Assembly (NCBI GenBank): GCA_017882375.1
Contig: JADGPP010000011.1
Coordinates: 1-55,326 of the forward strand
From: Solirubrobacteraceae bacterium
GTDB lineage: Bacteria > Actinomycetota > Thermoleophilia > Solirubrobacterales > Solirubrobacteraceae
DNA: 55,326 nucleotides
Direction: 5' to 3'
Positions 1-55,326 of this stretch are shown here, one piece after another. The notes under the pieces are model-generated. The model made no database searches. It was not told where the DNA came from and saw nothing but the letters and a program-made list of their open reading frames with translations. The position numbers were made by a program, and so were the translations under genes. Numbering within the stretch: position 1 is the first letter of the stretch; every line of letters starts with the position of its first letter.

Positions 1-113
1 CGCAGGGCCGTGGTCGGGCCGAAGCTCTTGGTGATGTGCTCGACGCGCAGCACGTCGTCCGGCGCCGAGGTTGGCGCGACGATCTTCTCGGCCGGGAGCC
101 CCTGCTCAGCCAA
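1..113 (-). CDS. Sugar ABC transporter ATP-binding protein, N-terminal fragment (cut by window edge)
   Basis: Only the first ~37 codons are in the window. They read as a short leader followed by LRVEHITKSFGPTTAL, the usual first strand of an ABC ATPase before Walker A. The likely start is a TTG at 111-113 inside the 3' end of the upstream permease gene, giving an 8-bp overlap and suggesting translational coupling. With the permease and binding protein it would complete a RbsABC-type importer, the ATPase sitting on the cytoplasmic face of the membrane. The family (RbsA-like, two ABC domains) is inferred from the neighbours because the body of the gene is outside the window. Confidence 0.75.
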   Translation of the reverse strand, partial: MAEQGLPAEKIVAPTSAPDDVLRVEHITKSFGPTTAL

Positions 114-1167
114 GGCCGGACCCCGTGCGCACGCGTTGGACGTAGACGTTGACCGACATCGCGATCAGGATCGCGAGGCCCAGGTAGAGGTCCAGGTAGT
201 TGGCGCTGACGCCCTGGATTATCAACCCGTCGTGGAGCACTCCGAGGAACAGGGCGCCGATCAGGGCGCCGACAACCGTGCCCGACCCGCCACGCAGCAG
301 CGTCCCGCCGATCACGGCCGCGGCGATCCCCTGGAACAGGATGTCGTTCGAGCCCGACGGGTCGGGAGTCGCGGTCACGGCGCGCACCGCCTCGAGGATG
401 CCAACCAGGCCGGCGCAGGTCGCGCACAGCACGAAGTTGCGAATCAGCACGAGGCGGACGCGGATGCCCGCCTCTGCGGAGCCGAGGCGGTTGCCGCCGA
501 CGGCGACCGTGTAGACGCCCCAGCGCGTGAACGTCAGCACGGCCTGCAGGATCACGACGATGCCAAGCGCCCAGATCAGCTCCGAGTAGGTGCCGCCACC
601 GAACACCTGCGCGAATGAGTTGACGTGCAGCGCGGAGGTGCCCGGCGTGGCCACAGGTGCGGTGTGGGAGATGATCAGCGTCAGGCCGTCGAGCGTGAAC
701 AGCATCCCGAGCGTCGTGACGAACGACGAGATGCCGATGACGGCGACGAAGAAGCCGTTGATCGCACCGACTGCCATGCTGACGAAGAGCGACAGGACCA
801 CGGCCGGGATCAGCGGGACGCCGGCCTGGTTGAGCTTGTAGAAGACGAACGGCGAGAGCAGGTAGACGGCGCCGATCGAGAGGTCGATCTCGCCGTTGAT
901 CATCACGAACACCTCGCCCGCGCCGAGGATCGCCAGCGGCGCGAAGTACGGCAGCAGCGTCTTGAAGTTCGACAGCGTCGCGAAGTTCTTGGCGTTCGCC
1001 GAGAAGTACACCGCCGTCACGATCGCGACGACGATGATGCTGCCCTCGCGCAGCGTCAGGAAGCCGCGGACGATCTTCAGCGCGCCCCCGCCAAGGGCCC
1101 GGCTCGTGCTCGCCGGACCCTCGGGTGGAGACTGCGCCGGAACCTCGCTGCCAGACGCGACCGCCAC
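106..1167 (-). CDS. Sugar ABC transporter permease (RbsC-like)
   Basis: Protein of 353 residues starting at GTG. A ~45-residue polar N-terminus precedes many hydrophobic segments. The stretch GEVFVMINGEIDLSIGAV (about residues 84-101) is the conserved motif of RbsC/XylH-type permeases (BPD_transp_2 family). It forms the membrane channel through which a sugar delivered by the upstream binding protein passes. It lies 9 bp downstream of the binding-protein stop and overlaps the ATPase start, so all three are one operon. The substrate cannot be read from sequence; ribose, xylose or another pentose/hexose are all possible. Confidence 0.9.
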   Translation of the reverse strand: MAVASGSEVPAQSPPEGPASTSRALGGGALKIVRGFLTLREGSIIVVAIVTAVYFSANAKNFATLSNFKTLLPYFAPLAILGAGEVFVMINGEIDLSIGAVYLLSPFVFYKLNQAGVPLIPAVVLSLFVSMAVGAINGFFVAVIGISSFVTTLGMLFTLDGLTLIISHTAPVATPGTSALHVNSFAQVFGGGTYSELIWALGIVVILQAVLTFTRWGVYTVAVGGNRLGSAEAGIRVRLVLIRNFVLCATCAGLVGILEAVRAVTATPDPSGSNDILFQGIAAAVIGGTLLRGGSGTVVGALIGALFLGVLHDGLIIQGVSANYLDLYLGLAILIAMSVNVYVQRVRTGSGLG

Positions 1168-1176
1168 GACCGGCGC

Positions 1177-2280
1177 CTACGCGACGCCGGCAGCCGTTGC
1201 GGTGCCCTCGTAGCGGCTCTTCGTGCTGTTGTAAGGCTTGACCGTTTCTGCGGTCAGGAACTTCAGGCCGGTGTTGACGTCGGCGATGCCCGAAAGCGTC
1301 TTCGACGCCTGGTAGAGGTACAGCTCGAGGATCGGCAGGAAGCCCTGCAGGTAGGGCTGCTGGTCGATCGTGAACTGGATCTCGCCCGAGGCGAGCAGCT
1401 GCTCGGTGATTTCCAGCAGGTCATACCCGCCGCCCTTCACCTTGCCCTTGAGGCCGTGCTTCTGGATCGTCTGGGCGATGCTCTGAGTGGAGCCGGCGTC
1501 GACCGCGAACATGCCCTTCGTGTTCGGGTGGCCGGTGATGTAGGAGTCGATCACGGACAGCTCCGCCGGGACGGCCGCGCCGGTCGCGACCGTGTGCGTG
1601 GTGATCCCGGACTTGCCTTTGAGCGTCTTCAGCGCGCCGTCGATCCGCGGCTGGATGTTGAGCGAGCCCGGCGTCGCGATGAACAGCGCCACGTCGCCCG
1701 AGGGCACGAGTTCCGCGATGTGTTCGCCCATCTTTTCGCCCGAGACGAACAGGTCCTGGCCGATGTAGGCCAGGCGCGGGTTGGTCTTCGCGTCGGCGTT
1801 GTAGGCGACCACCGGGATCTTCGCCGACAGCGCCGACTGCACCGGTGAGTTGAATGCCTTTTCATCGACCAACGAGACCGCGATCCCGTCGACGCCGGCG
1901 CTGACCGCGCTGTTGACGGCGTTGACCATCTCCGAGACGTTGCTCGACTGCGAGCCGGTCCACTGGTAGGAGCAGCCGAGCAGCTTGCACGCATCGGCGG
2001 CGCCGTACTGGGTGGGGACGAAGAACGGGTTCGTCGTCACGTGGTTGACGATGGTGAATTTGTAGCTCTTGCTCGCGGCAAAGATGCTGCCCGCGCCGCT
2101 GCCGCTCGACGCGCTGGAGCCGCAGGCGCTCAGGATGCTGCCCACTGAGCCGGCTGCGATACCGGTCAGCGCCGTGCGGCGCAGGAACGCACGTCGGTCG
2201 AAGCCCGGCCGATCGGTCTCCTTCCTGTCCAAGTGCTCGAGACGCTCTACCGCTTCGTGTGCCTGATCGGTGTCTGACAT
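1177..2280 (-). CDS. Sugar ABC transporter substrate-binding lipoprotein (RbsB-like)
   Basis: Protein of 367 residues. I chose ATG 2280 because AGGAGGAG lies 7 bases upstream; the open frame continues further but has no comparable site. The N-terminus carries a twin-arginine motif (RRAFLRR, about residues 28-34) and a lipobox (LSAC, near residue 54), so it is probably exported folded by Tat and lipid-anchored outside the cell. The mature part is a Peripla_BP_4 fold (FTIVNHVTTNPFF, then GVDGIAVSLVD), the ribose/galactose-binding family. First gene of the importer operon. A TTGACT at 2365-2370 (minus strand) could be a -35 box, but no good -10 is visible. Confidence 0.9.
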   Translation of the reverse strand: MSDTDQAHEAVERLEHLDRKETDRPGFDRRAFLRRTALTGIAAGSVGSILSACGSSASSGSGAGSIFAASKSYKFTIVNHVTTNPFFVPTQYGAADACKLLGCSYQWTGSQSSNVSEMVNAVNSAVSAGVDGIAVSLVDEKAFNSPVQSALSAKIPVVAYNADAKTNPRLAYIGQDLFVSGEKMGEHIAELVPSGDVALFIATPGSLNIQPRIDGALKTLKGKSGITTHTVATGAAVPAELSVIDSYITGHPNTKGMFAVDAGSTQSIAQTIQKHGLKGKVKGGGYDLLEITEQLLASGEIQFTIDQQPYLQGFLPILELYLYQASKTLSGIADVNTGLKFLTAETVKPYNSTKSRYEGTATAAGVA

Positions 2281-2490
2281 CTGGCTCTCCTCCTGGCTTG
2301 AAAGGCCTGCGCAGTGCGGACGCAGAAACGGGATAAACGCTACCTTGCCTCTAATCGCAACCATAGTCAATACGTGGGTCGGTGGGAATGCCGCAATCAG
2401 CTGCGGGAAACCCGCACGCGCGGCTGCCTGCGAGCGTGGCGCGGATTCGACCTGCGAGAGCACTCACGGACGTCGGTATACCCTCGGGGT

Positions 2491-2721
2491 ATGGCGCGGA
2501 AACACCCTGTCCCGCCCGCACCCGGCGCAGCTGAGTCTCGCCGGGACGGCGGCGGACCCGAGCAGCGAGGTCGACAGGGGGAGACCGGCGAGCGCTTCGG
2601 TCCGGTCGCCGTCGCGCGTTTGCGAAAAGACGATGGCCGCGCGCTGATCCTCTACAGCCACGACGAGGACGCCGGCGACGCGACCGATCGCCCGCCCGCG
2701 ACCGGCGGCGAGCAGGCATGA
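2491..2721 (+). CDS. Short ORF resembling the detached N-terminus of actinobacterial GalT
   Basis: Open frame of 76 codons (MARKHPVP...GGEQA). Its C-terminal half, with DGRALILYSHDE, resembles the DGRELIYY-type segment that opens many actinobacterial galactose-1-phosphate uridylyltransferases (family knowledge; not searched). Here that segment ends at TGA 2719-2721, which overlaps an ATG (ATGA), and the rest of GalT is read in another frame. Removing one unit of the adjacent 41-bp duplication would not restore the frame, so either this was already a separate cistron or a further indel split galT. The first ~40 residues look poorly conserved. It may encode a peptide that works with GalT, or be a relic. 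Confidence 0.45.
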   Translation: MARKHPVPPAPGAAESRRDGGGPEQRGRQGETGERFGPVAVARLRKDDGRALILYSHDEDAGDATDRPPATGGEQA

Positions 2722-2799
2722 GCGAACTGCGCTTCAACGAGCTGCGCGCCGAGCAGGCATGAGCGAACTGCGCTTCAACGAGCTGCGCGGCGAGCAGGT
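2718..2799 (+). repeat. 41-bp tandem duplication at the galT start
   Basis: Two head-to-tail copies (2718-2758 and 2759-2799) differ at two positions. Each begins with the ATG of the SELRFNELR coding start. The first copy encodes only 14 codons and ends in TGA overlapping the ATG of the second, so ribosomes meet two successive ATGA stop/start junctions before entering galT. Forty-one is not a multiple of three, so the copies are in different frames. Confidence 0.9.
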
Positions 2800-3685
2800 C
2801 GTGTACGCGATCGATCGCCAGGACCGCACGTTCCTGCCCGCGCGCGAGCACTGCCCGCTGGACCCCACACGCCTGGGCGAGCCGCCGACGGAGATCCCCT
2901 TCGCGGCGTTTCAGATAGCCGTGTTCGACAACCGCTTTCCCGCCTTTCAGGCGCCGGGCGGGGCGGCGGAGGTCGTTGTGTACACCGACCGGCACGACGG
3001 CTCGTTCGCCACGCTGTCGCCGCAGCGCGCGCAGGCGCTGATGTGGGTCTGGCGCCATCGCTACCAAGAGCTCGGCGCCAGGCCGGACGTCGAGTACGTG
3101 ATGATCTTCGAGAACCGCGGCGTGGAGGTGGGCGTCACGCTGCACCACCCGCACGGGCAGATCTACGGCTATCCGTTCGTGCCGCCGGTGGCCACGCTGG
3201 AGCTGGCGGCCGACGAGCGCGTGGGCGGCTGTGCTCCGTGCGCGCTGCTCGCGCGCGAGCTCGGCGACGCGCAGCGCATCCTGATCGAGCGCGACGGCGT
3301 CGTCGCCTACGTCCCGCACGCCGCGCGCTGGGCCTACGAAGCGCACGTGGTGATGCGCGAGCACCGCGCCAGCCTGCTCGACTGCGAGCCCGACGAGCTG
3401 CGCGAGCTGTCGCAGGTCCTGCAGGCGCTCGTGCGCGGCTACGACGAGCTGTTCGAACGCCCGTTCCCGTACGTGATGGTCGTCCACCAGGCGTCGACCT
3501 GCGAGCCGGCGGACTCGCCGGCGCGGCGCGGGCACGTGCACGTCGAGTTCTACCCACCGCTGCGCACCGCCGAGAAGCTCAAGTTCCTCGCCGGATCGGA
3601 GCAGGGCGCCGGCACGTTCATCTCCGACACGCTGCCGGAGGAGTCGGCCGTCGCGCTGCGCGAGGCGATCGCCCGTGCTGCCTGA
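2759..3685 (+). CDS. galT: Galactose-1-phosphate uridylyltransferase
   Basis: Protein of 308 residues, Leloir pathway: exchanges UMP between UDP-glucose and galactose-1-phosphate. HHPHGQIYGYPF (from residue 129) holds the H-P-H active site with the uridylylated histidine; FDNRFPAF and the C-terminal HVHVEFYPP are also family-typical. The first zinc motif, normally CPLC, reads CPLD (residues 32-35), so one classical zinc ligand is aspartate. The coding start is the second of two duplicated ATGs (see repeat), and the usual actinobacterial N-terminal DGR segment lies upstream in a separate frame. The 3' end overlaps galK by 11 bp. Confidence 0.9.
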   Translation: MSELRFNELRGEQVVYAIDRQDRTFLPAREHCPLDPTRLGEPPTEIPFAAFQIAVFDNRFPAFQAPGGAAEVVVYTDRHDGSFATLSPQRAQALMWVWRHRYQELGARPDVEYVMIFENRGVEVGVTLHHPHGQIYGYPFVPPVATLELAADERVGGCAPCALLARELGDAQRILIERDGVVAYVPHAARWAYEAHVVMREHRASLLDCEPDELRELSQVLQALVRGYDELFERPFPYVMVVHQASTCEPADSPARRGHVHVEFYPPLRTAEKLKFLAGSEQGAGTFISDTLPEESAVALREAIARAA

Positions 3686-4781
3686 GCGCGCCGGCGCGTT
3701 CGCTCCCGGGCGCGTCAACCTGATCGGCGAGCACACCGACTACAACGGCGGCCTGGCGCTGCCGTTCGCGATCTCTCAGGGGATCGTCGTGCACGCGCAA
3801 GCGAGTGCCGAGGAGTGGATTCGTGCACTCGCCGTCGATTTGGATGAGGAGGATGCGTTCGCGCTGACAGACCGTGCGCGTTGCGACGGCTGGCGCGCGT
3901 TCGTGCGCGGCACGGTGGCCGAGCTCGACGACGCGGGCACGCCGTCGCCGGGCGCGCGCCTGCAGATCGGCGGCGACCTGCCGCGCGGCGCCGGCCTGTC
4001 CTCGTCGGCCGCGCTGGAGGTCGCGCTGTGCCTGGCGCTCCTCGCCCTGTCGGGCGAGCGCGTGGAGCCGCTCGGCGCGACGGACAGCGCCGGGCGGCGG
4101 CTGGAGATCGCGCAGCTGTGCGCTCGCGTGGAGAACGAGTGGGTCGGCGCGCAGACCGGGCTGCTCGACCAGCTCGCATCGCTGTTCGGACAGCGCGACA
4201 CGGCGCTGCGCATCGACTTTCAGACGCTCGACATCCAGCCGGTGGCGCTGACGCTGGGCGACTGGCGGCTGGTCGTGCTCGCCTCCGGCCAGCGCCACGC
4301 GCATTCCGGCGGCGACTACAACGAGCGTCGCGCCGAGTGCGCGCAGGCGTGCGCGCTGCTCGGCGTCTCGACGCTCAGCCAGGCGAGCACCGACGACGTC
4401 GCGCGCCTGCCGGATCCGCTGCGCCGTCGGGCGCGTCACGTGCTCGGCGAGAACGAGCGCGTGACCGCCGCCGTGCAGGCGCTGCGCGAGGGCGACATGC
4501 CGGCGCTCGGGCGCCTGCTCGACGCCACGCACGCGAGCCTGCGCGACGACTACGAGATCTCCACGCCGGCCGTCGAGGCGACGGTCGCTCGGCTGCGCGA
4601 CGCCGGCGCAGCCGGCGCACGGATCATGGGCGGCGGCTTCGGCGGCTGCGTGCTCGGCCTGTTCGCACCCAGCGCGCAACCGCCGCACGACGCGATCGAG
4701 GTGCGGCCCGGTCCCGGCGCGCACCTGCTCGACGACAATCCCGAGACCTCGACGGCGACGTCGCTGAAGAACGGCGCCTGA
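3675..4781 (+). CDS. galK: Galactokinase
   Basis: Protein of 368 residues from GTG 3675, overlapping galT by 11 bp. APGRVNLIGEHTDYNGG (residues 10-26) is the galactokinase signature, GDLPRGAGLSSSAALEVA is the GHMP-kinase ATP loop, and IMGGGFGGCVLGL is the third GHMP motif. Length is normal for the family. It phosphorylates galactose with ATP in the cytoplasm, producing the substrate of the adjacent GalT. Read with the upstream sugar importer and the mutarotase-like gene at 17.2-18.1 kb, the cell probably uses galactose. Confidence 0.95.
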   Translation: MLPERAGAFAPGRVNLIGEHTDYNGGLALPFAISQGIVVHAQASAEEWIRALAVDLDEEDAFALTDRARCDGWRAFVRGTVAELDDAGTPSPGARLQIGGDLPRGAGLSSSAALEVALCLALLALSGERVEPLGATDSAGRRLEIAQLCARVENEWVGAQTGLLDQLASLFGQRDTALRIDFQTLDIQPVALTLGDWRLVVLASGQRHAHSGGDYNERRAECAQACALLGVSTLSQASTDDVARLPDPLRRRARHVLGENERVTAAVQALREGDMPALGRLLDATHASLRDDYEISTPAVEATVARLRDAGAAGARIMGGGFGGCVLGLFAPSAQPPHDAIEVRPGPGAHLLDDNPETSTATSLKNGA

Positions 4782-4820
4782 GCGCTCGCTGGCGTCGTGC
4801 TCGGCGCAGCGAGCCGGCGC

Positions 4821-5552
4821 TCACAGGCGCGCGGCGACGAGCGCGCACGCGGTCACGACGACGGCCAGCGACAGCGCCGCGAGCGCTCCGTCCAGTGGCG
4901 CCAGCAGGCGCGGCAGCGACAGCTCTTCGGTGCGCCCGTCCGACAGCGTGCGCACGCCGGTGACCGAGCTCGTGCGCCGGCGCAGCTCGCGCGCCGGTGA
5001 GCTGAGGCGGCGCTGGGCGATGCTCAGCACCATGCAGGCAAGCGCGATCAGCACGCCCGGCAGCGCGATGCGCAGCGAGTTGACGAAGTAGCCGGTGAAC
5101 GCCGGGAAAGCGCCCCAGCCGATCGCGAACCACAGGTCGCCGTGCAGGCGCCCGCCGGCCCACTCGAGGTTGTAAGCCGGCAGGAACAGGCCGCCGACGA
5201 CGACCAGCGGCACGAGCAGCGGCGAGACGGTGATCGCTCCGGCCACGCCGATCGCCAGCGCGCCGAGCAGGCTCGCCGCCGCCAGCGCGATCAGCGTGCG
5301 GTCGCCCAGGCCCGTGGCGAGCGGGCGGTCGTGCAGCTCGTCGAGCGCGTGCGCCGCCACGCCGACCGCCAGCGCGAACGCCGCCAGACCCCACAGCAGG
5401 CGGTCGACGTGCAGATGCGGCGCGACCGCCGCGCCGAGCGCGAAGTAGCTCAGGTGCCACGCCGTGTACGGCGGGTGCAGCAGGGTAAGAAGCTCGCCCA
5501 CGCGCCCGCGTCCGAGCGCGTAGAAGGCGGGACGCTCAGGCGCCGCGCGCAT
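4821..5552 (-). CDS. UbiA-superfamily-like integral membrane protein
   Basis: Protein of 243 residues if translation starts at ATG 5552, overlapping the upstream methyltransferase by 17 bp; a longer in-frame start at 5600 is less likely. About seven hydrophobic segments are visible. HALDELHDRPL after the second segment gives a DxxxD motif, and YNLEW followed by HGDLWFAIGWG resembles the second half of UbiA prenyltransferases. The NDxxD form of the first motif is absent. Its position next to a UbiE/MenG-type methyltransferase suggests a step in menaquinone or another prenylated compound, but the activity is uncertain. Confidence 0.6.
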   Translation of the reverse strand: MRAAPERPAFYALGRGRVGELLTLLHPPYTAWHLSYFALGAAVAPHLHVDRLLWGLAAFALAVGVAAHALDELHDRPLATGLGDRTLIALAAASLLGALAIGVAGAITVSPLLVPLVVVGGLFLPAYNLEWAGGRLHGDLWFAIGWGAFPAFTGYFVNSLRIALPGVLIALACMVLSIAQRRLSSPARELRRRTSSVTGVRTLSDGRTEELSLPRLLAPLDGALAALSLAVVVTACALVAARL

Positions 5553-6315
5553 CGCCGGTCCCCGCGGCCTTCGTGGCCGACATGACGATGCCGCCGCCAA
5601 GGCTCATCCGCCGCACGCTCACGTCCGCCAACCCGGCTTCGCGCCAGTAGCCGGCGATCTGCTGCACGGGATGGCGCGCGTAATAGCCGCGAATGCTCGG
5701 CCCGAGAAAGCGCCCGACCTCGGCCCACTCGCGCGAGGCCAGGCGGCCGAGCACGGGTAGCCCCACCGCCGTGTAGAACCTCCACGCGACGCGCGCTGCC
5801 GGCAGCGGCGGGACGCCGAACTCCAGCGACGCGACGCGGCCGCCCGGCTTGACCACGCGTGCGAGCTCGCGCAGCGTCGCCGGCGGGTCGTCGACGTAGC
5901 GCAGCAGGTACGTGAACGTCAGCGCGTCGAAGCTCTCGTCGTCAAACGGCAGCCGCTCGGCCTGACCTTCGACGAGCTCCACGCGACCGTCGCCGGCGAA
6001 GCGCGCGCGAGCGCCCGCAAGCATCTGCGCGCTCTGGTCGACGCCGACGACCGTGCAGTCGCCGCGCGCGAGCAGCTCCGCGGCGACCATTCCCGTGCCG
6101 GTCGCCACGTCGAGCACGCGCGCGCCCGGCGCCGGCGCGACGGCGTCCACCAGCGCGCGCCGCCAGCGCGGGTCCTGACCGAAGCTCAGCGCGGCCGAGA
6201 GGAAGTCGTAGCGGCGCGGCAGCCCGCGGAAGAGCTCCAGCGCCTCGCGCTTGCGCGGGGACCGGAGGCCGCTCGAGGCGGCGTCGTCTGCGCCGCTTGA
6301 AGGGTTGGGGCTCAT
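5536..6315 (-). CDS. UbiE/MenG-family methyltransferase
   Basis: Protein of 259 residues. Class I SAM fold with VLDVATGTGMVAAELL (motif I), VVGVDQSAQML (motif II) and RLPFDDESFDALTFTYLLRY (motif III region). The N-terminal LFRGLPRRYDFLSAALSFGQD matches the opening of demethylmenaquinone/2-polyprenyl-benzoquinol methyltransferases. It probably makes the last methylation of menaquinone. It is the upstream gene of a two-gene operon with the UbiA-like membrane protein, whose start lies inside it. Confidence 0.8.
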   Translation of the reverse strand: MSPNPSSGADDAASSGLRSPRKREALELFRGLPRRYDFLSAALSFGQDPRWRRALVDAVAPAPGARVLDVATGTGMVAAELLARGDCTVVGVDQSAQMLAGARARFAGDGRVELVEGQAERLPFDDESFDALTFTYLLRYVDDPPATLRELARVVKPGGRVASLEFGVPPLPAARVAWRFYTAVGLPVLGRLASREWAEVGRFLGPSIRGYYARHPVQQIAGYWREAGLADVSVRRMSLGGGIVMSATKAAGTGDARGA

Positions 6316-6390
6316 GCTGTTGGCAATCTGAAAGGCTAACCGGCGTCCGCCTCACGCACTCCGGCCGGCCAACACGCCAAACGAGCACTC

Positions 6391-7245
6391 ATCATCAACT
6401 CCTCAGCGACCCCAGGCCGACCATACGTCGCGCTGATCACCGGCGCCGGGAGCGGAATCGGCGAGGCGACCGCGCGGCGGCTGGCGCGTGACCCGGACTG
6501 TTCGCTCGCGCTCGTCGCCCGTCGCCAGGAGCGGCTGGCGCTCCTCGCCGCCGAGCTCGGCGAGCAGCGTGTGAGCGTGCTGGCCGTCGACCTGCTCGAC
6601 GAGGACGCGCCCGAGCGCATCCACCAGCATGTGCTGCAACACCACGGGCGGCTCGATCTGCTCGTCAACAACGCCGGCGCCGCCTGGCGCGCGCGCTTCG
6701 CAGACGGCGGCTACGCCAACGTCAAGCGCACGATGGCGATCAACTTCGACGCGCAGGTGCGCCTGACCGAGGCGCTGCTGCCCTTGCTGCGCGAATCGGC
6801 GCCGAGCGCGATCGTCAACGTATCCTCGACCGCCGGGCGAATGGCGCGCGCCGGGTCCGGCGCCTACAGCGCGTCGAAGTTCGCGCTCGCCGGCTGGTCG
6901 GATGCGCTGTGGGCCGAGGAGCGCCCGTACGGCGTGCACGTCGGGCTCGTGCTCCCCGGCTTCATCGCCACCGAGGGCTTTCCGCAGTCGGAGCTGACCG
7001 AGAAACCGCTGACCCGCTGGATCGTCTCCACGCCCGATCGCGCTGCCGAGGCGATCTACCAGGCCGGCGTGCAGCGCCATCCCGAGCGCTACGTGCCGCG
7101 CCCCTACGCCATCGCCGCAGCGCTGCGCGCCGTCGCCCCGTGGCTCGTGCGCCGCGTGCTCGGCGGAGGGGCCGCAACGGTCATGACGACGGCCACCGGC
7201 CCCGACATCGCGGCGCGCCAGAACGGCTCCACGCCCGCGGACTAA
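6391..7245 (+). CDS. Short-chain dehydrogenase/reductase without a canonical start codon
   Basis: Complete SDR body: VALITGAGSGIGEA (NAD(P) loop), NNAGAAW, NVSSTAGRMA (catalytic Ser) and YSASKFALAG (catalytic Tyr and Lys). The frame is open from a TAA at 6337-6339, yet contains no ATG, GTG or TTG before GTG 6571, which lies after the nucleotide-binding loop and would give a non-functional protein. I placed the start at ATC 6391 as the best guess (ATC also at 6394, CTG at 6433). No good ribosome site is visible. Either a rare ATC start is used or the 5' end carries a mutation or base error. Substrate unknown. Confidence 0.75.
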   Translation: MINSSATPGRPYVALITGAGSGIGEATARRLARDPDCSLALVARRQERLALLAAELGEQRVSVLAVDLLDEDAPERIHQHVLQHHGRLDLLVNNAGAAWRARFADGGYANVKRTMAINFDAQVRLTEALLPLLRESAPSAIVNVSSTAGRMARAGSGAYSASKFALAGWSDALWAEERPYGVHVGLVLPGFIATEGFPQSELTEKPLTRWIVSTPDRAAEAIYQAGVQRHPERYVPRPYAIAAALRAVAPWLVRRVLGGGAATVMTTATGPDIAARQNGSTPAD

Positions 7246-7254
7246 GCTGGGGCA

Positions 7255-8175
7255 ATCGCCACCCGCGCACTACTGACCGGGGCGACCGGCTTCATCGGTG
7301 GCCGGCTCGCCGAGTCGCTGATCGCCTCCGGCGCCTCCGTCCGCTGCCTCGTGCGCGACCCCGCGCGAGCGCGCGAGCTGGAGCGCCTGGGCTGTGAGAT
7401 CCGCCGCGGCGACGTCACCGACGAGGCCAGCCTGCGCGGCGCCGGCGAGCAGATCGACGTCGCCTACTTCCTCGTGCACGCGATGGCCGGCGGCGCCGGC
7501 TATGCCGAGCGCGAGCGCAGCGGCGCGGAGAACTTCGCGCGGATGGCCAAGCGCGAGGGCGTCGCGCGCGTCGTCTATCTCGGCGGCCTCGGCGACGAGC
7601 GCGTGTCCAGCCATCTGCGCAGCCGCCACGAGACGGCGATGACGCTCGCCGCAAATGGGCCGCCGCTTACATACTTTCGCGCCGCGATGGTTGTCGGCGC
7701 GCGCAGCGAGTCCTACCGCACGATTCGCCACCTCGTCAAACGGCTGCCCGTGATGATCGCGCCCTCGTGGCTGCGCAAGGCCACGCAGCCGATCGGCATC
7801 GACGACGTCGTCGAGTACCTGCGCCGCGCCCCCGAGGTGCCCGAGTCGGCCGGTCGCGAGGTGCAGATCGGCGGCCCCGACGTGCTCTCCTACGCCGACA
7901 TGCTCGACCGCATGGCGCTGGCGATGGGCGTGCGTCCGCGCCCCAAGCTGCCCGTCCCCTTCATCACGCCGTGGCTGTCGGCGCTGTGGCTCGGGCTCAT
8001 CACGCCCGTCGACACCAACGTCGCGCGGCCCCTGGTCGAGGGCCTGACGACGGAGACCGTCGTCACCGATCCCAGCGGCGCCGCGGCGTTCGGCATCTCC
8101 CCCGCGCCGTTTGACCAGACGCTGCGCCGCGCGCTCGCCGAAGAGCATCAGATGCAGGCCGGCGCGGACGAGTAG
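7255..8175 (+). CDS. NAD(P)H-binding atypical SDR (NmrA-like); apparent ATC start
   Basis: Reading from ATC 7255 gives (M)ATRALLTGATGFIGG, a textbook atypical-SDR N-terminus with the TGATGFIGG dinucleotide loop, 10 bp after the preceding SDR stop. Between the in-frame stop at 7243 and GTG 7351 there is no ATG, GTG or TTG; starting at 7351 would remove the loop. GGGG just upstream is a weak ribosome site. The 306-residue product continues with VVYLGGLGDE and GIDDVVEYL, like conserved NAD-dependent epimerase/NmrA proteins. Function unknown, likely a flavin- or sugar-type oxidoreductase or redox sensor. Confidence 0.75.
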   Translation: MATRALLTGATGFIGGRLAESLIASGASVRCLVRDPARARELERLGCEIRRGDVTDEASLRGAGEQIDVAYFLVHAMAGGAGYAERERSGAENFARMAKREGVARVVYLGGLGDERVSSHLRSRHETAMTLAANGPPLTYFRAAMVVGARSESYRTIRHLVKRLPVMIAPSWLRKATQPIGIDDVVEYLRRAPEVPESAGREVQIGGPDVLSYADMLDRMALAMGVRPRPKLPVPFITPWLSALWLGLITPVDTNVARPLVEGLTTETVVTDPSGAAAFGISPAPFDQTLRRALAEEHQMQAGADE

Positions 8176-8227
8176 GCTGGCGGCCTGTGCCCCGCGTCGG
8201 CACGAGAACCCAGATCAGGAGGCCCGC

Positions 8228-8548
8228 ATGCTCATCACCACCATGAACGACTTGCCCGGCTATGAGATCAACGAGGTGCTCGGCGAGGTCTTCGGCCTGA
8301 CCGTGCGCGCGCGCAACGTCGGCGCGCAGATCGGCGCCTCGTTCAAGTCGCTTGTCGGCGGCGAGCTCAAGGGCATGACCAAGATGCTCGCCGAAGGCCG
8401 CGTGCACGCTCAGGAGCGCCTCGAAGAGGAGGCCACGGCGAAGGGCGCCGATGCGGTCGTCGCCTTCCGCTTCGACACCTCCGAGCTCGGCACCACGTGG
8501 ACTGAGATCTGCGCCTACGGCACCGCCGTGCGCGCGACCAAGCTCTAG
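8228..8548 (+). CDS. YbjQ family (UPF0145) protein
   Basis: 106 residues; start fixed by AGGAGG at 8218-8223. MNDLPGYEINEVLGEVFGLT and EEATAKGADAVVAFRFDTSE are the hallmarks of the YbjQ/DUF74 family, small cytoplasmic proteins that form pentamers and have been called heavy-metal-binding on weak evidence. Length is normal. It stands alone between the NAD-binding gene and a lipoprotein gene, so the context adds little. Confidence 0.85.
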   Translation: MLITTMNDLPGYEINEVLGEVFGLTVRARNVGAQIGASFKSLVGGELKGMTKMLAEGRVHAQERLEEEATAKGADAVVAFRFDTSELGTTWTEICAYGTAVRATKL

Positions 8549-8605
8549 CCCTCCGCCCGGCGCGGCGGCAGGGAGCGAGCCGGCGCTCTGCGACAATCAC
8601 GCGCC

Positions 8606-9385
8606 ATGCGCCGGACGCTCATCCTGCCCGTGCTCGTCCTCGCCGGCGCTCTGCTCGCGTCCTGCGGCAAGGGCTCGCTCACCGCCACCAGCCGACAGGC
8701 CTCCGCCGCGCACTCCGGCGGGCCGACGTCCAGCCCGACCCCTCCCGCGAGCCCTCCCGGCGACCACACGCCGAGCAAGCAGCGCGCGGTCGCGTTCGCG
8801 CACGCCGTCAACCTGACCTCCGCCGACGTGCCGGGCTTCACAGCCACCAAGAAACACGACAGCAGCTCCGGCAAGGAAAAGCAGCTCGAACGTCAGATGC
8901 TGCGCTGCGCCGGACTCAGCGGGTCGGCCAAGGCGGTCGTCGAAGAAAGCTCCAAGAGCTTCCGGCTCAAACACCAGATCATCGATCTCGGCGTCAGCTC
9001 GGAAGTCGCCGTGCAGTCCAGTGCCGCCCAGGCGCAGAAAGGCCTCTCGGCGATCCGCAGCGGACACGTGCGCGGGTGCTTCTCGCGCTACCTGCAGCAG
9101 ATCTTCAAGGGCCAGCAGGCCAACGGCGCGACCGCCGGCCCGGTGACGATCCAGTCGGGCACGCCGCCCGCACCGGGAATGAACGGGAGCTTCGGTTGGC
9201 GCGTCACGGCGACCTTCGACGTGCGCGGCATCAAGGTGCCGATCTACCTGGACTTCCTCGGCTTCGTCGACGGGCCCAGCGAGGTCACGCTGCTCAGCTC
9301 CGGGCTGCTGCAGCCCTTCCCGGCGGCCGTCCAGCAGCACCTGTTCACGCTGCTGCTGTCGCGCGCGCGGAGCCACACGCTGTGA
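8606..9385 (+). CDS. Secreted lipoprotein of unknown function
   Basis: 259 residues. MRRTLILPVLVLAGALLASC is a lipoprotein signal with lipobox LASC, followed by a Ser/Pro/Thr-rich linker to about residue 55. The rest (NLTSADVPGFTATKKHD..., two further cysteines in MLRCAGLSG and GCFSRYLQQ) resembles actinobacterial lipoproteins that carry a DVPGF-type motif; I do not recognise a function. Its TGA overlaps the GTG of the O-methyltransferase (GTGA), so the two are probably co-translated. Confidence 0.75.
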   Translation: MRRTLILPVLVLAGALLASCGKGSLTATSRQASAAHSGGPTSSPTPPASPPGDHTPSKQRAVAFAHAVNLTSADVPGFTATKKHDSSSGKEKQLERQMLRCAGLSGSAKAVVEESSKSFRLKHQIIDLGVSSEVAVQSSAAQAQKGLSAIRSGHVRGCFSRYLQQIFKGQQANGATAGPVTIQSGTPPAPGMNGSFGWRVTATFDVRGIKVPIYLDFLGFVDGPSEVTLLSSGLLQPFPAAVQQHLFTLLLSRARSHTL

Positions 9386-10092
9386 GCGATCGGACGTGGA
9401 GCGACGTCGACCGGATCGTCGAGCGGCAGCTGATCGGCGAGGATCGCGACCTCGACGCCGCCCTCGCGGCCAACGCCGCCGCGGGTCTGCCGCCGATCGC
9501 CGTCACCCCCAGCCAGGGCAAGCTGCTGCACCTCCTCGCGCGCTCGATCGGCGCGCGCTCGATCCTCGAGATCGGCACGCTCGGCGGCTACAGCTCGATC
9601 TGGCTGGCGCGCGCGCTCACCGATGGGGGTCGCCTGGTGACGCTCGAGGCCGACGCGCGCTACGCCGAGCTCGCCGAGTCGAACATCGAGCGTGCCGGCC
9701 TCGGCGAGCTCGTCGACGTGCGCGTCGGCAAGGCGCTAGACACGCTGCCCCAGCTCGCCGCCGAGCAGCCCGAGCCATTTGACCTGGTCTTCATCGACGC
9801 CGACAAGACGCACACGCCCGACTACTTCCAGTGGGCGCTGCGCCTCACGCGTCCCGGCAGCGTGATCATCGCCGACAACGTGATCCGCGACGGGGCGCTC
9901 GCCGATCCCGACAGCACCGATTCAGCCGTGCTCGGCTCGCGGCGCCTGCACGAGATGCTCGCCGGCGACCGATCGGAGATCGGCCAACGCGTGAGCGCCA
10001 CGACGATCCAGACGGTCGGCGCCAAGGGCTACGACGGCTTCACCTTCGCGCTCGTCCTCGGCGCCGGCGAGCCCGACGGCAGCGACAGGTAG
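9382..10092 (+). CDS. O-methyltransferase family 3 (SAM-dependent)
   Basis: 236 residues from GTG 9382. ILEIGTLGGYSSIWLARAL is the SAM loop and LVFIDADKTHTPDYFQWAL holds the metal-binding Asp residues of the catechol/caffeoyl-CoA O-methyltransferase family; IIADNVIRDG and KGYDGFTFALV are also typical. It is cytoplasmic and Mg-dependent by family; the substrate is unknown, commonly a catechol. Overlaps the lipoprotein gene by 4 bp. Confidence 0.9.
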   Translation: MSDRTWSDVDRIVERQLIGEDRDLDAALAANAAAGLPPIAVTPSQGKLLHLLARSIGARSILEIGTLGGYSSIWLARALTDGGRLVTLEADARYAELAESNIERAGLGELVDVRVGKALDTLPQLAAEQPEPFDLVFIDADKTHTPDYFQWALRLTRPGSVIIADNVIRDGALADPDSTDSAVLGSRRLHEMLAGDRSEIGQRVSATTIQTVGAKGYDGFTFALVLGAGEPDGSDR

Positions 10093-10202
10093 CGCAGGAC
10101 GTCGCCGCTTGACGCGGTTGAAGCCTCTGCCTCTCTCACCCGTTCGCAAGCCAGACGGGCAGAGGCCACAGCGAGGTGTTCTGTTTACGAACTGCGATAG
10201 CA

Positions 10203-10294
10203 ATCGTATATACGATGTAGATACCATGGCTATCGCTGGCTCTACTCGTACACACCAAGCCCAATGCTGCGTAACTACCATGGCTATCGCTGGC
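10203..10294. repeat. AT-rich intergenic patch with a 14-bp palindrome and a 19-bp direct repeat
   Basis: ATCGTATATACGAT (10203-10216) is a perfect palindrome. TACCATGGCTATCGCTGGC occurs at 10222-10240 and again at 10276-10294, 54 bp apart. A GCGATAG at 10194-10200 mirrors the CTATCGC inside the repeats. The patch sits between the converging O-methyltransferase and Clp-N-like genes and is less GC-rich than its surroundings. It may be an operator, a small-element scar, or part of a short unrecognised frame. Confidence 0.6.
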
Positions 10295-10340
10295 ACCACA
10301 AGCGGCCGCGGGTGGTGCGCGATGAACCTGAGTTGAGCGT

Positions 10341-10763
10341 CTAGGCCGCGAGGCGCTGCAGGACCTCGTCGGCGTCGGTGCCGTGTGCGTGCAAGGCGCG
10401 CTCGAAGACCGTCCCGTACACCTCCATCACCGCCATCAGCACGTCGATCGTGCCGATTCCCGCCGCGCCTCGACCGATCGCCACGCGCGCGGCGTGTTCG
10501 GTGACGAGCGCGATCACGTCGCGGTGGTCGGGGTTGACGGCGTCGGCGAAGCGCTCGCCGTCGACGGACTCTCCGGCGTGCGCGCACAGCGAGTCCTCGC
10601 TGACGCCGAGCGCCTGCAGCGCGGCGCCGACCTCTCCGTGCAGGCGCAGCAGGCGCAGCCAGCGCTCGGCCTCGTCCTCGGGCGTGCGCGCGAACGGGAT
10701 CGCCGTAGCGGCGATGCCGAGGACGATCGCCGCGTCGGGGGCCAGTTTCGGCGCTGGGCTCAT
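10341..10763 (-). CDS. Small protein with weak Clp N-domain similarity
   Basis: 140 residues; its ATG overlaps the stop of the SpoIIE phosphatase gene (ATGA), so it is coupled to that operon. HAARVAIGRGAAGIGTIDVLMAVMEV followed by GTVFERAL recalls one half of the ClpA/ClpC N-terminal repeat (A...G...IGTEHLLL...). No ATPase part is present. It may act as a substrate or partner binding domain in the STAS/phosphatase stress module; this is inference from context and faint similarity. Confidence 0.5.
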   Translation of the reverse strand: MSPAPKLAPDAAIVLGIAATAIPFARTPEDEAERWLRLLRLHGEVGAALQALGVSEDSLCAHAGESVDGERFADAVNPDHRDVIALVTEHAARVAIGRGAAGIGTIDVLMAVMEVYGTVFERALHAHGTDADEVLQRLAA

Positions 10764-12886
10764 CGCGCTCCCACCGCGGTCAGCGCCGCCGCGTGGATGA
10801 CGTTGTCGTGTGCGAGCTCGACGTGCGGTGGCCCGTCGCCGAGGCTCAGCTCCAGCAGGGCGCTGTCGCGGAGATCCAGCTCGGCGCGCGCCGAGTCGAT
10901 GACGCCGGCGGCCGCAACCGCCGTCATGCCCGACTCGCGCAGGAAGCGCTCGGCGCGTCCGCTGGCAACCGCGGCGCGGTCGAGCTCGAGCAGCTCGTGC
11001 ACGATCGCCGGCGAGCCCGCGCCGTTCTCGACGCGCAGCAGGCACGCGGCCATGTCGTCGGGACGGGCGTCGGTGCGCTCGGCGACGCTGTCGAGCAGCG
11101 CCCGGGCCGTCGCCTCGCGCCCGAGATCGCCGAGTGCGCCGACCAGCCGCTCGGCCCCGAAGAGATCCCCTTCGATGCGCGCCTCGGTGACGCCGTCGGT
11201 GTGGAAGCACAGCCGTGCCGGGCCCGGAACGGAGATCACCGTCTCGCGCGTCCCCGTTCGCATCCCCGCGCCGATCGGCGGCGCCGAGCACGCGGTCGTC
11301 AGCTCGATCGCCTCGAGCGAGCCGTCGGCGCCGTCGCCGTCGCCGAGCACGACGGGCGGCGGGTGACCGGCGCTCGCGTAGGTGAGCGTGCGCTCGCGCG
11401 GGTGGTAAATCGCGGCGACGACCGTCGCAAACGAGCCTGCGAGCTGGCGCTCGAGCACGCTCCCGGCGGTCTGCAACGCGTTGCGCGGGGCCAGGCCGGC
11501 CTCGAGGTAGGCGCGCACGGTGAAGCGAACGAGCGCCGTGTGCGGCAGTGCCTCGCGCCCGTGGCCGGAGACGTCGCCGACGATCACCGCCAGGCGCCCG
11601 TCGTCGAGGGCGAACACGTCGTAGAAGTCGCCGCCCGCGCCAGGTCCGTCGGCGGGACGGTAGGCGACGGAGGTCGCAACGGGACCCAGGCGGACAGGCG
11701 GGACGGGGAGCAGCGCGGCCTGCAGCAGCCCCACGTCTTCGAGCAGCTGCCCGCGCTGGCGGGCCAGCCGCCGGGCGCGCACGCCGGACAGGCGCGAGCG
11801 CCCGGCCAGCGCGAGCGCGAGCGCGACGAGCGCCGCAATCAGGATGCGCACGGGGATCGGCACGACGCCGACGATCCGCGTGATCGTTTTCACGAGCGCC
11901 GGTTGCGCGGCGCTGGTCTGCGTGTGCTTGACCGCAGCTCGCGCCGCAGCGCTCGCCTTCGCGCCGCTCCCGCTAGACGGCGCGAGCAGCGCGACGGGCG
12001 CCGTGGCGACAGTGGTCGGGCTGCCCGGCGCGTGCGCCGCGACGCGGTGCCGCGCGTTGCGCGTTGCGCGTTGCGTGTGCACGCCGGCGGCGGCGATCGC
12101 CTTGGCGACGGGCGCGACGGAGGTGATCGAAGCCGGTCCGGTGCCGGCCACGGGGCTCGCTGCGGACGAGGACAGCGAGGCCGCGGTGGCGCTCGGGCCC
12201 GCCGTTTCCTGCGACAACGCGACGGTCGACGCTTCCTTCCCCTTGCCGATCTTCAGCACAGGGGTGGGACTGACGGATTCTTTGCTTTCTTCTTTGCCGC
12301 CTTTTTCTTTGCCGCCGCCTCTTTCTTTCCCTTTGCCTTTGTGTTTGCGCGCGAGCGCTTCGGCGCCCTGCCTTGATTCGTCGGCGGACACGGCCGCGGC
12401 CTGACTGCCCGGCGCGCTCGACGTTTCGCCGCGCGCTGCGCCCTCCTGGTGTCGGTGCCCGCGCGCGAGCGGCGGTTCGCGGTCGAGCCTGCGCAGTCCC
12501 AGTCCGGGCCCTGTCCCAGCTCCAGCTCCAGCTCCAGGCGGCGGTCCGGGGGCGGGCTGGATCGCTCGGCCGTGGCGGCCGTGGGCGGCGATGGGCGGCT
12601 CGCCGGGCGGTGGCGCGGGAGCCGGCGCGATGGCGGGCGCCGCGGGCACGCTTTCGGCCTGCACGGCACGTTCGGCGTGTTTGCCGTGCGGCGCGACGGT
12701 CGCTTCGCCAGAGACCGCCGAGCTGGATGTCGAGTTGGCGGGTTTGGCGGCCTGCGCCGTCGGCAGCGCGCCGAGGCCGAGCACGCAGCAGCCGGCGGCG
12801 ATCGCGACAGCCACGCGCCGTGATGCTCGCGCGCCTCGCGCCGGTCGGTTTGCGTGGCTGGCCATGGGCGGCCCTGCGCCTCTCAC
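10760..12886 (-). CDS. Membrane-anchored SpoIIE-type PP2C phosphatase with a long Pro/Ala/Lys-rich outer region
   Basis: 708 residues. A signal-like segment (to about residue 46, LGALPTAQA) is followed by ~290 low-complexity residues rich in Pro, Ala, Gly and Lys, then one membrane span near residues 343-360. The C-terminal half is a SpoIIE/RsbU phosphatase: GGDFYDVF (~418), VIVGDVSGHG, YASAGHPPP, CFHTDGVTEAR and DDMAACLLRV carry the metal-binding Asp residues. GTG 12886 overlaps the STAS stop (GTGA); ATG 12865 is the alternative start. It likely dephosphorylates the adjacent STAS antagonist, releasing a sigma factor; the outer region could sense envelope conditions. Confidence 0.85.
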   Translation of the reverse strand: MRGAGPPMASHANRPARGARASRRVAVAIAAGCCVLGLGALPTAQAAKPANSTSSSAVSGEATVAPHGKHAERAVQAESVPAAPAIAPAPAPPPGEPPIAAHGRHGRAIQPAPGPPPGAGAGAGTGPGLGLRRLDREPPLARGHRHQEGAARGETSSAPGSQAAAVSADESRQGAEALARKHKGKGKERGGGKEKGGKEESKESVSPTPVLKIGKGKEASTVALSQETAGPSATAASLSSSAASPVAGTGPASITSVAPVAKAIAAAGVHTQRATRNARHRVAAHAPGSPTTVATAPVALLAPSSGSGAKASAAARAAVKHTQTSAAQPALVKTITRIVGVVPIPVRILIAALVALALALAGRSRLSGVRARRLARQRGQLLEDVGLLQAALLPVPPVRLGPVATSVAYRPADGPGAGGDFYDVFALDDGRLAVIVGDVSGHGREALPHTALVRFTVRAYLEAGLAPRNALQTAGSVLERQLAGSFATVVAAIYHPRERTLTYASAGHPPPVVLGDGDGADGSLEAIELTTACSAPPIGAGMRTGTRETVISVPGPARLCFHTDGVTEARIEGDLFGAERLVGALGDLGREATARALLDSVAERTDARPDDMAACLLRVENGAGSPAIVHELLELDRAAVASGRAERFLRESGMTAVAAAGVIDSARAELDLRDSALLELSLGDGPPHVELAHDNVIHAAALTAVGAR

Positions 12887-13287
12887 CCGATCCGCGCGGT
12901 GTGTCCTCGGACGTGGGCGAGCGCCTCATCGAGCGTCGGGAAGATCGCGAACGCGCCATCCATCCCCGACAGCTCGAAGATCTTCAGCACGTTGGTGTTG
13001 ACGCAGACGATCGCCAGGCGGGCGCCCACGTCGAGGCTCCTGTTCACGCCGACGAGCACGCTGAGCGCCGTCGAGTCCATGAACCTGACACGCGTGAGGT
13101 CCACCACGAGCTGCTTGTAGCCGGCGTCGACGGAGTCGACGAGCGCCCACTTCAGGCTCGGCGCGCGGCCGAGATCGAGCTCTCCTTCCAGCGCGACGAC
13201 GCTTGTGCGCTCGTCGGGCTGGCTCTGGATGATCCCGAACGCCCCGGTGAAGGGCTCTGGGCTGGATGTATCGGCAGTAGTCAGCAT
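12883..13287 (-). CDS. STAS-domain anti-sigma factor antagonist
   Basis: 134 residues, started by ATG 13287 after GAGGAGCCCG. VALEGELDLGRAPSL and TRVRFMDSTALSVLVGVNRS form the STAS fold; the Ser of MDSTAL is the usual phosphorylated residue in SpoIIAA/RsbV proteins. First gene of the operon with the SpoIIE phosphatase and the Clp-N-like protein. In partner switching the dephosphorylated form sequesters an anti-sigma kinase; no such kinase gene is in the window. Confidence 0.9.
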   Translation of the reverse strand: MLTTADTSSPEPFTGAFGIIQSQPDERTSVVALEGELDLGRAPSLKWALVDSVDAGYKQLVVDLTRVRFMDSTALSVLVGVNRSLDVGARLAIVCVNTNVLKIFELSGMDGAFAIFPTLDEALAHVRGHTARIG

Positions 13288-13466
13288 CGGGCTCCTCTGA
13301 ATTCCACGCTTAGCAGCAGCTTCGGCCGGCGCCTGGCTCGAGCATTACTTCGGCCGCCGCGGGATCAAACGTGTGTCCAGTTTCCGACTCGCGAGGACTG
13401 ACGACCGGCCAGCGGCGCGGGCCTGCGCACGATCCGCTCCCGCCACCCCCGCCGGGCGAGCACGAG

Positions 13467-13934
13467 CTACGCGGTCGCGCCGGCAGCCAGTCGCCTGCCC
13501 ATCCACACGTGCGGGATGCCGGCGTCGTCGAACGGCTTGGATTCGACGCTGAAGCCGGCGCGCTCGTACAACTCCATGGCGCGTATCTGTGCGGCGAGGC
13601 GAACCTTCGCGTGGCCCTCCTCGCGGGCACGCGCCGAGGCGATCGCGAGCATGCGCGCGGCGACGCCGCGATGACGCCAGTCGGCCAGCACGGCGACGCG
13701 CCCGATTCTCGCGTCGGCCTCGCCGAGCAGCAGGCGCAGCGTCGCGACGACGCCGCCGGCGGCGTCGTCGGGCACGAGCGCGACGAGGTGAAGTGCCTCG
13801 TCGTCGAGCGGGTCGAGCTCCTCGCTGCGCGGCACGCCTTGTTCGCCGCAGAAGACGTGCTCGCGCACGGCCATCGCGCCAGCCACGTCCTCCGGTGTGG
13901 CGGCCCAGCGGATGACGATGTCGCCAGCGGCCAT
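13467..13934 (-). CDS. GNAT family N-acetyltransferase (ElaA-like)
   Basis: 155 residues from ATG 13934; a second ATG 12 bp upstream (13946) is possible. FCGEQGVPRSEELDPLDDEA is typical of ElaA/PhnO-like GNATs, and IGRVAVLADWRHRGVAARML is the acetyl-CoA-binding motif A, followed by YERAGFSVESKPFDDAGIPH. Substrate unknown. It stands between the STAS operon and the hydrolase operon on the same strand. Confidence 0.85.
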   Translation of the reverse strand: MAAGDIVIRWAATPEDVAGAMAVREHVFCGEQGVPRSEELDPLDDEALHLVALVPDDAAGGVVATLRLLLGEADARIGRVAVLADWRHRGVAARMLAIASARAREEGHAKVRLAAQIRAMELYERAGFSVESKPFDDAGIPHVWMGRRLAAGATA

Positions 13935-14001
13935 GCACGCCAACATAGCGTTGCGCCTGCGACGCTCGAGCGACGCGGGCGGAGTGGGCGGAGTGGGCGG
14001 G

Positions 14002-14862
14002 TCAGGTATTGACGAAGTCGACGATCAGCTGCGCGACGCGCTTGGGCTGCTGGGCCATGAACGCATGCCCGCCGCCGGCGATGCGCTCGACGTGGGTGCC
14101 GGGCCAGCGCGCGGCGAGCGCGTCGGCGTTCTGCGGCGGGATCACGACGTCCTCGCTGCCGCAGATCGCAAGCACCGGCGGAGCGTCGCCGCCGGGCAGC
14201 GGCTGCGGCTCGGCGTGCCACGCCCGTAGCGCCCGCTCCTGCGCGGCGAGCAGCTCCGGCGAGAGCTGCGCGCGTGCGTCGGCTACGAGCTCGCCGAACT
14301 GCCGGTCGATCTCCGGCGCGACGTCCGGCGGGAACAGCAATGAGATCAGCCGTGTCGCCTGCTCGCGTGGCGTGCCCGAATGATCGGTGAGCCGCTCCCA
14401 GACGCCCGGTTCTGCGGACACCGCAGTCGGACCGCCGGGAGCGCTCGCGAGCAGCACCAGGGCGTCGACTCGCCCGGGCGAGCGCATCGCCAGGCGCTGC
14501 GCCACGTAGCTGCCCATCGACCAGCCGGCGACCGGCGCGCGCGCGATGCCGAGCGCGTCGAGCAGCCGCTCCAGATCGGCCGCCATCGCGTCGATCGTCA
14601 GCTCAAACGCGTCGCCAAGCTGCGACGCCCCGGCGCCGCGGTTGTCCGGACAGATCAGCTGGAACGAGCGGCCGAGTGCTTGCAGCAGCGCCGGGTCCCA
14701 GTCCGCCGACGACGCGGCGTATCCGTTGACGAGCAGCAGCGGCCTGCCGGCGCCGAGCGATCGCCAGGCAAGGCGCCGCCCGTCGATCTCGATCGTGCGC
14801 ACCTCGTCGTCGCCGGCCGCGGATTCGCCTCCGCCCGCGCCGCCTTCACCGGCCGCGCTCAT
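14002..14862 (-). CDS. Alpha/beta hydrolase
   Basis: 286 residues; ATG 14862 overlaps the stop of the amidotransferase gene (ATGA). LLLVNGYAASSADWDP (oxyanion region), VAGWSMGSYVAQ (nucleophile Ser), LAICGSEDVVIPP (acid) and IAGGGHAFMAQQP (catalytic His) define the fold and triad, in normal order. Similar to esterases, C-C hydrolases or peroxidase-type hydrolases; specificity cannot be read. Confidence 0.9.
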   Translation of the reverse strand: MSAAGEGGAGGGESAAGDDEVRTIEIDGRRLAWRSLGAGRPLLLVNGYAASSADWDPALLQALGRSFQLICPDNRGAGASQLGDAFELTIDAMAADLERLLDALGIARAPVAGWSMGSYVAQRLAMRSPGRVDALVLLASAPGGPTAVSAEPGVWERLTDHSGTPREQATRLISLLFPPDVAPEIDRQFGELVADARAQLSPELLAAQERALRAWHAEPQPLPGGDAPPVLAICGSEDVVIPPQNADALAARWPGTHVERIAGGGHAFMAQQPKRVAQLIVDFVNT

Positions 14863-15605
14863 GCCGGCGTCTCCTGCAGGCCGACGACGTCCAGCAGCCA
14901 GCGCGAGAAGAGCTCGCGCGCGAGCCTGACGGACTCGTGCTCGGCGGCGCCGACCTGCGCGAGCAGCGCCGCCGGCGCGCCCTCGCCGTGCAGCTGCTGC
15001 AGCTCGTCGACGAACTCGGACACGCCCATCCACTCACCGGCCAGCGCCGAGTCGACCTCAAGGTGAAACTGCAGTGCGTAGGCGCGCCCAACGACGAACG
15101 CCTGCTGCTCGTAGCTGGACGAGCGCGCGAGCTGCACGGCGCCGGGCGGCAGCTCGTAGGTTTCGCTGTGCCATTGCAGCGTCTGAAAGCTCGCCGGCAG
15201 GCCGGCGAAGACGGGGTCCTCAGCGGCGGCGGCGGTCAGCTGAACGGGCAGCACGCCGAGCTCGGCCTGCGCCCCGCGCGACACGCGCGCGCCGAGACTG
15301 GCCGCGAGCAGCTGCGCACCAAGGCAGACGCCCCAATAGGGCACGTCCGCGCCGACCGCTTCGGCGATCAGGCGCTTCTCACCGACCAGCCAGGGGTGCT
15401 CGGCCTCGTCGTACACGCTCATCGCGCCGCCCATCGCGACGATGCCCGCGTACGCGCGCCAGTCGGGCAGCTCCTCGTCCTCGTCGAGCACCACCCGCGC
15501 GAACGCGACGCGCCGGTGCAGCAGCTCGTCCTCGTAGACACCGGGCGGCTCGCTGCCGGCGTGCTGCAGTACGAGGATCGGCCGGCGCTCAGAGCTGTCG
15601 CCCAT
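14859..15605 (-). CDS. Class I glutamine amidotransferase-like protein (GMP synthase-type domain)
   Basis: 248 residues if started at ATG 15605 (ATG 15635 is in frame but less likely). GVCLGAQLLAASLG holds the nucleophilic Cys, and YALQFHLEVD the His/Glu pair of the triad. No synthetase domain is attached, as in the stand-alone YfeJ-like enzymes that act on small glutamyl compounds. Coupled to the downstream alpha/beta hydrolase by a 4-bp overlap. Confidence 0.9.
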   Translation of the reverse strand: MGDSSERRPILVLQHAGSEPPGVYEDELLHRRVAFARVVLDEDEELPDWRAYAGIVAMGGAMSVYDEAEHPWLVGEKRLIAEAVGADVPYWGVCLGAQLLAASLGARVSRGAQAELGVLPVQLTAAAAEDPVFAGLPASFQTLQWHSETYELPPGAVQLARSSSYEQQAFVVGRAYALQFHLEVDSALAGEWMGVSEFVDELQQLHGEGAPAALLAQVGAAEHESVRLARELFSRWLLDVVGLQETPA

Positions 15606-15616
15606 GCGCGGGAAGT

Positions 15617-15727
15617 CTAGGCCCGCGCCATGCACCCAGCGTCGGCGAGCAGCTCGCGCAGCGCCGGCATTGCGATGCGGTTTCGCGCGCCGAGGTTGAC
15701 GCCGCGCAGCAGGACGATCTGTCTCAC
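15617..15727 (-). pseudogene. DUF1697 protein, 5' stub only
   Basis: Thirty-six codons from GTG 15727 read VRQIVLLRGVNLGARNRIAM then PALRELLADAG, the opening of DUF1697 proteins (usually ~180 residues, beginning LLRGINVGGxNxxxMxxLR). The frame then hits TAG at 15617, 12 bp before the amidotransferase start. About 80% of the gene is missing, so this is a deletion remnant. It has no visible function. Confidence 0.75.
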
Positions 15728-15767
15728 GGCTCGGGCAAGCCTAGGACACCCCGCGGTCCGGCGGGTT

Positions 15768-16418
15768 TCAGGTCAGCGCTTTGACTCCGGCCACCGCGAG
15801 GAACACGGCGAAGACGAGGCACAGGCCGGCGCCGATGCCGCGCCGGTGAGCGGTGAAGACGCCGTTGAGGCGCTCCAGAACGGGAGTCGCGCGCGCCCCA
15901 AGCAGGGTCACGAACAGCGGCGGGCCGTAGGCCATCAGCAGGGTGATCGCGTAGAGCAGGCCAAACGCGAGCAGTTGCGCGCCGAGGCCGGCGTCGGAGG
16001 TGGCGATCTCGTGCATCGCCGGGAAGAACAGCACGATGCTGGAGAAGTTGGTGAGCATCAGCCCGATGCCGAGGGCGAAGGAGCGGCGCAGCGGATGCGC
16101 GCCGACGTGCTCGGGCCTGGGCGGCGCTGGGGGCGCGCGCAGCTGGCGCACGGCGACCGCCACCAGCAGCGCGGCGGCGACGAGCTTGACGATCGCGCCC
16201 GCTTCGGAGGGGCTCTGCGAGCCACCGGTGCTCTGCGCGAGCGCGAGCCCCAGCCCGCTGAACACCGCGAGCACGAGCGCGCAGCCCCCGGCGATCGCCC
16301 AGGCGCGGGGAACCGGCGCGTTCTTGCGCGAGAGCGTCAGCAGCTGCAGCGCCAGCACCGTCGGCGAGATTGACGCGGCAAGGGCGAGTGGCAGGACGAT
16401 CCCGAGCAGACTCGCCAC
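15768..16418 (-). CDS. GAP/Sap family (LysE-like) membrane protein
   Basis: 216 residues from GTG 16418 with six hydrophobic segments. The N-terminus LGIVLPLALAASISPTVLAL and the central GIGLMLTNFSSIVLFFPAMH match the actinobacterial GAP (Sap, sulfolipid-addressing) family, related to LysE exporters. In mycobacteria such proteins affect glycolipid export. The open frame extends 500 bp further upstream but without coding character there. Confidence 0.8.
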   Translation of the reverse strand: MASLLGIVLPLALAASISPTVLALQLLTLSRKNAPVPRAWAIAGGCALVLAVFSGLGLALAQSTGGSQSPSEAGAIVKLVAAALLVAVAVRQLRAPPAPPRPEHVGAHPLRRSFALGIGLMLTNFSSIVLFFPAMHEIATSDAGLGAQLLAFGLLYAITLLMAYGPPLFVTLLGARATPVLERLNGVFTAHRRGIGAGLCLVFAVFLAVAGVKALT

Positions 16419-16562
16419 CGGCCCACGGTACAGCCCGACCCACGGGAAGACCGGCCGGGTCGCCCATCGCTGCTTGAGACACTGTCCGTGGCGCAAGCTC
16501 ATCGCTGAGTCGGCGCGCGTCGCGGTGTCTGAACTGACAACCAACCAGCGAAGGAGGACCCG

Positions 16563-16871
16563 ATGAGGCGTGTGATGGTTCGCTACAAGGTCAAGCCCGA
16601 GCATGTGCAGCGCAACGGCGAGCTCGTACGCGCGGTCTACGCGCAGCTGCACCGCGAGAAGACGCCGGGAATTCGCTACGCGACGTTCAAGCTCGACGAC
16701 GGCGTCACGTTCGTGCATCTCGCCGAGACCGAGGACGGCGCCAACCCGCTCGGCGCGCTCGCAGCATTTCAGGAGTTCCAGAGCGACATCGGCGCTCGCT
16801 GCGACGAGCCTCCCGTCGTCGCCGAGCTGGAGGAGATCGGCTCCTATCCAGCGATGAGTTTCCGAGCGTAA
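16563..16871 (+). CDS. Small ferredoxin-like fold protein (antibiotic-monooxygenase/Dabb-like)
   Basis: 102 residues, ATG 16563 after GAAGGAGG. MVRYKVKPEHVQRNGELVRA, TFKLDDGVTFVHLAE and FQEFQSDIGARCDEPPVVAE form the alpha/beta pattern of ABM-type dimeric proteins. No catalytic residues can be assigned. Forty bp downstream a glyoxalase relic starts with its own strong ribosome site, so the two were probably one operon. Confidence 0.75.
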   Translation: MRRVMVRYKVKPEHVQRNGELVRAVYAQLHREKTPGIRYATFKLDDGVTFVHLAETEDGANPLGALAAFQEFQSDIGARCDEPPVVAELEEIGSYPAMSFRA

Positions 16872-16911
16872 GCTCGTCCTACCTCCAGAACCCCACCCCA
16901 AGGAGGAGCAA

Positions 16912-17150
16912 ATGTCAGACACGCAGACCAGTACACGGATCAGTCAGATCGGGACCGTGATCGTCCCCGTCTCAGACCAGGATGCTGCGATCGCCTTCTA
17001 CACGCAGACATCGACGCCGACCACGCCGACCTGAAAGCTCGCGGCGTCGACGTCGACGACGAGGTGTCGCGCATGGGCGACCCGGTGCCGCCGATGTTCT
17101 TCTTCCGCGACCAGGACGGCAACAAACTGTTCGTCGTAGAGACCGGCTGA
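16912..17150 (+). pseudogene. VOC/glyoxalase family protein with an internal deletion
   Basis: The gene starts normally: AAGGAGGAGCAA then an ATG, and ISQIGTVIVPVSDQDAAIAF as in VOC proteins. At about 17,008 the sequence jumps directly into the C-terminal part read in another frame (DIDADHADLKARGVDVDDEV ... FFFRDQDGNKLFVVETG), so about 45 codons are missing and the original frame stops at 17034. VOC proteins are ~120-130 residues. The deletion removes the middle metal ligands, so it is non-functional. Confidence 0.85.
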
Positions 17151-17209
17151 CGAGCGCACGGCGAGTCGCGGGCCGGATGACCGGTCTTCGCGGCTCGCCG
17201 AGCAGACCT

Positions 17210-18124
17210 CTATTGCGTCGCCGTCGCCGAGATGGCGAATGTCGCACGAAACGCCCCGCCCGGCTGCACCATCGGCAGCTCATCGCGGCTGATCAACGCG
17301 TTCGTCGGCGCGGTCATCGGCTCGAAGCAGATGAAGTCCTCTCCCGCCGGGGCGTAGACCTGCCCGTAGCGGTAGCCCTCGCGGAGCTCGAGCTCGATCC
17401 GCCGTCCGCCTGCGGATACGGCGAACACCGTCGGTCGAGCCAGTCCGGCGAAGGCGTCGTCCCAGCCGGTCTCGGCGAGCTGGAAGCGACGTTCGTCAAA
17501 CGGCTCGCTGGCGCCCGTCGGAATCATCCGCTCGTCCAGCAGCAGGCGCCTGGTCACCGGCAGCTCGACCTGCCACGCGCTGCGGTCGACGCCGGGGATC
17601 GTCAGGTACGGGTGGTAGCCGAACGACACCGGCACCGGCACCGGCGCGTCGCCTCCCGCCTCGACGCTGGTTTCGATTGCGAGCGTCGCGCCGACGATTC
17701 GCGCGCGCAGCTCGAGCACGTGCGCGAACGGGAAGATCGCCAGCAGGTCCGCGCGCTGCCAGCGCAGGCGCGCGCGCAGCCGATCTCCCTCGCTGCCGAC
17801 ATCGTCGTCGAGCAGTTCCCACGGCAGCGTCCCGGCGATCGCACCGTGAATCGGCAGGCCGTTGACGTCGAGCTTCACCAGCGGGCTGTCGGGCGCGAGC
17901 TCCACGGCGCCCGACACTCCCGGGTAGCGCAGGCCGGCGAGCCGATTGGCCCACGGATACAGCAGCGGGATACCCATCGTCGAACCGCGCTCGGCGTACG
18001 CGCGCACGCCGTTGCGCTGCGCCAGCAGCTCCGCGCCGTCGTGGCGCAGCGAGCTGCAGACCATCCCCGCGCCCGGCACGAACGTCGTCCGCAGCTGCGG
18101 TGACTCGATCACAACCGTCTGCAT
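17210..18124 (-). CDS. Aldose 1-epimerase (galactose-mutarotase-like)
   Basis: 304 residues from ATG 18124 (a GTG at 18142 is in frame). GIPLLYPWANRL, GLPIHGAIAG (first catalytic His), FGYHPYLTIPG (second catalytic His) and the C-terminal CFEPMTAPTNAL are the family signatures; the Glu base is expected near GEDFICFEP. It interconverts anomers of hexoses such as galactose or glucose. It could serve the galT-galK pathway, although it lies 13 kb away. Confidence 0.9.
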   Translation of the reverse strand: MQTVVIESPQLRTTFVPGAGMVCSSLRHDGAELLAQRNGVRAYAERGSTMGIPLLYPWANRLAGLRYPGVSGAVELAPDSPLVKLDVNGLPIHGAIAGTLPWELLDDDVGSEGDRLRARLRWQRADLLAIFPFAHVLELRARIVGATLAIETSVEAGGDAPVPVPVSFGYHPYLTIPGVDRSAWQVELPVTRRLLLDERMIPTGASEPFDERRFQLAETGWDDAFAGLARPTVFAVSAGGRRIELELREGYRYGQVYAPAGEDFICFEPMTAPTNALISRDELPMVQPGGAFRATFAISATATQ

Positions 18125-18217
18125 ACCGTCCGCGCTGGCCACAGCTGAATCGTCTCAGTCGACGCCGGCGGCGGCGTCGTCGTCGTCGTCGGGTCAGCCC
18201 TGTGTCTCGCCGATCGA

Positions 18218-18820
18218 CTACAGCCTCGGACTCGCCGCGCGTGCCCCGGCGAGCGTGCTCGCCCACCACACGAGGTCGCTGATGGCGACGTCGAGCTTGC
18301 CGTCCAGTGGCGCGAAGATCTCCGGGTCGAACGGGTCGGCGTTCATCGCCGGCACCATCAGCTCGGGCAGGATGTGGATCGCGTGGCGCAGCGGCGCCAT
18401 CTCCAGCTCCACCGAGACCAGGCGCAGCTGCTCGATCGCCCTGGCCCCGCCGACATTGCCGTAGCCGACGCACATCAGCGGCTTGCGGTGGAACTCGGGG
18501 AATATGTGGTCGATCGCGTTCTTCAGCGACGCCGGGTAGCCGTGGTTGTACTCGGGCGTGACGACGACGAAGCCATCGGCCTCGTCGACGCTCCTACCCC
18601 ACCGGGCGATCGCTTCGTTCGGGTATTCCCGCAAGGTGTAGGCCGCTGGAGCATCCTGATCGAAGAACGGCAGCGGGTGGTCGCGGAGGTCCACCAGCTG
18701 TGCGCGCAGATCGGTGCGTTCGGAGATCCGCTGCATCACCCACGCAGCCGGCTTCTCGCCGAAGCGGGCCGGACGCGTGCTGGCGAGGATCACCTGGATG
18801 AGAGGCTGCTCGGCGGACAT
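18218..18820 (-). CDS. NADPH-dependent FMN reductase (flavodoxin fold)
   Basis: 200 residues. VILASTRPARFGEKPAAWV is the phosphate-binding loop and VVVTPEYNHGYPASLKNAID the isoalloxazine-binding motif of NADPH:FMN/chromate reductases. It is divergent from a TetR gene, with a perfect inverted repeat between them, and is therefore the probable target of that repressor, as in many quinone- or electrophile-responsive pairs. Confidence 0.9.
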   Translation of the reverse strand: MSAEQPLIQVILASTRPARFGEKPAAWVMQRISERTDLRAQLVDLRDHPLPFFDQDAPAAYTLREYPNEAIARWGRSVDEADGFVVVTPEYNHGYPASLKNAIDHIFPEFHRKPLMCVGYGNVGGARAIEQLRLVSVELEMAPLRHAIHILPELMVPAMNADPFDPEIFAPLDGKLDVAISDLVWWASTLAGARAASPRL

Positions 18821-18835
18821 TCACCGACCGTAGCA

Positions 18836-18863
18836 GCTAAACGGGGGGCTCCCCCCGTTTAGC
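18836..18863. promoter_or_regulatory. Perfect 13-bp inverted repeat between FMN reductase and TetR genes (probable TetR operator)
   Basis: GCTAAACGGGGGG, then CT, then CCCCCCGTTTAGC. Arms match perfectly. It lies 15 bp upstream of the reductase ATG and 7 bp upstream of the TetR GTG, placing it over both starts. A symmetric site in a divergent TetR intergenic region is the usual layout of an autoregulated operator. Confidence 0.8.
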
Positions 18864-18870
18864 GTGTATC

Positions 18871-19512
18871 GTGACTGAGATGAGCTCCGGTCTACGCGCC
18901 GACGCCGAGCGCAATCGTTGCGCTTTGATCGCCGCGGCCGAAGACGTGTTCGCCGACGACGGGCTGGCAGCGCCGCTCGAGCAGATCGCCCGCCGAGCGG
19001 GCGTCGGCAGCGCCACGCTCTACCGGCGCTTTCCGGATCGCAGCGCGCTCGTCTGCGCCGTGTTCGCCGATCGCATGCGCGACTACGCCGACGCCGCCGA
19101 ACGCGCGCTCGAGCAGGACGATCCATGGGAGGGCTTCGCCGATTTCGCCACCTACCTCTGCCGCCTGCAGGCGACCGACAGGGGGCTGTCGGAGCTGCTC
19201 ACCACGACGCTGTTCGACGCCGGCGAGCCGCTGCGCCGCCAGCGCAGCCGCGCGCTCGCCTGCGTGACCGAGCTGATCCAGCGCGGGCGCGCGCAGCGAC
19301 GGCTGCGCAACGACATGACCAGCGAGGACGTCGTGCTGATGCTGATGGCCAACGCCGGTCTCGTGCGCCGCACCGCCGCCCACGCACCCGACGCCTGGCG
19401 CCGGCACCTCGCCTTCGTGCTCGACGGCCTGCGCGCGGCCGATGCGAGTCCCGCGCCCGCGCCGCCCGACGAGCAAGCCGTCGCCGCTGCGATGCGCGAC
19501 GGCGGGTGCTGA
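18871..19512 (+). CDS. TetR family transcriptional repressor
   Basis: 213 residues from GTG 18871, or 210 from ATG 18880. The HTH region AAEDVFADDGLAAPLEQIAR-RAGVGSATLYRRFPD matches the TetR_N domain; the ligand-binding half (TDRGLSELLTTTLFDAGEPL) is of the common actinobacterial type. The operator-like palindrome ends 7 bp before it, so the message may be nearly leaderless and the gene autorepressed. Likely controls the divergent FMN reductase; ligand unknown. Confidence 0.9.
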   Translation: MTEMSSGLRADAERNRCALIAAAEDVFADDGLAAPLEQIARRAGVGSATLYRRFPDRSALVCAVFADRMRDYADAAERALEQDDPWEGFADFATYLCRLQATDRGLSELLTTTLFDAGEPLRRQRSRALACVTELIQRGRAQRRLRNDMTSEDVVLMLMANAGLVRRTAAHAPDAWRRHLAFVLDGLRAADASPAPAPPDEQAVAAAMRDGGC

Positions 19513-19547
19513 AGTTGCCGCCCCGCTAGACCCCGGCATGCGCGCCG

Positions 19548-21887
19548 CTACCCTCCGGCCGCCGCACGCGCCGGCTCGACGATGCTCTGCTGCAGGCGGC
19601 GCGCGGCGTCGAGGTGGTCGCCGGTCCAGATCATCCGCACCGCCGTGGCGCTCGCCTTGCCGTCCTCGCCGCCCAGATCGCGACGCACGGCATCGACCAG
19701 GCGCCCGTCGGCGACGATGTCGTGGCCGACGGGCTCGCGCGGCTTGTGCCTGTCCACGAGGCTCGAGCCGAGATCCTCATACCAGCTCCTGACGAGCTCA
19801 CTTGCGCGCAGGAGCTCGCCCCGCGCGGCAGATCTGTCGCCGGCGTTCGCGCCGTCCTCGCGCTGCCACAGGTCGAGCACCGCGTCGGCGGCGAGGCGAA
19901 TGCCGCCGACGCCGCTGACGAGGCTCGTCATCTCGGCGAGCGGGACGGGCTTGGCGCCCCGCTCGGCCAGATAGCCGCGGAAGGTGTCGTCCAGACGCCT
20001 TGCCGCGACCGCGGCACGTACGGCGTCCTCGGCGGGGGCCGCTGAGGACGCCGCGCTGAAGTCGCAGCGGCGCATGCCGAAATCGACAGCGCTCGCGAGG
20101 TAGCCCGCGCTGTCGACATAGGCGTCGGCGAGCGCGCGGCGCAGCGCCGCCGCCGCGCCGCGCGGCCAGAACAGCAGCCCGACGGCGAGGCTCACGGCGC
20201 AGCCGATCGCGATGTCCTCGACGCGCAGCAGACCGATCTTCCAACCGGCCGGCTGGATGATGTTGTAGAGAAACACGAGCGTCAGCGTGAAGGCCGCCTG
20301 TCCGGCGGCGAAGGAGACCACCGCCGGAGCGACCCCGGCGAGCAGGATCGCCGGCGGCAGCAGGAACCACAGCAGCGTCGTGTCCGTCCCGATCAGCTGC
20401 AGCAGCACGCCGCCGACGACGAATCCAGCGACCGTTCCGGAGAGCCCGCGGATGACGTTCTGTCCGGTGTTGAGCGCGTTGGAGCGCAGCACCGAAAGGG
20501 TGCCGAGGACGACCCAGAAGGAGTGCTGCACGCCGGCCTCGTTGGCGACGAGGACGGCGAGTGCGAGGCCGGCGGCGCCGCGCACGCTGTTGTGCAGCCA
20601 CACGGAGTGGCGGTCGACGTGCGCCGTCGCACGCTCCTGTGCGGCGCTGAGCGCGCCCGCCATCCCCTTGGGCTGGCGCCCGAGCAGTCGCTCCAGCCAG
20701 CTGCGGCGCTCGGCGGCGGCGGTGAGGTCGATGTTGCCGGCGATGCTCGAGACCGCAAAGCCAAGCTCCTGCGCGCGGAAGCTCGGGTCGAGCGAGGTGA
20801 TGAACTCGCTCGCGCCGATCTCGGCGCTCTCGTCGGCCGCGGCGCCTGGCCCGCCCGCGCCCGGCACCCGATGGACGGGCAGAGACGCGGTGGCGCTCTC
20901 CTCCATCCTCGCCACCGCCTCGCCCAGCTCCCGCATCGCCGCATGCAGCTCGGCAGAGTCGCCGCCCACGACGCCCAACAGGTCGGCCCCCCGCTCGAGC
21001 ACCGTCGCGGCGGCGACCTTGACCGCGCACGCGGCCTTGCTGACCGGCGCACCGGGGGCCGGCCGCGCCGCCTGAGCGACGATCGCGCTGAGCCAGCTCA
21101 GCTCGTCGACCAGGCGCACTGTCGTCCTCCCGGCGGTGCTCAGGCTGGCCGGGCGATACGGCGTGGCGAGGAACACGCGTCGCAGCACCGCGAGCGCATC
21201 GTCGGACCGTCCGATCGCGTGATCCCGATCGCGCTCGAGCGCCTCGTCCCGGTCGCTGAGCAGGTACGCGACCTCCGCGCGCAGCCTCGCCGCAATCGCC
21301 TTGCAGGCGCCGGTCGCCGCCGAGCGCAGCGGGCCTCGCATCGGCGTCGGCCAAAGCAGTCCGACGGCGATCAGAGCTGCGCCGGAGGCCATCGCCCAGC
21401 CCTCGAGTCGATCGGGGATCGACGACACCGGGCCGGCGAGCGTCACCGGCAGGATGAACGCGAGCAGCAGCGACGTCGTCGCCCCGGCCAGCACCGAGCT
21501 GACGACGCCGGCGAACAGCACGGCGAAGCCTACGAGCGCCATCGTGACGGCGGAGAGCCACACGCTCTGCGAGACGAGCGTGCCGAGACACACGAGCACG
21601 AATCCCGTCAGTGCGAGCGCGGCCTGCGCCTGCAGTCGCTCGCGCAGCGGGCCGGCGAAGTCGACGAGCAGCAGCATCGCAAACGAGCCGAACGCCGCGA
21701 ACGTCGCGAGCATCGGGTTGGCAATCACCTTGTCGCCGAGCGCGAACAGAGCCGGCATGACGATCGCGGCTCGCCCCGCTCGCCGCAGCGCCGCGAAGTC
21801 GCGATCGCGCTTGCCGAGCCACTGCAATGGGTGCACGTGCTGCCGTCCTACCTGTCGCGATGGGTACCGAGACGCCTCGGCAGCCAT
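19548..21887 (-). CDS. FUSC family membrane protein (aromatic-acid-exporter-like)
   Basis: 779 residues with two sets of hydrophobic segments (about residues 40-180 and 430-600) separated by long helical soluble parts, the arrangement of FUSC/YccS/AaeB proteins. MLATFAAFGSFAMLLLVDFA in the first set and ANEAGVQHSFWVVLGTLSVL in the second are characteristic. Probably an inner-membrane efflux component. It faces the TetR gene tail to tail. Confidence 0.85.
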   Translation of the reverse strand: MAAEASRYPSRQVGRQHVHPLQWLGKRDRDFAALRRAGRAAIVMPALFALGDKVIANPMLATFAAFGSFAMLLLVDFAGPLRERLQAQAALALTGFVLVCLGTLVSQSVWLSAVTMALVGFAVLFAGVVSSVLAGATTSLLLAFILPVTLAGPVSSIPDRLEGWAMASGAALIAVGLLWPTPMRGPLRSAATGACKAIAARLRAEVAYLLSDRDEALERDRDHAIGRSDDALAVLRRVFLATPYRPASLSTAGRTTVRLVDELSWLSAIVAQAARPAPGAPVSKAACAVKVAAATVLERGADLLGVVGGDSAELHAAMRELGEAVARMEESATASLPVHRVPGAGGPGAAADESAEIGASEFITSLDPSFRAQELGFAVSSIAGNIDLTAAAERRSWLERLLGRQPKGMAGALSAAQERATAHVDRHSVWLHNSVRGAAGLALAVLVANEAGVQHSFWVVLGTLSVLRSNALNTGQNVIRGLSGTVAGFVVGGVLLQLIGTDTTLLWFLLPPAILLAGVAPAVVSFAAGQAAFTLTLVFLYNIIQPAGWKIGLLRVEDIAIGCAVSLAVGLLFWPRGAAAALRRALADAYVDSAGYLASAVDFGMRRCDFSAASSAAPAEDAVRAAVAARRLDDTFRGYLAERGAKPVPLAEMTSLVSGVGGIRLAADAVLDLWQREDGANAGDRSAARGELLRASELVRSWYEDLGSSLVDRHKPREPVGHDIVADGRLVDAVRRDLGGEDGKASATAVRMIWTGDHLDAARRLQQSIVEPARAAAGG

Positions 21888-22030
21888 CCTAATCGCGGCC
21901 CTGGCGTGCCGCTCGGCCCTCCGTGTCAGCGCGGCCCGGCGGATCCCGATCGGCCTGCTCGCATGACGCTAGCGCCATCGTGCGTCCTTCCCCGGGCGTT
22001 CGATCGACCTACAGGCGCCGAGGGCCCGCC

Positions 22031-22675
22031 TCAGACCTGATTGGCGTAGAAGCCCAGCCGGGCGAGCGGCTCGACGAGCTCGTGCTCCTCGTAGGAGAGG
22101 TGGGAGAGCAGCGCGTCGGTGAGCAGGTCGATCGCGCTCTGCAGTCGCTCGAAGTCGTGATGGTTGATGTGCTGCACGAGCGCGCGATCGACCTCCTCGA
22201 TGGCGTCGTGGATGACGAGGTGCTCCTCGGTCAGTCGCCCGATGACCGGCTGCAAGCGCTCGTCGCTGCTCGCGAGGTGCGGGAAGATCGCGTCGTCCTC
22301 GAGGCCGTGGTGGCGGGCGACCGCGTGGCAGTAGCGAGAGCAGAAGGCGCCGAGCGTCCAGTCGTTCTGGCGCATCGCCATCTCGTTGAGCGCCGAGCGC
22401 GCGTCGCCGGCATCCAGCGCGCCGTCGCGGACCTGCGCGACGATCTCGCGCAGCTCTGAGAGCTCGCGTCGCAGCATGTCGTGGACGTCGACCAGGTGCT
22501 GGCCGACCTGACGGCCGGTGTCGCTGTAGGCGACCTCCGGTCGGGACGGCGAGCGATGCGGGCGCGTCGCCTCGTCCCACGGCGCGACGGCGCTGACACG
22601 GGTGCCGTCGTCGGGCGTCGGCGTTACGCCGAGCCGCTCATATTCCGAGCCCGGCTGCGAAGGGTCCAAGGACAT
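22031..22675 (-). CDS. Hemerythrin-like domain protein
   Basis: 214 residues from ATG 22675. The second half has the hemerythrin pattern: HLVDVHDMLRRELSELR, CHAVARHHGLEDDAIFPHL, LTEEHLVIHDAIEEVD and LSHLSYEEHELVEPL supply the His/Glu/Asp ligands of a di-iron centre in a four-helix bundle. The first ~60 residues are polar and probably disordered. Role may be oxygen, NO or iron sensing; divergent from an aldo/keto reductase with a 38-bp gap. Confidence 0.85.
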   Translation of the reverse strand: MSLDPSQPGSEYERLGVTPTPDDGTRVSAVAPWDEATRPHRSPSRPEVAYSDTGRQVGQHLVDVHDMLRRELSELREIVAQVRDGALDAGDARSALNEMAMRQNDWTLGAFCSRYCHAVARHHGLEDDAIFPHLASSDERLQPVIGRLTEEHLVIHDAIEEVDRALVQHINHHDFERLQSAIDLLTDALLSHLSYEEHELVEPLARLGFYANQV

Positions 22676-22713
22676 GCCGCTCAACTTAGCTCTCCTATAT
22701 TGGGATTCATGGT

Positions 22714-23721
22714 GTGTCGCGCGTGAAGATCCGACGGCTTGGCGCAAACGGACCGGAGGTCTCGGCTGTGAGCCTCGGCGCGATGGGCATGTCGGGGATC
22801 TACGGTCCGGCTGACCGCGCCGAGAGCATCGCGACGATTCAGGCCGCGCTCGATGCAGGCGTCAACCTGATCGACACGGGCGACTTCTACGGCATGGGAC
22901 ACAACGAGCTGCTGATCGCCGAGGCGGTCCGTGGACGCTCGCGCGAGGACTACATGCTGAGCGTGAAGTTCGGCGGACAGCGCGGCCCGGAAGGAGCAGT
23001 GCTCGGCTACGACGCCAGCCCGCCGGCCGTGAAGACGGCGCTCGCCTACTCGCTGACGCGTCTGCGGGTCGATCACGTCGACGTCTACCGCCCGGCGCGT
23101 CTGGACCCGAAGGTGCCGATCGAGGAGACCGTCGGTGCGATCGCCGAGCTCGTCGAGGCCGGCTACGTGCGCCACATCGGCCTGTCGGAGGTCGGCGCAG
23201 AGACGATTGGCCGGGCGGCCGCGACGCACCCGATCTGCGATGTGCAGATCGAGTACTCGCTGATCTCGCGCGGACTCGAGCAGGCGATCCTGCCGCGATG
23301 CCGCGAGCTGGGCATCGCGATCACTGCCTACGGCGTGCTCAGCCGTGGCCTGATCAGCGGCCATTTCAGCGCCGACCGCGAGCTGTCGGCGCGCGACTTT
23401 CGCTCGCACGCGCCACGCTTCAGCGCCGAGCACCGCGAGCAGAATCTCGTGCTCGTCGACGCGCTGCGCGAACTTGCCGCAGCGAAGGGCGTCAGCGTCG
23501 CTCAGATCGCGATCGCGTGGGTGCTCGCGCGTGGAGACGACATCGTCGCGCTCGTCGGCGCGCGCACGCGCGAGCGCTTGGTCGAGGCACTGGGCGCGCT
23601 GGATTTCGAGCTGGGCGCCGAGGACATTGCCGAACTCGAGCGCGCGGTGCCGCCGGACGCGGCGGTCGGGGAGCGCTATCCGCAGCAGGCGATGGCGGTG
23701 CTCGACAGCGAGCGCGGCTGA
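22714..23721 (+). CDS. Aldo/keto reductase
   Basis: 335 residues from GTG 22714 (GTG 22723 possible). GVNLIDTGDFYGMGHNELLI carries the catalytic Asp/Tyr and LSVKFGGQ the Lys; the position of the catalytic His reads YRPARLDPKVPIEETVGAI instead of YxxHRxD. That form is typical of one known AKR subfamily. SRGLISGHF and the C-terminal AQIAIAWVLARG are standard cofactor and strand motifs. Cytoplasmic NADPH-dependent carbonyl reduction is expected, substrate unknown. Confidence 0.9.
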   Translation: MSRVKIRRLGANGPEVSAVSLGAMGMSGIYGPADRAESIATIQAALDAGVNLIDTGDFYGMGHNELLIAEAVRGRSREDYMLSVKFGGQRGPEGAVLGYDASPPAVKTALAYSLTRLRVDHVDVYRPARLDPKVPIEETVGAIAELVEAGYVRHIGLSEVGAETIGRAAATHPICDVQIEYSLISRGLEQAILPRCRELGIAITAYGVLSRGLISGHFSADRELSARDFRSHAPRFSAEHREQNLVLVDALRELAAAKGVSVAQIAIAWVLARGDDIVALVGARTRERLVEALGALDFELGAEDIAELERAVPPDAAVGERYPQQAMAVLDSERG

Positions 23722-23731
23722 TCGTCCGCTC

Positions 23732-23881
23732 TCAGGCGGGCTTGAGCGCGCGCCACACGGCCGCCGGGCGGCGCGCCACTTTCGGGCCGAGTACGAGCGC
23801 GAACAGCGTCAGCGCAAGCCACGGGCGCACGATGTCGTTTGCCTGCGAGGCTGCGCGATAGCGGGTGATCGCGTCATCCAT
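23732..23881 (-). CDS. Small membrane protein of 49 residues
   Basis: Reads MDDAITRYRAASQANDIVRP, then a hydrophobic stretch (WLALTLFALVLGP) and a basic tail (KVARRPAAVWRALKPA). Single-span topology with positive residues after the span. ATG 23881; ATG 23890 is also in frame. It lies between two plus-strand genes and is divergent from the NUDIX gene by 18 bp. Codon use fits the genome, but no family is recognised. Confidence 0.5.
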   Translation of the reverse strand: MDDAITRYRAASQANDIVRPWLALTLFALVLGPKVARRPAAVWRALKPA

Positions 23882-23899
23882 GTCAAGCATTATGGCGAC

Positions 23900-24382
23900 G
23901 TGAGCAAGGCGAAGACCAGCGCCGGCCTGCTGCTGTATCGCATCCGCGCAGGACAGCTCGAGGTGCTGATCGCGCACATGGGCGGCCCGTTCTGGGCCGG
24001 CAGGGACGACGGCGCGTGGTCGATCGTCAAGGGCGAGTACGACGAGCGCGAGGACGCCTACGCGGCGGCGCGTCGCGAGTTCGAGGAGGAGACCGGAGCG
24101 CCGGCGCCCGACGGCGAGGCGCTCGCGCTCGGCGAGGTTCGCCAGCGCAGCGGCAAGCGGATAACGGCGTGGGCGATCGACAGCGACTTCGATGCATCGC
24201 GGATCGACAGCAGCACCTTCTCGATCGAATGGCCGCGCGGCTCAGGCGAGCAGCGGGAGTTTCCGGAGATCGACCGCGTCGAATGGGTCGACTGCGCGAC
24301 GGCGCGGCGCAAGCTGGTCAAGGGTCAGCACGAGCTCGTCGAGACGCTGCGGCGCCGCCTCGAGGATCGTCAGATCGGCTAG
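23900..24382 (+). CDS. NUDIX hydrolase
   Basis: 160 residues from GTG 23900. The NUDIX box is complete: G at the start of GEYDEREDAYAAARREFEEE followed by TG, matching GX5EX7REUXEEXGU. TSAGLLLYRIR and WSIVKGEYDE at the front are typical of small NUDIX proteins that clean up nucleotide or diadenosine derivatives. Substrate not readable from sequence. Confidence 0.9.
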   Translation: MSKAKTSAGLLLYRIRAGQLEVLIAHMGGPFWAGRDDGAWSIVKGEYDEREDAYAAARREFEEETGAPAPDGEALALGEVRQRSGKRITAWAIDSDFDASRIDSSTFSIEWPRGSGEQREFPEIDRVEWVDCATARRKLVKGQHELVETLRRRLEDRQIG

Positions 24383-24414
24383 GCGGCGCTGTCACGCGCG
24401 GTTCGACGATCAGC

Positions 24415-24882
24415 TCACGTGAAGATGATCTGCCCGCCCGCCGCCTTGCCGTAGAACTCTCCGACGGTGATGATCTCCTGGGCCTGGGGGATGAAGTCCT
24501 CTGGGCTCAGCTTGAACAGATCGACCGACGCCTTGCAGGCATACAGCCCGGCGCCGGAGTCGGCGATCATCTCGACGAACTCGGGTATTGGCGGGATGTC
24601 GAGCTTCTCCATCTCGCGCGCGAGCTGGTGGGTGACGAGCGCCGACATCCCCGGCACGCCACCGGCCCAGGTCGCCAGGTGCAGGCCGGGGTTGCCGACC
24701 GTCGCGACCTTGACGTGCTCGTGCTTGGCCTTGTTGATCGCGTCGAGTCCGAAGAAGGTGAAGAAGACGTTTGCCTCGATGCCCTCCATGCGGGCTCCGT
24801 TGGCCATGATCAGGCCAGGGTAGATCCCCTCGAGCGAGCCCTTGGAGATGATGATGGAGACCTTCTCGATGACGTCGCTCAT
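24415..24882 (-). CDS. DsrE/DrsE2-family sulfur-relay protein
   Basis: 155 residues. EKVSIIISKGSLEGIYPGLI, FFTFFGLDAINKAK and GLYACKASVDLFKLSPEDFI are hallmarks of the DrsE_2 (DsrE/F/H-like) family; the Cys in YACKAS is the probable persulfide carrier. Third gene of an operon with an SQR-like flavoprotein and a TusE/DsrC-like protein, 23 bp downstream of the latter. It likely receives sulfane sulfur from these partners in the cytoplasm. Confidence 0.9.
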   Translation of the reverse strand: MSDVIEKVSIIISKGSLEGIYPGLIMANGARMEGIEANVFFTFFGLDAINKAKHEHVKVATVGNPGLHLATWAGGVPGMSALVTHQLAREMEKLDIPPIPEFVEMIADSGAGLYACKASVDLFKLSPEDFIPQAQEIITVGEFYGKAAGGQIIFT

Positions 24883-24905
24883 GTGGCTCCTCGATCGCTG
24901 GGTTT

Positions 24906-25223
24906 CTAGATGCAGCCGCGCGGCTTGGGGATGCCGCCGATCTTGGCTGCGAGCTTCGCGGGGCCCTTCGGGAACAGCTCGTAGAGCTCCTTGATCGGAA
25001 CCCCGGAGGTCTTGCCGAGACTGCGGATGGACGGCGCCGAGCCGCTCTCCAGATAGGTCGTGCGCATGAAGTTGACGACTTGCCAGTGGCGCTCGGTCAG
25101 CGACTGGATGCCGTTCGTGCGGGCGATCTCCTCGGCGATCGGCTCGCTCCACTGCTCCGGGTGCTCGAGGAATCCCTCGGGATCAACATCAACGGTCGAG
25201 CCAGCGAGCATCACGGTGCTCAT
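24906..25223 (-). CDS. TusE/DsrC family sulfur carrier
   Basis: 105 residues. DPEGFLEHPEQWSEPIAEEI, LTERHWQVVNFMRTTYLESG and the ending LFPKGPAKLAAKIGG-IPKPRGCI match DsrC/TusE. The penultimate Cys is present, but the second DsrC Cys, ten residues earlier, is Ala (LAAKIGG), so it can carry a persulfide but not form the DsrC trisulfide-type loop. ATG 25223 overlaps the SQR-like stop. Bacterial dissimilatory sulfite reductase is not in the window. Confidence 0.9.
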   Translation of the reverse strand: MSTVMLAGSTVDVDPEGFLEHPEQWSEPIAEEIARTNGIQSLTERHWQVVNFMRTTYLESGSAPSIRSLGKTSGVPIKELYELFPKGPAKLAAKIGGIPKPRGCI

Positions 25224-26482
25224 CGCGGGGCCCCCGATGTCTGCTGCGCGCGCGGCTCGGCGGCGGGATGGAACTGCGAGCTGACGCCGGGGATGTCGTG
25301 CCCGGGCAGCAGCACATGCCAGTAGAGCGGCTGGAAGGCCAGCTTGGCGAGGTGATTGAGCCGCGACTCGGCGAGCAGCGGCAGCGGACCTAGATGGCGC
25401 TCGGGGAAGCGGCCGGGCAGCGGCTCGGCCTCGTAGGCGAAGTCGATCAGCAGCGCCCGGTGAAAGCCCGTCTCGACGAAGCAATTCGCGTGGCCGTCAT
25501 AGAAGCCGGTCAGTTCGTCTCCGGCGAGAAACTGACGGATGTTCTCGACGACCGTGTCGCCCTCGAAGTGGGTGACCGAGCCCGCCTTGGACGTGGGCAC
25601 GTCGCTGGCGTCACCGATCACGAAGATGTTCTGCGCAGCTCGCGCCTGCAGCGTGTGCCGATCGGCTGCGACGAACCCGAGCGCGTCGCCGAGACCCGGA
25701 GAGCGGGCGATGTAGGACGGCCCGCCGTGGGCTGGGATGGCGACCAGCAGGTCGAATGGGACCTCGCGCTCGTCCCAGCTGTGCAGCCGCCGCGCGGACG
25801 CGTCGACGCGACCCGTCGCGAACTCCGACTCCACGTTGATGTTCTTCTCGCGCAGCAGACCGGCGAGTCGACTCGACGCGACCGGCGTGGTGAAGGCGCC
25901 ATCGAGCGGCGTGACGAACGTCAGCTCGACGTCATCGCGCACGCCACGCTGTCGCAGCTGCCAGTCGGCGAGAAAGCAGAACTCCAGCGGCGCCACGGGG
26001 CACTTGATCGGCATGTCGATCACGTTGACCACGAGCCGGCCGGCTTCAAAGCCGGCCATGGCGCCGCGCAGGTCGCTGGCACCCTGCAGGGAGTAGAACG
26101 TGTGCATCGACCTCCCCCACTCGGGCCCGATCAGCCCGTCGGTCTCCTCCGGCTGAAGCACTGCACCGGTGGCGATTACCAGCACGTCGTACGGCACCTC
26201 GACACCGTCGGCGAGATGAACCGTGTCATGGGCGATGTCGACGCGGTCGACCTCGCCGATCCGGAAATCGACGCCGCTGCGAAACTGCGCGTGACGCGGC
26301 CGGACGATCTCCTGCGGCTCGGCGAGCCCGAACGGGACGAACAGCAGCCCGGGCTGGTAGACGTGGACGTCGTCGCGATCGATGACCGTGATGCTCGCCT
26401 GATCGCCGTACTGCCGCTGCAGCCGGTTCGCGACCAGCGTCCCTCCGGTGCCCCCGCCGAGAATGACGATCCGCTGACTCAT
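25220..26482 (-). CDS. FAD-dependent sulfide:quinone oxidoreductase-like protein
   Basis: 420 residues. RIVILGGGTGGTLVANRL is the FAD loop, VLVIATGAVLQPEETDGL the second dinucleotide motif and IFVIGDASDVPTSKAGSV the C-terminal FAD motif. MPIKCPVAPLEFCFLADW holds the Cys expected at the SQR active site; another Cys lies in HANCFVETG. Type III-VI SQRs look like this. It would oxidise sulfide to sulfane sulfur at the membrane and pass it to the downstream TusE and DsrE2 carriers. First gene of the operon; 4-bp overlap with the next. Confidence 0.85.
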   Translation of the reverse strand: MSQRIVILGGGTGGTLVANRLQRQYGDQASITVIDRDDVHVYQPGLLFVPFGLAEPQEIVRPRHAQFRSGVDFRIGEVDRVDIAHDTVHLADGVEVPYDVLVIATGAVLQPEETDGLIGPEWGRSMHTFYSLQGASDLRGAMAGFEAGRLVVNVIDMPIKCPVAPLEFCFLADWQLRQRGVRDDVELTFVTPLDGAFTTPVASSRLAGLLREKNINVESEFATGRVDASARRLHSWDEREVPFDLLVAIPAHGGPSYIARSPGLGDALGFVAADRHTLQARAAQNIFVIGDASDVPTSKAGSVTHFEGDTVVENIRQFLAGDELTGFYDGHANCFVETGFHRALLIDFAYEAEPLPGRFPERHLGPLPLLAESRLNHLAKLAFQPLYWHVLLPGHDIPGVSSQFHPAAEPRAQQTSGAPR

Positions 26483-26591
26483 CGCAGTACCACATCCTGC
26501 CCGTCGGCGGGCGCGACAACAGGTGGACATGCCGTTCACTCGCTGCGGAGAATCACGTAGCCGCACCGGCGCGGCGACTTCGTGCGCGCGG

Positions 26592-28754
26592 TCAGGAGTG
26601 CCCGAAGCGGACGTCGGGCAGGATCCGCCGCGCCCAGCGCGGCAGGTACCACGCCTTGCGGCCCATCAGACGCAGCAGCACGGGCAGCAGCAGCAAGCGG
26701 ATCAGCGCCGCGTCGAGCAGCACGGCGACGCCGAGAATGATTCCCATCTCCTTGGGCGGCAGCGGCCCGGAGAGCGCGAACGTGAAGAACACGGCGACCA
26801 TCACGGCGGCGGCGGCGAAGATCACCCGCCCGGAGTGCGCGACCGCGCCGACCATCGCGTCCTTTGCCTCGTGGGTGCGGTCCCAGTGCTCCTTGGCCGA
26901 GGACAGCAGGAACATCGTGTAGTCCATCGAGATCGCGAAGATCATCGCGAAGAAGAACACCGGACCCCAGGCGTCGAGGAAGCCCTGGGACTGGAAGCCG
27001 AGCAGCGAGTGAAGCGCGCCATCCTGGAAGATCCACTTGGCCACGCCGAAGGCCGCCCCCGTGGCGAGCAGGTTGGTGAGCACGCCGGCGGCCGCCAGCA
27101 GCGGCGCCTGCAACGCGAACAGCAGCAACAGGAAGCCGAGACCCAACACCACGCCGATCACCAGCGGCGTCTTGGCCGAGAGGACGTGCTGCAGGTCGTG
27201 GTTTTCCGCAACCGCGCCCCCCACGACGGTCCCGGCGGGTAGCTGGGCTCGCAGCCGCTCGATCGTGGCTCCGACCGCGGGGTTGGAGGGGTCCTGTCGA
27301 GGAATCGCCGTGACCAGCGCGAGTCCGCCGGCGCCGGGCTGGACGGGCAGCACGTGGGCGATGCCGGGGTCGCCCTTGACGACCTGGGTGACGCTCGCCG
27401 CTTGTCCGGCCCGAGTCACGAGCTGCAGCGGGCCCGTCGAACCCGGTCCCATCGCCGCCTGGACCTGGTTGTAGCCGATGCGCGAGGAGTCGTTGGGCGG
27501 CACGACCTTGATCGACGGCATCGACGTCTTCAGCGAGAGCACCGGCACGGCCAGGCCGACGAGCAGCACGACGGCGAGCAGGCCGTATGCGAACGGACGT
27601 CGCCACAGGCGCTCGCCCCACGCGGCAAAGCGCGGCGAACGGTGCTCGCCGGAGTGCGCCCACGGCAACGACAGCCTGTCGACCTTGTGACCGAGCCTGG
27701 CGAGCACCGCCGGCAGCAGCGTGAGCGTGGCGGCGAGCACGAAGATGACCGCGAGCATGATCCCCAAGCTCATGCTGCGGAAGGCGGGGCTCGGGACGAG
27801 CATCACCGCCGTGAGCGAGATCAACACGGTCAGGCCGCTGAACAGCACGGCCTTGCCGGCGGTGTCCATCGTTACGGCCGTGGCCTGCTCGGCGTCGAGC
27901 TCGGAGCCGAAGAGGGCGCCGCGGAAGCGCATGACGATGAACAGCGCGTAGTCGATGCCCAGCGCGAGCGCGAACATCAGCGCGAAGTTCATCGCCCAGA
28001 TCGAGATCGGCATGATCAGCGTGCCGAGATACAGCGAGCCGGCGGCCGCGAGCAGGCCGAGCATGGTGAGCATCAGCGGCAGCCCGGCGGCGACCAGCGA
28101 GCCGAAGGCGAGCAGCATGATGCCGAGCGTCACCGGCCAGGAGATGACCTCCGACTTGAGCATCGCCGAACGGTTGGCGGCGTTGAAGTCCGACCACATG
28201 CCGGCGGCGCCGGTGAGGTTCACTCCTACCGTGCTTGTCGAGAGCTTGTGCAGTGTGCCCTTGAGGCCGTCGGCGGCGGCGACCATCCGGTTGGGATCGC
28301 GCGCGGCTCCGGCCTGGACGATCGCGGTGTGGCCATCGGCGGAGATCGACAGGCCGGGCGCCGGGGCCACGACCGTGCGCACGGCGCCGTTCGCTCGCAG
28401 CGTCCGCTCGACGCGCGCGATGACGGATCTGAATTCGGGACTTCCGACCGTCTGCGTCGGGGAGTAGAGGACGGTCATCAGTCCGTAGCTGCCCAGCCCG
28501 GCGAAGTCGCGTTCGACCAGCTTGCGCGCCTGCACCGACTGCGAGCCGCTGGCTTCCCAGCCGGCGCCCGACAGCGCCTTCTCGACGCGCGGCGCGAAGA
28601 CGCCGAGCACGACCGCGACCACGAGCCAACCGATCAAGACGGTGCGCAGATGCGTGGCGGTGTAGCGCCCGAGCCGGCCGATCGGGCCCACGCGGATGTC
28701 GGACGACGGCGGCTCGACGGTCGGAGGTGCGGGGGGAGCCGCGGTGGCGCTCAT
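26592..28754 (-). CDS. MMPL/RND-superfamily transporter
   Basis: 720 residues, ATG 28754 overlapping the DUF2892 stop. Twelve membrane segments in two sets of six. MFALALGIDYALFIVMRFR and AMIFAISMDYTMFLLSSAKE are the paired MMPL motifs containing the proton-relay Asp-Tyr. About 135-residue outer loops follow the first span of each half. In actinobacteria MMPL proteins export lipids or siderophores with the proton gradient. Third gene of an operon headed by an ArsR regulator. Confidence 0.9.
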   Translation of the reverse strand: MSATAAPPAPPTVEPPSSDIRVGPIGRLGRYTATHLRTVLIGWLVVAVVLGVFAPRVEKALSGAGWEASGSQSVQARKLVERDFAGLGSYGLMTVLYSPTQTVGSPEFRSVIARVERTLRANGAVRTVVAPAPGLSISADGHTAIVQAGAARDPNRMVAAADGLKGTLHKLSTSTVGVNLTGAAGMWSDFNAANRSAMLKSEVISWPVTLGIMLLAFGSLVAAGLPLMLTMLGLLAAAGSLYLGTLIMPISIWAMNFALMFALALGIDYALFIVMRFRGALFGSELDAEQATAVTMDTAGKAVLFSGLTVLISLTAVMLVPSPAFRSMSLGIMLAVIFVLAATLTLLPAVLARLGHKVDRLSLPWAHSGEHRSPRFAAWGERLWRRPFAYGLLAVVLLVGLAVPVLSLKTSMPSIKVVPPNDSSRIGYNQVQAAMGPGSTGPLQLVTRAGQAASVTQVVKGDPGIAHVLPVQPGAGGLALVTAIPRQDPSNPAVGATIERLRAQLPAGTVVGGAVAENHDLQHVLSAKTPLVIGVVLGLGFLLLLFALQAPLLAAAGVLTNLLATGAAFGVAKWIFQDGALHSLLGFQSQGFLDAWGPVFFFAMIFAISMDYTMFLLSSAKEHWDRTHEAKDAMVGAVAHSGRVIFAAAAVMVAVFFTFALSGPLPPKEMGIILGVAVLLDAALIRLLLLPVLLRLMGRKAWYLPRWARRILPDVRFGHS

Positions 28755-29050
28755 CGGCCTACCGGTGGGCGGGAATAGACGACAGAGCGCAGCCCGAACA
28801 GGCGGCGCAGGATCAGCGACGCCGGGCAGGCGCCGAAGAGCACGTAGAGCCACTGGTTGACGCCGACGAAGGCCGTCAGCAGCAGAAACCACGGCGAGAC
28901 GAGCGCCGCGAGGGCAACCGACAGCAGCGTCACGGTGCCCGCGAGCGCGAACAGCACACGCTCGAGCGGCCAGCGAGAATTCGCGGCGTCCCCGTCGCCG
29001 GCGCCGGCACCGGCACCAACGGGCGCCCCACTGGCGCATGTCGCGCTCAT
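28751..29050 (-). CDS. DUF2892 (YgaP-like) small membrane protein
   Basis: 99 residues: a Gly/Ala-rich leader, then two hydrophobic helices (VLFALAGTVTLLSVALAALV and PWFLLLTAFVGVNQWLYVLF) followed by GACPASLILRRLFG. The ending CP-x-x-x-x-L is typical of DUF2892 membrane domains, which accompany rhodanese or persulfide genes. Middle gene of the ArsR/DUF2892/MMPL operon, overlapping both neighbours by 4 bp. Confidence 0.85.
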   Translation of the reverse strand: MSATCASGAPVGAGAGAGDGDAANSRWPLERVLFALAGTVTLLSVALAALVSPWFLLLTAFVGVNQWLYVLFGACPASLILRRLFGLRSVVYSRPPVGR

Positions 29051-29403
29051 CGGCTCCCACCCCCCGACAGCACGGCATCGAGCTCGTCGAGGTGACGGCG
29101 CAAGCCGCCGCACACCTGCTCGCACAGCTCGAACACGCCCTCATCGGCGATCGCATAACGCGAGAAGTTGCCCTCCTTGCTGCGGCTCACCAGGCCGCTG
29201 CGCAACAGCACGCCGAGGTGCTTGGAGACGTTCTGCTGCGATGCCTCGGTTGCCCGCTCGAGCTCTTGGACTGTGGCCGGAGCGTCGCGCAGCGCGTCGA
29301 GCAGCCGGATGCGCATCGGCTCGCCGAGTATGCGAAAGCGCTCGGCGATGGCGTCTACCAGTGGCGCCGGCAGGGGGTGCGGGACAGTGGCTGTGGTCTT
29401 CAT
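29047..29403 (-). CDS. ArsR family regulator (possibly thiol/persulfide-responsive)
   Basis: 118 residues. RFRILGEPMRIRLLDALRDA and ASQQNVSKHLGVLLRSGLVS form the winged helix. Two cysteines in FELCEQVCGG near the C-terminus (about residues 95 and 99) are the only Cys, so a metal or sulfane-sulfur switch is possible; the order ArsR-DUF2892 recalls the BigR/SqrR/YgaV persulfide repressors. It heads the operon and has an inverted repeat directly upstream. Confidence 0.85.
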   Translation of the reverse strand: MKTTATVPHPLPAPLVDAIAERFRILGEPMRIRLLDALRDAPATVQELERATEASQQNVSKHLGVLLRSGLVSRSKEGNFSRYAIADEGVFELCEQVCGGLRRHLDELDAVLSGGGSR

Positions 29404-29418
29404 GTCCGCGACGATAGC

Positions 29419-29434
29419 ACAACTACATCGTTGT
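29419..29434. promoter_or_regulatory. ACAAC-N6-GTTGT inverted repeat upstream of the ArsR gene
   Basis: ACAACTACATCGTTGT lies 16 bp upstream of the ArsR ATG in a locally AT-rich stretch, with a further GTTGT 12 bp on (29446-29450). Size and position fit an ArsR-type operator controlling the operon. Confidence 0.55.
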
Positions 29435-29554
29435 TTGCTACTGTCGTTGTATGAGCACTTGCTACGGACCGCGTCGGGTAGTTGCAGCGGATCTACCCAG
29501 AGACGGCATTCGCCACGATCGAACCATGAGTCACCTTGCGAGCAAGGACCGCTG

Positions 29555-29974
29555 ATGAGCATGACCGCGACAGCCCGCCGCATCGGCAATGGCCTCGAGC
29601 ACGAGGTCGACGTCAACGGCCGGCACACGATCATCACCGACGAGCCAGAGCGCCTGGGCGGTACCGACCGCGGGCCGGCGCCGCACGAGCTGCTCGCCGC
29701 GACGCTCGCCTCGTGCATCGCGACGATGGTTGCCATGTACGTGCAGCACCGGGGCTGGGAGATCGGCGAGACGACGGTGGAAGTCGACTACGACACCGAG
29801 AGCGTCCCGCGACGCTTCTTCATCGACCTGCACCTTCCGAGCGATCTCACCTCCGAGCAGCAGCGCAGGCTCGAACGCGTTGCCCGGACCTGCCCAGTGA
29901 GGCGTGCGCTGGAAACGGGGTTCACCTTCGAGGAGCGCACGGTCGCATCGCGAGCACAACGAGCTGCGGCGTAG
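29555..29974 (+). CDS. OsmC family peroxiredoxin-like protein
   Basis: 139 residues from ATG 29555 (ATG 29561 also possible). GPAPHELLAATLASCIATMV and the later RTCPVRRALETG supply the two conserved Cys of OsmC/Ohr proteins, which reduce organic hydroperoxides or polysulfides. Its closeness to the ArsR operon and to the sulfur operon supports a thiol-stress role. Length is normal. Confidence 0.9.
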   Translation: MSMTATARRIGNGLEHEVDVNGRHTIITDEPERLGGTDRGPAPHELLAATLASCIATMVAMYVQHRGWEIGETTVEVDYDTESVPRRFFIDLHLPSDLTSEQQRRLERVARTCPVRRALETGFTFEERTVASRAQRAAA

Positions 29975-30035
29975 TCGAGCCAGGTCGTCGGCGGGTCCCG
30001 TGCTGCGCGTGCACCCGCGTAGTACGCTGGCGTAA

Positions 30036-30476
30036 GTGGCCAAAACGTACCGTCACGGCGCGACGCGCCGACTCGTGAATGCCGTCATGAGTCCGCTGGC
30101 GCGCGTCGGGTTCGCGGGCCGGCACACCTACGTGCTCACGGTCCGCGGCCGCAAGACAGGCAAGGCCTACTCGACGCCGGTCATCCTGGTCGAGAACGGC
30201 GGACGTTGGCTCGTCGCACCCTATGGCGAGGTCGGCTGGGTGCGCAACGCTCGAGCCGCCGGCGAGATCGAACTCGTGCGCGCCGGACGCTCTGAGTCGC
30301 TGCGAATCGAGGAGGCCGCGCCGGAACAGGCGGCGCCGGTCCTCAAGCAATACCTCAAGAGCGTGCCCGTCGTTCGCCCCTTCTTCGACGTCACGCCCGA
30401 CTCGCCGCTGGAGCAGTTCGCCAGCGAGGCGCCGCGCCACCCGGTATTCGGCCTGACCGAGCGCCGGCCGGCCTGA
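30036..30476 (+). CDS. Ddn-like deazaflavin (F420)-dependent nitroreductase family protein
   Basis: 146 residues from GTG 30036. TYVLTVRGRKTGKAYSTPVI, GGRWLVAPYGEVGWVRNARA and VVRPFFDVTPDSPLEQF are the DUF385/Ddn signatures (split beta-barrel). Such proteins bind F420H2 or fatty acids; the family is characteristic of actinobacteria and Chloroflexi. No partner is evident. Confidence 0.9.
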   Translation: MAKTYRHGATRRLVNAVMSPLARVGFAGRHTYVLTVRGRKTGKAYSTPVILVENGGRWLVAPYGEVGWVRNARAAGEIELVRAGRSESLRIEEAAPEQAAPVLKQYLKSVPVVRPFFDVTPDSPLEQFASEAPRHPVFGLTERRPA

Positions 30477-30562
30477 GACGCGGAGGACGGCGGCGGATGA
30501 CCTGCCCCGGCGGGTCGTCAGCTCGTCGACGCCGCGGGAGACCCAGTCGGCGCGGGCACCGG

Positions 30563-31270
30563 TCAGCAGACGCGGAACTGCGTGCTCAACGTCTTGGTGA
30601 CGGTCACCGTGTGCCGCTGGTGATGCCTGGTCACGGTCTGCTTGTAGGACACCTTGACCTTCAGCGTGTGCAAGCCCGCACTCAAACCGGCGAGGCCAAG
30701 TCCCACCGTCGCCGGCGCGTGGCGCAAAACCGCATTTGGCGTGTAGACCAGCACCGTCAACGTCCTGGTCTTGCCATGCGAGCGCCGTGTCAGCTTGTGG
30801 CTATGGCGGACTCCGCGGTCGAGGTAGAGCGCGGCGCTTGCGAAGCGCAGCTTCATAGCGTGGGACATCGGGATCGCGGTCGAGCTGAGCGTCACGGGCA
30901 GGCTCCCGGTCTTTGCGGTGCAGGCCGACGGCGATGGTGTGGTCAAGGTGATCCGCTGGTCGCCGAAGGTCGCGCTCGTCGACGAGCTCGCAGAGGCCGC
31001 CGCGGGCGATGGGGACGACGCGGTTGAGCCCGATGTGACGCTCGCAGTTGTCGCGCTGCCCGTCGTCGTGGTCGGCGACGCGAGCTGCAGCGACACTCTG
31101 CCGATCGCCATGGGTGTTCCGCCATCGGTGAACCACAGGTTCTGGTCCGGGCCCGAGACGATCTGATCCGTCGGGTTGCCGCCCATGGGATTGAAGCCTG
31201 CCGTGTACTCGGTGATCGCGCCGGCTGTCGTGATTCGCGCAATCGCGGCCCTGCCGGTTCTCGACGGCTT
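30563..31270 (-). pseudogene. C-terminal remnant of a secreted Vgb-like (virginiamycin B lyase repeat) protein
   Basis: The open frame lacks a start: it runs from a stop at 31331-31333 without ATG, GTG or TTG before ATG 31186, although homology begins earlier with IARITTAGAITEYTAGFNPM. That and VSGPDQNLWFTDGGTPMAIG form one Vgb propeller repeat where six or seven are normal. A Ser/Thr/Ala-rich linker and a beta-rich domain (LHTLKVKVSYKQTVTRHH) ending in a Cys follow. N-terminal propeller and signal peptide have been lost. A shorter product from 31186 is possible. Confidence 0.65.
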
Positions 31271-31415
31271 GTTGGGGTAGCCGATCGTAGCGGGACGATG
31301 CCCTCGGCTCGCGGTACGCCGGGATCGCTGTCAAAGGGTTCCCATGCGCAGACCCATGTGCTTGCGGTCCCACTGTCACATGCGCACGTCCGACACGGGT
31401 TCTACGGTTTGCATC

Positions 31416-32768
31416 ATGTCGGCGACAGTCACCGACGACGAGCTTGCGGCCATCCGTACGTCAACTCGAGCGCATCTCGATGAGCTGCTCGAGGAGCCCG
31501 GGATCGCGAGCGACGTCGTCACGCTCGAGCGCATCGGGGTCGCGCTGCTTGCCGCCTTCGACGCGCCGCAGACACCTCCGGAGCTGGGGACCGTGCTCGT
31601 CGACGCACTGGCCGATCGCGGCTGTGAGGCATCCATCGGCGTGCTCGCGGTGCTCGCCGCGTTCGGCAGCAAGACAATCGCCAGCGATGCAGCGCGGGCG
31701 GCACGCGGGTTCGCCGATCGCCACGAAGTGGTCACCGGCGATGTCGGGACGCTTATCGTGAGGGAGGTTTGGCACAGTGAGATTCCACCGGGCGAGGTCT
31801 GGGTCGCGGTGCTAGACCGTCCAGGACACTACGAGCCGCAGGCCGCATGCGTGACGCTCGAGACGAGCAGCGAGGGGCTGATCATCGTCGATGCGCTGCT
31901 GACCGAGCCCGGGCCGGCGAGCGAGCTCGACTCCGCGCTCGCCCTGCTGGCAGAAGACACCGAGCGCTCGACGGTACAGGTGTTGGCTGAGCGCCTGGGC
32001 ACCGCGGTCGCCAACATGAGCGAGGCAGGGCTCGCAGCGCCGTTGGAAGCAGGCGTATGCCTGCCCATACTCGCCCGTGCGATCAGCGGCGAGGCCGGCG
32101 CGCTCGGTCGTGTGACGACCTACCCAGGGCTAGGCGAGGACGACGACGAGCTTTTCACAGTGCACGAAGCCGTCGAGGAGACTCTGCTCGACGCGCTTGT
32201 ACGCGACTACGGGCGCTACGTGCACGCACAGTACGGCGCCACCAGCGCTGTGTGGCGCCACGGAGAGTTCATCTCGTGCGCGTTGCTCGACTGGAAGCGC
32301 GACTACCGCGACGGTGAGCCAGCCCATTGGACCACGGCCGACGTCGAAGAGTTCATGCTCGACTTCGCACCACGTAAGATGACGATGGACGATGAGACCA
32401 TTCACACGCTGCCCGACTGCGTGGCCGCATTCATGGGCTTCCTGGATCGAGACCGAAGACTCGAAGGCGACACGGTCGATGCGCTGAGGGAAACCTGCAA
32501 GCGCCTCGGTCGCGAGTGCGCCAACGCGTGTCACGACCCGGCGCGTTGGGGCATGGCGAAGTCCTTCGCGATGCAGATGATCGCCGACGGAGTCGACCTC
32601 GCCGATCCGACGGCCGGCGACGCTTGGATCGCCGCGCACGACATGAGGCTGGGCACTGCCAGCGGCGATTCTCGCGGACAGGTTCAGCCGTCCAGACAAC
32701 GCACGCCGGGCTCCGGTCGTGCGAAGCGAACCGCCGCAAAGCAGGCTCGTCGCTGTAACCGCCGCTGA
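31416..32768 (+). CDS. Conserved actinobacterial protein of unknown function (450 residues)
   Basis: Starts best at ATG 31416 (MSATVTDDELAAIRTSTRAH); an upstream ATG at 31344 adds 24 unlikely residues. An acidic helical N-terminal half is followed by WRHGEFISCALLDWKRDYRD, TTADVEEFMLDFAPRKM and LPDCVAAFMGFLDRDRRL, a pattern I know from uncharacterised actinobacterial proteins, some ending in SEC-C zinc motifs. Here the C-terminus is basic (RAKRTAAKQARRCNRR) without the full Cys motif. Cytoplasmic; role unknown. Confidence 0.75.
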   Translation: MSATVTDDELAAIRTSTRAHLDELLEEPGIASDVVTLERIGVALLAAFDAPQTPPELGTVLVDALADRGCEASIGVLAVLAAFGSKTIASDAARAARGFADRHEVVTGDVGTLIVREVWHSEIPPGEVWVAVLDRPGHYEPQAACVTLETSSEGLIIVDALLTEPGPASELDSALALLAEDTERSTVQVLAERLGTAVANMSEAGLAAPLEAGVCLPILARAISGEAGALGRVTTYPGLGEDDDELFTVHEAVEETLLDALVRDYGRYVHAQYGATSAVWRHGEFISCALLDWKRDYRDGEPAHWTTADVEEFMLDFAPRKMTMDDETIHTLPDCVAAFMGFLDRDRRLEGDTVDALRETCKRLGRECANACHDPARWGMAKSFAMQMIADGVDLADPTAGDAWIAAHDMRLGTASGDSRGQVQPSRQRTPGSGRAKRTAAKQARRCNRR

Positions 32769-32999
32769 CGAACCGGTCGGCGATATCGATCTGTTAATGC
32801 ACCACCGCAATCGTCGACACTCCTCAGGCCACGAGGTCGGCGAGCAACTCCTCGAGTACAAGCTCCTCCTCGACACGCCGTCCAACGCGGCGCATCGTCT
32901 CACTCAGGCGCGGATCCCAGCTCGCGGGCACTGGGGCGTAGACGACGTCTTGGGCATAAGCCAGTAGCTCGACGTCGGTCTTCTCGCGGTGCCTAGGCC

Positions 33000-33404
33000 T
33001 TACGCACCGACGAATCCATGTGCGAGCTCGAGGAGCTCAGCGGTCGCCTCGCGCGCCTCGGCGATGCTGGCCTTCGCAACGAATTCCGCTGCGTAGGAGG
33101 CTTCGTTCCGACGCGCGCGGGAGGCGTCGAGGCGTTCGAGGAGCTCCTCGGTGTCTCCGTAAACATGGTCAAGTGCTGCTTCGAGTCGAAGGACGTGTGC
33201 ACCATCGCCTGGCGATACTCGCTGTCCGGCTGCTTGGAGGATCGCGTCGCACGCCGAGACGGTGGCGCTGTGCAACAGGATGGACTGGGACGGCGCGCTC
33301 AGACCCCGGGCGTCGGCGTCGCCCAGGAAGGTGTCGGCCTGTGCGAGGAACGAGCGAGCGCCCATACGGTCCTCGTAGACCTTTTCGACGCGCGCGTCGG
33401 TCAT
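33000..33404 (-). CDS. HEPN-domain toxin-like protein (HEPN/MNT pair)
   Basis: 134 residues, mostly helical, ATG overlapping the stop of the upstream nucleotidyltransferase. LHSATVSACDAILQAAGQRV and ASRARRNEASYAAEFVAKAS fit HEPN proteins; the usual RxxxxH ribonuclease motif appears as RNEASY, with Tyr in place of His, so RNase activity may be altered. In type VII systems (HepT/MntA) the antitoxin AMPylates a Tyr near this motif, which this Tyr could mirror. Confidence 0.75.
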   Translation of the reverse strand: MTDARVEKVYEDRMGARSFLAQADTFLGDADARGLSAPSQSILLHSATVSACDAILQAAGQRVSPGDGAHVLRLEAALDHVYGDTEELLERLDASRARRNEASYAAEFVAKASIAEAREATAELLELAHGFVGA

Positions 33405-33994
33405 TGGTTCGCGACGCTCGCCAGGTCACCCACGAGCGACATCGTCGGAGCTTCCATGACGCGGCGGGTGAAGCTAGAGCGTTCGGCGAGCAAGCGGCGG
33501 AACTCATCGTCGGCCAGGACGGTCAAGTCCACTTTGCGTCCCACGCTCTTGCCTACGGGGCGCATGAGCCGGCGCAGCTCGCGCAAGTCAGCCTCACCGA
33601 CGACCAGGACATCGATGTCGCTGTCGGGCCTACGCGTCCCGGCCACCCAGGAGCCGTATATCGCCGCCGCGTGAACGTCGGGGCGATCGAGAGTATCGCG
33701 CAGCTGCTCCTCGACGCCGACCGAGCGACTTAGCAGAGTGGCTAGCGGCTCGTAGAACGAATCATCGACCGCCGCCGAGAACAGGTGCGGGCGCGCGGCG
33801 GTATCTCGGCGGACTATGCCCGCTGCCTCTGCCCTACCGAGCTCACGGTGCACGGACGACTGGGGCGCGCCCAACGCGTCCGCCAGCTCGTGAAGCGTCC
33901 ACGTGCGCTCCGGCTGTAGGAGCAAGAGCGCGAGCAGTCGAACCTGCATCTCGGAGCGGAAGAGCGGCAGCAGCGGAGGGGCCGACGTTCGCAT
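33401..33994 (-). CDS. HTH-fused minimal nucleotidyltransferase (MNT antitoxin)
   Basis: 197 residues. Residues ~10-75 form a winged helix (ALLLLQPERTWTLHELADAL, APQSSVHRELGRAEAAGIV). Residues ~110-190 carry the nucleotidyltransferase core YGSWVAGTRRPDSDIDVLVV (GS...DxD) and KVDLTVLADDEF (third acidic residue). As MntA-type antitoxin it would AMPylate the HEPN partner, and the HTH would autoregulate the pair. The upstream region (33,995-34,020) is AT-rich and promoter-like. Confidence 0.85.
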   Translation of the reverse strand: MRTSAPPLLPLFRSEMQVRLLALLLLQPERTWTLHELADALGAPQSSVHRELGRAEAAGIVRRDTAARPHLFSAAVDDSFYEPLATLLSRSVGVEEQLRDTLDRPDVHAAAIYGSWVAGTRRPDSDIDVLVVGEADLRELRRLMRPVGKSVGRKVDLTVLADDEFRRLLAERSSFTRRVMEAPTMSLVGDLASVANQ

Positions 33995-34309
33995 TAGTGA
34001 GAAGTATATCTAAGAAAAACGAAACTCACCAGTGCTGACCGTCTTGCGCCACCCGACCTTCGGGCTATGAGATCGACAAAGGGGGGGTCTATGGCTGCCG
34101 ATATGGCTTGCCAGAGCCATTTTTGTGCGTCGGGGTACCTACCGATTCCGCTCAAATTGCACCCCGATTTGCACCCCGCTCTGAAGCTCGTCCGGGACGA
34201 TTTCCTCCGAGGCGACGACCGAGTGCGACGGAGCGCGCGCCTGCCCGACCTCGCGATAGTGCGAAATCGCATTTATGCAGCCGGCCGTTGCACAAATGCC
34301 TCGCGACTT
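33995..34309. other. Gene-free stretch upstream of the HEPN/MNT pair
   Basis: No convincing coding sequence. It holds the AT-rich MNT promoter (33,995-34,020), a G7 run (34,080-34,086) and a pair of near repeats, ATTGCACCCCG and TTTGCACCCCG, at about 34,147-34,169. Similar twin motifs lie beside the tRNA-like fragment at 37.26 kb, suggesting attachment-site or integrase-tail relics. The short frame 34067-35083 (+) is open by chance here, its coding character begins only near 34,847. Confidence 0.4.
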
Positions 34310-34855
34310 CTAGGACTCGCTCAGTTCATCGTCGTAGACAACGTTGGCTGCCTCAACGATGTTCGACAGCTCGCTGGCCAACGCGGGCAGGTCCGGGAGC
34401 GCCGGTTTCATTTCTGCGGGGGGCGTCTCTGTCAGCACGACGTCGCCTGTGGTGTAGCGGGCAACGGCGACCGGTGCGTCGATGCTCCGAAGCGCCCATT
34501 CCGTCACCGTCTTGCTGCGGCCGGGACAGAGCACCAAGCCAATCGACGACTCATCGCCCGGCTGGCGCTCCAGCTCGTCGACCGCCGTGAGATAGAAGCC
34601 CATCTTGCCGGCGAACTCCGGCTTGAAGTCCTCAATCTTGAGGTCGATCACTACGAAGCGCCGCAGGATGTAGTTGTAGAAGAGCAGGTCGATGAAGAAC
34701 TCCTGGTCCTCGCCCGTCTCCTGATCAACAATCTTCAGGGGAAATTGCCGCCCGACCAATGCGAAGCCGCGGCCCATCTCCATCAGGAAGGATTGGATGT
34801 CGGTGAGCAGGGCAAGCTCAAGGTCGCGCTCCCTAGCCTCAGCGGACAGGCCTTC
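34310..34855 (-). pseudogene. DUF1016 (YhcG-type PD-(D/E)XK nuclease) C-terminal fragment
   Basis: From about 34,855 downward the frame reads GLSAEARERDLELALLTDIQ, MGRGFALVGRQFPLKI, FFIDLLFYNYILRRFVVIDL followed by KIEDFKPEFAGKMGFYLTAV, the nuclease half of DUF1016 proteins; Asp in FIDLL and the Asp-x-Lys of IDLK are the expected catalytic residues. The N-terminal DUF1016 half (~170 residues) is absent. The frame stays open upstream to ATG 35008, but there the opposite strand has the better codon pattern, so the gene has been cut at ~34,850. Confidence 0.7.
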
Positions 34856-35083
34856 AACATGCTCGATGCCGTATTGCGCGCCGGCATGCGGGCGATCGTG
34901 GAGAGCCACCCCGGCACGCCCCATGAGTTCCCGGATTCGCTGCGCGAGTGGAGCCAGCACCTCAAGATGGCGATCCTCGCCTACGGCGCCTACTTCGCCG
35001 CCTTCCATGAGCCATTCCAGCAGTACGTCGGGGGCGGAGCCGATGTCGTCTGGGCTCAGTGGCCGCCTATCGCGCCGTTGTGA
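34847..35083 (+). pseudogene. 3' fragment of an unidentified plus-strand gene
   Basis: The frame QAFNMLDAVLRAGMRAIVES ... SLREWSQHLKMAILAYGAYF ... GGGADVVWAQWPPIAPL, ending at TGA 35081-35083, has the strong G/C third-position bias of real genes, whereas the opposite-strand frame does not. Nothing upstream of ~34,847 in this frame looks coding; it abuts the DUF1016 fragment. I do not recognise the family. Confidence 0.5.
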
Positions 35084-35145
35084 CTACTCGGGGTGGCCGG
35101 CAAGCGAGCTACACAGCTGTCCGGGCTTCAGCCGCGCCGCGGAGG

Positions 35146-35334
35146 CTATTTCCGGCGCTTAGCCGCAGACTCGGTGCTGCGGGAGCGATGACGGGGGGCG
35201 ACCAGGTTGTTGATCGCCGCCGTGGCTTTGCGTGACCCTTTGGCGAAAGCGCTTTTGGCATCTGCACGCACGGGAGCGCGGTCGGCGACGACCCGAATTC
35301 CGTGGGAGTTGGTGCTCTCGAGTGGGCTGGTCAT
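35146..35334 (-). CDS. Small basic protein of 62 residues
   Basis: MTSPLESTNSHGIRVVADRA, then VRADAKSAFAKGSRKATAAI and a Lys/Arg-rich tail (SRSTESAAKRRK). ATG 35334 lies 32 bp below the alternative end of the SIR2 gene, in the same direction, with AAGAG just upstream. No family recognised; it could be a nucleic-acid-binding accessory of the SIR2 gene or spurious. Confidence 0.4.
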   Translation of the reverse strand: MTSPLESTNSHGIRVVADRAPVRADAKSAFAKGSRKATAAINNLVAPRHRSRSTESAAKRRK

Positions 35335-35431
35335 GCTCTTAGTTTACGCACTGGGGGCGGACGCCTTCAATCCCAGAGCCTGACGAGCTCGTCGTGGAGC
35401 GCGATGTCGATCGTCTTGCGGATGCCTGACG

Positions 35432-36811
35432 CTACTTCCTCCGCCCGGTCGAAGATGGAGCTACCGGTGGGCTTTGTCGAGAGGTGAGCGTCGTGGCGCC
35501 TACGATGATTCGCTCGCGCTGCGCAGCCTTCGTCCAGACCAGCGGGATGCCTCGGACCGAGCGCCAGCGGCTTGCGTACGTGTCGGGATCCCATTCAACG
35601 ACGGAACCTTGGGTGATCGCCTCGACGGCAACCCATTTTGAATCCCAGTCGAGCGGCACGCCCGTCACAGTGGAGATGTCGACGTGGACGCGGTCCGACG
35701 AGCCCCAGAGCGTGACGTTGCGCTCGTCATAGTCCAAGCCCCAAAGGCCGAGGCCCAGCACCTCGCTTGTGGCATCAAGGCCGACGGTTGCGGGCGCCGC
35801 TCGCACGCCGGCGAGCGACCCCGAGAGAATCTCGCGTACCTTGCTCTGGCGTCTTGGCAAGCCAGAGGTAGGCAGGCAACGTCGGCGTCCTTTCAACGCA
35901 CGTTTCTGAGCACGCTCCGGATATGGCATCGGCGGTTTGCCCGGGCCTCTGCGGCGGCGGGCCTCGTGCATCAGCTGGGCGACCTCGGCGTAGAAGTCTG
36001 CCCAGTAGGCGGTCACATGCGCGCGTGCCAGTCGCGCGCGGTTCGCGGACTCGAGCTCTCGGCGGACCTGTCCCGAGAGTCGGGGCGAGCTCTGACGGGT
36101 GAGGACGGCGACGTGTTGGCTGCCGGTAGCACCGTAGATCCACCGCAGGAGGTTCTGGTCGGTGAACGAAAGGCCGAGGAAGACGCAGACTCCGTTCAGC
36201 GCCTCGCTCATGAACTCGTCCTGCCAGCTGCCTGACGACCAAACGGCGTAGTCGCGCTCGGTGAGGACGACCGCGTCATTGGTGGGCGTGCCCGTCAGCA
36301 GGCCGTGGAGGTGACGGACAAACGCGGCCTCTCCCGGCTCGGGCGTGCTGTCCTCGCGCGGCTCGGCGGCCAGGCCCACATCCTGCAGGGCTCGCTCGAG
36401 CAGCTGGTCGTAGTTGAAGGTCGCGAGCTGAATCTCCGGGTAGGCCTGCTTCCAGGCCGCGATCTCGCGAGCCACGGGCCCGGGGTCGAAGTAGTCGGGA
36501 CCCTTCCCCCGGTAGAGATGCTCGTCGACGCGTTTGACGAACTCCTCGTCGCTTCCGGCCAGCACCCGCGCGGTCGCCGCCATCCCGAGCAGCCCTGATT
36601 CGGCCGCGGCATCCAGCCACGCTGCCCGATCATTCTCGTTGAGTGAGGCCGGGGCAGCTGCCTCCAACAGCGCGCGCACCAGACCCGCCCACGACGGCAG
36701 GCCGGCCTCCATCGATGCACCGGCTCCAACGACGAATGTCAGACGCTCCGACGCCGCTCGATGATCGGCTGAGGGTCGTTCTGCGCCTGCGGGACCAAGA
36801 ACCCGGGACAC
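35432..36811 (-). CDS. SIR2-domain protein (probable antiphage NADase)
   Basis: 459 residues. LTFVVGAGASMEAGLPSWAG is the SIR2 nucleotide loop, LATFNYDQLLERAL the TNYD-like motif, FVRHLHGLL the catalytic His region and VCVFLGLSFTDQNLLRWIYG the final SIR2_2 strand. About 200 residues of unrecognised C-terminal domain follow (GLGLWGLDYDERNVTLWGSS). SIR2-like enzymes of this type deplete NAD+ on phage sensing. The start is GTG 36811. Near the 3' end coding character passes to another frame running to TGA 35367, so the last ~40 residues may be frameshifted. Confidence 0.8.
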   Translation of the reverse strand: MSRVLGPAGAERPSADHRAASERLTFVVGAGASMEAGLPSWAGLVRALLEAAAPASLNENDRAAWLDAAAESGLLGMAATARVLAGSDEEFVKRVDEHLYRGKGPDYFDPGPVAREIAAWKQAYPEIQLATFNYDQLLERALQDVGLAAEPREDSTPEPGEAAFVRHLHGLLTGTPTNDAVVLTERDYAVWSSGSWQDEFMSEALNGVCVFLGLSFTDQNLLRWIYGATGSQHVAVLTRQSSPRLSGQVRRELESANRARLARAHVTAYWADFYAEVAQLMHEARRRRGPGKPPMPYPERAQKRALKGRRRCLPTSGLPRRQSKVREILSGSLAGVRAAPATVGLDATSEVLGLGLWGLDYDERNVTLWGSSDRVHVDISTVTGVPLDWDSKWVAVEAITQGSVVEWDPDTYASRWRSVRGIPLVWTKAAQRERIIVGATTLTSRQSPPVAPSSTGRRK

Positions 36812-36918
36812 TCGGCGACAGGAACGCCGGCCCCGGGCGACTCGAGGCCGGCCACGAGGGCATCTGCCCGCCCCAGCAGCTCAGAGAGGTCAGCTAGTTC
36901 GCTGCGTCGCACACGCAC
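36739..36918 (-). CDS. Possible small ORF overlapping the SIR2 start
   Basis: Fifty-nine codons from GTG 36918: VRVRRSELADLSELLGRADA then LVAGLESPGAGVPVAECPGF. Codon choice is genome-like. It overlaps the first 73 bp of the SIR2 frame. It could be a leader protein, the true N-terminus joined by a frameshift, or chance. Confidence 0.3.
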   Translation of the reverse strand: MRVRRSELADLSELLGRADALVAGLESPGAGVPVAECPGFLVPQAQNDPQPIIERRRSV

Positions 36919-37136
36919 ACCGTACGTGGCGATCTAGACGTTCGGGCTGACGAGATGACGCTCCAGGCGGCGGCGCGCCCGGGCCACGCGACTCGCTCGC
37001 AGGCGAGGGTGGCGCTCGCAAGAGCGCCCGCACGCATGCGGCGGTCGCGAAAAGATTGGACCCCAATTGGACCGCAGCCAACCGCGGCCCGGGCCTGGCA
37101 AACCCCAAAAACCAGCATATTTGCAGGCGATGCTTG

Positions 37137-37186
37137 AGGGTGAGCGACGGGACTTGAACCCGCGACCGCCTGGACCACAAACGCTC
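37137..37186 (-). other. tRNA 3'-end-like fragment (possible attachment-site scar)
   Basis: On the minus strand, TTTGTGGTCCAGGCGGTCGC is followed by a T-arm, GCGGGTTCAAGTCCCGT, and an acceptor-like CGCTCACC. A tRNA can be read 3' of the anticodon loop only: no matching D-arm or 5' anticodon stem exists. A GGTAAGCG at 37,250-37,257 could pair with the acceptor with one mismatch, but the intervening sequence is not tRNA-like. Twin TTGTTCCCCAAA motifs lie at 37,264-37,290. Integrative elements commonly leave such 3' tRNA copies at their ends. Confidence 0.5.
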
Positions 37187-37316
37187 TGAGGGCGTATCGG
37201 TGGGGCTATAAGGCCCGGGTTCATTGGGCTTGCAGTTTCTGGATACCTCTCGCTTACCCTCAATTTGTTCCCCAAATTGTTCCCCAAACATGCGTTCGGG
37301 TCGGTCCCACGCGGTC

Positions 37317-37859
37317 TCAAAGCGACGCGACGATCGTCCGCAGCATCTTCTCGACGTGAGCTCGCAAGTCATCAGCCCCCGGGAGGTCCGGGACGCGCGC
37401 CAAGAGCACGTCTGAATCGACGAGTCCGGCTCTGAGGGTCTCGGCGGCATACTCCCAATCGCGCTCGCGGCCGGCGACGCACTTGGACAGAACGAGATCG
37501 TGGACCTCGAGGCACCATGCCACCGGACTTCGCGTCGAGACAACGCGTCGCGGGATCTCTCGTCTGACGAGACGCTTCTGCCACCCCTTCGGCGCCTTGG
37601 CCGTCTCGGGAGCAACGCCGTGCGCGTAGTACCCATACGCCAGATGGAACTGCGAGCCATCCCCGAGGGCCCCGTCGATCGCGTCTGCGGAATCAGGATC
37701 GCGAAGCGGGTAAATGTCCGCCTCGAGAGACTGCAGCAGCGCCTCGGGCGGCTGCGCGAAGCTCCCGAGGATCGCCTGGCTACCTACAACGACGAACTCG
37801 TCCTGCCCTGTCACCTCCGCTGCGGCGGCGAGGACGTGCTCAAAATCCTCGGGCCGCAA
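37317..37859 (-). CDS. DUF6036-like nucleotidyltransferase (toxin-antitoxin type)
   Basis: 180 residues from TTG 37859, 1 bp after the stop of the HTH gene. EFVVVGSQAILGSFAQPPEA supplies the VGGxAxxxxG-like nucleotidyltransferase loop, SLEADIYPLRDPDSADAIDG the DxD-equivalent, and LEVHDLVLSKCVAGRERDWE the helical C-terminal signature of DUF6036/AbiEii-like proteins. Such proteins are often toxins or modification partners in two-gene defence modules. Confidence 0.8.
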   Translation of the reverse strand: MRPEDFEHVLAAAAEVTGQDEFVVVGSQAILGSFAQPPEALLQSLEADIYPLRDPDSADAIDGALGDGSQFHLAYGYYAHGVAPETAKAPKGWQKRLVRREIPRRVVSTRSPVAWCLEVHDLVLSKCVAGRERDWEYAAETLRAGLVDSDVLLARVPDLPGADDLRAHVEKMLRTIVASL

Positions 37860-37860
37860 G

Positions 37861-38550
37861 CTAGGAAACCTCGCTCAAGATCCGACGCCGCTCAGGCTCG
37901 CTGAGCACTCCAGCAAACGGCGAGTTCTGGCGTAGGTCGTCAGCAGCCGTGCTTTCGTCGAGGAGGCTCTCTCGAATCTCCCGGATCGGCTGGTCCAGCA
38001 CTCCTTCCCAGCGCATGGCGTAGGAAGGATCAATCCGGCCCTGCTCCCGCCAGCGAAGCAGCGCGTGTCGTGCCTCGTCAACCATCGACCTGTTGAGTCT
38101 GCTTGCGATCGCCGAGTGATAGGCGAGGCTTCGTGCCCGCGCACGGTTGTGGCCGCTCCCTGCTGCAGGCTTCTGGTCCGCGAGCTTCAAGCGCACCGCA
38201 GCCTCGCGCTGGCGCGCCATCGTCGGGGCGAGGCGGTAGCGGCCTGCGTTCTGGTCCTGGTCGGCTTCGACAGCTTCACGAAGACGGAGGAGTGCGCTAA
38301 CAGGCACCTCAAGGCGCCCGCTAGGCGCGTAGACGACCGGGAAGTCACCCGCGTCGATCCAGCGATTGAGCGCCGTGTGAGTCACCCCCAGCGCCCGCGC
38401 CGCAAGCCGGCGGGAGACGGTCTCGCCCAGCTCGCGTTCGAGCGAGATGCGCACGATGGAGAGATCGCGGTTGCCTGGCAGACCGCGACCAGCACGGCGC
38501 AGCCGCACGATGTTCTCAACGAGCTCCTGCTTGCGGTCGACGACTCTCAT
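37861..38550 (-). CDS. HTH regulator/antitoxin partner of the DUF6036 gene
   Basis: 229 residues from ATG 38550. ISLERELGETVSRRLAARAL then GVTHTALNRWIDAGDFPVVY is a MerR/excisionase-like helix-turn-helix; YAPSGRLEVPVSALLRLREA follows. The C-terminal half is helical and charged (YHSAIASRLNRSMVDEARHA). Directly upstream of and nearly touching the DUF6036 gene, the usual antitoxin position. Promoter region 38,551-38,600 is AT-rich. Confidence 0.75.
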   Translation of the reverse strand: MRVVDRKQELVENIVRLRRAGRGLPGNRDLSIVRISLERELGETVSRRLAARALGVTHTALNRWIDAGDFPVVYAPSGRLEVPVSALLRLREAVEADQDQNAGRYRLAPTMARQREAAVRLKLADQKPAAGSGHNRARARSLAYHSAIASRLNRSMVDEARHALLRWREQGRIDPSYAMRWEGVLDQPIREIRESLLDESTAADDLRQNSPFAGVLSEPERRRILSEVS

Positions 38551-38699
38551 CTGAACCAGCATACACGTGACTTGCCATTTCTTCAAGATTTTGGAAACTC
38601 ATGGTCCGCGCAGTGGCGTGCGTCCTCCACCGAGCGACACGACGCCGCGGCCGGGGATCAGGCCGGCGGGTAGGACCAGCCGGACCACTCGCGAAGGAG

Positions 38700-38875
38700 C
38701 CACCTCGTCGATCTCGGACATGGGCCGCTGTATCGCCTCGTGGAGAAGCTGGCGGCCGGTGAGATCGTGCTGCCCGACATTCAGCCGCGACTACGTCTGG
38801 AGGGGCACGCAGACACCGAGGCTGCTCGACAGCCTCAATCGGGAGTGGCCTGTCGGCCCGCGTCAGGGTGCCTGA
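38700..38875 (+). pseudogene. DUF262 (GmrSD-type) N-terminal fragment with two frameshifts
   Basis: Three consecutive pieces in alternating frames rebuild the start of a DUF262 protein: SSISDMG, then LYRLVEKLAAGEIVLPDIQ, then RDYVWRGTQTPRLLDSLNRE-WPVG. Intact members read LPDIQRDYVWR...LLDSLxRxxPVG. The rest of the gene (normally 500+ residues) is missing. DUF262/GmrS proteins cut modified phage DNA; this copy is dead. Confidence 0.8.
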
Positions 38876-39228
38876 CGCCATGCCTGCGGGCGAGAAGATC
38901 TCGGACATTCTGCAAGCGGTGGGCATCGCGGAGCTCTCGCGCTTGGCGCTGAGAGAGTGCGGCGTCGCCGATCAATGCTGCCTCGGGCTGCATACGCGAA
39001 AAGAGCTCGGCGATTGCCTGGCCAATCTGCTGCTCGTCGTTGCCCATGAACCATCTGTACTCCGGATGGGTCAGCGGTTGCGATTTCAGTCCGCTAGGGA
39101 CGCGCGTCTGCTGTGGGGACGACGGCGGGGGGTGTATACATCCTGGAGCTGATGGGGTCTACTGTTGATCACCGGCCGGAGAGCAGACCACTCGAGCCGA
39201 GCGCGAAGTCTGCGATGGGAGGCGCGGG
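38876..39228. other. Stretch without a confident gene
   Basis: On the minus strand a frame reads LTHPEYRWFMGNDEQQIGQA, then IAELFSRMQPEAALIGDAAL and LQNVRDLLARRHG (about 38,860-39,080), which looks like a real but truncated protein; it has no ATG upstream of ATG 39047 and I do not recognise the family. The last ~100 bp hold the leader of the RyR gene. Confidence 0.35.
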
Positions 39229-41868
39229 GTGACCCCCGAGCGAAATCCCACGGTCCTTGTTTCGGGCGACGTGACGGTTGACTGGAGCCTGGCCCGGCGC
39301 GCGCCGGGGGGTGTCGCGGATGGATGGCATCCTGACCTCAAAGCGCGGGCACGCAGCGAGCGCGGCGGCGCTGCACTCCTTAGCGACCTCGTCGAGGCGG
39401 CACTCGCGCGAACGCCGGTCGAGGGGCCCGAGCCGGTCCTGCGTGGCGTAAGCCTGCTTGCGGACCGAGTCAGGCCCGACGAGGGGCGCTTCTCACACTC
39501 GTACGCAGTCTGGGCGCCGTGCGAGGTGCGGCGCGGCGAGAAGCGGCGCGTCTGGCGGGTTGATCCGCCGACGGGCCTGGACCGCGCCCGGTCCGACGAC
39601 TGGCTGCGAGAGGAGTGGGAGCGCCTCGCGCGCGACCTTCCCCAGGCTGACGTGATCGCCCTCGACGACGTCGCTCTGGGTTTCCGGGAGGGGTCCCAGT
39701 CCGAGCACTGGCGGCGGGTCGCGGAGGGCGAGCGGAACCCGTGGGTGCTGCTTAAGGCCTCGCGGCCGGTCGCTGACGGGCCGCTCTGGGAGCATCTGCG
39801 CGAGCATTGCGCCGAACGGCTTGTGGTGCTGATGACGATCGATGATCTGCGCGGCACTGCGGTGCAGGTCAGCCGCGAGCTCTCCTGGGAGCGCACCGCC
39901 CAGGACCTCTATTGGGAGCTGGTGAACAATCCGAAGGTCAATGGCCTGTCGCTTTGCGCCGGCGTGGTGATCTCTTTCGGGGCCGCCGGGGCCGTCCTGC
40001 TGTCCCGCACAACCGGCGAGAACGGGGCGGGACCACCACGCTGTTCGCTGCTCTTCGACCCGGAGGTGATCGAGGGCATGTGGGAGGCCGAGCGGCCGGG
40101 GGAGATGATCGGCGCGACCGCGTGCCTCGCAGCCTCGCTGGTCCGCGAGCTCGCCGCGGCCCACGAGGAACCCGACCTGGCACGGGCGATAGGCTCCGGT
40201 GTGGCCGCTGGCCGGCGCCTCTACGAGGAGGGTTACGGTGACGCGGACCGCGGGATGGACGTTGCGTTTCCGTTGGCAGCCGTGGTCGATCAGCTTGTGG
40301 CGGGAGACGGGTGCCTCGAACGTGTCGAGGTTCAGGATCCCGCCGCTTTCCTGCCCCAGCCGCAAGGCGAAGCCGGGCCTGCCGGCGGCTTGGGGCTGCC
40401 GCGGGTGGAGGGGCACTGGACGATCCTCGAGGACCGTTACAGCGGCGATCTGCGCGAGGTGGCTGTCGAGGTGGCGCTGCGCGGCCCCGAGGTCGCGCTC
40501 AAGGGCGTGCCGCTGGGGCGGTTCGGCAAGCTGCTCACCGTCGATCGCGGCGAGATCGAGAGCTTCCGGGCGGTGCGGGCGCTGATCGCCGAGTACTGCT
40601 CCTCTTCCTGGCAGACGCCGCTGTCGCTCGGCGTGTTCGGCGCCCCGGGGTCGGGGAAGTCGTTCGTCATGGTCCAGATGGCGGAATCCGTTGCTCCGGG
40701 CCTGATCAGCGAGAAGATCGAGTTCAACCTGTCGCAGTTCGCGTCGCTCAAGGACCTGCACGACGCCCTTCACCAGGTGCGCGATGTCGCGCTGTCGGGT
40801 GCGATCCCGCTCGTTTGCTGGGACGAGTTCGACGCGGGCTTCCAGGGCGAGAAGCTGGGCTGGCTGCGCTACTTCCTCGCGCCGATGGAGGACGGCAAGT
40901 TTCGCGAGGGGCAGGTGTGGCATCCGATCGGCCGCGCGATCTTCGTCTTCGCCGGGGGGACGAGCCATCGGATGCAGGACTTCGGCGCAGGCATCGACGA
41001 CGACACGTTCCGAAACCTCAAGGGGCCCGACTTCATCAGTCGGCTGAAGGGCTACGTCAACGTGCTCGGCGTGAATCCTCGCAAGGACGAGCGCGACCCC
41101 GATCATGTGATCCGGCGGGCGATATGGCTGCGCGCGATCCTCGAGCGTGACGCTCCCGGGCTCTTCGACGGCGACGGCGTGCTGCGGATCGACCGCGGGG
41201 TGCTCGGGGCGTTTCTCGAGATCGAGCAGTACGGTCACGGCGGCCGTTCGCTGGAGTCGATCGTCGCCACCAGCCGCCTCTCCGGGGAGACCTCCTATCA
41301 GCGCTCGAACCTCCCCTCGGAGAGCCAGCTCGACCTTCAAGTCAACGGACGCGAGTTCCTGGCCCTCGTGCAGCGCATCGACCTGGATGGCGAACCGCTC
41401 GAGCGCCTGGCGCAGGCCATGCACGAGATCTACTGCGAGGACCTGCGCTCGCACGGGGACGAGACCAGCAGCTCGCTCGTTCCATGGGAAGACCTCCCCG
41501 AGCACCTGAAGCGGCAGAACCGGGCAGCGGTTCGCGACATCCCACAGAAGCTCCAGCGGATCGGCCACGTGATGATCCCGGCGCGAAGCCACGACGCGCC
41601 CTTCGACTTCCCCGGCGAGGGACTCGAGGAAGTCGCCCAGGACGAGCACCTCCGCTACGTGGACGCGAAGCTCGCCGAGGGCTGGAGCGTCGGGCCGGAA
41701 AAGGACGACGAGAAGAAGACCAACCCCACCCTCGTTCCCTGGGAGGAGCTGCCCGAGGACGAGCGCGAGAAGGACCGCGCGCAGGTCCGCGGGATCCCCC
41801 GCGTGCTCGCCCGAGCCGGGTACACGGTCGTGCGCTCCTCGCGGGAGAACGACAACCGGACGCCATAG
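39229..41868 (+). CDS. P-loop ATPase with two C-terminal RyR domains
   Basis: 879 residues. The N-terminus (PTVLVSGDVTVDWSLAR; later VVISFGAAGAVLLSR) resembles ribokinase/PfkB-like folds. An AAA-type ATPase follows: GVFGAPGSGKSFVM (Walker A, ~467), IPLVCWDEFDAGF (Walker B, ~527), AIFVFAGGTSH (sensor 1). Two RyR repeats end it: SSLVPWEDLPEHLKRQNRAA (~748) and LAEGWSVGPEKDDEKKTNPT with LVPWEELPEDEREKDRAQVR (~815-855). RyR domains were proposed to bind nucleotide signals in bacterial conflict systems. TAG overlaps the GTG of the SLOG gene, so the two are co-translated. Start: GTG 39229. Confidence 0.85.
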   Translation: MTPERNPTVLVSGDVTVDWSLARRAPGGVADGWHPDLKARARSERGGAALLSDLVEAALARTPVEGPEPVLRGVSLLADRVRPDEGRFSHSYAVWAPCEVRRGEKRRVWRVDPPTGLDRARSDDWLREEWERLARDLPQADVIALDDVALGFREGSQSEHWRRVAEGERNPWVLLKASRPVADGPLWEHLREHCAERLVVLMTIDDLRGTAVQVSRELSWERTAQDLYWELVNNPKVNGLSLCAGVVISFGAAGAVLLSRTTGENGAGPPRCSLLFDPEVIEGMWEAERPGEMIGATACLAASLVRELAAAHEEPDLARAIGSGVAAGRRLYEEGYGDADRGMDVAFPLAAVVDQLVAGDGCLERVEVQDPAAFLPQPQGEAGPAGGLGLPRVEGHWTILEDRYSGDLREVAVEVALRGPEVALKGVPLGRFGKLLTVDRGEIESFRAVRALIAEYCSSSWQTPLSLGVFGAPGSGKSFVMVQMAESVAPGLISEKIEFNLSQFASLKDLHDALHQVRDVALSGAIPLVCWDEFDAGFQGEKLGWLRYFLAPMEDGKFREGQVWHPIGRAIFVFAGGTSHRMQDFGAGIDDDTFRNLKGPDFISRLKGYVNVLGVNPRKDERDPDHVIRRAIWLRAILERDAPGLFDGDGVLRIDRGVLGAFLEIEQYGHGGRSLESIVATSRLSGETSYQRSNLPSESQLDLQVNGREFLALVQRIDLDGEPLERLAQAMHEIYCEDLRSHGDETSSSLVPWEDLPEHLKRQNRAAVRDIPQKLQRIGHVMIPARSHDAPFDFPGEGLEEVAQDEHLRYVDAKLAEGWSVGPEKDDEKKTNPTLVPWEELPEDEREKDRAQVRGIPRVLARAGYTVVRSSRENDNRTP

Positions 41869-42530
41869 TGGTGGCGATCGGTGTCACCGGGCACCGGGTG
41901 CTGGCCGAGCAGGGGAAGCTCGAGGCCGGGCTCGACGACGTGGCCTCTCGGATCGCGGCGGGCTTCCCCGGCGAGCCGTGGACTGTCATCTCAGCCCTGG
42001 CCGAAGGAGCGGATCGACTCGTGGCGCGCCGGTTGCTCGCCGGGCCCGCGACGCGGCTCGTGGCCGTGCTGCCACTCGCGGCCGGTGACTACGAGGCCAA
42101 CTTCTCGGCCGCTCCCTCGCGTCAGGAGTTCCGCGCACTCCTCGACGGCGCGGACGAGGTGATCGAGGTCGTGCCCGCAACGAGCCAAGACGCGGCCTAC
42201 GAGGCGGCCGGTCGCGAGGTTCTCGACCGCGCCGACGTCCTGGTCGCAGTCTGGGACGGGCAAGGCGCGCAGGGCCAGGGCGGCACGGCCGCCATCGTCG
42301 CGCAGGCGCGCGCACGCGGCCTGCCGCTGGCCTGGGTGCACGCAGGCAACCGCAAGCCCGGGACGCTGGAGCCGACCTCGCTCGGCGCCGAGCAGGGCGC
42401 GGTTACTTTCGAGCGGCTTCCCGAAGGCGGCCGGGGGGGCGAGCGACCGTGGCTGCCCGAATTCGTGAGCCCCCGCTCCCGATCGCCTGGGTGCGCGGGC
42501 GGGACCGCAAACCCGGCACAAGCAAGCTGA
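41868..42530 (+). CDS. SLOG/TIR-like Rossmannoid nucleotide-handling protein
   Basis: 220 residues from GTG 41868. IGVTGHRVLAEQGKLEAGLD, WTVISALAEGADRLVARRLL, VAVLPLAAGDYEANFS and DVLVAVWDGQGAQGQGGTAA are the conserved strands of the SLOG family found with RyR, STAND and CBASS-type genes; the GHR and EGAD loops should bind a nucleotide. After VTFERLP (~42,425) similarity ends; the last ~35 residues read into a relic of a second SLOG gene. It may make or sense the ligand of the RyR protein. Confidence 0.85.
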   Translation: MVAIGVTGHRVLAEQGKLEAGLDDVASRIAAGFPGEPWTVISALAEGADRLVARRLLAGPATRLVAVLPLAAGDYEANFSAAPSRQEFRALLDGADEVIEVVPATSQDAAYEAAGREVLDRADVLVAVWDGQGAQGQGGTAAIVAQARARGLPLAWVHAGNRKPGTLEPTSLGAEQGAVTFERLPEGGRGGERPWLPEFVSPRSRSPGCAGGTANPAQAS

Positions 42531-42578
42531 CCTCGCTGGGAGAGGAACGGGGGCAGTGTCACCTACGAGCACTTCTAA
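42474..42578 (+). pseudogene. 3' end of a second SLOG gene copy
   Basis: PIAWVRGRDRKPGTSKLTSL followed, after a frame change, by GGSVTYEHF and TAA 42576-42578. It parallels the end of the intact SLOG gene (LAWVHAGNRKPGTLEPTSLG ... AVTFERLP) 130 bp upstream. A second paralogue was therefore deleted almost entirely, joining its tail to the first. Confidence 0.7.
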
Positions 42579-42658
42579 CCGGCTGGCGACGAGCGTCTGG
42601 TGCTCGTCGATCGCCCATCGCAGATACGTGGCGAAGCGAGGAGGAGGGAGCTAGTCCG

Positions 42659-42820
42659 ATGGCGGAGACCTGGAAAACCGTCCGCGTCTTCATCAGCAGC
42701 ACCTTCCGCGACATGCACGCAGGGAGGGATCACCTGGTCAACGTGGTCTTCCCGGAGCTCAGGACCAGAGGAGCGCGCTGGCCGCTCGGTTACCGCCACA
42801 CCCGCCATCCTATGGCTTGA
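42659..42820 (+). pseudogene. DUF4062 (STAND-associated) protein, 5' stub
   Basis: Fifty-three codons after a good ribosome site (GAGGAGGGAG): MAETWKTVRVFISSTFRDMH then AGRDHLVNVVFPELRTRG. This is the opening of DUF4062 proteins. The remainder of the domain and any NACHT/ATPase part are missing; the frame continues into unrelated sequence and stops at 42818. Same strand and order as the RyR and SLOG genes, so it was probably the third cistron. Confidence 0.8.
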
Positions 42821-42920
42821 CGCAGACTGACGGTGCTCGTGAGCGGCGCTTCGCGCGGCTCACGATTGGTCTTGAGCCCCATCGAATCGCGGGGTACGGA
42901 CGTCGGCATCTCGACCGCCC

Positions 42921-43073
42921 TCACGCTCCGAATGGCTTCAGCCACAGGGTGGCCAACGAGGCCCAGACGGCGATTCCGAGGGCCATCTCGCGGCGCAGCG
43001 CCCGCGCGAAGGCCTCGAGGGTCGTTCGCCGGTCGTCTGTCTCGGTGTTTGGGGTGCTTTGCACGGCCTTCAC
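42921..43073 (-). pseudogene. N-terminal stub similar to the start of the WD40 gene
   Basis: Fifty codons from GTG 43073, overlapping the zinc-ribbon stop (GTGA). TETDDRRTTLEAFARALRRE parallels AERTRAQDKRGAVFTAFARA-LRRE at the start of the WD40 gene. It then diverges (MALGIAVWASLATLWLKPFG) and stops. It looks like the beginning of a further WD40-type cistron whose body was lost, or a changed short membrane peptide. Confidence 0.5.
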
Positions 43074-45758
43074 TGCTCCTGCTCGAGCAGCGACTCGCCG
43101 ACGACAAACGTGTTCACGCGCAGCGGCCCGGTGCACTCCGGGTTTGGGCAGGCGATGTCGCTGCCGCGCCACCCCTCCTGGAAAGGCGCGGGCTTGTCGC
43201 ACCAGGGGCAGCGGATCACCGTTCCCTCGCCGAGGTCGACGCCGGTGACGATCAGGGGCTTCTTGGCGGTGCTCGAGCCGCCGCCGAGCTTGGCGAGGGC
43301 GAGCTCGTAGTCGTCCTGGAGCTGGAAAACACCTGTGTAGGTCGTGGTCGGGTTGCCCTCGGCGTCGTTGTGCTCGGCGACTGCGACCTCGGCAGCCTTG
43401 TGCTCGAGGAACTTGAAGTCGGTCAGGGTCTCGTAGAGCTGGTCCAGCTCGCCGGCCTCGGCGAGGTGGAAGGGGAGCTCGCTCAGGCCGCGGGCGTAGC
43501 CGCCCGTCCAGGTGCCGGTCATCCTGTGGGTCGGAGCGGCCGCGGAAGTGGCCGGCGAGGGCGGTGTGGCGTCTCGGCCCGTGCTCGCCTGCCAGGTACT
43601 CGGCGTTCGCGGCCTCGCGCAGCTGGTTGTGGTAGAAGGCGAGCAGGGTCGTCCCCTCAGCGCTTCGCTCGCTCAGGTAGGGCGCGAGGTCGAAGTACAG
43701 GCGCGACCAGACGACGATCGGCAGGCGCTCGATCTCAGGCGAGCGACGGGCGTGCTCGCGGAAGTCGCGCTTGACCTCGTCGTCGAGGGAGAGGACGTCG
43801 ATGATCTCGTCCTCGGAAAGCCCGAAGCGGGAGGCGGCCAGGTAGCCGAGCGAGTGGGCGACCATCACGCGGCCGTGGTTGGCGGGCTGGGCGAGCCGCG
43901 CGAACAGGTTCTCGCGGATCAGCGCTGGGATCCCCTCGCCCAGGACCGTCTCCTCGGGCTCGGCGTAGGAGCGCCAGAGGCGCGCCTCCTCGAACGCCAG
44001 CCTCAGATAGAGCGGCAGGCCCTCTGAGGCGAACTTGGCGAGCACCTCCTCTTCCTGGTGCTCCTGGAGCGTGCGCCCGGCCTGCTCGAGCCAGCGCCCG
44101 ACCAGCTCCTTACCCTCCTCGGGCGACATCGCTTCGAGCGGGACGAGCTCGGGGGCCGGATGCTTGGCCCGCAGCGCCTGCTCGCAGTCGCCGGGCAGGG
44201 TCGAGAGGACGACGCGCACGTGCTCGGGCAGGGCGCCGGGCAGCCAGGAGAGGCCGCGCGCAACTCCCGAGAGCTGGTCGAGCGCATCGACGAACAGGAC
44301 AAGCGGCCTGTCGGCGCTCGCCAGCTCCATCCGTTTTCCGAGCTCGACGGCCAGGTCGTTGTACTCGCTGGGGACGTCTGACTCGTCGGCCTGGTAGGCG
44401 CGCGAGATCTCGCGGCAGAGCGAGTCAAGCAGCGCACGGCCGTCGGAGGAGGCGGGTGTGGCGCCGATGAAGCGGACGAGCGTGACAGCGCCCGGGTGGT
44501 CGGCGCGCGCCCTTTCCAGCGCCTTCGCCATCAGCGCGGACTTGCCCGAGCCGGGCTCGCCGACGATGGCAAAGAGATCCTGCTCCCCTTCTGCCAGGTA
44601 CTGGGCGATGTGCGCCAGCGGCTGCTCGCGCCCGGTGAAATGGCCGCTTCGCTCGCGCCCGAACTCCTCGTGAGCCCAGATCTCCGCAGAGACGGGATCG
44701 ATCCGCTCGACCTGCTCGAGCTGGCCCAGGATGGTCGTGGCGAGGCTTCGCCAGACATCCAGGCAGAGCGTGCCCCTGGCCTGGGAGTCGTCGAGGAGCG
44801 CGAGGCTGTCGTCGAGCGAATCCGGCAGCGACCCGAGATGGTCCTCACCGACGCTCCCTCCGCTCCAGGTCGCCTCGTAGTCGTGGACGTTCTTTCCGAG
44901 CAGCCAGCGGAGCTTCTCCTCCTTGAGCTGGGCCAGGCGCTCGCGGGCCTCCTCATCGAGCCTCCGGTCGCTGATGGGATCGATGAGATCGACGAAGTCC
45001 TCCGCCAGCGGACGATCGTCCTGGCGCTCGACTTTCTCCGGCGGGATGTCTCTGACCAGCTCGTCGAGGTTCGTGATTGAGCGCAAGAAGCAGAAGACGT
45101 GCTCGGCCGCGTCGGGCACGCGCAGGGCGCCGCGCTCGATCTCCTGCTCGGTGGCGGAGGCCTCGTACTCAAGGCGCGCCTCCTCGCCCAGCCCGAGCGC
45201 CGCCACCGCGTCGAGCAGGATCTTGCGCAGGCTGCTCTCGGTCGCCGTCCACTTGGTCGCCTCGGCGTCCTGCGCGGCCTCCCTCGCCTCCTGGCTCGCC
45301 GTCTCCGCGATCTCGAGCCGGCGCGGCTGCAGGCAATAGACGGGCGGGGCGGCGTTCTCGTCGAGGCGGTACCAGGCCTCGAGCAGCGCCTCGTCCTGGG
45401 CGTCTGTGACCTGGGCCCTGATCCGCTCGAGCTGCTCGGCCGGGATCTCGGCCAAAAGCGCGCGCCAGCCGTAGTGCTCGCCGAGCAGAACGACGAAGTT
45501 GGGACGCGGCGTCGTGCGCTGGCAACGCTCGATCTCGCCCAAACAGATCGACATCGTCCGCTGGTCGAGCCCAGCCTCCTCGCTCACCCCCCAGCGCAGG
45601 TCGATCGCTTGGAAGCGGCCGCCACGGCTGGCGCAGAGCTCGCGCAGGCGCGGGAAGACGTAGCGCTGGAGCGCGTCTCTCTCCGCCTTCAGGTCGCTGA
45701 AGGTCGAGCTGACGAAGATGCGAAACGTGCTGCTTGGCGGTACGGCTTCCCTGGCCAT
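43070..45758 (-). pseudogene. DUF4062-NACHT STAND ATPase with C-terminal zinc ribbon; one frameshift
   Basis: ATG 45758 follows GAGGGAG. Residues ~10-110 are DUF4062 (FRIFVSSTFSDLKAERDALQ, AIDLRWGVSEEAG). The NTPase has LFAIVGEPGSGKSALMAKAL (Walker A, ~398) and RPLVLFVDALDQLSG (Walker B, ~483); helical ARM/TPR-like sequence follows. Near 43,515 coding passes into another frame (SDPQDD then TWTGGYARGLSELPFHLAEA), ending at 43070 with a zinc ribbon, CPWC...CPNPEC. The unshifted frame runs on to 42921 without similarity. Unless the shift is programmed or a base error, the protein loses its last 150 residues. Last main gene of the WD40 operon. Confidence 0.8.
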
Positions 45759-45825
45759 CGCGCTCCCTCTCGGTTCTGTCTCACTCTCGTGTTCGCCGAC
45801 GCCGGAACATCCGGGACTGCTTCGG

Positions 45826-48027
45826 TCACGAGGCCTTGAGTTCCGTTACGAACGGGTTGACACGCATGTGCCCCTCGCAGCCGAGGCGCGGGCAGCCAAC
45901 CACCTGGCCGAACCAGTTCTGCTCGAGCGGCGATTTCTCGAGACAGGCCGGGCAGCGGACGTGCGGACCGTCGCCGCGGTCGATCGCGGTCACGATGACC
46001 GGGCCGTGCTCGATACCCTCTAGATCTATCAAGTGAACGCCGCCGCCGCTGTCACCGCAGACCGCGCGGGGAAGCCACGGGTACGTGGCGACACAGAGAA
46101 CGCGTCCCAGAAACGGGAGCGTGCCCAGCAAGCGGCCGCTTTCTGCGTCCCAGAGCTTGAGCGTGTTATCGCGGCTCACCGAGACGATGAAGCGCCCGTC
46201 GGGGCTGACCGCGCAGCCCTCGACCCAGTCGCTGTGTCCTTCGAGCGTGCGCAGCTCGCGGCCGCTCTCTGCGTCCCAGAGCTTGAGCGTCTTATCGCGG
46301 CTCGCCGAGACGATCAAGCGCCCGTCGGGGCTGACCGCGCAGCCCCGGACGCCATCGCTATGTCCTTCGAGCGTGCGTAGCTCGCGGCCGCTTTCTGCGT
46401 CCCAGAGCTTGAGCGTTTGGTCGACGCTCGCCGAGACGATAAAGCGGCCGTCGGGGCTGACCGCGCAGCCCCGGACGCCATCGCTATGTCCTTCGAGCGT
46501 GCCCAGCTCGCGGCCGCTCTCTGCGTCCCACAGCTTGAGCGTGTGATCCCAGCTCGCCGAGACGATGAAGTGGCCGTCGGGGCTGGCCGCGCAGCCGCAG
46601 ACCGAGTTGCTGTGTCCTTCGAGCGTGCGCAGCTCGCGGCCGCTTTCGGCGTCCCAGAGCTTGAGCGTGTTATCCCAGCTCGCCGAGACGATGAAGCGGC
46701 CGTCGGGGCTGACCGCGCAGCCCTCGACCCAGTGGCTGTGTCCTTCGAGTATGCGCAGCTCGCGGCCGCTCTCTGCGTCCCAGAGCTTGAGCGTGTTATC
46801 CCAGCTCGCCGAGACGATGAAGCGGCCGTCGGGGCTGACCGCGCAGGCATTGACGAAGCCGCTGTGTCCTTCGAGTGTGCGTAGCTCGCGGCCGCTCTCT
46901 GTGTCCCAGAGCTTGAGCGTCCGGTCTTCGCCGGCCGAGACGATGAAGCGGCCGTCGGGGCTGACCGCGCAGCCCAGGACCTCGCCGCTGTGTCCTTCGA
47001 GCGTGCCCAGCTCGCGGCCGCTCTCTGCGTCCCAGAGCTTGAGCGTCTGGTCGTAGCTCGCCGAGACGATCAAGCGGCCGTCGGGGCTGAGCGCGCAGCC
47101 CTGGACCCAGTTGCTGTGTCCTTCGAGCGTGCCCAGCTCGCGGCCGCTCTCCGCGTCCCACAGCTTGAGCGTCTTATCGCAGCTCGCCGAGACGATGAAA
47201 CGGCCGTCGGGGTTGACCGCGCAGGCCGAGACCGAGGCGCTGTGTCCTTCAAGCGTGCGCAGCTCGCGGCCGCTCTCTGCGTCCCACAGCTTGAGCGTGT
47301 TATCCCAGCTCGCCGAGACGATGAAGCGGCCGTCGGGGCTGACCGCGCAGCCGCGGACCCAAGCGCTGTGTCCTTCGAGCGTGCGCAGCTCGCGGCCGCT
47401 CTCTGCGTCCCACAGCTTGAGCGTCCGGTCGTCGCTGGCCGAGACGATGAAGCGGCCGTCGGGGCTGACCGCGCAGCCCGAGACCTCGCCGCTGTGTCCT
47501 TCGAGCGTGCGCAGCTCGCGGCCGCTCTCTGCGTCCCACAGCTTGAGTGTCTTGTCGCGGCTCGCCGAGACGATCAAGCGGCCGTCGGGGCTGACCGCGC
47601 AGCCCTGTACCCAGTGGCTGTGTCCTTCGAGCGTGCGCAACTCGCGGCCGCTCTCTGTGTCCCAGAGCTTGAGCGTGTTATCCCAGCTCGCCGAGACGAT
47701 GAAGCGGCCGTCGGGGCTGACCGCGCAGGCATTGACGAAGCCGCTGTGTCCTTCGAGAACGCTAAGCAGCGCGCTCGACTCATGGAAGGGAGTCTTGGTC
47801 TTGAGCCAGGGAGTCGAGCCGGGCCTGCTCCGCTCCTCGAGCGCCCGCTCAAGCACCGCCGGTACAGGCTCCTCCTCCCACTGCAGCCGATTGTAGAGCT
47901 GCTGCCAGAGGAGTTCGGGCTGGTTCTGGAGCACGTACGCCTCGCGGCGCAGGGCGCGCGCGAAGGCCGTGAAGACGGCGCCTCGCTTGTCCTGGGCGCG
48001 CGTCCTCTCAGCCGTCGCGGCGACCAT
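45826..48027 (-). CDS. WD40 protein (two predicted propellers) with C-terminal zinc ribbon
   Basis: About 733 residues from ATG 48027, which aligns best with the related stub at 43,073; ATG 48063 adds 12. An N-terminal helical part (AFARALRREAYVLQNQPELL) is the linker normally found between NACHT and WD40 in NACHT-WD40 proteins. Thirteen near-identical 42-residue WD40 repeats (SPDGRFIVSASWDNTLKLWD) and one divergent repeat would build two seven-blade propellers. The end, VRCPACLEKSPLEQ ... GCPRLGCEGHMRVNPFV, is a zinc ribbon shared with the next gene. Likely the sensor arm of a split NACHT-WD40 machine. Confidence 0.9.
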   Translation of the reverse strand: MVAATAERTRAQDKRGAVFTAFARALRREAYVLQNQPELLWQQLYNRLQWEEEPVPAVLERALEERSRPGSTPWLKTKTPFHESSALLSVLEGHSGFVNACAVSPDGRFIVSASWDNTLKLWDTESGRELRTLEGHSHWVQGCAVSPDGRLIVSASRDKTLKLWDAESGRELRTLEGHSGEVSGCAVSPDGRFIVSASDDRTLKLWDAESGRELRTLEGHSAWVRGCAVSPDGRFIVSASWDNTLKLWDAESGRELRTLEGHSASVSACAVNPDGRFIVSASCDKTLKLWDAESGRELGTLEGHSNWVQGCALSPDGRLIVSASYDQTLKLWDAESGRELGTLEGHSGEVLGCAVSPDGRFIVSAGEDRTLKLWDTESGRELRTLEGHSGFVNACAVSPDGRFIVSASWDNTLKLWDAESGRELRILEGHSHWVEGCAVSPDGRFIVSASWDNTLKLWDAESGRELRTLEGHSNSVCGCAASPDGHFIVSASWDHTLKLWDAESGRELGTLEGHSDGVRGCAVSPDGRFIVSASVDQTLKLWDAESGRELRTLEGHSDGVRGCAVSPDGRLIVSASRDKTLKLWDAESGRELRTLEGHSDWVEGCAVSPDGRFIVSVSRDNTLKLWDAESGRLLGTLPFLGRVLCVATYPWLPRAVCGDSGGGVHLIDLEGIEHGPVIVTAIDRGDGPHVRCPACLEKSPLEQNWFGQVVGCPRLGCEGHMRVNPFVTELKAS
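46122..47760 (-). repeat. Thirteen 126-bp WD40-encoding tandem repeats
   Basis: Unit length is exactly 126 bp (42 codons). The repeats are nearly identical in DNA, for example the block encoding SGRELRTLEGHS. Variation is concentrated at the positions after EGHS (GFV, HWV, GEV, AWV, ASV, NWV, NSV, DGV, DWV) and before TLKLWD (WDN, RDK, DDR, CDK, YDQ, EDR, VDQ), that is, at the blade surface. Confidence 0.95.
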
Positions 48028-48067
48028 CGTTGCTCGGCCGCATAGCGGTGTCGAGACATGCACGCGA

Positions 48068-48438
48068 TTACAGATCGAGCACCGACCCCTCCGCCGCCAC
48101 GCTCACCTTGGGGGAGACACCGTTGAGCCGGCGCGCCAGCCCGTCGAGGGCGTCGTCGGTGCAGTCATGCCGGTGGTGGAAGAGCACGACCGATCGCGCG
48201 CCGGCGCGCCGGGCGAGCTCGACCGCATAGTGTGGCTGAGGAGGATCGTGCCCGTGAACGGCGCGCCGCCGAGAAGGGTTGAGACGGACTGGATCCCAGC
48301 GCCCGCGTCGAGGATGAGCGTCGGGGCTGGCGCGCCTTCATGCGCGAGCGCCAAGCACGAGGTGTGGCCCCCGTAACGGACGAAATCGATGCCAGGCGCA
48401 GGGGTCGATCCCCGCACGCCGCAGAAATGGACCCGCAA
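48068..48438 (-). pseudogene. MBL-fold hydrolase with central deletion
   Basis: Begins at TTG 48438: RVHFCGVRGSTPAPGIDFVR, YGGHTSCLALAHEG, LILDAGAGIQSVS, GTILLSHT. The next expected element, the HxHxDH metal site, is absent; instead the sequence jumps, in another frame, to the C-terminal part (HYAVELARRAGARSVVLFHH then RHDCTDDALDGLARRL) ending at TAA 48068. About 100 codons are missing, so no catalysis is possible. It overlaps none of its neighbours and follows the cNMP-binding fragment by 5 bp. Confidence 0.8.
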
Positions 48439-48443
48439 CCAGC

Positions 48444-48728
48444 TCAGCTCCGGTGGGGCATTGTCTTGCGGTGACCCTGGGAGAGCTCCTGAAGCGTCGT
48501 GCGATCAAGCTGCTCTGCCTCGAGCGGAGCCACCCTGCACGGTGTCACCGCCACGAGCGTCGAGGTTCGCCCGCCGTCCTGCGGGTGAGCCCGCTCCCCA
48601 AGCAGCGCACCCGGTCCGTACTTGTCGAGACGCTCGCCGTTCTCCTCGACACGGAGCACACCGTCGAGCAGTAGGAGGAGCTCCCACCCGGTTTGGACTT
48701 GGGTGACCAGCACGGTCCCGGCCTTCAC
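48444..48728 (-). CDS. Cyclic-nucleotide-binding domain protein, probably N-terminally truncated
   Basis: GTG 48728 gives 94 residues: VKAGTVLVTQVQTGWELLLL, LDGVLRVEENGERLDKYGPG, ALLGERAHPQDGGRTSTLVA. This is the core of a cNMP-binding barrel with the phosphate cassette GERAxxxGGRRTSTL. The frame is open upstream (ITQGGAKPAIRR) without a start, so the gene may have lost its beginning. Located just before the MBL relic; these two are often neighbours or fused. Confidence 0.65.
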   Translation of the reverse strand: MKAGTVLVTQVQTGWELLLLLDGVLRVEENGERLDKYGPGALLGERAHPQDGGRTSTLVAVTPCRVAPLEAEQLDRTTLQELSQGHRKTMPHRS

Positions 48729-48989
48729 CCGGCGGATGGCTGGCTTGGCGCCGCCCTGCGTGATCTGCGCTGAAGCGTCCGCTCGATTGCGTTCTGAACC
48801 GCGGTCACGAGCGCCTCGGAGTCAGTATCCCCCCAAAGGGGTGTACCGACCAATGCGACTGCCTGCGACGGGAACCACGACAGCGAGGTGATCAAGCTCT
48901 GGTGGCGCATGGAGGCCATTATGTGCCACTCGCAGGTCGCTGTCCAGGCCGACTGCAACAACTCCAAGTCGGTCCGCGCGATCATGCAC

Positions 48990-49172
48990 CGGGGCCCGAG
49001 CGCGGGCGGCACCCCCTCACGATCAAGGGCAGCGGCTTCGTCTCGGGCGCCAGGGCTACGATCGGCAACCGGGCGACCTCGGTGGAAGTGGTCTACGGAC
49101 GTCCGTCACGGCCAAGACGGTCACCACCCCAGCCGGCCCCGACGAAGTGGTGGTCACGAACCCAATGGCGAC
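48990..49172 (+). pseudogene. IPT/TIG-domain fragment with frameshifts
   Basis: Three pieces in different frames rebuild an IPT/TIG fold: GPSAGGTP, then PLTIKGSGFVSGARATIGNR-ATSVEVV, then TSVTAKTVTTPAGPDEVVVT-N. Such domains occur in repeats of secreted actinobacterial proteins. No start, no signal peptide; a relic. Confidence 0.75.
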
Positions 49173-49173
49173 T

Positions 49174-49330
49174 CAGCCCCTCGATGCTCGAGCTGCGCCA
49201 CACCATCGGCACCCGTGTGGCCCCGAACGGCGTGCCCCTGCGCCCGATCCAGCGCTGGATGGGCCGCATGATGCCAAGACCACGCAGGTCTACGGGCACT
49301 CACACGAGGCGAGAGCCTGCGCGTCGGCGT
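49174..49330 (+). pseudogene. Tyrosine recombinase (phage integrase) C-terminal fragment
   Basis: LELRHTIGTRVAPNGVPLRP then IQRWMG carries the HxxR-type catalytic motif and its usual follow-up; after a one-base shift DAKTTQVYGHSHEA supplies the catalytic Tyr region (intact: HxDxxTTxxYxH). N-terminal domains are missing. It shows that an integrative element was once present at the right side of the accessory region. Confidence 0.8.
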
Positions 49331-49412
49331 TGCTAACGCCGACCCACGGATCGGGCTTGGTCCTGCTCGCCAAGGACATGCGCGGAAGACGGCCGAGGGC
49401 ATGCCGGCCCTG

Positions 49413-51215
49413 CTAGCGCCGAGCGCTCGCGGCCACGCGCGGCGGCGGTGGTGCCGTCGCAGGGTCGGGCACCGACCAGACGCGCGCGGTGCCGCGGCGG
49501 CCACGAACCTCGAACTCGCCGACGCAGACGAGGTCATCTGGACGGTCGCCTAGCAGCGCGCACGTCGAGTCGGCCATGAACAGCATGTGCTCAGTGCCCT
49601 TTGTCATGCCCTCGAGGCGCGACGCGGTGTTCGTCGTGTCGCCGATCGCTGTGTACTCGACGCGCCGCTCCGAGCCGACGTTTCCTACCATCACCTCGCC
49701 GCTGTTGAGCCCGATGCCCATCCGGAAACCGGGGCCCTCGAGGTCGTGCTCCTGCAGCCACGAGTTGAAGCGGGCAAGCCGCGGCCCCATCATCTCGCGC
49801 GCGGCGCGCAACGCGCGATCGGCGTGGTCGGCCTGTGGCAGCGGCGCCCCGAACACGGCCATGATGCCGTCGCCCATGTAGCAGGTCAGCGTCCCACCGG
49901 CCGCGAGGATGGCGTCGGTCATCTGATCGAGATAGACGTTTACGACATCGATTACCGTTCCGGCCGCCAGGCCCTCGGAGAAGCTCGTGAACCCGCGCAG
50001 GTCGCAGAACATCACAGTGCAAATGCGCTGCTCGCCACCGAGCCGCAGGTCCTCACCGGCCCGCGCCAGCACGTCCTCGACCACCGCTTCGGGCACGAAG
50101 CGGGAGAACACGTCCTTCACCCGCTGGCGCTCGAATGCAGTGAACAGGTAGTCGACGCCGAGCGTCGAGATGGTCGCCACCAGCACCGCGAGCAGCGGAT
50201 AGGCGAACGGGAGGATCAGGCCGGCGTCGAAGGCCAGCTGCGTAACGCAGACATAGCCGCCCGACACCGCTAGCGCGAAGGCGCCGATGCGCCACGAGCG
50301 CAGGCGCACGTTGGCGAGCGGCACCGCCAGCCCGAGCGCCGCGACGATTAGCAGGTCGAGCCAGGCGGGCGATTCGCGCAACGGAAGGCCGCGCAGAACG
50401 CTCGCGACGGCATTCGCATGTATCTCCGGACCGGACATCGGCTCGCTGCGCGACGCCGCGGTCTGATGGATGTCTTGCAGGTTCGGCGCGGTCGCGCCGA
50501 CGATCACGATCTTGCCCTTGAACGCCGAGGCGGGCACCTTGCCTTCGAGCACGCGCGAGAACGAGACGGTAGTGATCGTCCCGGGCGGCCCCGCGAAGTC
50601 GACCGGAATGCCGCCACCGCCGAATGTGCTGCTGGCGACCTTCCGGCCACTTGCTCGTTCGGCGACGACGACCGGGAAGCTCTCGAGCCCCTGTAGCGAG
50701 GGCCACAAGCGCCGCAGCACACCGTCGCCGTCGAGCTTGACGCTGCTGTCACCGACGCGGGCGCCGACCTCGCGCACCACGTCGGCGCCCCCGAGGACGT
50801 TGACCTCGCCGTTGGCAGCGACCTCGTCGGTGGCGAGCACAACGTTGTGGGCGCGGCCGATCGCGTCGATCAACGCATTGTCGTCAGCCGGGTCAGTCGG
50901 CTCGGTGAACTGCACGTCGTAGGCGATCACCTTGGCGCCGTCTGCGCGCAGGCGAGCGATCAGACGGGCGTGGACGCGGCGCGGGAACGGCCACTGCTGC
51001 TGCAGGTCGCTGAAGGTGACATCGTCGATCGCGACGACGACGATGTCGCGCGGAGGCCGCTGCGGCCCGCGAACGCTGAAATGCGCGTCACGGACGTCGA
51101 GTTCGGGACCACGCAGCAGGTTCGTTCCGTACGCGGCCACCGCCAGCCCGACCGCGACCAGGCCGGCGGCTATCAGCAGCAACGGTCGCCGCCGGCGCCA
51201 GTGCTTCTCAGACAC
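49413..51215 (-). CDS. CHASE2-domain adenylate/guanylate cyclase
   Basis: 600 residues. One N-terminal span (LLLIAAGLVAVGLAVAAYGT), an extracellular CHASE2 sensor to ~residue 280 (VVVAIDDVTFSDLQQQWPFP, KGKIVIVGATAPNLQDIHQT), three spans (~285-365), then a class III cyclase: VMFCDLRGFTSFSEGL and CYMGDGIMAVFGAPLP hold the two metal-binding Asp, VEYTAIGDTTNTASRLEGMT the transition-state Asn/Arg. Follows the cNMP-binding patatin by 12 bp; the two probably form a signal-maker and signal-reader pair. Confidence 0.9.
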   Translation of the reverse strand: MSEKHWRRRRPLLLIAAGLVAVGLAVAAYGTNLLRGPELDVRDAHFSVRGPQRPPRDIVVVAIDDVTFSDLQQQWPFPRRVHARLIARLRADGAKVIAYDVQFTEPTDPADDNALIDAIGRAHNVVLATDEVAANGEVNVLGGADVVREVGARVGDSSVKLDGDGVLRRLWPSLQGLESFPVVVAERASGRKVASSTFGGGGIPVDFAGPPGTITTVSFSRVLEGKVPASAFKGKIVIVGATAPNLQDIHQTAASRSEPMSGPEIHANAVASVLRGLPLRESPAWLDLLIVAALGLAVPLANVRLRSWRIGAFALAVSGGYVCVTQLAFDAGLILPFAYPLLAVLVATISTLGVDYLFTAFERQRVKDVFSRFVPEAVVEDVLARAGEDLRLGGEQRICTVMFCDLRGFTSFSEGLAAGTVIDVVNVYLDQMTDAILAAGGTLTCYMGDGIMAVFGAPLPQADHADRALRAAREMMGPRLARFNSWLQEHDLEGPGFRMGIGLNSGEVMVGNVGSERRVEYTAIGDTTNTASRLEGMTKGTEHMLFMADSTCALLGDRPDDLVCVGEFEVRGRRGTARVWSVPDPATAPPPPRVAASARR

Positions 51216-51227
51216 GGCGTGCGCCTC

Positions 51228-53153
51228 CTAGCCGGCCAGCGCCGGACGCTCTGCGAGCATGCGCTCGAGCTGGGGAAGCATGCGCCTCGTGGCATCCACC
51301 CCGTGCTCGATCAACGGCGCCGCGCGGTGGAAGTCGACCCAGGTGAAATCGGAGGTGTCGACGTCTATGCGCGCGTCGGCCGCGTTCGCCTCGAAGCTCC
51401 CGAGCTGGTACTGGAGCAACTGCAGCGCGTTCATCACCACGTCCAGCATCGTCGGCATGCCGCGGCTGCCGACGAGGTACGACAGCGGGTTGACCGCGTT
51501 GACCCGATCGCTCACGCGTGAGAACACGGTCCTGACTCCCTTGCGCAACGTCGGGATCACCATCACGGCGATGCAGACGTCGGCACCCATGTCGCGGACG
51601 AGCTCGACCGGCACCTGATCGACGACGGCACCGTCGACGAGCGCGCGACCGTCGCGCCGCACCGGGGCGAACACAGCTGGGATCGAAGCGCTCGCCCGGC
51701 AGGCATCCGCGAGCGAACCTGTGCCGATCCAGACCTGTTCGCCCGATTCGATGTCGGTGGCCGTCGCGCGAAACGGCAGCACGAGGTCCTCAAATGTCCC
51801 GGTGATTCCGAGCTCTGCGAGCACCGCCTTGAGCCGGTTGCCCGCGAGTAGGCCGGGCCGCGCGACCGTCGGGTCGATCACCGACAGCGCCTTGCGCTTC
51901 GTGCCGAACCGCCCTGCGCGCGCGACCAGCTCCTCGGCGCTGAGCCCGGCCGCGTAGGCGGCGCCGACGATCGAGCCCATGCTCGTGCCGGCGAGGAGGT
52001 CAATCGGGATGCCGGCATCCTCGAGCGTCTTGAGCACCCCGATGTGCGCGAGGCCGAAGGCCGCGCCGCCCGCGAGCGCCACGCCGATGCTCGCTCCCCT
52101 GACCTTGCGCGCCAGCCGCTCCAGCACCAGCGCGGCCGGGGAGCGCGGGTGCTCCAGCAGGTAGAGGGCGGCCGCGGCCGGCTCCAGCCGCCGCAGCGAC
52201 GGGTCCTCGGGAAGCACGAACGGCTCGCAGCGGTTGATCGGCGGCCGTGCGCTGGCGCCGTTGTGGAGATCGACCACGCGCAGGACTCGCGTGCGCGATA
52301 GGTGGCCATCGCCGCGGCCGGCGTCCGATCGGGCGACGAGCTCGACGACCACGTCGCAGACCTCGCCCGCGATCGCGCCGAGCTGCCCGAAGTCGAGCAC
52401 GACGAGCGGATAGCGCGGATTGAGCGCCTCGATCAAAGCGGTGAGCCGCCGCGGCGCGTCCTCGGCAAGCTCACTCAGCGACAGCACCGCGAGGTCGGCG
52501 TCGCGTTCGAGGCGACGCGCGAAGCCGTCGTAGCCATCCAGGAGGAGCTCAGCGTCGCTCGACGGCGCCTGCTCCGTGAACCCGATCAGCGCGACCTCCA
52601 TGCCGACCTGCCGGCGCAGCAGCGCGGCGAGGCAGTGCGCGACGAGCGTCTTGCCCCGCAGCCCATCCTCGCCACAGACGCCGATCGTCAGCGTCGAGCG
52701 ACATGGAACCTCGGCGCGCGTTCGCGCGTCGAGTTGCTGCGAGAGGTCACGCGCGATGCAGGTGACGAGCTTGGCGTTGCGCTCGGTCAGACGGCGGAAC
52801 TCGGCGCCGTCGAGCGCAAGCAGGCGCGCCGGCCGCGACACCCGGACGGTCGCAGTGCGCCGGCCGCCGAGCAGGAGCGCGACCTCGCCGAGGTGGCAGC
52901 CAGGCCCGAGCCGGTTGACGACCTGCGGCTCGGCGCCGCCGCCGACGATCTCGAGCTCCCCGTGTGCGACAACGATGAAGTCGCCCCCCTCATCGCCCTC
53001 GCAAAACAGCGTGTCGCCCCGGCGGTAGGAGAGCTCGCGGAACCGGGCGGCGAGCTCCTGCAGCTCGGCGGGGTCGAGCGAGCCGAACATCGGGATGCCG
53101 GCGAGCAGTGCGACCCGCTCGACTAGCTCCGTGCCTCTCGCAGTCGCGGCCAT
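51228..53153 (-). CDS. Cyclic-nucleotide-binding patatin-like phospholipase
   Basis: 641 residues. Residues ~20-130 are a cNMP-binding barrel (GDTLFCEGDEGGDFIVVAHG, GEVALLLGGRRTATVRVSRP). A middle domain (~150-340) resembles a MinD/P-loop-like fold without a clear Walker A (CGEDGLRGKTLVAH). The C-terminal patatin has GVALAGGAAFGLAHIGVLKT (oxyanion loop), GTSMGSIVGA (nucleophile Ser, ~388) and DGAVVDQVP (Asp of the dyad, ~503). NTE/RssA-like enzymes hydrolyse membrane lipids. Its neighbour makes the cyclic nucleotide that would gate it. Confidence 0.9.
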   Translation of the reverse strand: MAATARGTELVERVALLAGIPMFGSLDPAELQELAARFRELSYRRGDTLFCEGDEGGDFIVVAHGELEIVGGGAEPQVVNRLGPGCHLGEVALLLGGRRTATVRVSRPARLLALDGAEFRRLTERNAKLVTCIARDLSQQLDARTRAEVPCRSTLTIGVCGEDGLRGKTLVAHCLAALLRRQVGMEVALIGFTEQAPSSDAELLLDGYDGFARRLERDADLAVLSLSELAEDAPRRLTALIEALNPRYPLVVLDFGQLGAIAGEVCDVVVELVARSDAGRGDGHLSRTRVLRVVDLHNGASARPPINRCEPFVLPEDPSLRRLEPAAAALYLLEHPRSPAALVLERLARKVRGASIGVALAGGAAFGLAHIGVLKTLEDAGIPIDLLAGTSMGSIVGAAYAAGLSAEELVARAGRFGTKRKALSVIDPTVARPGLLAGNRLKAVLAELGITGTFEDLVLPFRATATDIESGEQVWIGTGSLADACRASASIPAVFAPVRRDGRALVDGAVVDQVPVELVRDMGADVCIAVMVIPTLRKGVRTVFSRVSDRVNAVNPLSYLVGSRGMPTMLDVVMNALQLLQYQLGSFEANAADARIDVDTSDFTWVDFHRAAPLIEHGVDATRRMLPQLERMLAERPALAG

Positions 53154-53159
53154 CGACTC

Positions 53160-55326
53160 TCAGCGCCTGCGCGCGATGTAGGAGTGGCCGGCGCGAACCG
53201 TCACCGTCTTGCGCCGCACGAAGTCCCGCACGGCGATCGTGTCGCGAGTGACGCGGAACAGGGTGCTCGTGCAACGGTCTTCGACCATCCAGATGGTGCC
53301 GCGGACACTCGCCGAGCCGAACCGGCCGCGGGTGCGGAACTTGCCGTGCCCGTTGCCCCACAGCCGTCGCGTATGGCTTGCCGCGATCCTTGCGGCCGCC
53401 GGGCAGCCGCGGAAGTTGCCGCCGGTCAGGACCTGTTCGGCGACCCCGTCGCGGCCCTGCTTGAGGATGAACACCCCGCCGTAGAATTCAGCCGAGCTGG
53501 TCCTGCCACCCGGCGCGGCGACCGTGATCGTGATCCGACCCGACGTCACATCGATCGTTGCTCCGAACGGGACCTGCGTGACGGTCCCCAGGTCGGTGAA
53601 CGTGCGCGCGCCGGGGAGCCTGATTTTCACGCTGCCGCTGACAGGCGCGGCGTTGAAGTCGCGCGCGAGCACGGGCGGCGGCGGCGGCGGCGCGGAAGCG
53701 TGGGCAGCCAACACGAACAGAGCAGGCGCAGCCGGCACGGCTGCTTCCGCAGCCGGCGCGGCCGCTTCCACAGTCTCGACCTCTGCGCCGCAGGTGCTGC
53801 TGGATTCTTCGTTGGCACCGTCGCCGCTGTAGGAGGCCCGCCAGTAGTAGGTCCCTGGCGCCAGCGTCTGGGCGCTTGAGGCGGGCACGACCCCTGCGCT
53901 CACGCTCGGTTCGCCCGCCGAGGCGATGAGTTTGGTGCACGCGTTGTCGGAGTAGACCTTGTAGCTGACCGTGCCGGTCGCTTTCGAGGCGTTGGCGCCG
54001 GTCAAGGTGGCGGTGTCGCTCACGGCGGTGCCTTCTTTGACCGTGATAGCAACACCCGACTGGCCTCCACCGGACAATGATGTCGTCGTCGTGGTGGGTG
54101 TGGACGGAGCGCCGGTGGTGAACGACACCGGGAAGGCTTGCCCGGCGCCCGAGGCGTTGCTGGCGACGAGCTCGGCGCAGTATTCCGTGCCGGCGCTCAA
54201 CCCGCTCAGCGAGACCGAGACCGGATGGAAGGTCGCGTCGGTGAAGGGGAGCGTCAGGGGCGTGGTGGAGCTGGCCGGCGAGCCTTGGGAGCCGCCGCTC
54301 GTGCACCATTGCGAGCCCGCCGGGCCGTAGGCGACGTGGTATTCGGTCGCCTGGCCGGTCGGGTTGACTTCGCCTTCGACGGTCGCGGTCGTCACTCCGG
54401 TCGCGACCGCATTAAAGGTGCGGGCGGACGCAGAGCCGGCGGTGAACGACACCGTGTTGCCTTCCCCGGCGCCCAAGGCGTTGCTGGCGACGAGCTCGGC
54501 GCAGTATTCCGTGCCGGCGCTCAACCCGCTCAGGGAGACCGAGACCGGATGGAAGGTCCCGTCCGTGAAGGGGAGCGTCACGGGCGTCGTGGAGCTGGCC
54601 GGCGAGCCTTGGGAGCCCTGGCTCGTGCACCATTCCGAGCTCGCCGGGCCGTAGGCGACGTGGTATTTGCTCGTCTGGCCGGCCGGGTTGACTTCGCCTT
54701 CGACGGTCGCGGTCGTCGCTGCGGTCGGGGACGCATTGAAGGTGCGGGCGGATGCAGAGCCGGCGGTGAACGGCGCCAGGTAGCCTTGCCCGGTGCCCGC
54801 GGCGTTGCTGGCGACGAGCTCGGCGCAGTATTCCGTGCCAGCGCTCAACCCGCTCAGGGGCACCGAGACCGGATGGAAGGTCTCGTCGGTGAAGGGGAGT
54901 GTCACGGGCGTGGTGGAGCTGGCCGGCGAGCCTTGGGAGCCGTTGCTCGCGCACCATTCCGAGCTCGCCAGAGCGTAGGCGACGTGGTATTCCGTCGCCT
55001 GGCCGACCGGGTTGACTGCGCCTTCGACGGTCGCTGTCGTCGCTGCGGTCGGAAACGCTTCGAAGGTGACGGTGGACGGAACGCCGGCGGTGAACGACAG
55101 CGGTTTGCCTTGCCCGGTGCCTGAGGCGTTGCTGGCGAAAGGCTCCGCGCAGTATTTGCTGCCGGCGCTCAAGCCACTCAGCGGGACCGAGCCATTATGG
55201 AAGGTCCCATCGGTGAAGGGGAGCGTCGCGGGCGTGGTGGAGCCGGCCGGCGAGCCTTTGGAGCCGAAGCTCGTGCACCATTCCGAGCTCGCCAGGCCGT
55301 AGGCGACGTGGTATTCGGTCGTCTGG
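53160..55326 (-). CDS. Large secreted repeat protein (fibronectin-III-like), 5' end outside the window
   Basis: At least 722 residues; the frame is open to the window edge, so the start and signal peptide are not seen. Four copies of a 108-residue unit (TEYHVAYGPASSEWCTSQGS ... LPFTDGTFHPVSVSLSGLSA ... GTEYCAELVASNASGTGQG) each carry two Cys, probably a disulfide. A BIg-like domain (SYKVYSDNACTKLIASAGEP), an Ala/Pro linker and a C-terminal domain (TRGRFGSASVRGTIWMVEDR, ending VTVRAGHSYIARRR) follow. Six bp before the patatin gene, so likely one operon: a surface protein with a membrane signalling pair. Confidence 0.85.
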   Translation of the reverse strand, partial: QTTEYHVAYGLASSEWCTSFGSKGSPAGSTTPATLPFTDGTFHNGSVPLSGLSAGSKYCAEPFASNASGTGQGKPLSFTAGVPSTVTFEAFPTAATTATVEGAVNPVGQATEYHVAYALASSEWCASNGSQGSPASSTTPVTLPFTDETFHPVSVPLSGLSAGTEYCAELVASNAAGTGQGYLAPFTAGSASARTFNASPTAATTATVEGEVNPAGQTSKYHVAYGPASSEWCTSQGSQGSPASSTTPVTLPFTDGTFHPVSVSLSGLSAGTEYCAELVASNALGAGEGNTVSFTAGSASARTFNAVATGVTTATVEGEVNPTGQATEYHVAYGPAGSQWCTSGGSQGSPASSTTPLTLPFTDATFHPVSVSLSGLSAGTEYCAELVASNASGAGQAFPVSFTTGAPSTPTTTTTSLSGGGQSGVAITVKEGTAVSDTATLTGANASKATGTVSYKVYSDNACTKLIASAGEPSVSAGVVPASSAQTLAPGTYYWRASYSGDGANEESSSTCGAEVETVEAAAPAAEAAVPAAPALFVLAAHASAPPPPPPVLARDFNAAPVSGSVKIRLPGARTFTDLGTVTQVPFGATIDVTSGRITITVAAPGGRTSSAEFYGGVFILKQGRDGVAEQVLTGGNFRGCPAAARIAASHTRRLWGNGHGKFRTRGRFGSASVRGTIWMVEDRCTSTLFRVTRDTIAVRDFVRRKTVTVRAGHSYIARRR
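54120..55326 (-). repeat. 324-bp tandem repeats in the secreted protein gene
   Basis: The block encoding the WC-containing segment recurs at 54304, 54628, 54952 and 55276, an exact 324-bp (108-codon) period with very high DNA identity. The array continues past the window edge. Confidence 0.95.

What the first reader, a model, noticed from the sequence alone, without database searches (positions are those of the whole stretch)
43070..48027. NACHT and WD40 halves encoded separately and sharing the same C-terminal zinc ribbon
NACHT-WD40 proteins are normally single chains (DUF4062-NACHT-linker-WD40). Here the WD40 gene carries the linker (AFARALRREAYVL) and comes first; the DUF4062-NACHT gene comes second; both end in a similar zinc ribbon (CPAC...CPRLGC and CPWC...CPNPEC, each followed by RVNxFV). 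A third cistron starts with the same AFARALRRE sequence. A shared terminal ribbon could be the joint that holds the split machine together.
Basis: partly seen in the sequence, partly recalled or inferred. Interest (0 to 1): 0.7.

Follow-up and report, generated by a model that had tools for sequence, protein, structure and literature searches.

The report
Split Apaf-1-like receptor, separate WD40 sensors
Some bacteria cut an Apaf-1-like immune receptor into two genes at one fixed point, so that a single NACHT-NADase chain sits in an operon with one or more variable WD40 chains; the copy in this window is a damaged member of that old group, and the shared zinc ribbon is a real but secondary feature of it.

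Summary
On the minus strand a linker-WD40 gene (45826-48063) precedes a DUF4062-NACHT gene (45758-43070). Both chains end in related zinc ribbons (43% identity over 54 aa, E 2e-10). Two corrections: the NACHT gene is frameshifted near 43.53 kb, and the third cistron (43073-42921) is a stump of a second WD40 gene.

Relatives show that the split is real and old. Nine NACHT chains, from MAGs labelled as five phyla, form a clade (96/97) in which all are split. The cut lies inside the APAF1_C/HD2 helical arm: the NACHT chain stops at Apaf-1 residue ~535, and the rest of the arm is the invariant linker at the head of every split WD40 chain. The ribbon sits at that cut on NACHT chains of one subgroup. 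Fused relatives carry it at the junction and again at the C-terminus. It is missing from several split pairs, so it is not the essential joint.

The WD40 chain has 13 nearly identical blades, hypervariable at the spacing reported for fungal HET-E/HET-D. Neighbouring genes carry RyR, SLOG and TrkA-N domains. Best reading: a split NLR in which a NADase hub is completed by interchangeable WD40 sensors.

The parts
45826..48063 (-). linker-WD40-ribbon gene, 745 aa, intact: N-terminal helical linker, two propellers, C-terminal zinc ribbon
   Evidence: AlphaFold2 pLDDT 91.1, pTM 0.86; Foldseek match to Apaf-1 over about 739 columns, TMq 0.71
47824..47988 (-). linker helices (residues 26-80, AFARALRRE...LLWQQLYNRLQW), proposed second half of the APAF1_C/HD2 arm
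   Evidence: E41, Q54, Q55, N58-W62 and W86 invariant in 11 split WD40 chains; helices in the model; equivalent segment of fused L024 scores weakly on APAF1_C positions 87-123
46018..47808 (-). WD40 blades; 13 of exactly 42 aa, hypervariable at repeat positions 4, 5, 7, 23, 25
45847..46005 (-). C-terminal zinc ribbon of the WD40 chain
   Evidence: ordered in the model
43070..45758 (-). DUF4062-NACHT-ribbon gene, broken by a one-base frameshift near 43,520-43,545
45462..45722 (-). DUF4062, TIR-like NADase domain; C72/E75 fit a TIR-type WCxxE pattern (inferred)
   Evidence: Pfam PF13271; near-invariant in alignment A3; family activity from PMC13174449
43968..44639 (-). NACHT/STAND NTPase with intact Walker A (GEPGSGKS) and Walker B (LVLFVDALDQ)
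43385..43477 (-). first half of the APAF1_C-like helical arm
   Evidence: PF17908 positions 35-65, E 0.017, below cutoff; same segment above cutoff in fused relatives L023, L024, L046
43100..43261 (-). C-terminal zinc ribbon of the NACHT chain
42921..43073 (-). third cistron: remnant of a second linker-WD40 gene; homology ends near 42,986
   Evidence: full gene in the same place in L015, L022 and L091
39229..41868 (+). partner gene: AAA-type ATPase with C-terminal RyR domain
   Evidence: PF02026 60.2 bits; next to NACHT in L006, L015, L016, L017, L022, L029, L091
41850..42530 (+). partner gene: SLOG-like protein (start approximate; family name from resemblance, no Pfam match)
42660..42770 (+). 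truncated start of another type of DUF4062 gene
   Evidence: PF13271 E 3.4e-4

Best explanation
The locus is a damaged copy of a split NLR-type receptor of the NWD1/TEP1/Apaf-1 kind. One chain carries effector and switch (DUF4062, TIR-like NADase; NACHT NTPase; first half of the APAF1_C/HD2 arm). Separately encoded WD40 chains carry the second half of the arm and two propellers. I propose that each WD40 chain docks on the NACHT chain by completing the divided helical arm, holds it off, and lets it oligomerise when its hypervariable propellers bind a non-self ligand. The NADase then makes ADP-ribose or a related signal, or drains NAD. The neighbouring RyR-AAA, SLOG and TrkA-N-RyR proteins read or process that signal. 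The ribbon is an accessory module at the cut end and the WD40 end in one subgroup. Shown by computation: architecture, cut site, conservation of the split, several WD40 genes per NACHT in many loci, ribbon distribution, hypervariability. Inferred: complex formation, activation by ligand, NADase activity, roles of the neighbours. Because of the frameshift and the remnant, this copy may be inactive or mis-assembled.
For: Nine-row NACHT clade, all split, 96/97 support. Fused relatives show NACHT-[ribbon]-linker-WD40 in one chain. NACHT-chain model (L091) 355-825 aligns to Apaf-1 112-535, Z 17.6, rmsd 4.9, 384 residues. WD40-chain model matches Apaf-1 over its length, TMq 0.71. In fused relatives the NACHT-side segment scores on APAF1_C 35-78 above cutoff, and the L024 linker on 87-123 weakly. 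Linker invariant in 11 split WD40 chains. WD40-only chains in 12 of 14 split loci against 4 of 66 others; two or more in 7 of 14. Hypervariable sites: 329 nonsynonymous to 6 synonymous pairwise codon differences, against 225 to 292 elsewhere. DUF4062 is an NADase family (PMC13174449) and RyR domains bind ADPR-based signals (PMC13232231).
Against: No complex was modelled. VIA-align covered only the propeller of the WD40 chain, so the mapping of its linker helices to HD2 rests on Foldseek coverage, one weak Pfam match and sequence order; the sequence profile of the linker did not find Apaf-1. Nearly all relatives are MAGs. This copy is frameshifted. PADLOC has no match for the NACHT-WD40 pair, and no experiment shows defence. 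The codon counts are pairwise and not independent.
Confidence: 0.6

Rival explanations
1. The ribbon is the joint: NACHT ribbon and WD40 ribbon pair with each other and hold the split receptor together.
For: The ribbons are homologous. NACHT-end and WD40-end ribbons co-occur: 5 of 6 split loci, Fisher p 0.013; 4 of 4 fused chains with a junction ribbon, p 0.0004. The NACHT ribbon sits at the cut, behind a flexible stretch.
Against: Split pairs without ribbon (L006, L017, L025, L026, L071). Ribbons at both places in unsplit chains. No locus-specific matching (p 0.56). Tree-independent contrasts give no support. LysW-like ribbons are not known to me as dimerisers.
Confidence: 0.17
2. The ribbon is a homotypic adaptor tag shared by a set of sensor chains, some of them unlinked to the NACHT gene, comparable in role to effector-associated domains.
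For: The L022 genome has a HEAT-repeat chain ending in the same ribbon next to a linker-WD40-ribbon gene, with no NACHT gene detected on the 16 kb, and further WD40-ribbon chains on other contigs.
Against: One genome; three of the other WD40-ribbon genes lie at contig edges, where a NACHT gene could be hidden. Not a general rule in the other genomes searched.
Confidence: 0.13
3. The ribbon is an unrelated accessory (structural cap, or binding of nucleic acid or ligand) that moved between chain ends by duplication; split and ribbon have nothing to do with each other.
For: C-terminal ribbon alone in fused L028, L032, L033, L039, L064, L072, L129. In fused L023 the two ribbons resemble each other. 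LysW-like profile match.
Against: Junction or NACHT-end ribbon almost never without a WD40-end ribbon; exact position at the cut in several lineages.
Confidence: 0.4
4. The split in this window is only a decay or assembly artefact of a formerly single chain.
For: Frameshift, truncated third cistron, truncated DUF4062 on the other strand and a metallo-hydrolase fragment nearby.
Against: The WD40 gene stands before the NACHT gene, with its own start and linker; the same order and cut recur in L015 and L022, and a split NACHT chain in all nine members of the clade.
Confidence: 0.05

Closest known systems
NWD1/TEP1-type DUF4062-NACHT-APAF1_C-WD40 proteins, and Apaf-1
   Same: domain order, fold of both halves, helical arm before the propellers
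   Different: here cut into two or more genes inside the arm, several WD40 chains in many loci, ribbon at the cut in one subgroup
Swarozyc (bacterial DUF4062 NADase, PMC13174449)
   Same: DUF4062 as probable NADase effector
   Different: Swarozyc has a winged-helix auxiliary domain that binds phage portal; here NACHT plus separate WD40 sensors
HET-E/HET-D fungal NLRs with near-identical WD40 repeats (PMC12222747)
   Same: high internal conservation; hypervariable sites at the same spacing (4,5,7,23,25 here; 11,12,14,30,32 there)
   Different: fungal sensors are fused to their NACHT; here the variable sensor is its own chain
LysW-like zinc ribbon
   Same: CPxC...CPxxxC core; profile match to 5k2m, E 1.4e-4
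   Different: window ribbon has no Pfam match above cutoff; extended GPxIVTA start and RVNxFV end; sits on receptor chains

Membership tests
DUF4062-NACHT-WD40 (NWD1/TEP1-like STAND) | DUF4062 domain | tested here: met
   PF13271 41.3 bits, cutoff 24.7
DUF4062-NACHT-WD40 (NWD1/TEP1-like STAND) | NACHT NTPase with Walker A and B | tested here: met
   PF05729 39.2 bits, cutoff 26.7; motifs
DUF4062-NACHT-WD40 (NWD1/TEP1-like STAND) | APAF1_C helical arm | tested here: inconclusive
   window half 15.5 bits, cutoff 22.8; fused relatives L023, L024, L046 above cutoff
DUF4062-NACHT-WD40 (NWD1/TEP1-like STAND) | WD40 propellers | tested here: met
   13 stretches of PF00400, propellers in the model
DUF4062-NACHT-WD40 (NWD1/TEP1-like STAND) | all in one polypeptide | tested here: not met
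   two genes, here and in the nine-member clade; hence filed as a split variant, not as a plain member
DUF4062-NACHT-WD40 (NWD1/TEP1-like STAND) | NADase activity | not testable with these tools
   needs an enzyme assay; the candidate Glu (E75) is near-invariant
Swarozyc | DUF4062 plus winged-helix portal-binding auxiliary domain | tested here: inconclusive
   DUF4062 is followed by NACHT; the auxiliary fold was not searched for by itself
High-internal-conservation WD40 sensors | near-identical repeats | tested here: met
   13 blades of 42 aa, mean identity 0.83
High-internal-conservation WD40 sensors | diversification confined to a few repeat positions | tested here: met
   positions 4, 5, 7, 23, 25; ns/s 329/6 against 225/292
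High-internal-conservation WD40 sensors | allelic polymorphism in a population | not testable with these tools
   needs several strains
LysW-like zinc ribbon | four-Cys ribbon matching the LysW profile | tested here: inconclusive
   PDB profile match 5k2m E 1.4e-4; individual ribbons weak in Pfam
Known anti-phage systems in PADLOC | match to a listed NACHT/WD40 defence family | tested here: not met
   only incidental (WD repeats) or marginal hits

The most novel reading that the evidence does not exclude
A bacterial sensor-hub immune network: one NACHT-NADase hub serves several separately encoded, hypervariable WD40 (and HEAT) sensor chains, some unlinked in the genome, that dock by completing a divided HD2 arm and share a terminal zinc ribbon as a recognition tag, with ADP-ribose-reading RyR proteins downstream. 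It would parallel sensor and helper NLRs of plants.
Probability: 0.25. Interest if true: 0.87.

Novelty: new variant of a known kind. Interest (0 to 1): 0.66.

Why it matters
If the halves do assemble, bacteria have separated sensor from switch in an Apaf-1-type receptor at one defined point and kept it so across phyla. That gives a natural two-part system for studying how WD40 sensing is passed to a NACHT NTPase, a route by which one effector could serve several variable sensors, and a link between DUF4062 NADases and RyR-domain proteins that can be tested directly.

Tried and rejected
Ribbon as essential joint: weakened by ribbon-less split pairs and by ribbons in fused chains. Locus-specific co-variation of the two ribbons: none within the split clade (p 0.56); the all-loci p of 0.03 is driven by fused chains. 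Split-ribbon association on independent contrasts: only two contrasts, no support. Mobile-element origin of the ~230 bp between the two truncated genes: no second copy in the genome. Profile search of the linker against PDB sequences did not find Apaf-1. VIA-align of the WD40 model listed only propeller matches, so it says nothing about linker or ribbon. Literature searches for split bacterial NLRs or a bacterial sensor/helper pair gave nothing, which is weak evidence because only open-licence papers are held. Some short split calls (L052, L062, L066) may be frameshifts; L052 and L062 are still counted among the 14 split loci and do not carry the conclusions.

Full report
What is there. On the minus strand a 745-aa gene (45826-48063) encodes a helical linker, WD40 blades and a C-terminal zinc ribbon. 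It is followed by a DUF4062-NACHT gene (45758-43070) whose end also carries a ribbon. The two ribbons are homologous: score 139 against 25 +/- 5 for shuffles; 43% identity over 54 aa and E 2e-10 in a search of the whole genome. It needs two corrections. The NACHT gene changes frame near 43,520-43,545, so the helical arm and ribbon lie in another frame than the DUF4062-NACHT part; intact copies exist in relatives. The third cistron (43073-42921), whose GTG overlaps the NACHT stop, is homologous to the linker only up to ALRRE and is a remnant.

Surroundings. On the plus strand lie an AAA-type gene with a RyR domain (39229-41868), a SLOG-like gene (about 41850-42530) and the first ~36 residues of another DUF4062 type (42660-42770). 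The two broken genes meet head to head across about 200 bp that have no second copy in the genome. In L015 all parts lie on one strand as AAA-RyR-SLOG, WD40-ribbon, NACHT-ribbon, WD40-ribbon, TrkA-N-RyR, WD40. The window thus looks like a rearranged remnant of such an operon. Other members of its class rarely have it: the NACHT-chain end matched 2 of 299 genomes, one being the window's own. The nearest NACHT chains are from Chloroflexi MAGs (67% identity).

How old is the split? A scan of 84,980 species genomes gave 78 loci. Most encode DUF4062-NACHT and WD40 in one chain. In a tree of the NACHT chains, window, L091, L015, L022, L016, L029, L006, L025 and L026 form one clade (support 96/97), and all nine are split; L017, also split, is its sister with weaker support (81/89). 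The records are labelled Chloroflexi, Acidobacteria, Thermoleophilia, Bacteroidales and Syntrophomonadaceae (mostly MAGs, so labels may err). Separate splits occur at L063 and L071. The arrangement is therefore inherited and not an accident of this genome.

Where is the cut? The intact NACHT chain of L091 was modelled at pLDDT 89.9 and pTM 0.86. Residues 355-825 align to Apaf-1 112-535 (Z 17.6, rmsd 4.9, 384 residues), so the chain ends inside the HD2 arm. The WD40 chain of the window was modelled at pLDDT 91.1 and pTM 0.86, with N-terminal helices, two propellers and an ordered ribbon. Its best Apaf-1 match covers about 739 columns at TMq 0.71. In fused relatives the segment before the ribbon scores on Pfam APAF1_C positions 35-78 above the cutoff, and the L024 linker after the ribbon scores weakly on 87-123. 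Cut and ribbon insertion therefore fall at about position 78-87 of that 135-residue domain. The linker is the most constant part of the split WD40 chains: E41, Q54, Q55, N58-W62 and W86 are invariant in 11 of them. That the two half-arms pack together is inference.

The ribbon. It is found at the NACHT end in six members of the clade, and at the WD40 end in five of those loci. It is absent from split L006, L017, L025, L026 and L071. Fused chains L023, L024, L046 and L128 have it at the junction and at the C-terminus; several others have it at the C-terminus only. A NACHT-end or junction ribbon thus nearly always comes with a WD40-end ribbon (p 0.013 and 0.0004), but these tests ignore phylogeny, and tree-based contrasts cannot decide. 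Within the split clade the ribbons of one locus are not more alike than those of different loci (p 0.56). The profile resembles LysW-type ribbons (5k2m, E 1.4e-4). In the genome of L022 a HEAT-repeat chain next to a linker-WD40 gene ends in the same ribbon, with no NACHT gene detected on that 16 kb stretch. I conclude that the ribbon is an accessory module, perhaps a tag, and not the general joint.

Sensor character. The WD40 chain has 13 blades of exactly 42 residues with mean identity 0.83. Variation is concentrated at positions 4, 5, 7, 23 and 25, where pairwise codon differences are 329 nonsynonymous and 6 synonymous, against 225 and 292 elsewhere. The spacing equals that of sites 11, 12, 14, 30 and 32 under diversifying selection in fungal HET-E/HET-D (PMC12222747). 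Chains in L124, L131 and L017 show a similar pattern. Split loci carry WD40-only chains in 12 of 14 cases, two or more in 7; other loci in 4 of 66. This fits one switch chain served by several variable sensors.

Output. DUF4062 is an NADase family, and bacterial members act in abortive infection (PMC13174449). RyR domains bind or cleave ADP-ribose-based immune signals (PMC13232231). AAA-RyR, SLOG or TrkA-N-RyR genes lie near the NACHT gene in 8 of 14 split loci and 26 of 66 others. The proposal that they read or process the product is inference.

Known or new? The fused domain set is known from NWD1, TEP1 and related bacterial chains. I found no description of the split form, of the ribbon at the cut, or of several WD40 genes serving one NACHT gene, within an open-licence literature search. 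PADLOC does not list the pair. I rate it a new variant of a known kind.

Noticed in passing
window 45826-48063: WD40 blades nearly identical, with five hypervariable positions at the spacing of fungal HET-E/HET-D sites under diversifying selection.
   Followed up: yes
window 39229-42530; L015 4495-7944 and 15205-17016; L006 10038-14634: AAA-RyR, SLOG-like and TrkA-N-RyR genes recur beside split and fused DUF4062-NACHT genes, a possible NAD/ADP-ribose signalling cassette.
   Followed up: partly
window 42400-42820: End of the SLOG-like gene appears twice in different frames, followed by a truncated DUF4062 start of another type: remnants of a rearrangement.
   Followed up: partly
window 48103-48728: Metallo-hydrolase-like N-terminal fragment and a short cNMP-binding ORF, both apparently truncated.
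   Followed up: no
window 49413-53153: CHASE2-cyclase gene next to a cNMP-binding patatin gene; weak PADLOC hits to Pycsar cyclase and effector models.
   Followed up: no
window 35432-36811: SIR2_2 domain gene, another NAD-related protein near the locus.
   Followed up: no
L123 5991-9661: HEAT-repeat chain with the same C-terminal ribbon beside a linker-WD40-ribbon gene, no NACHT gene detected on the 16 kb.
   Followed up: partly
L129 4070-9412: 1781-aa fused NACHT-WD40-ribbon chain with an additional TIR-like N-terminal segment (VISYSHKDFDLAREI), in the genome of L017.
   Followed up: no
L015 16820-19060, L091 16828-19128, L016 6945-9239: A second type of WD40 chain without ribbon, with a different N-terminal linker (RFPEQLTGRL...APRPWFCPLTP).
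   Followed up: no
L052 7751-9640: One protein with at least two weak ribbon matches; probably general zinc ribbons.
   Followed up: no
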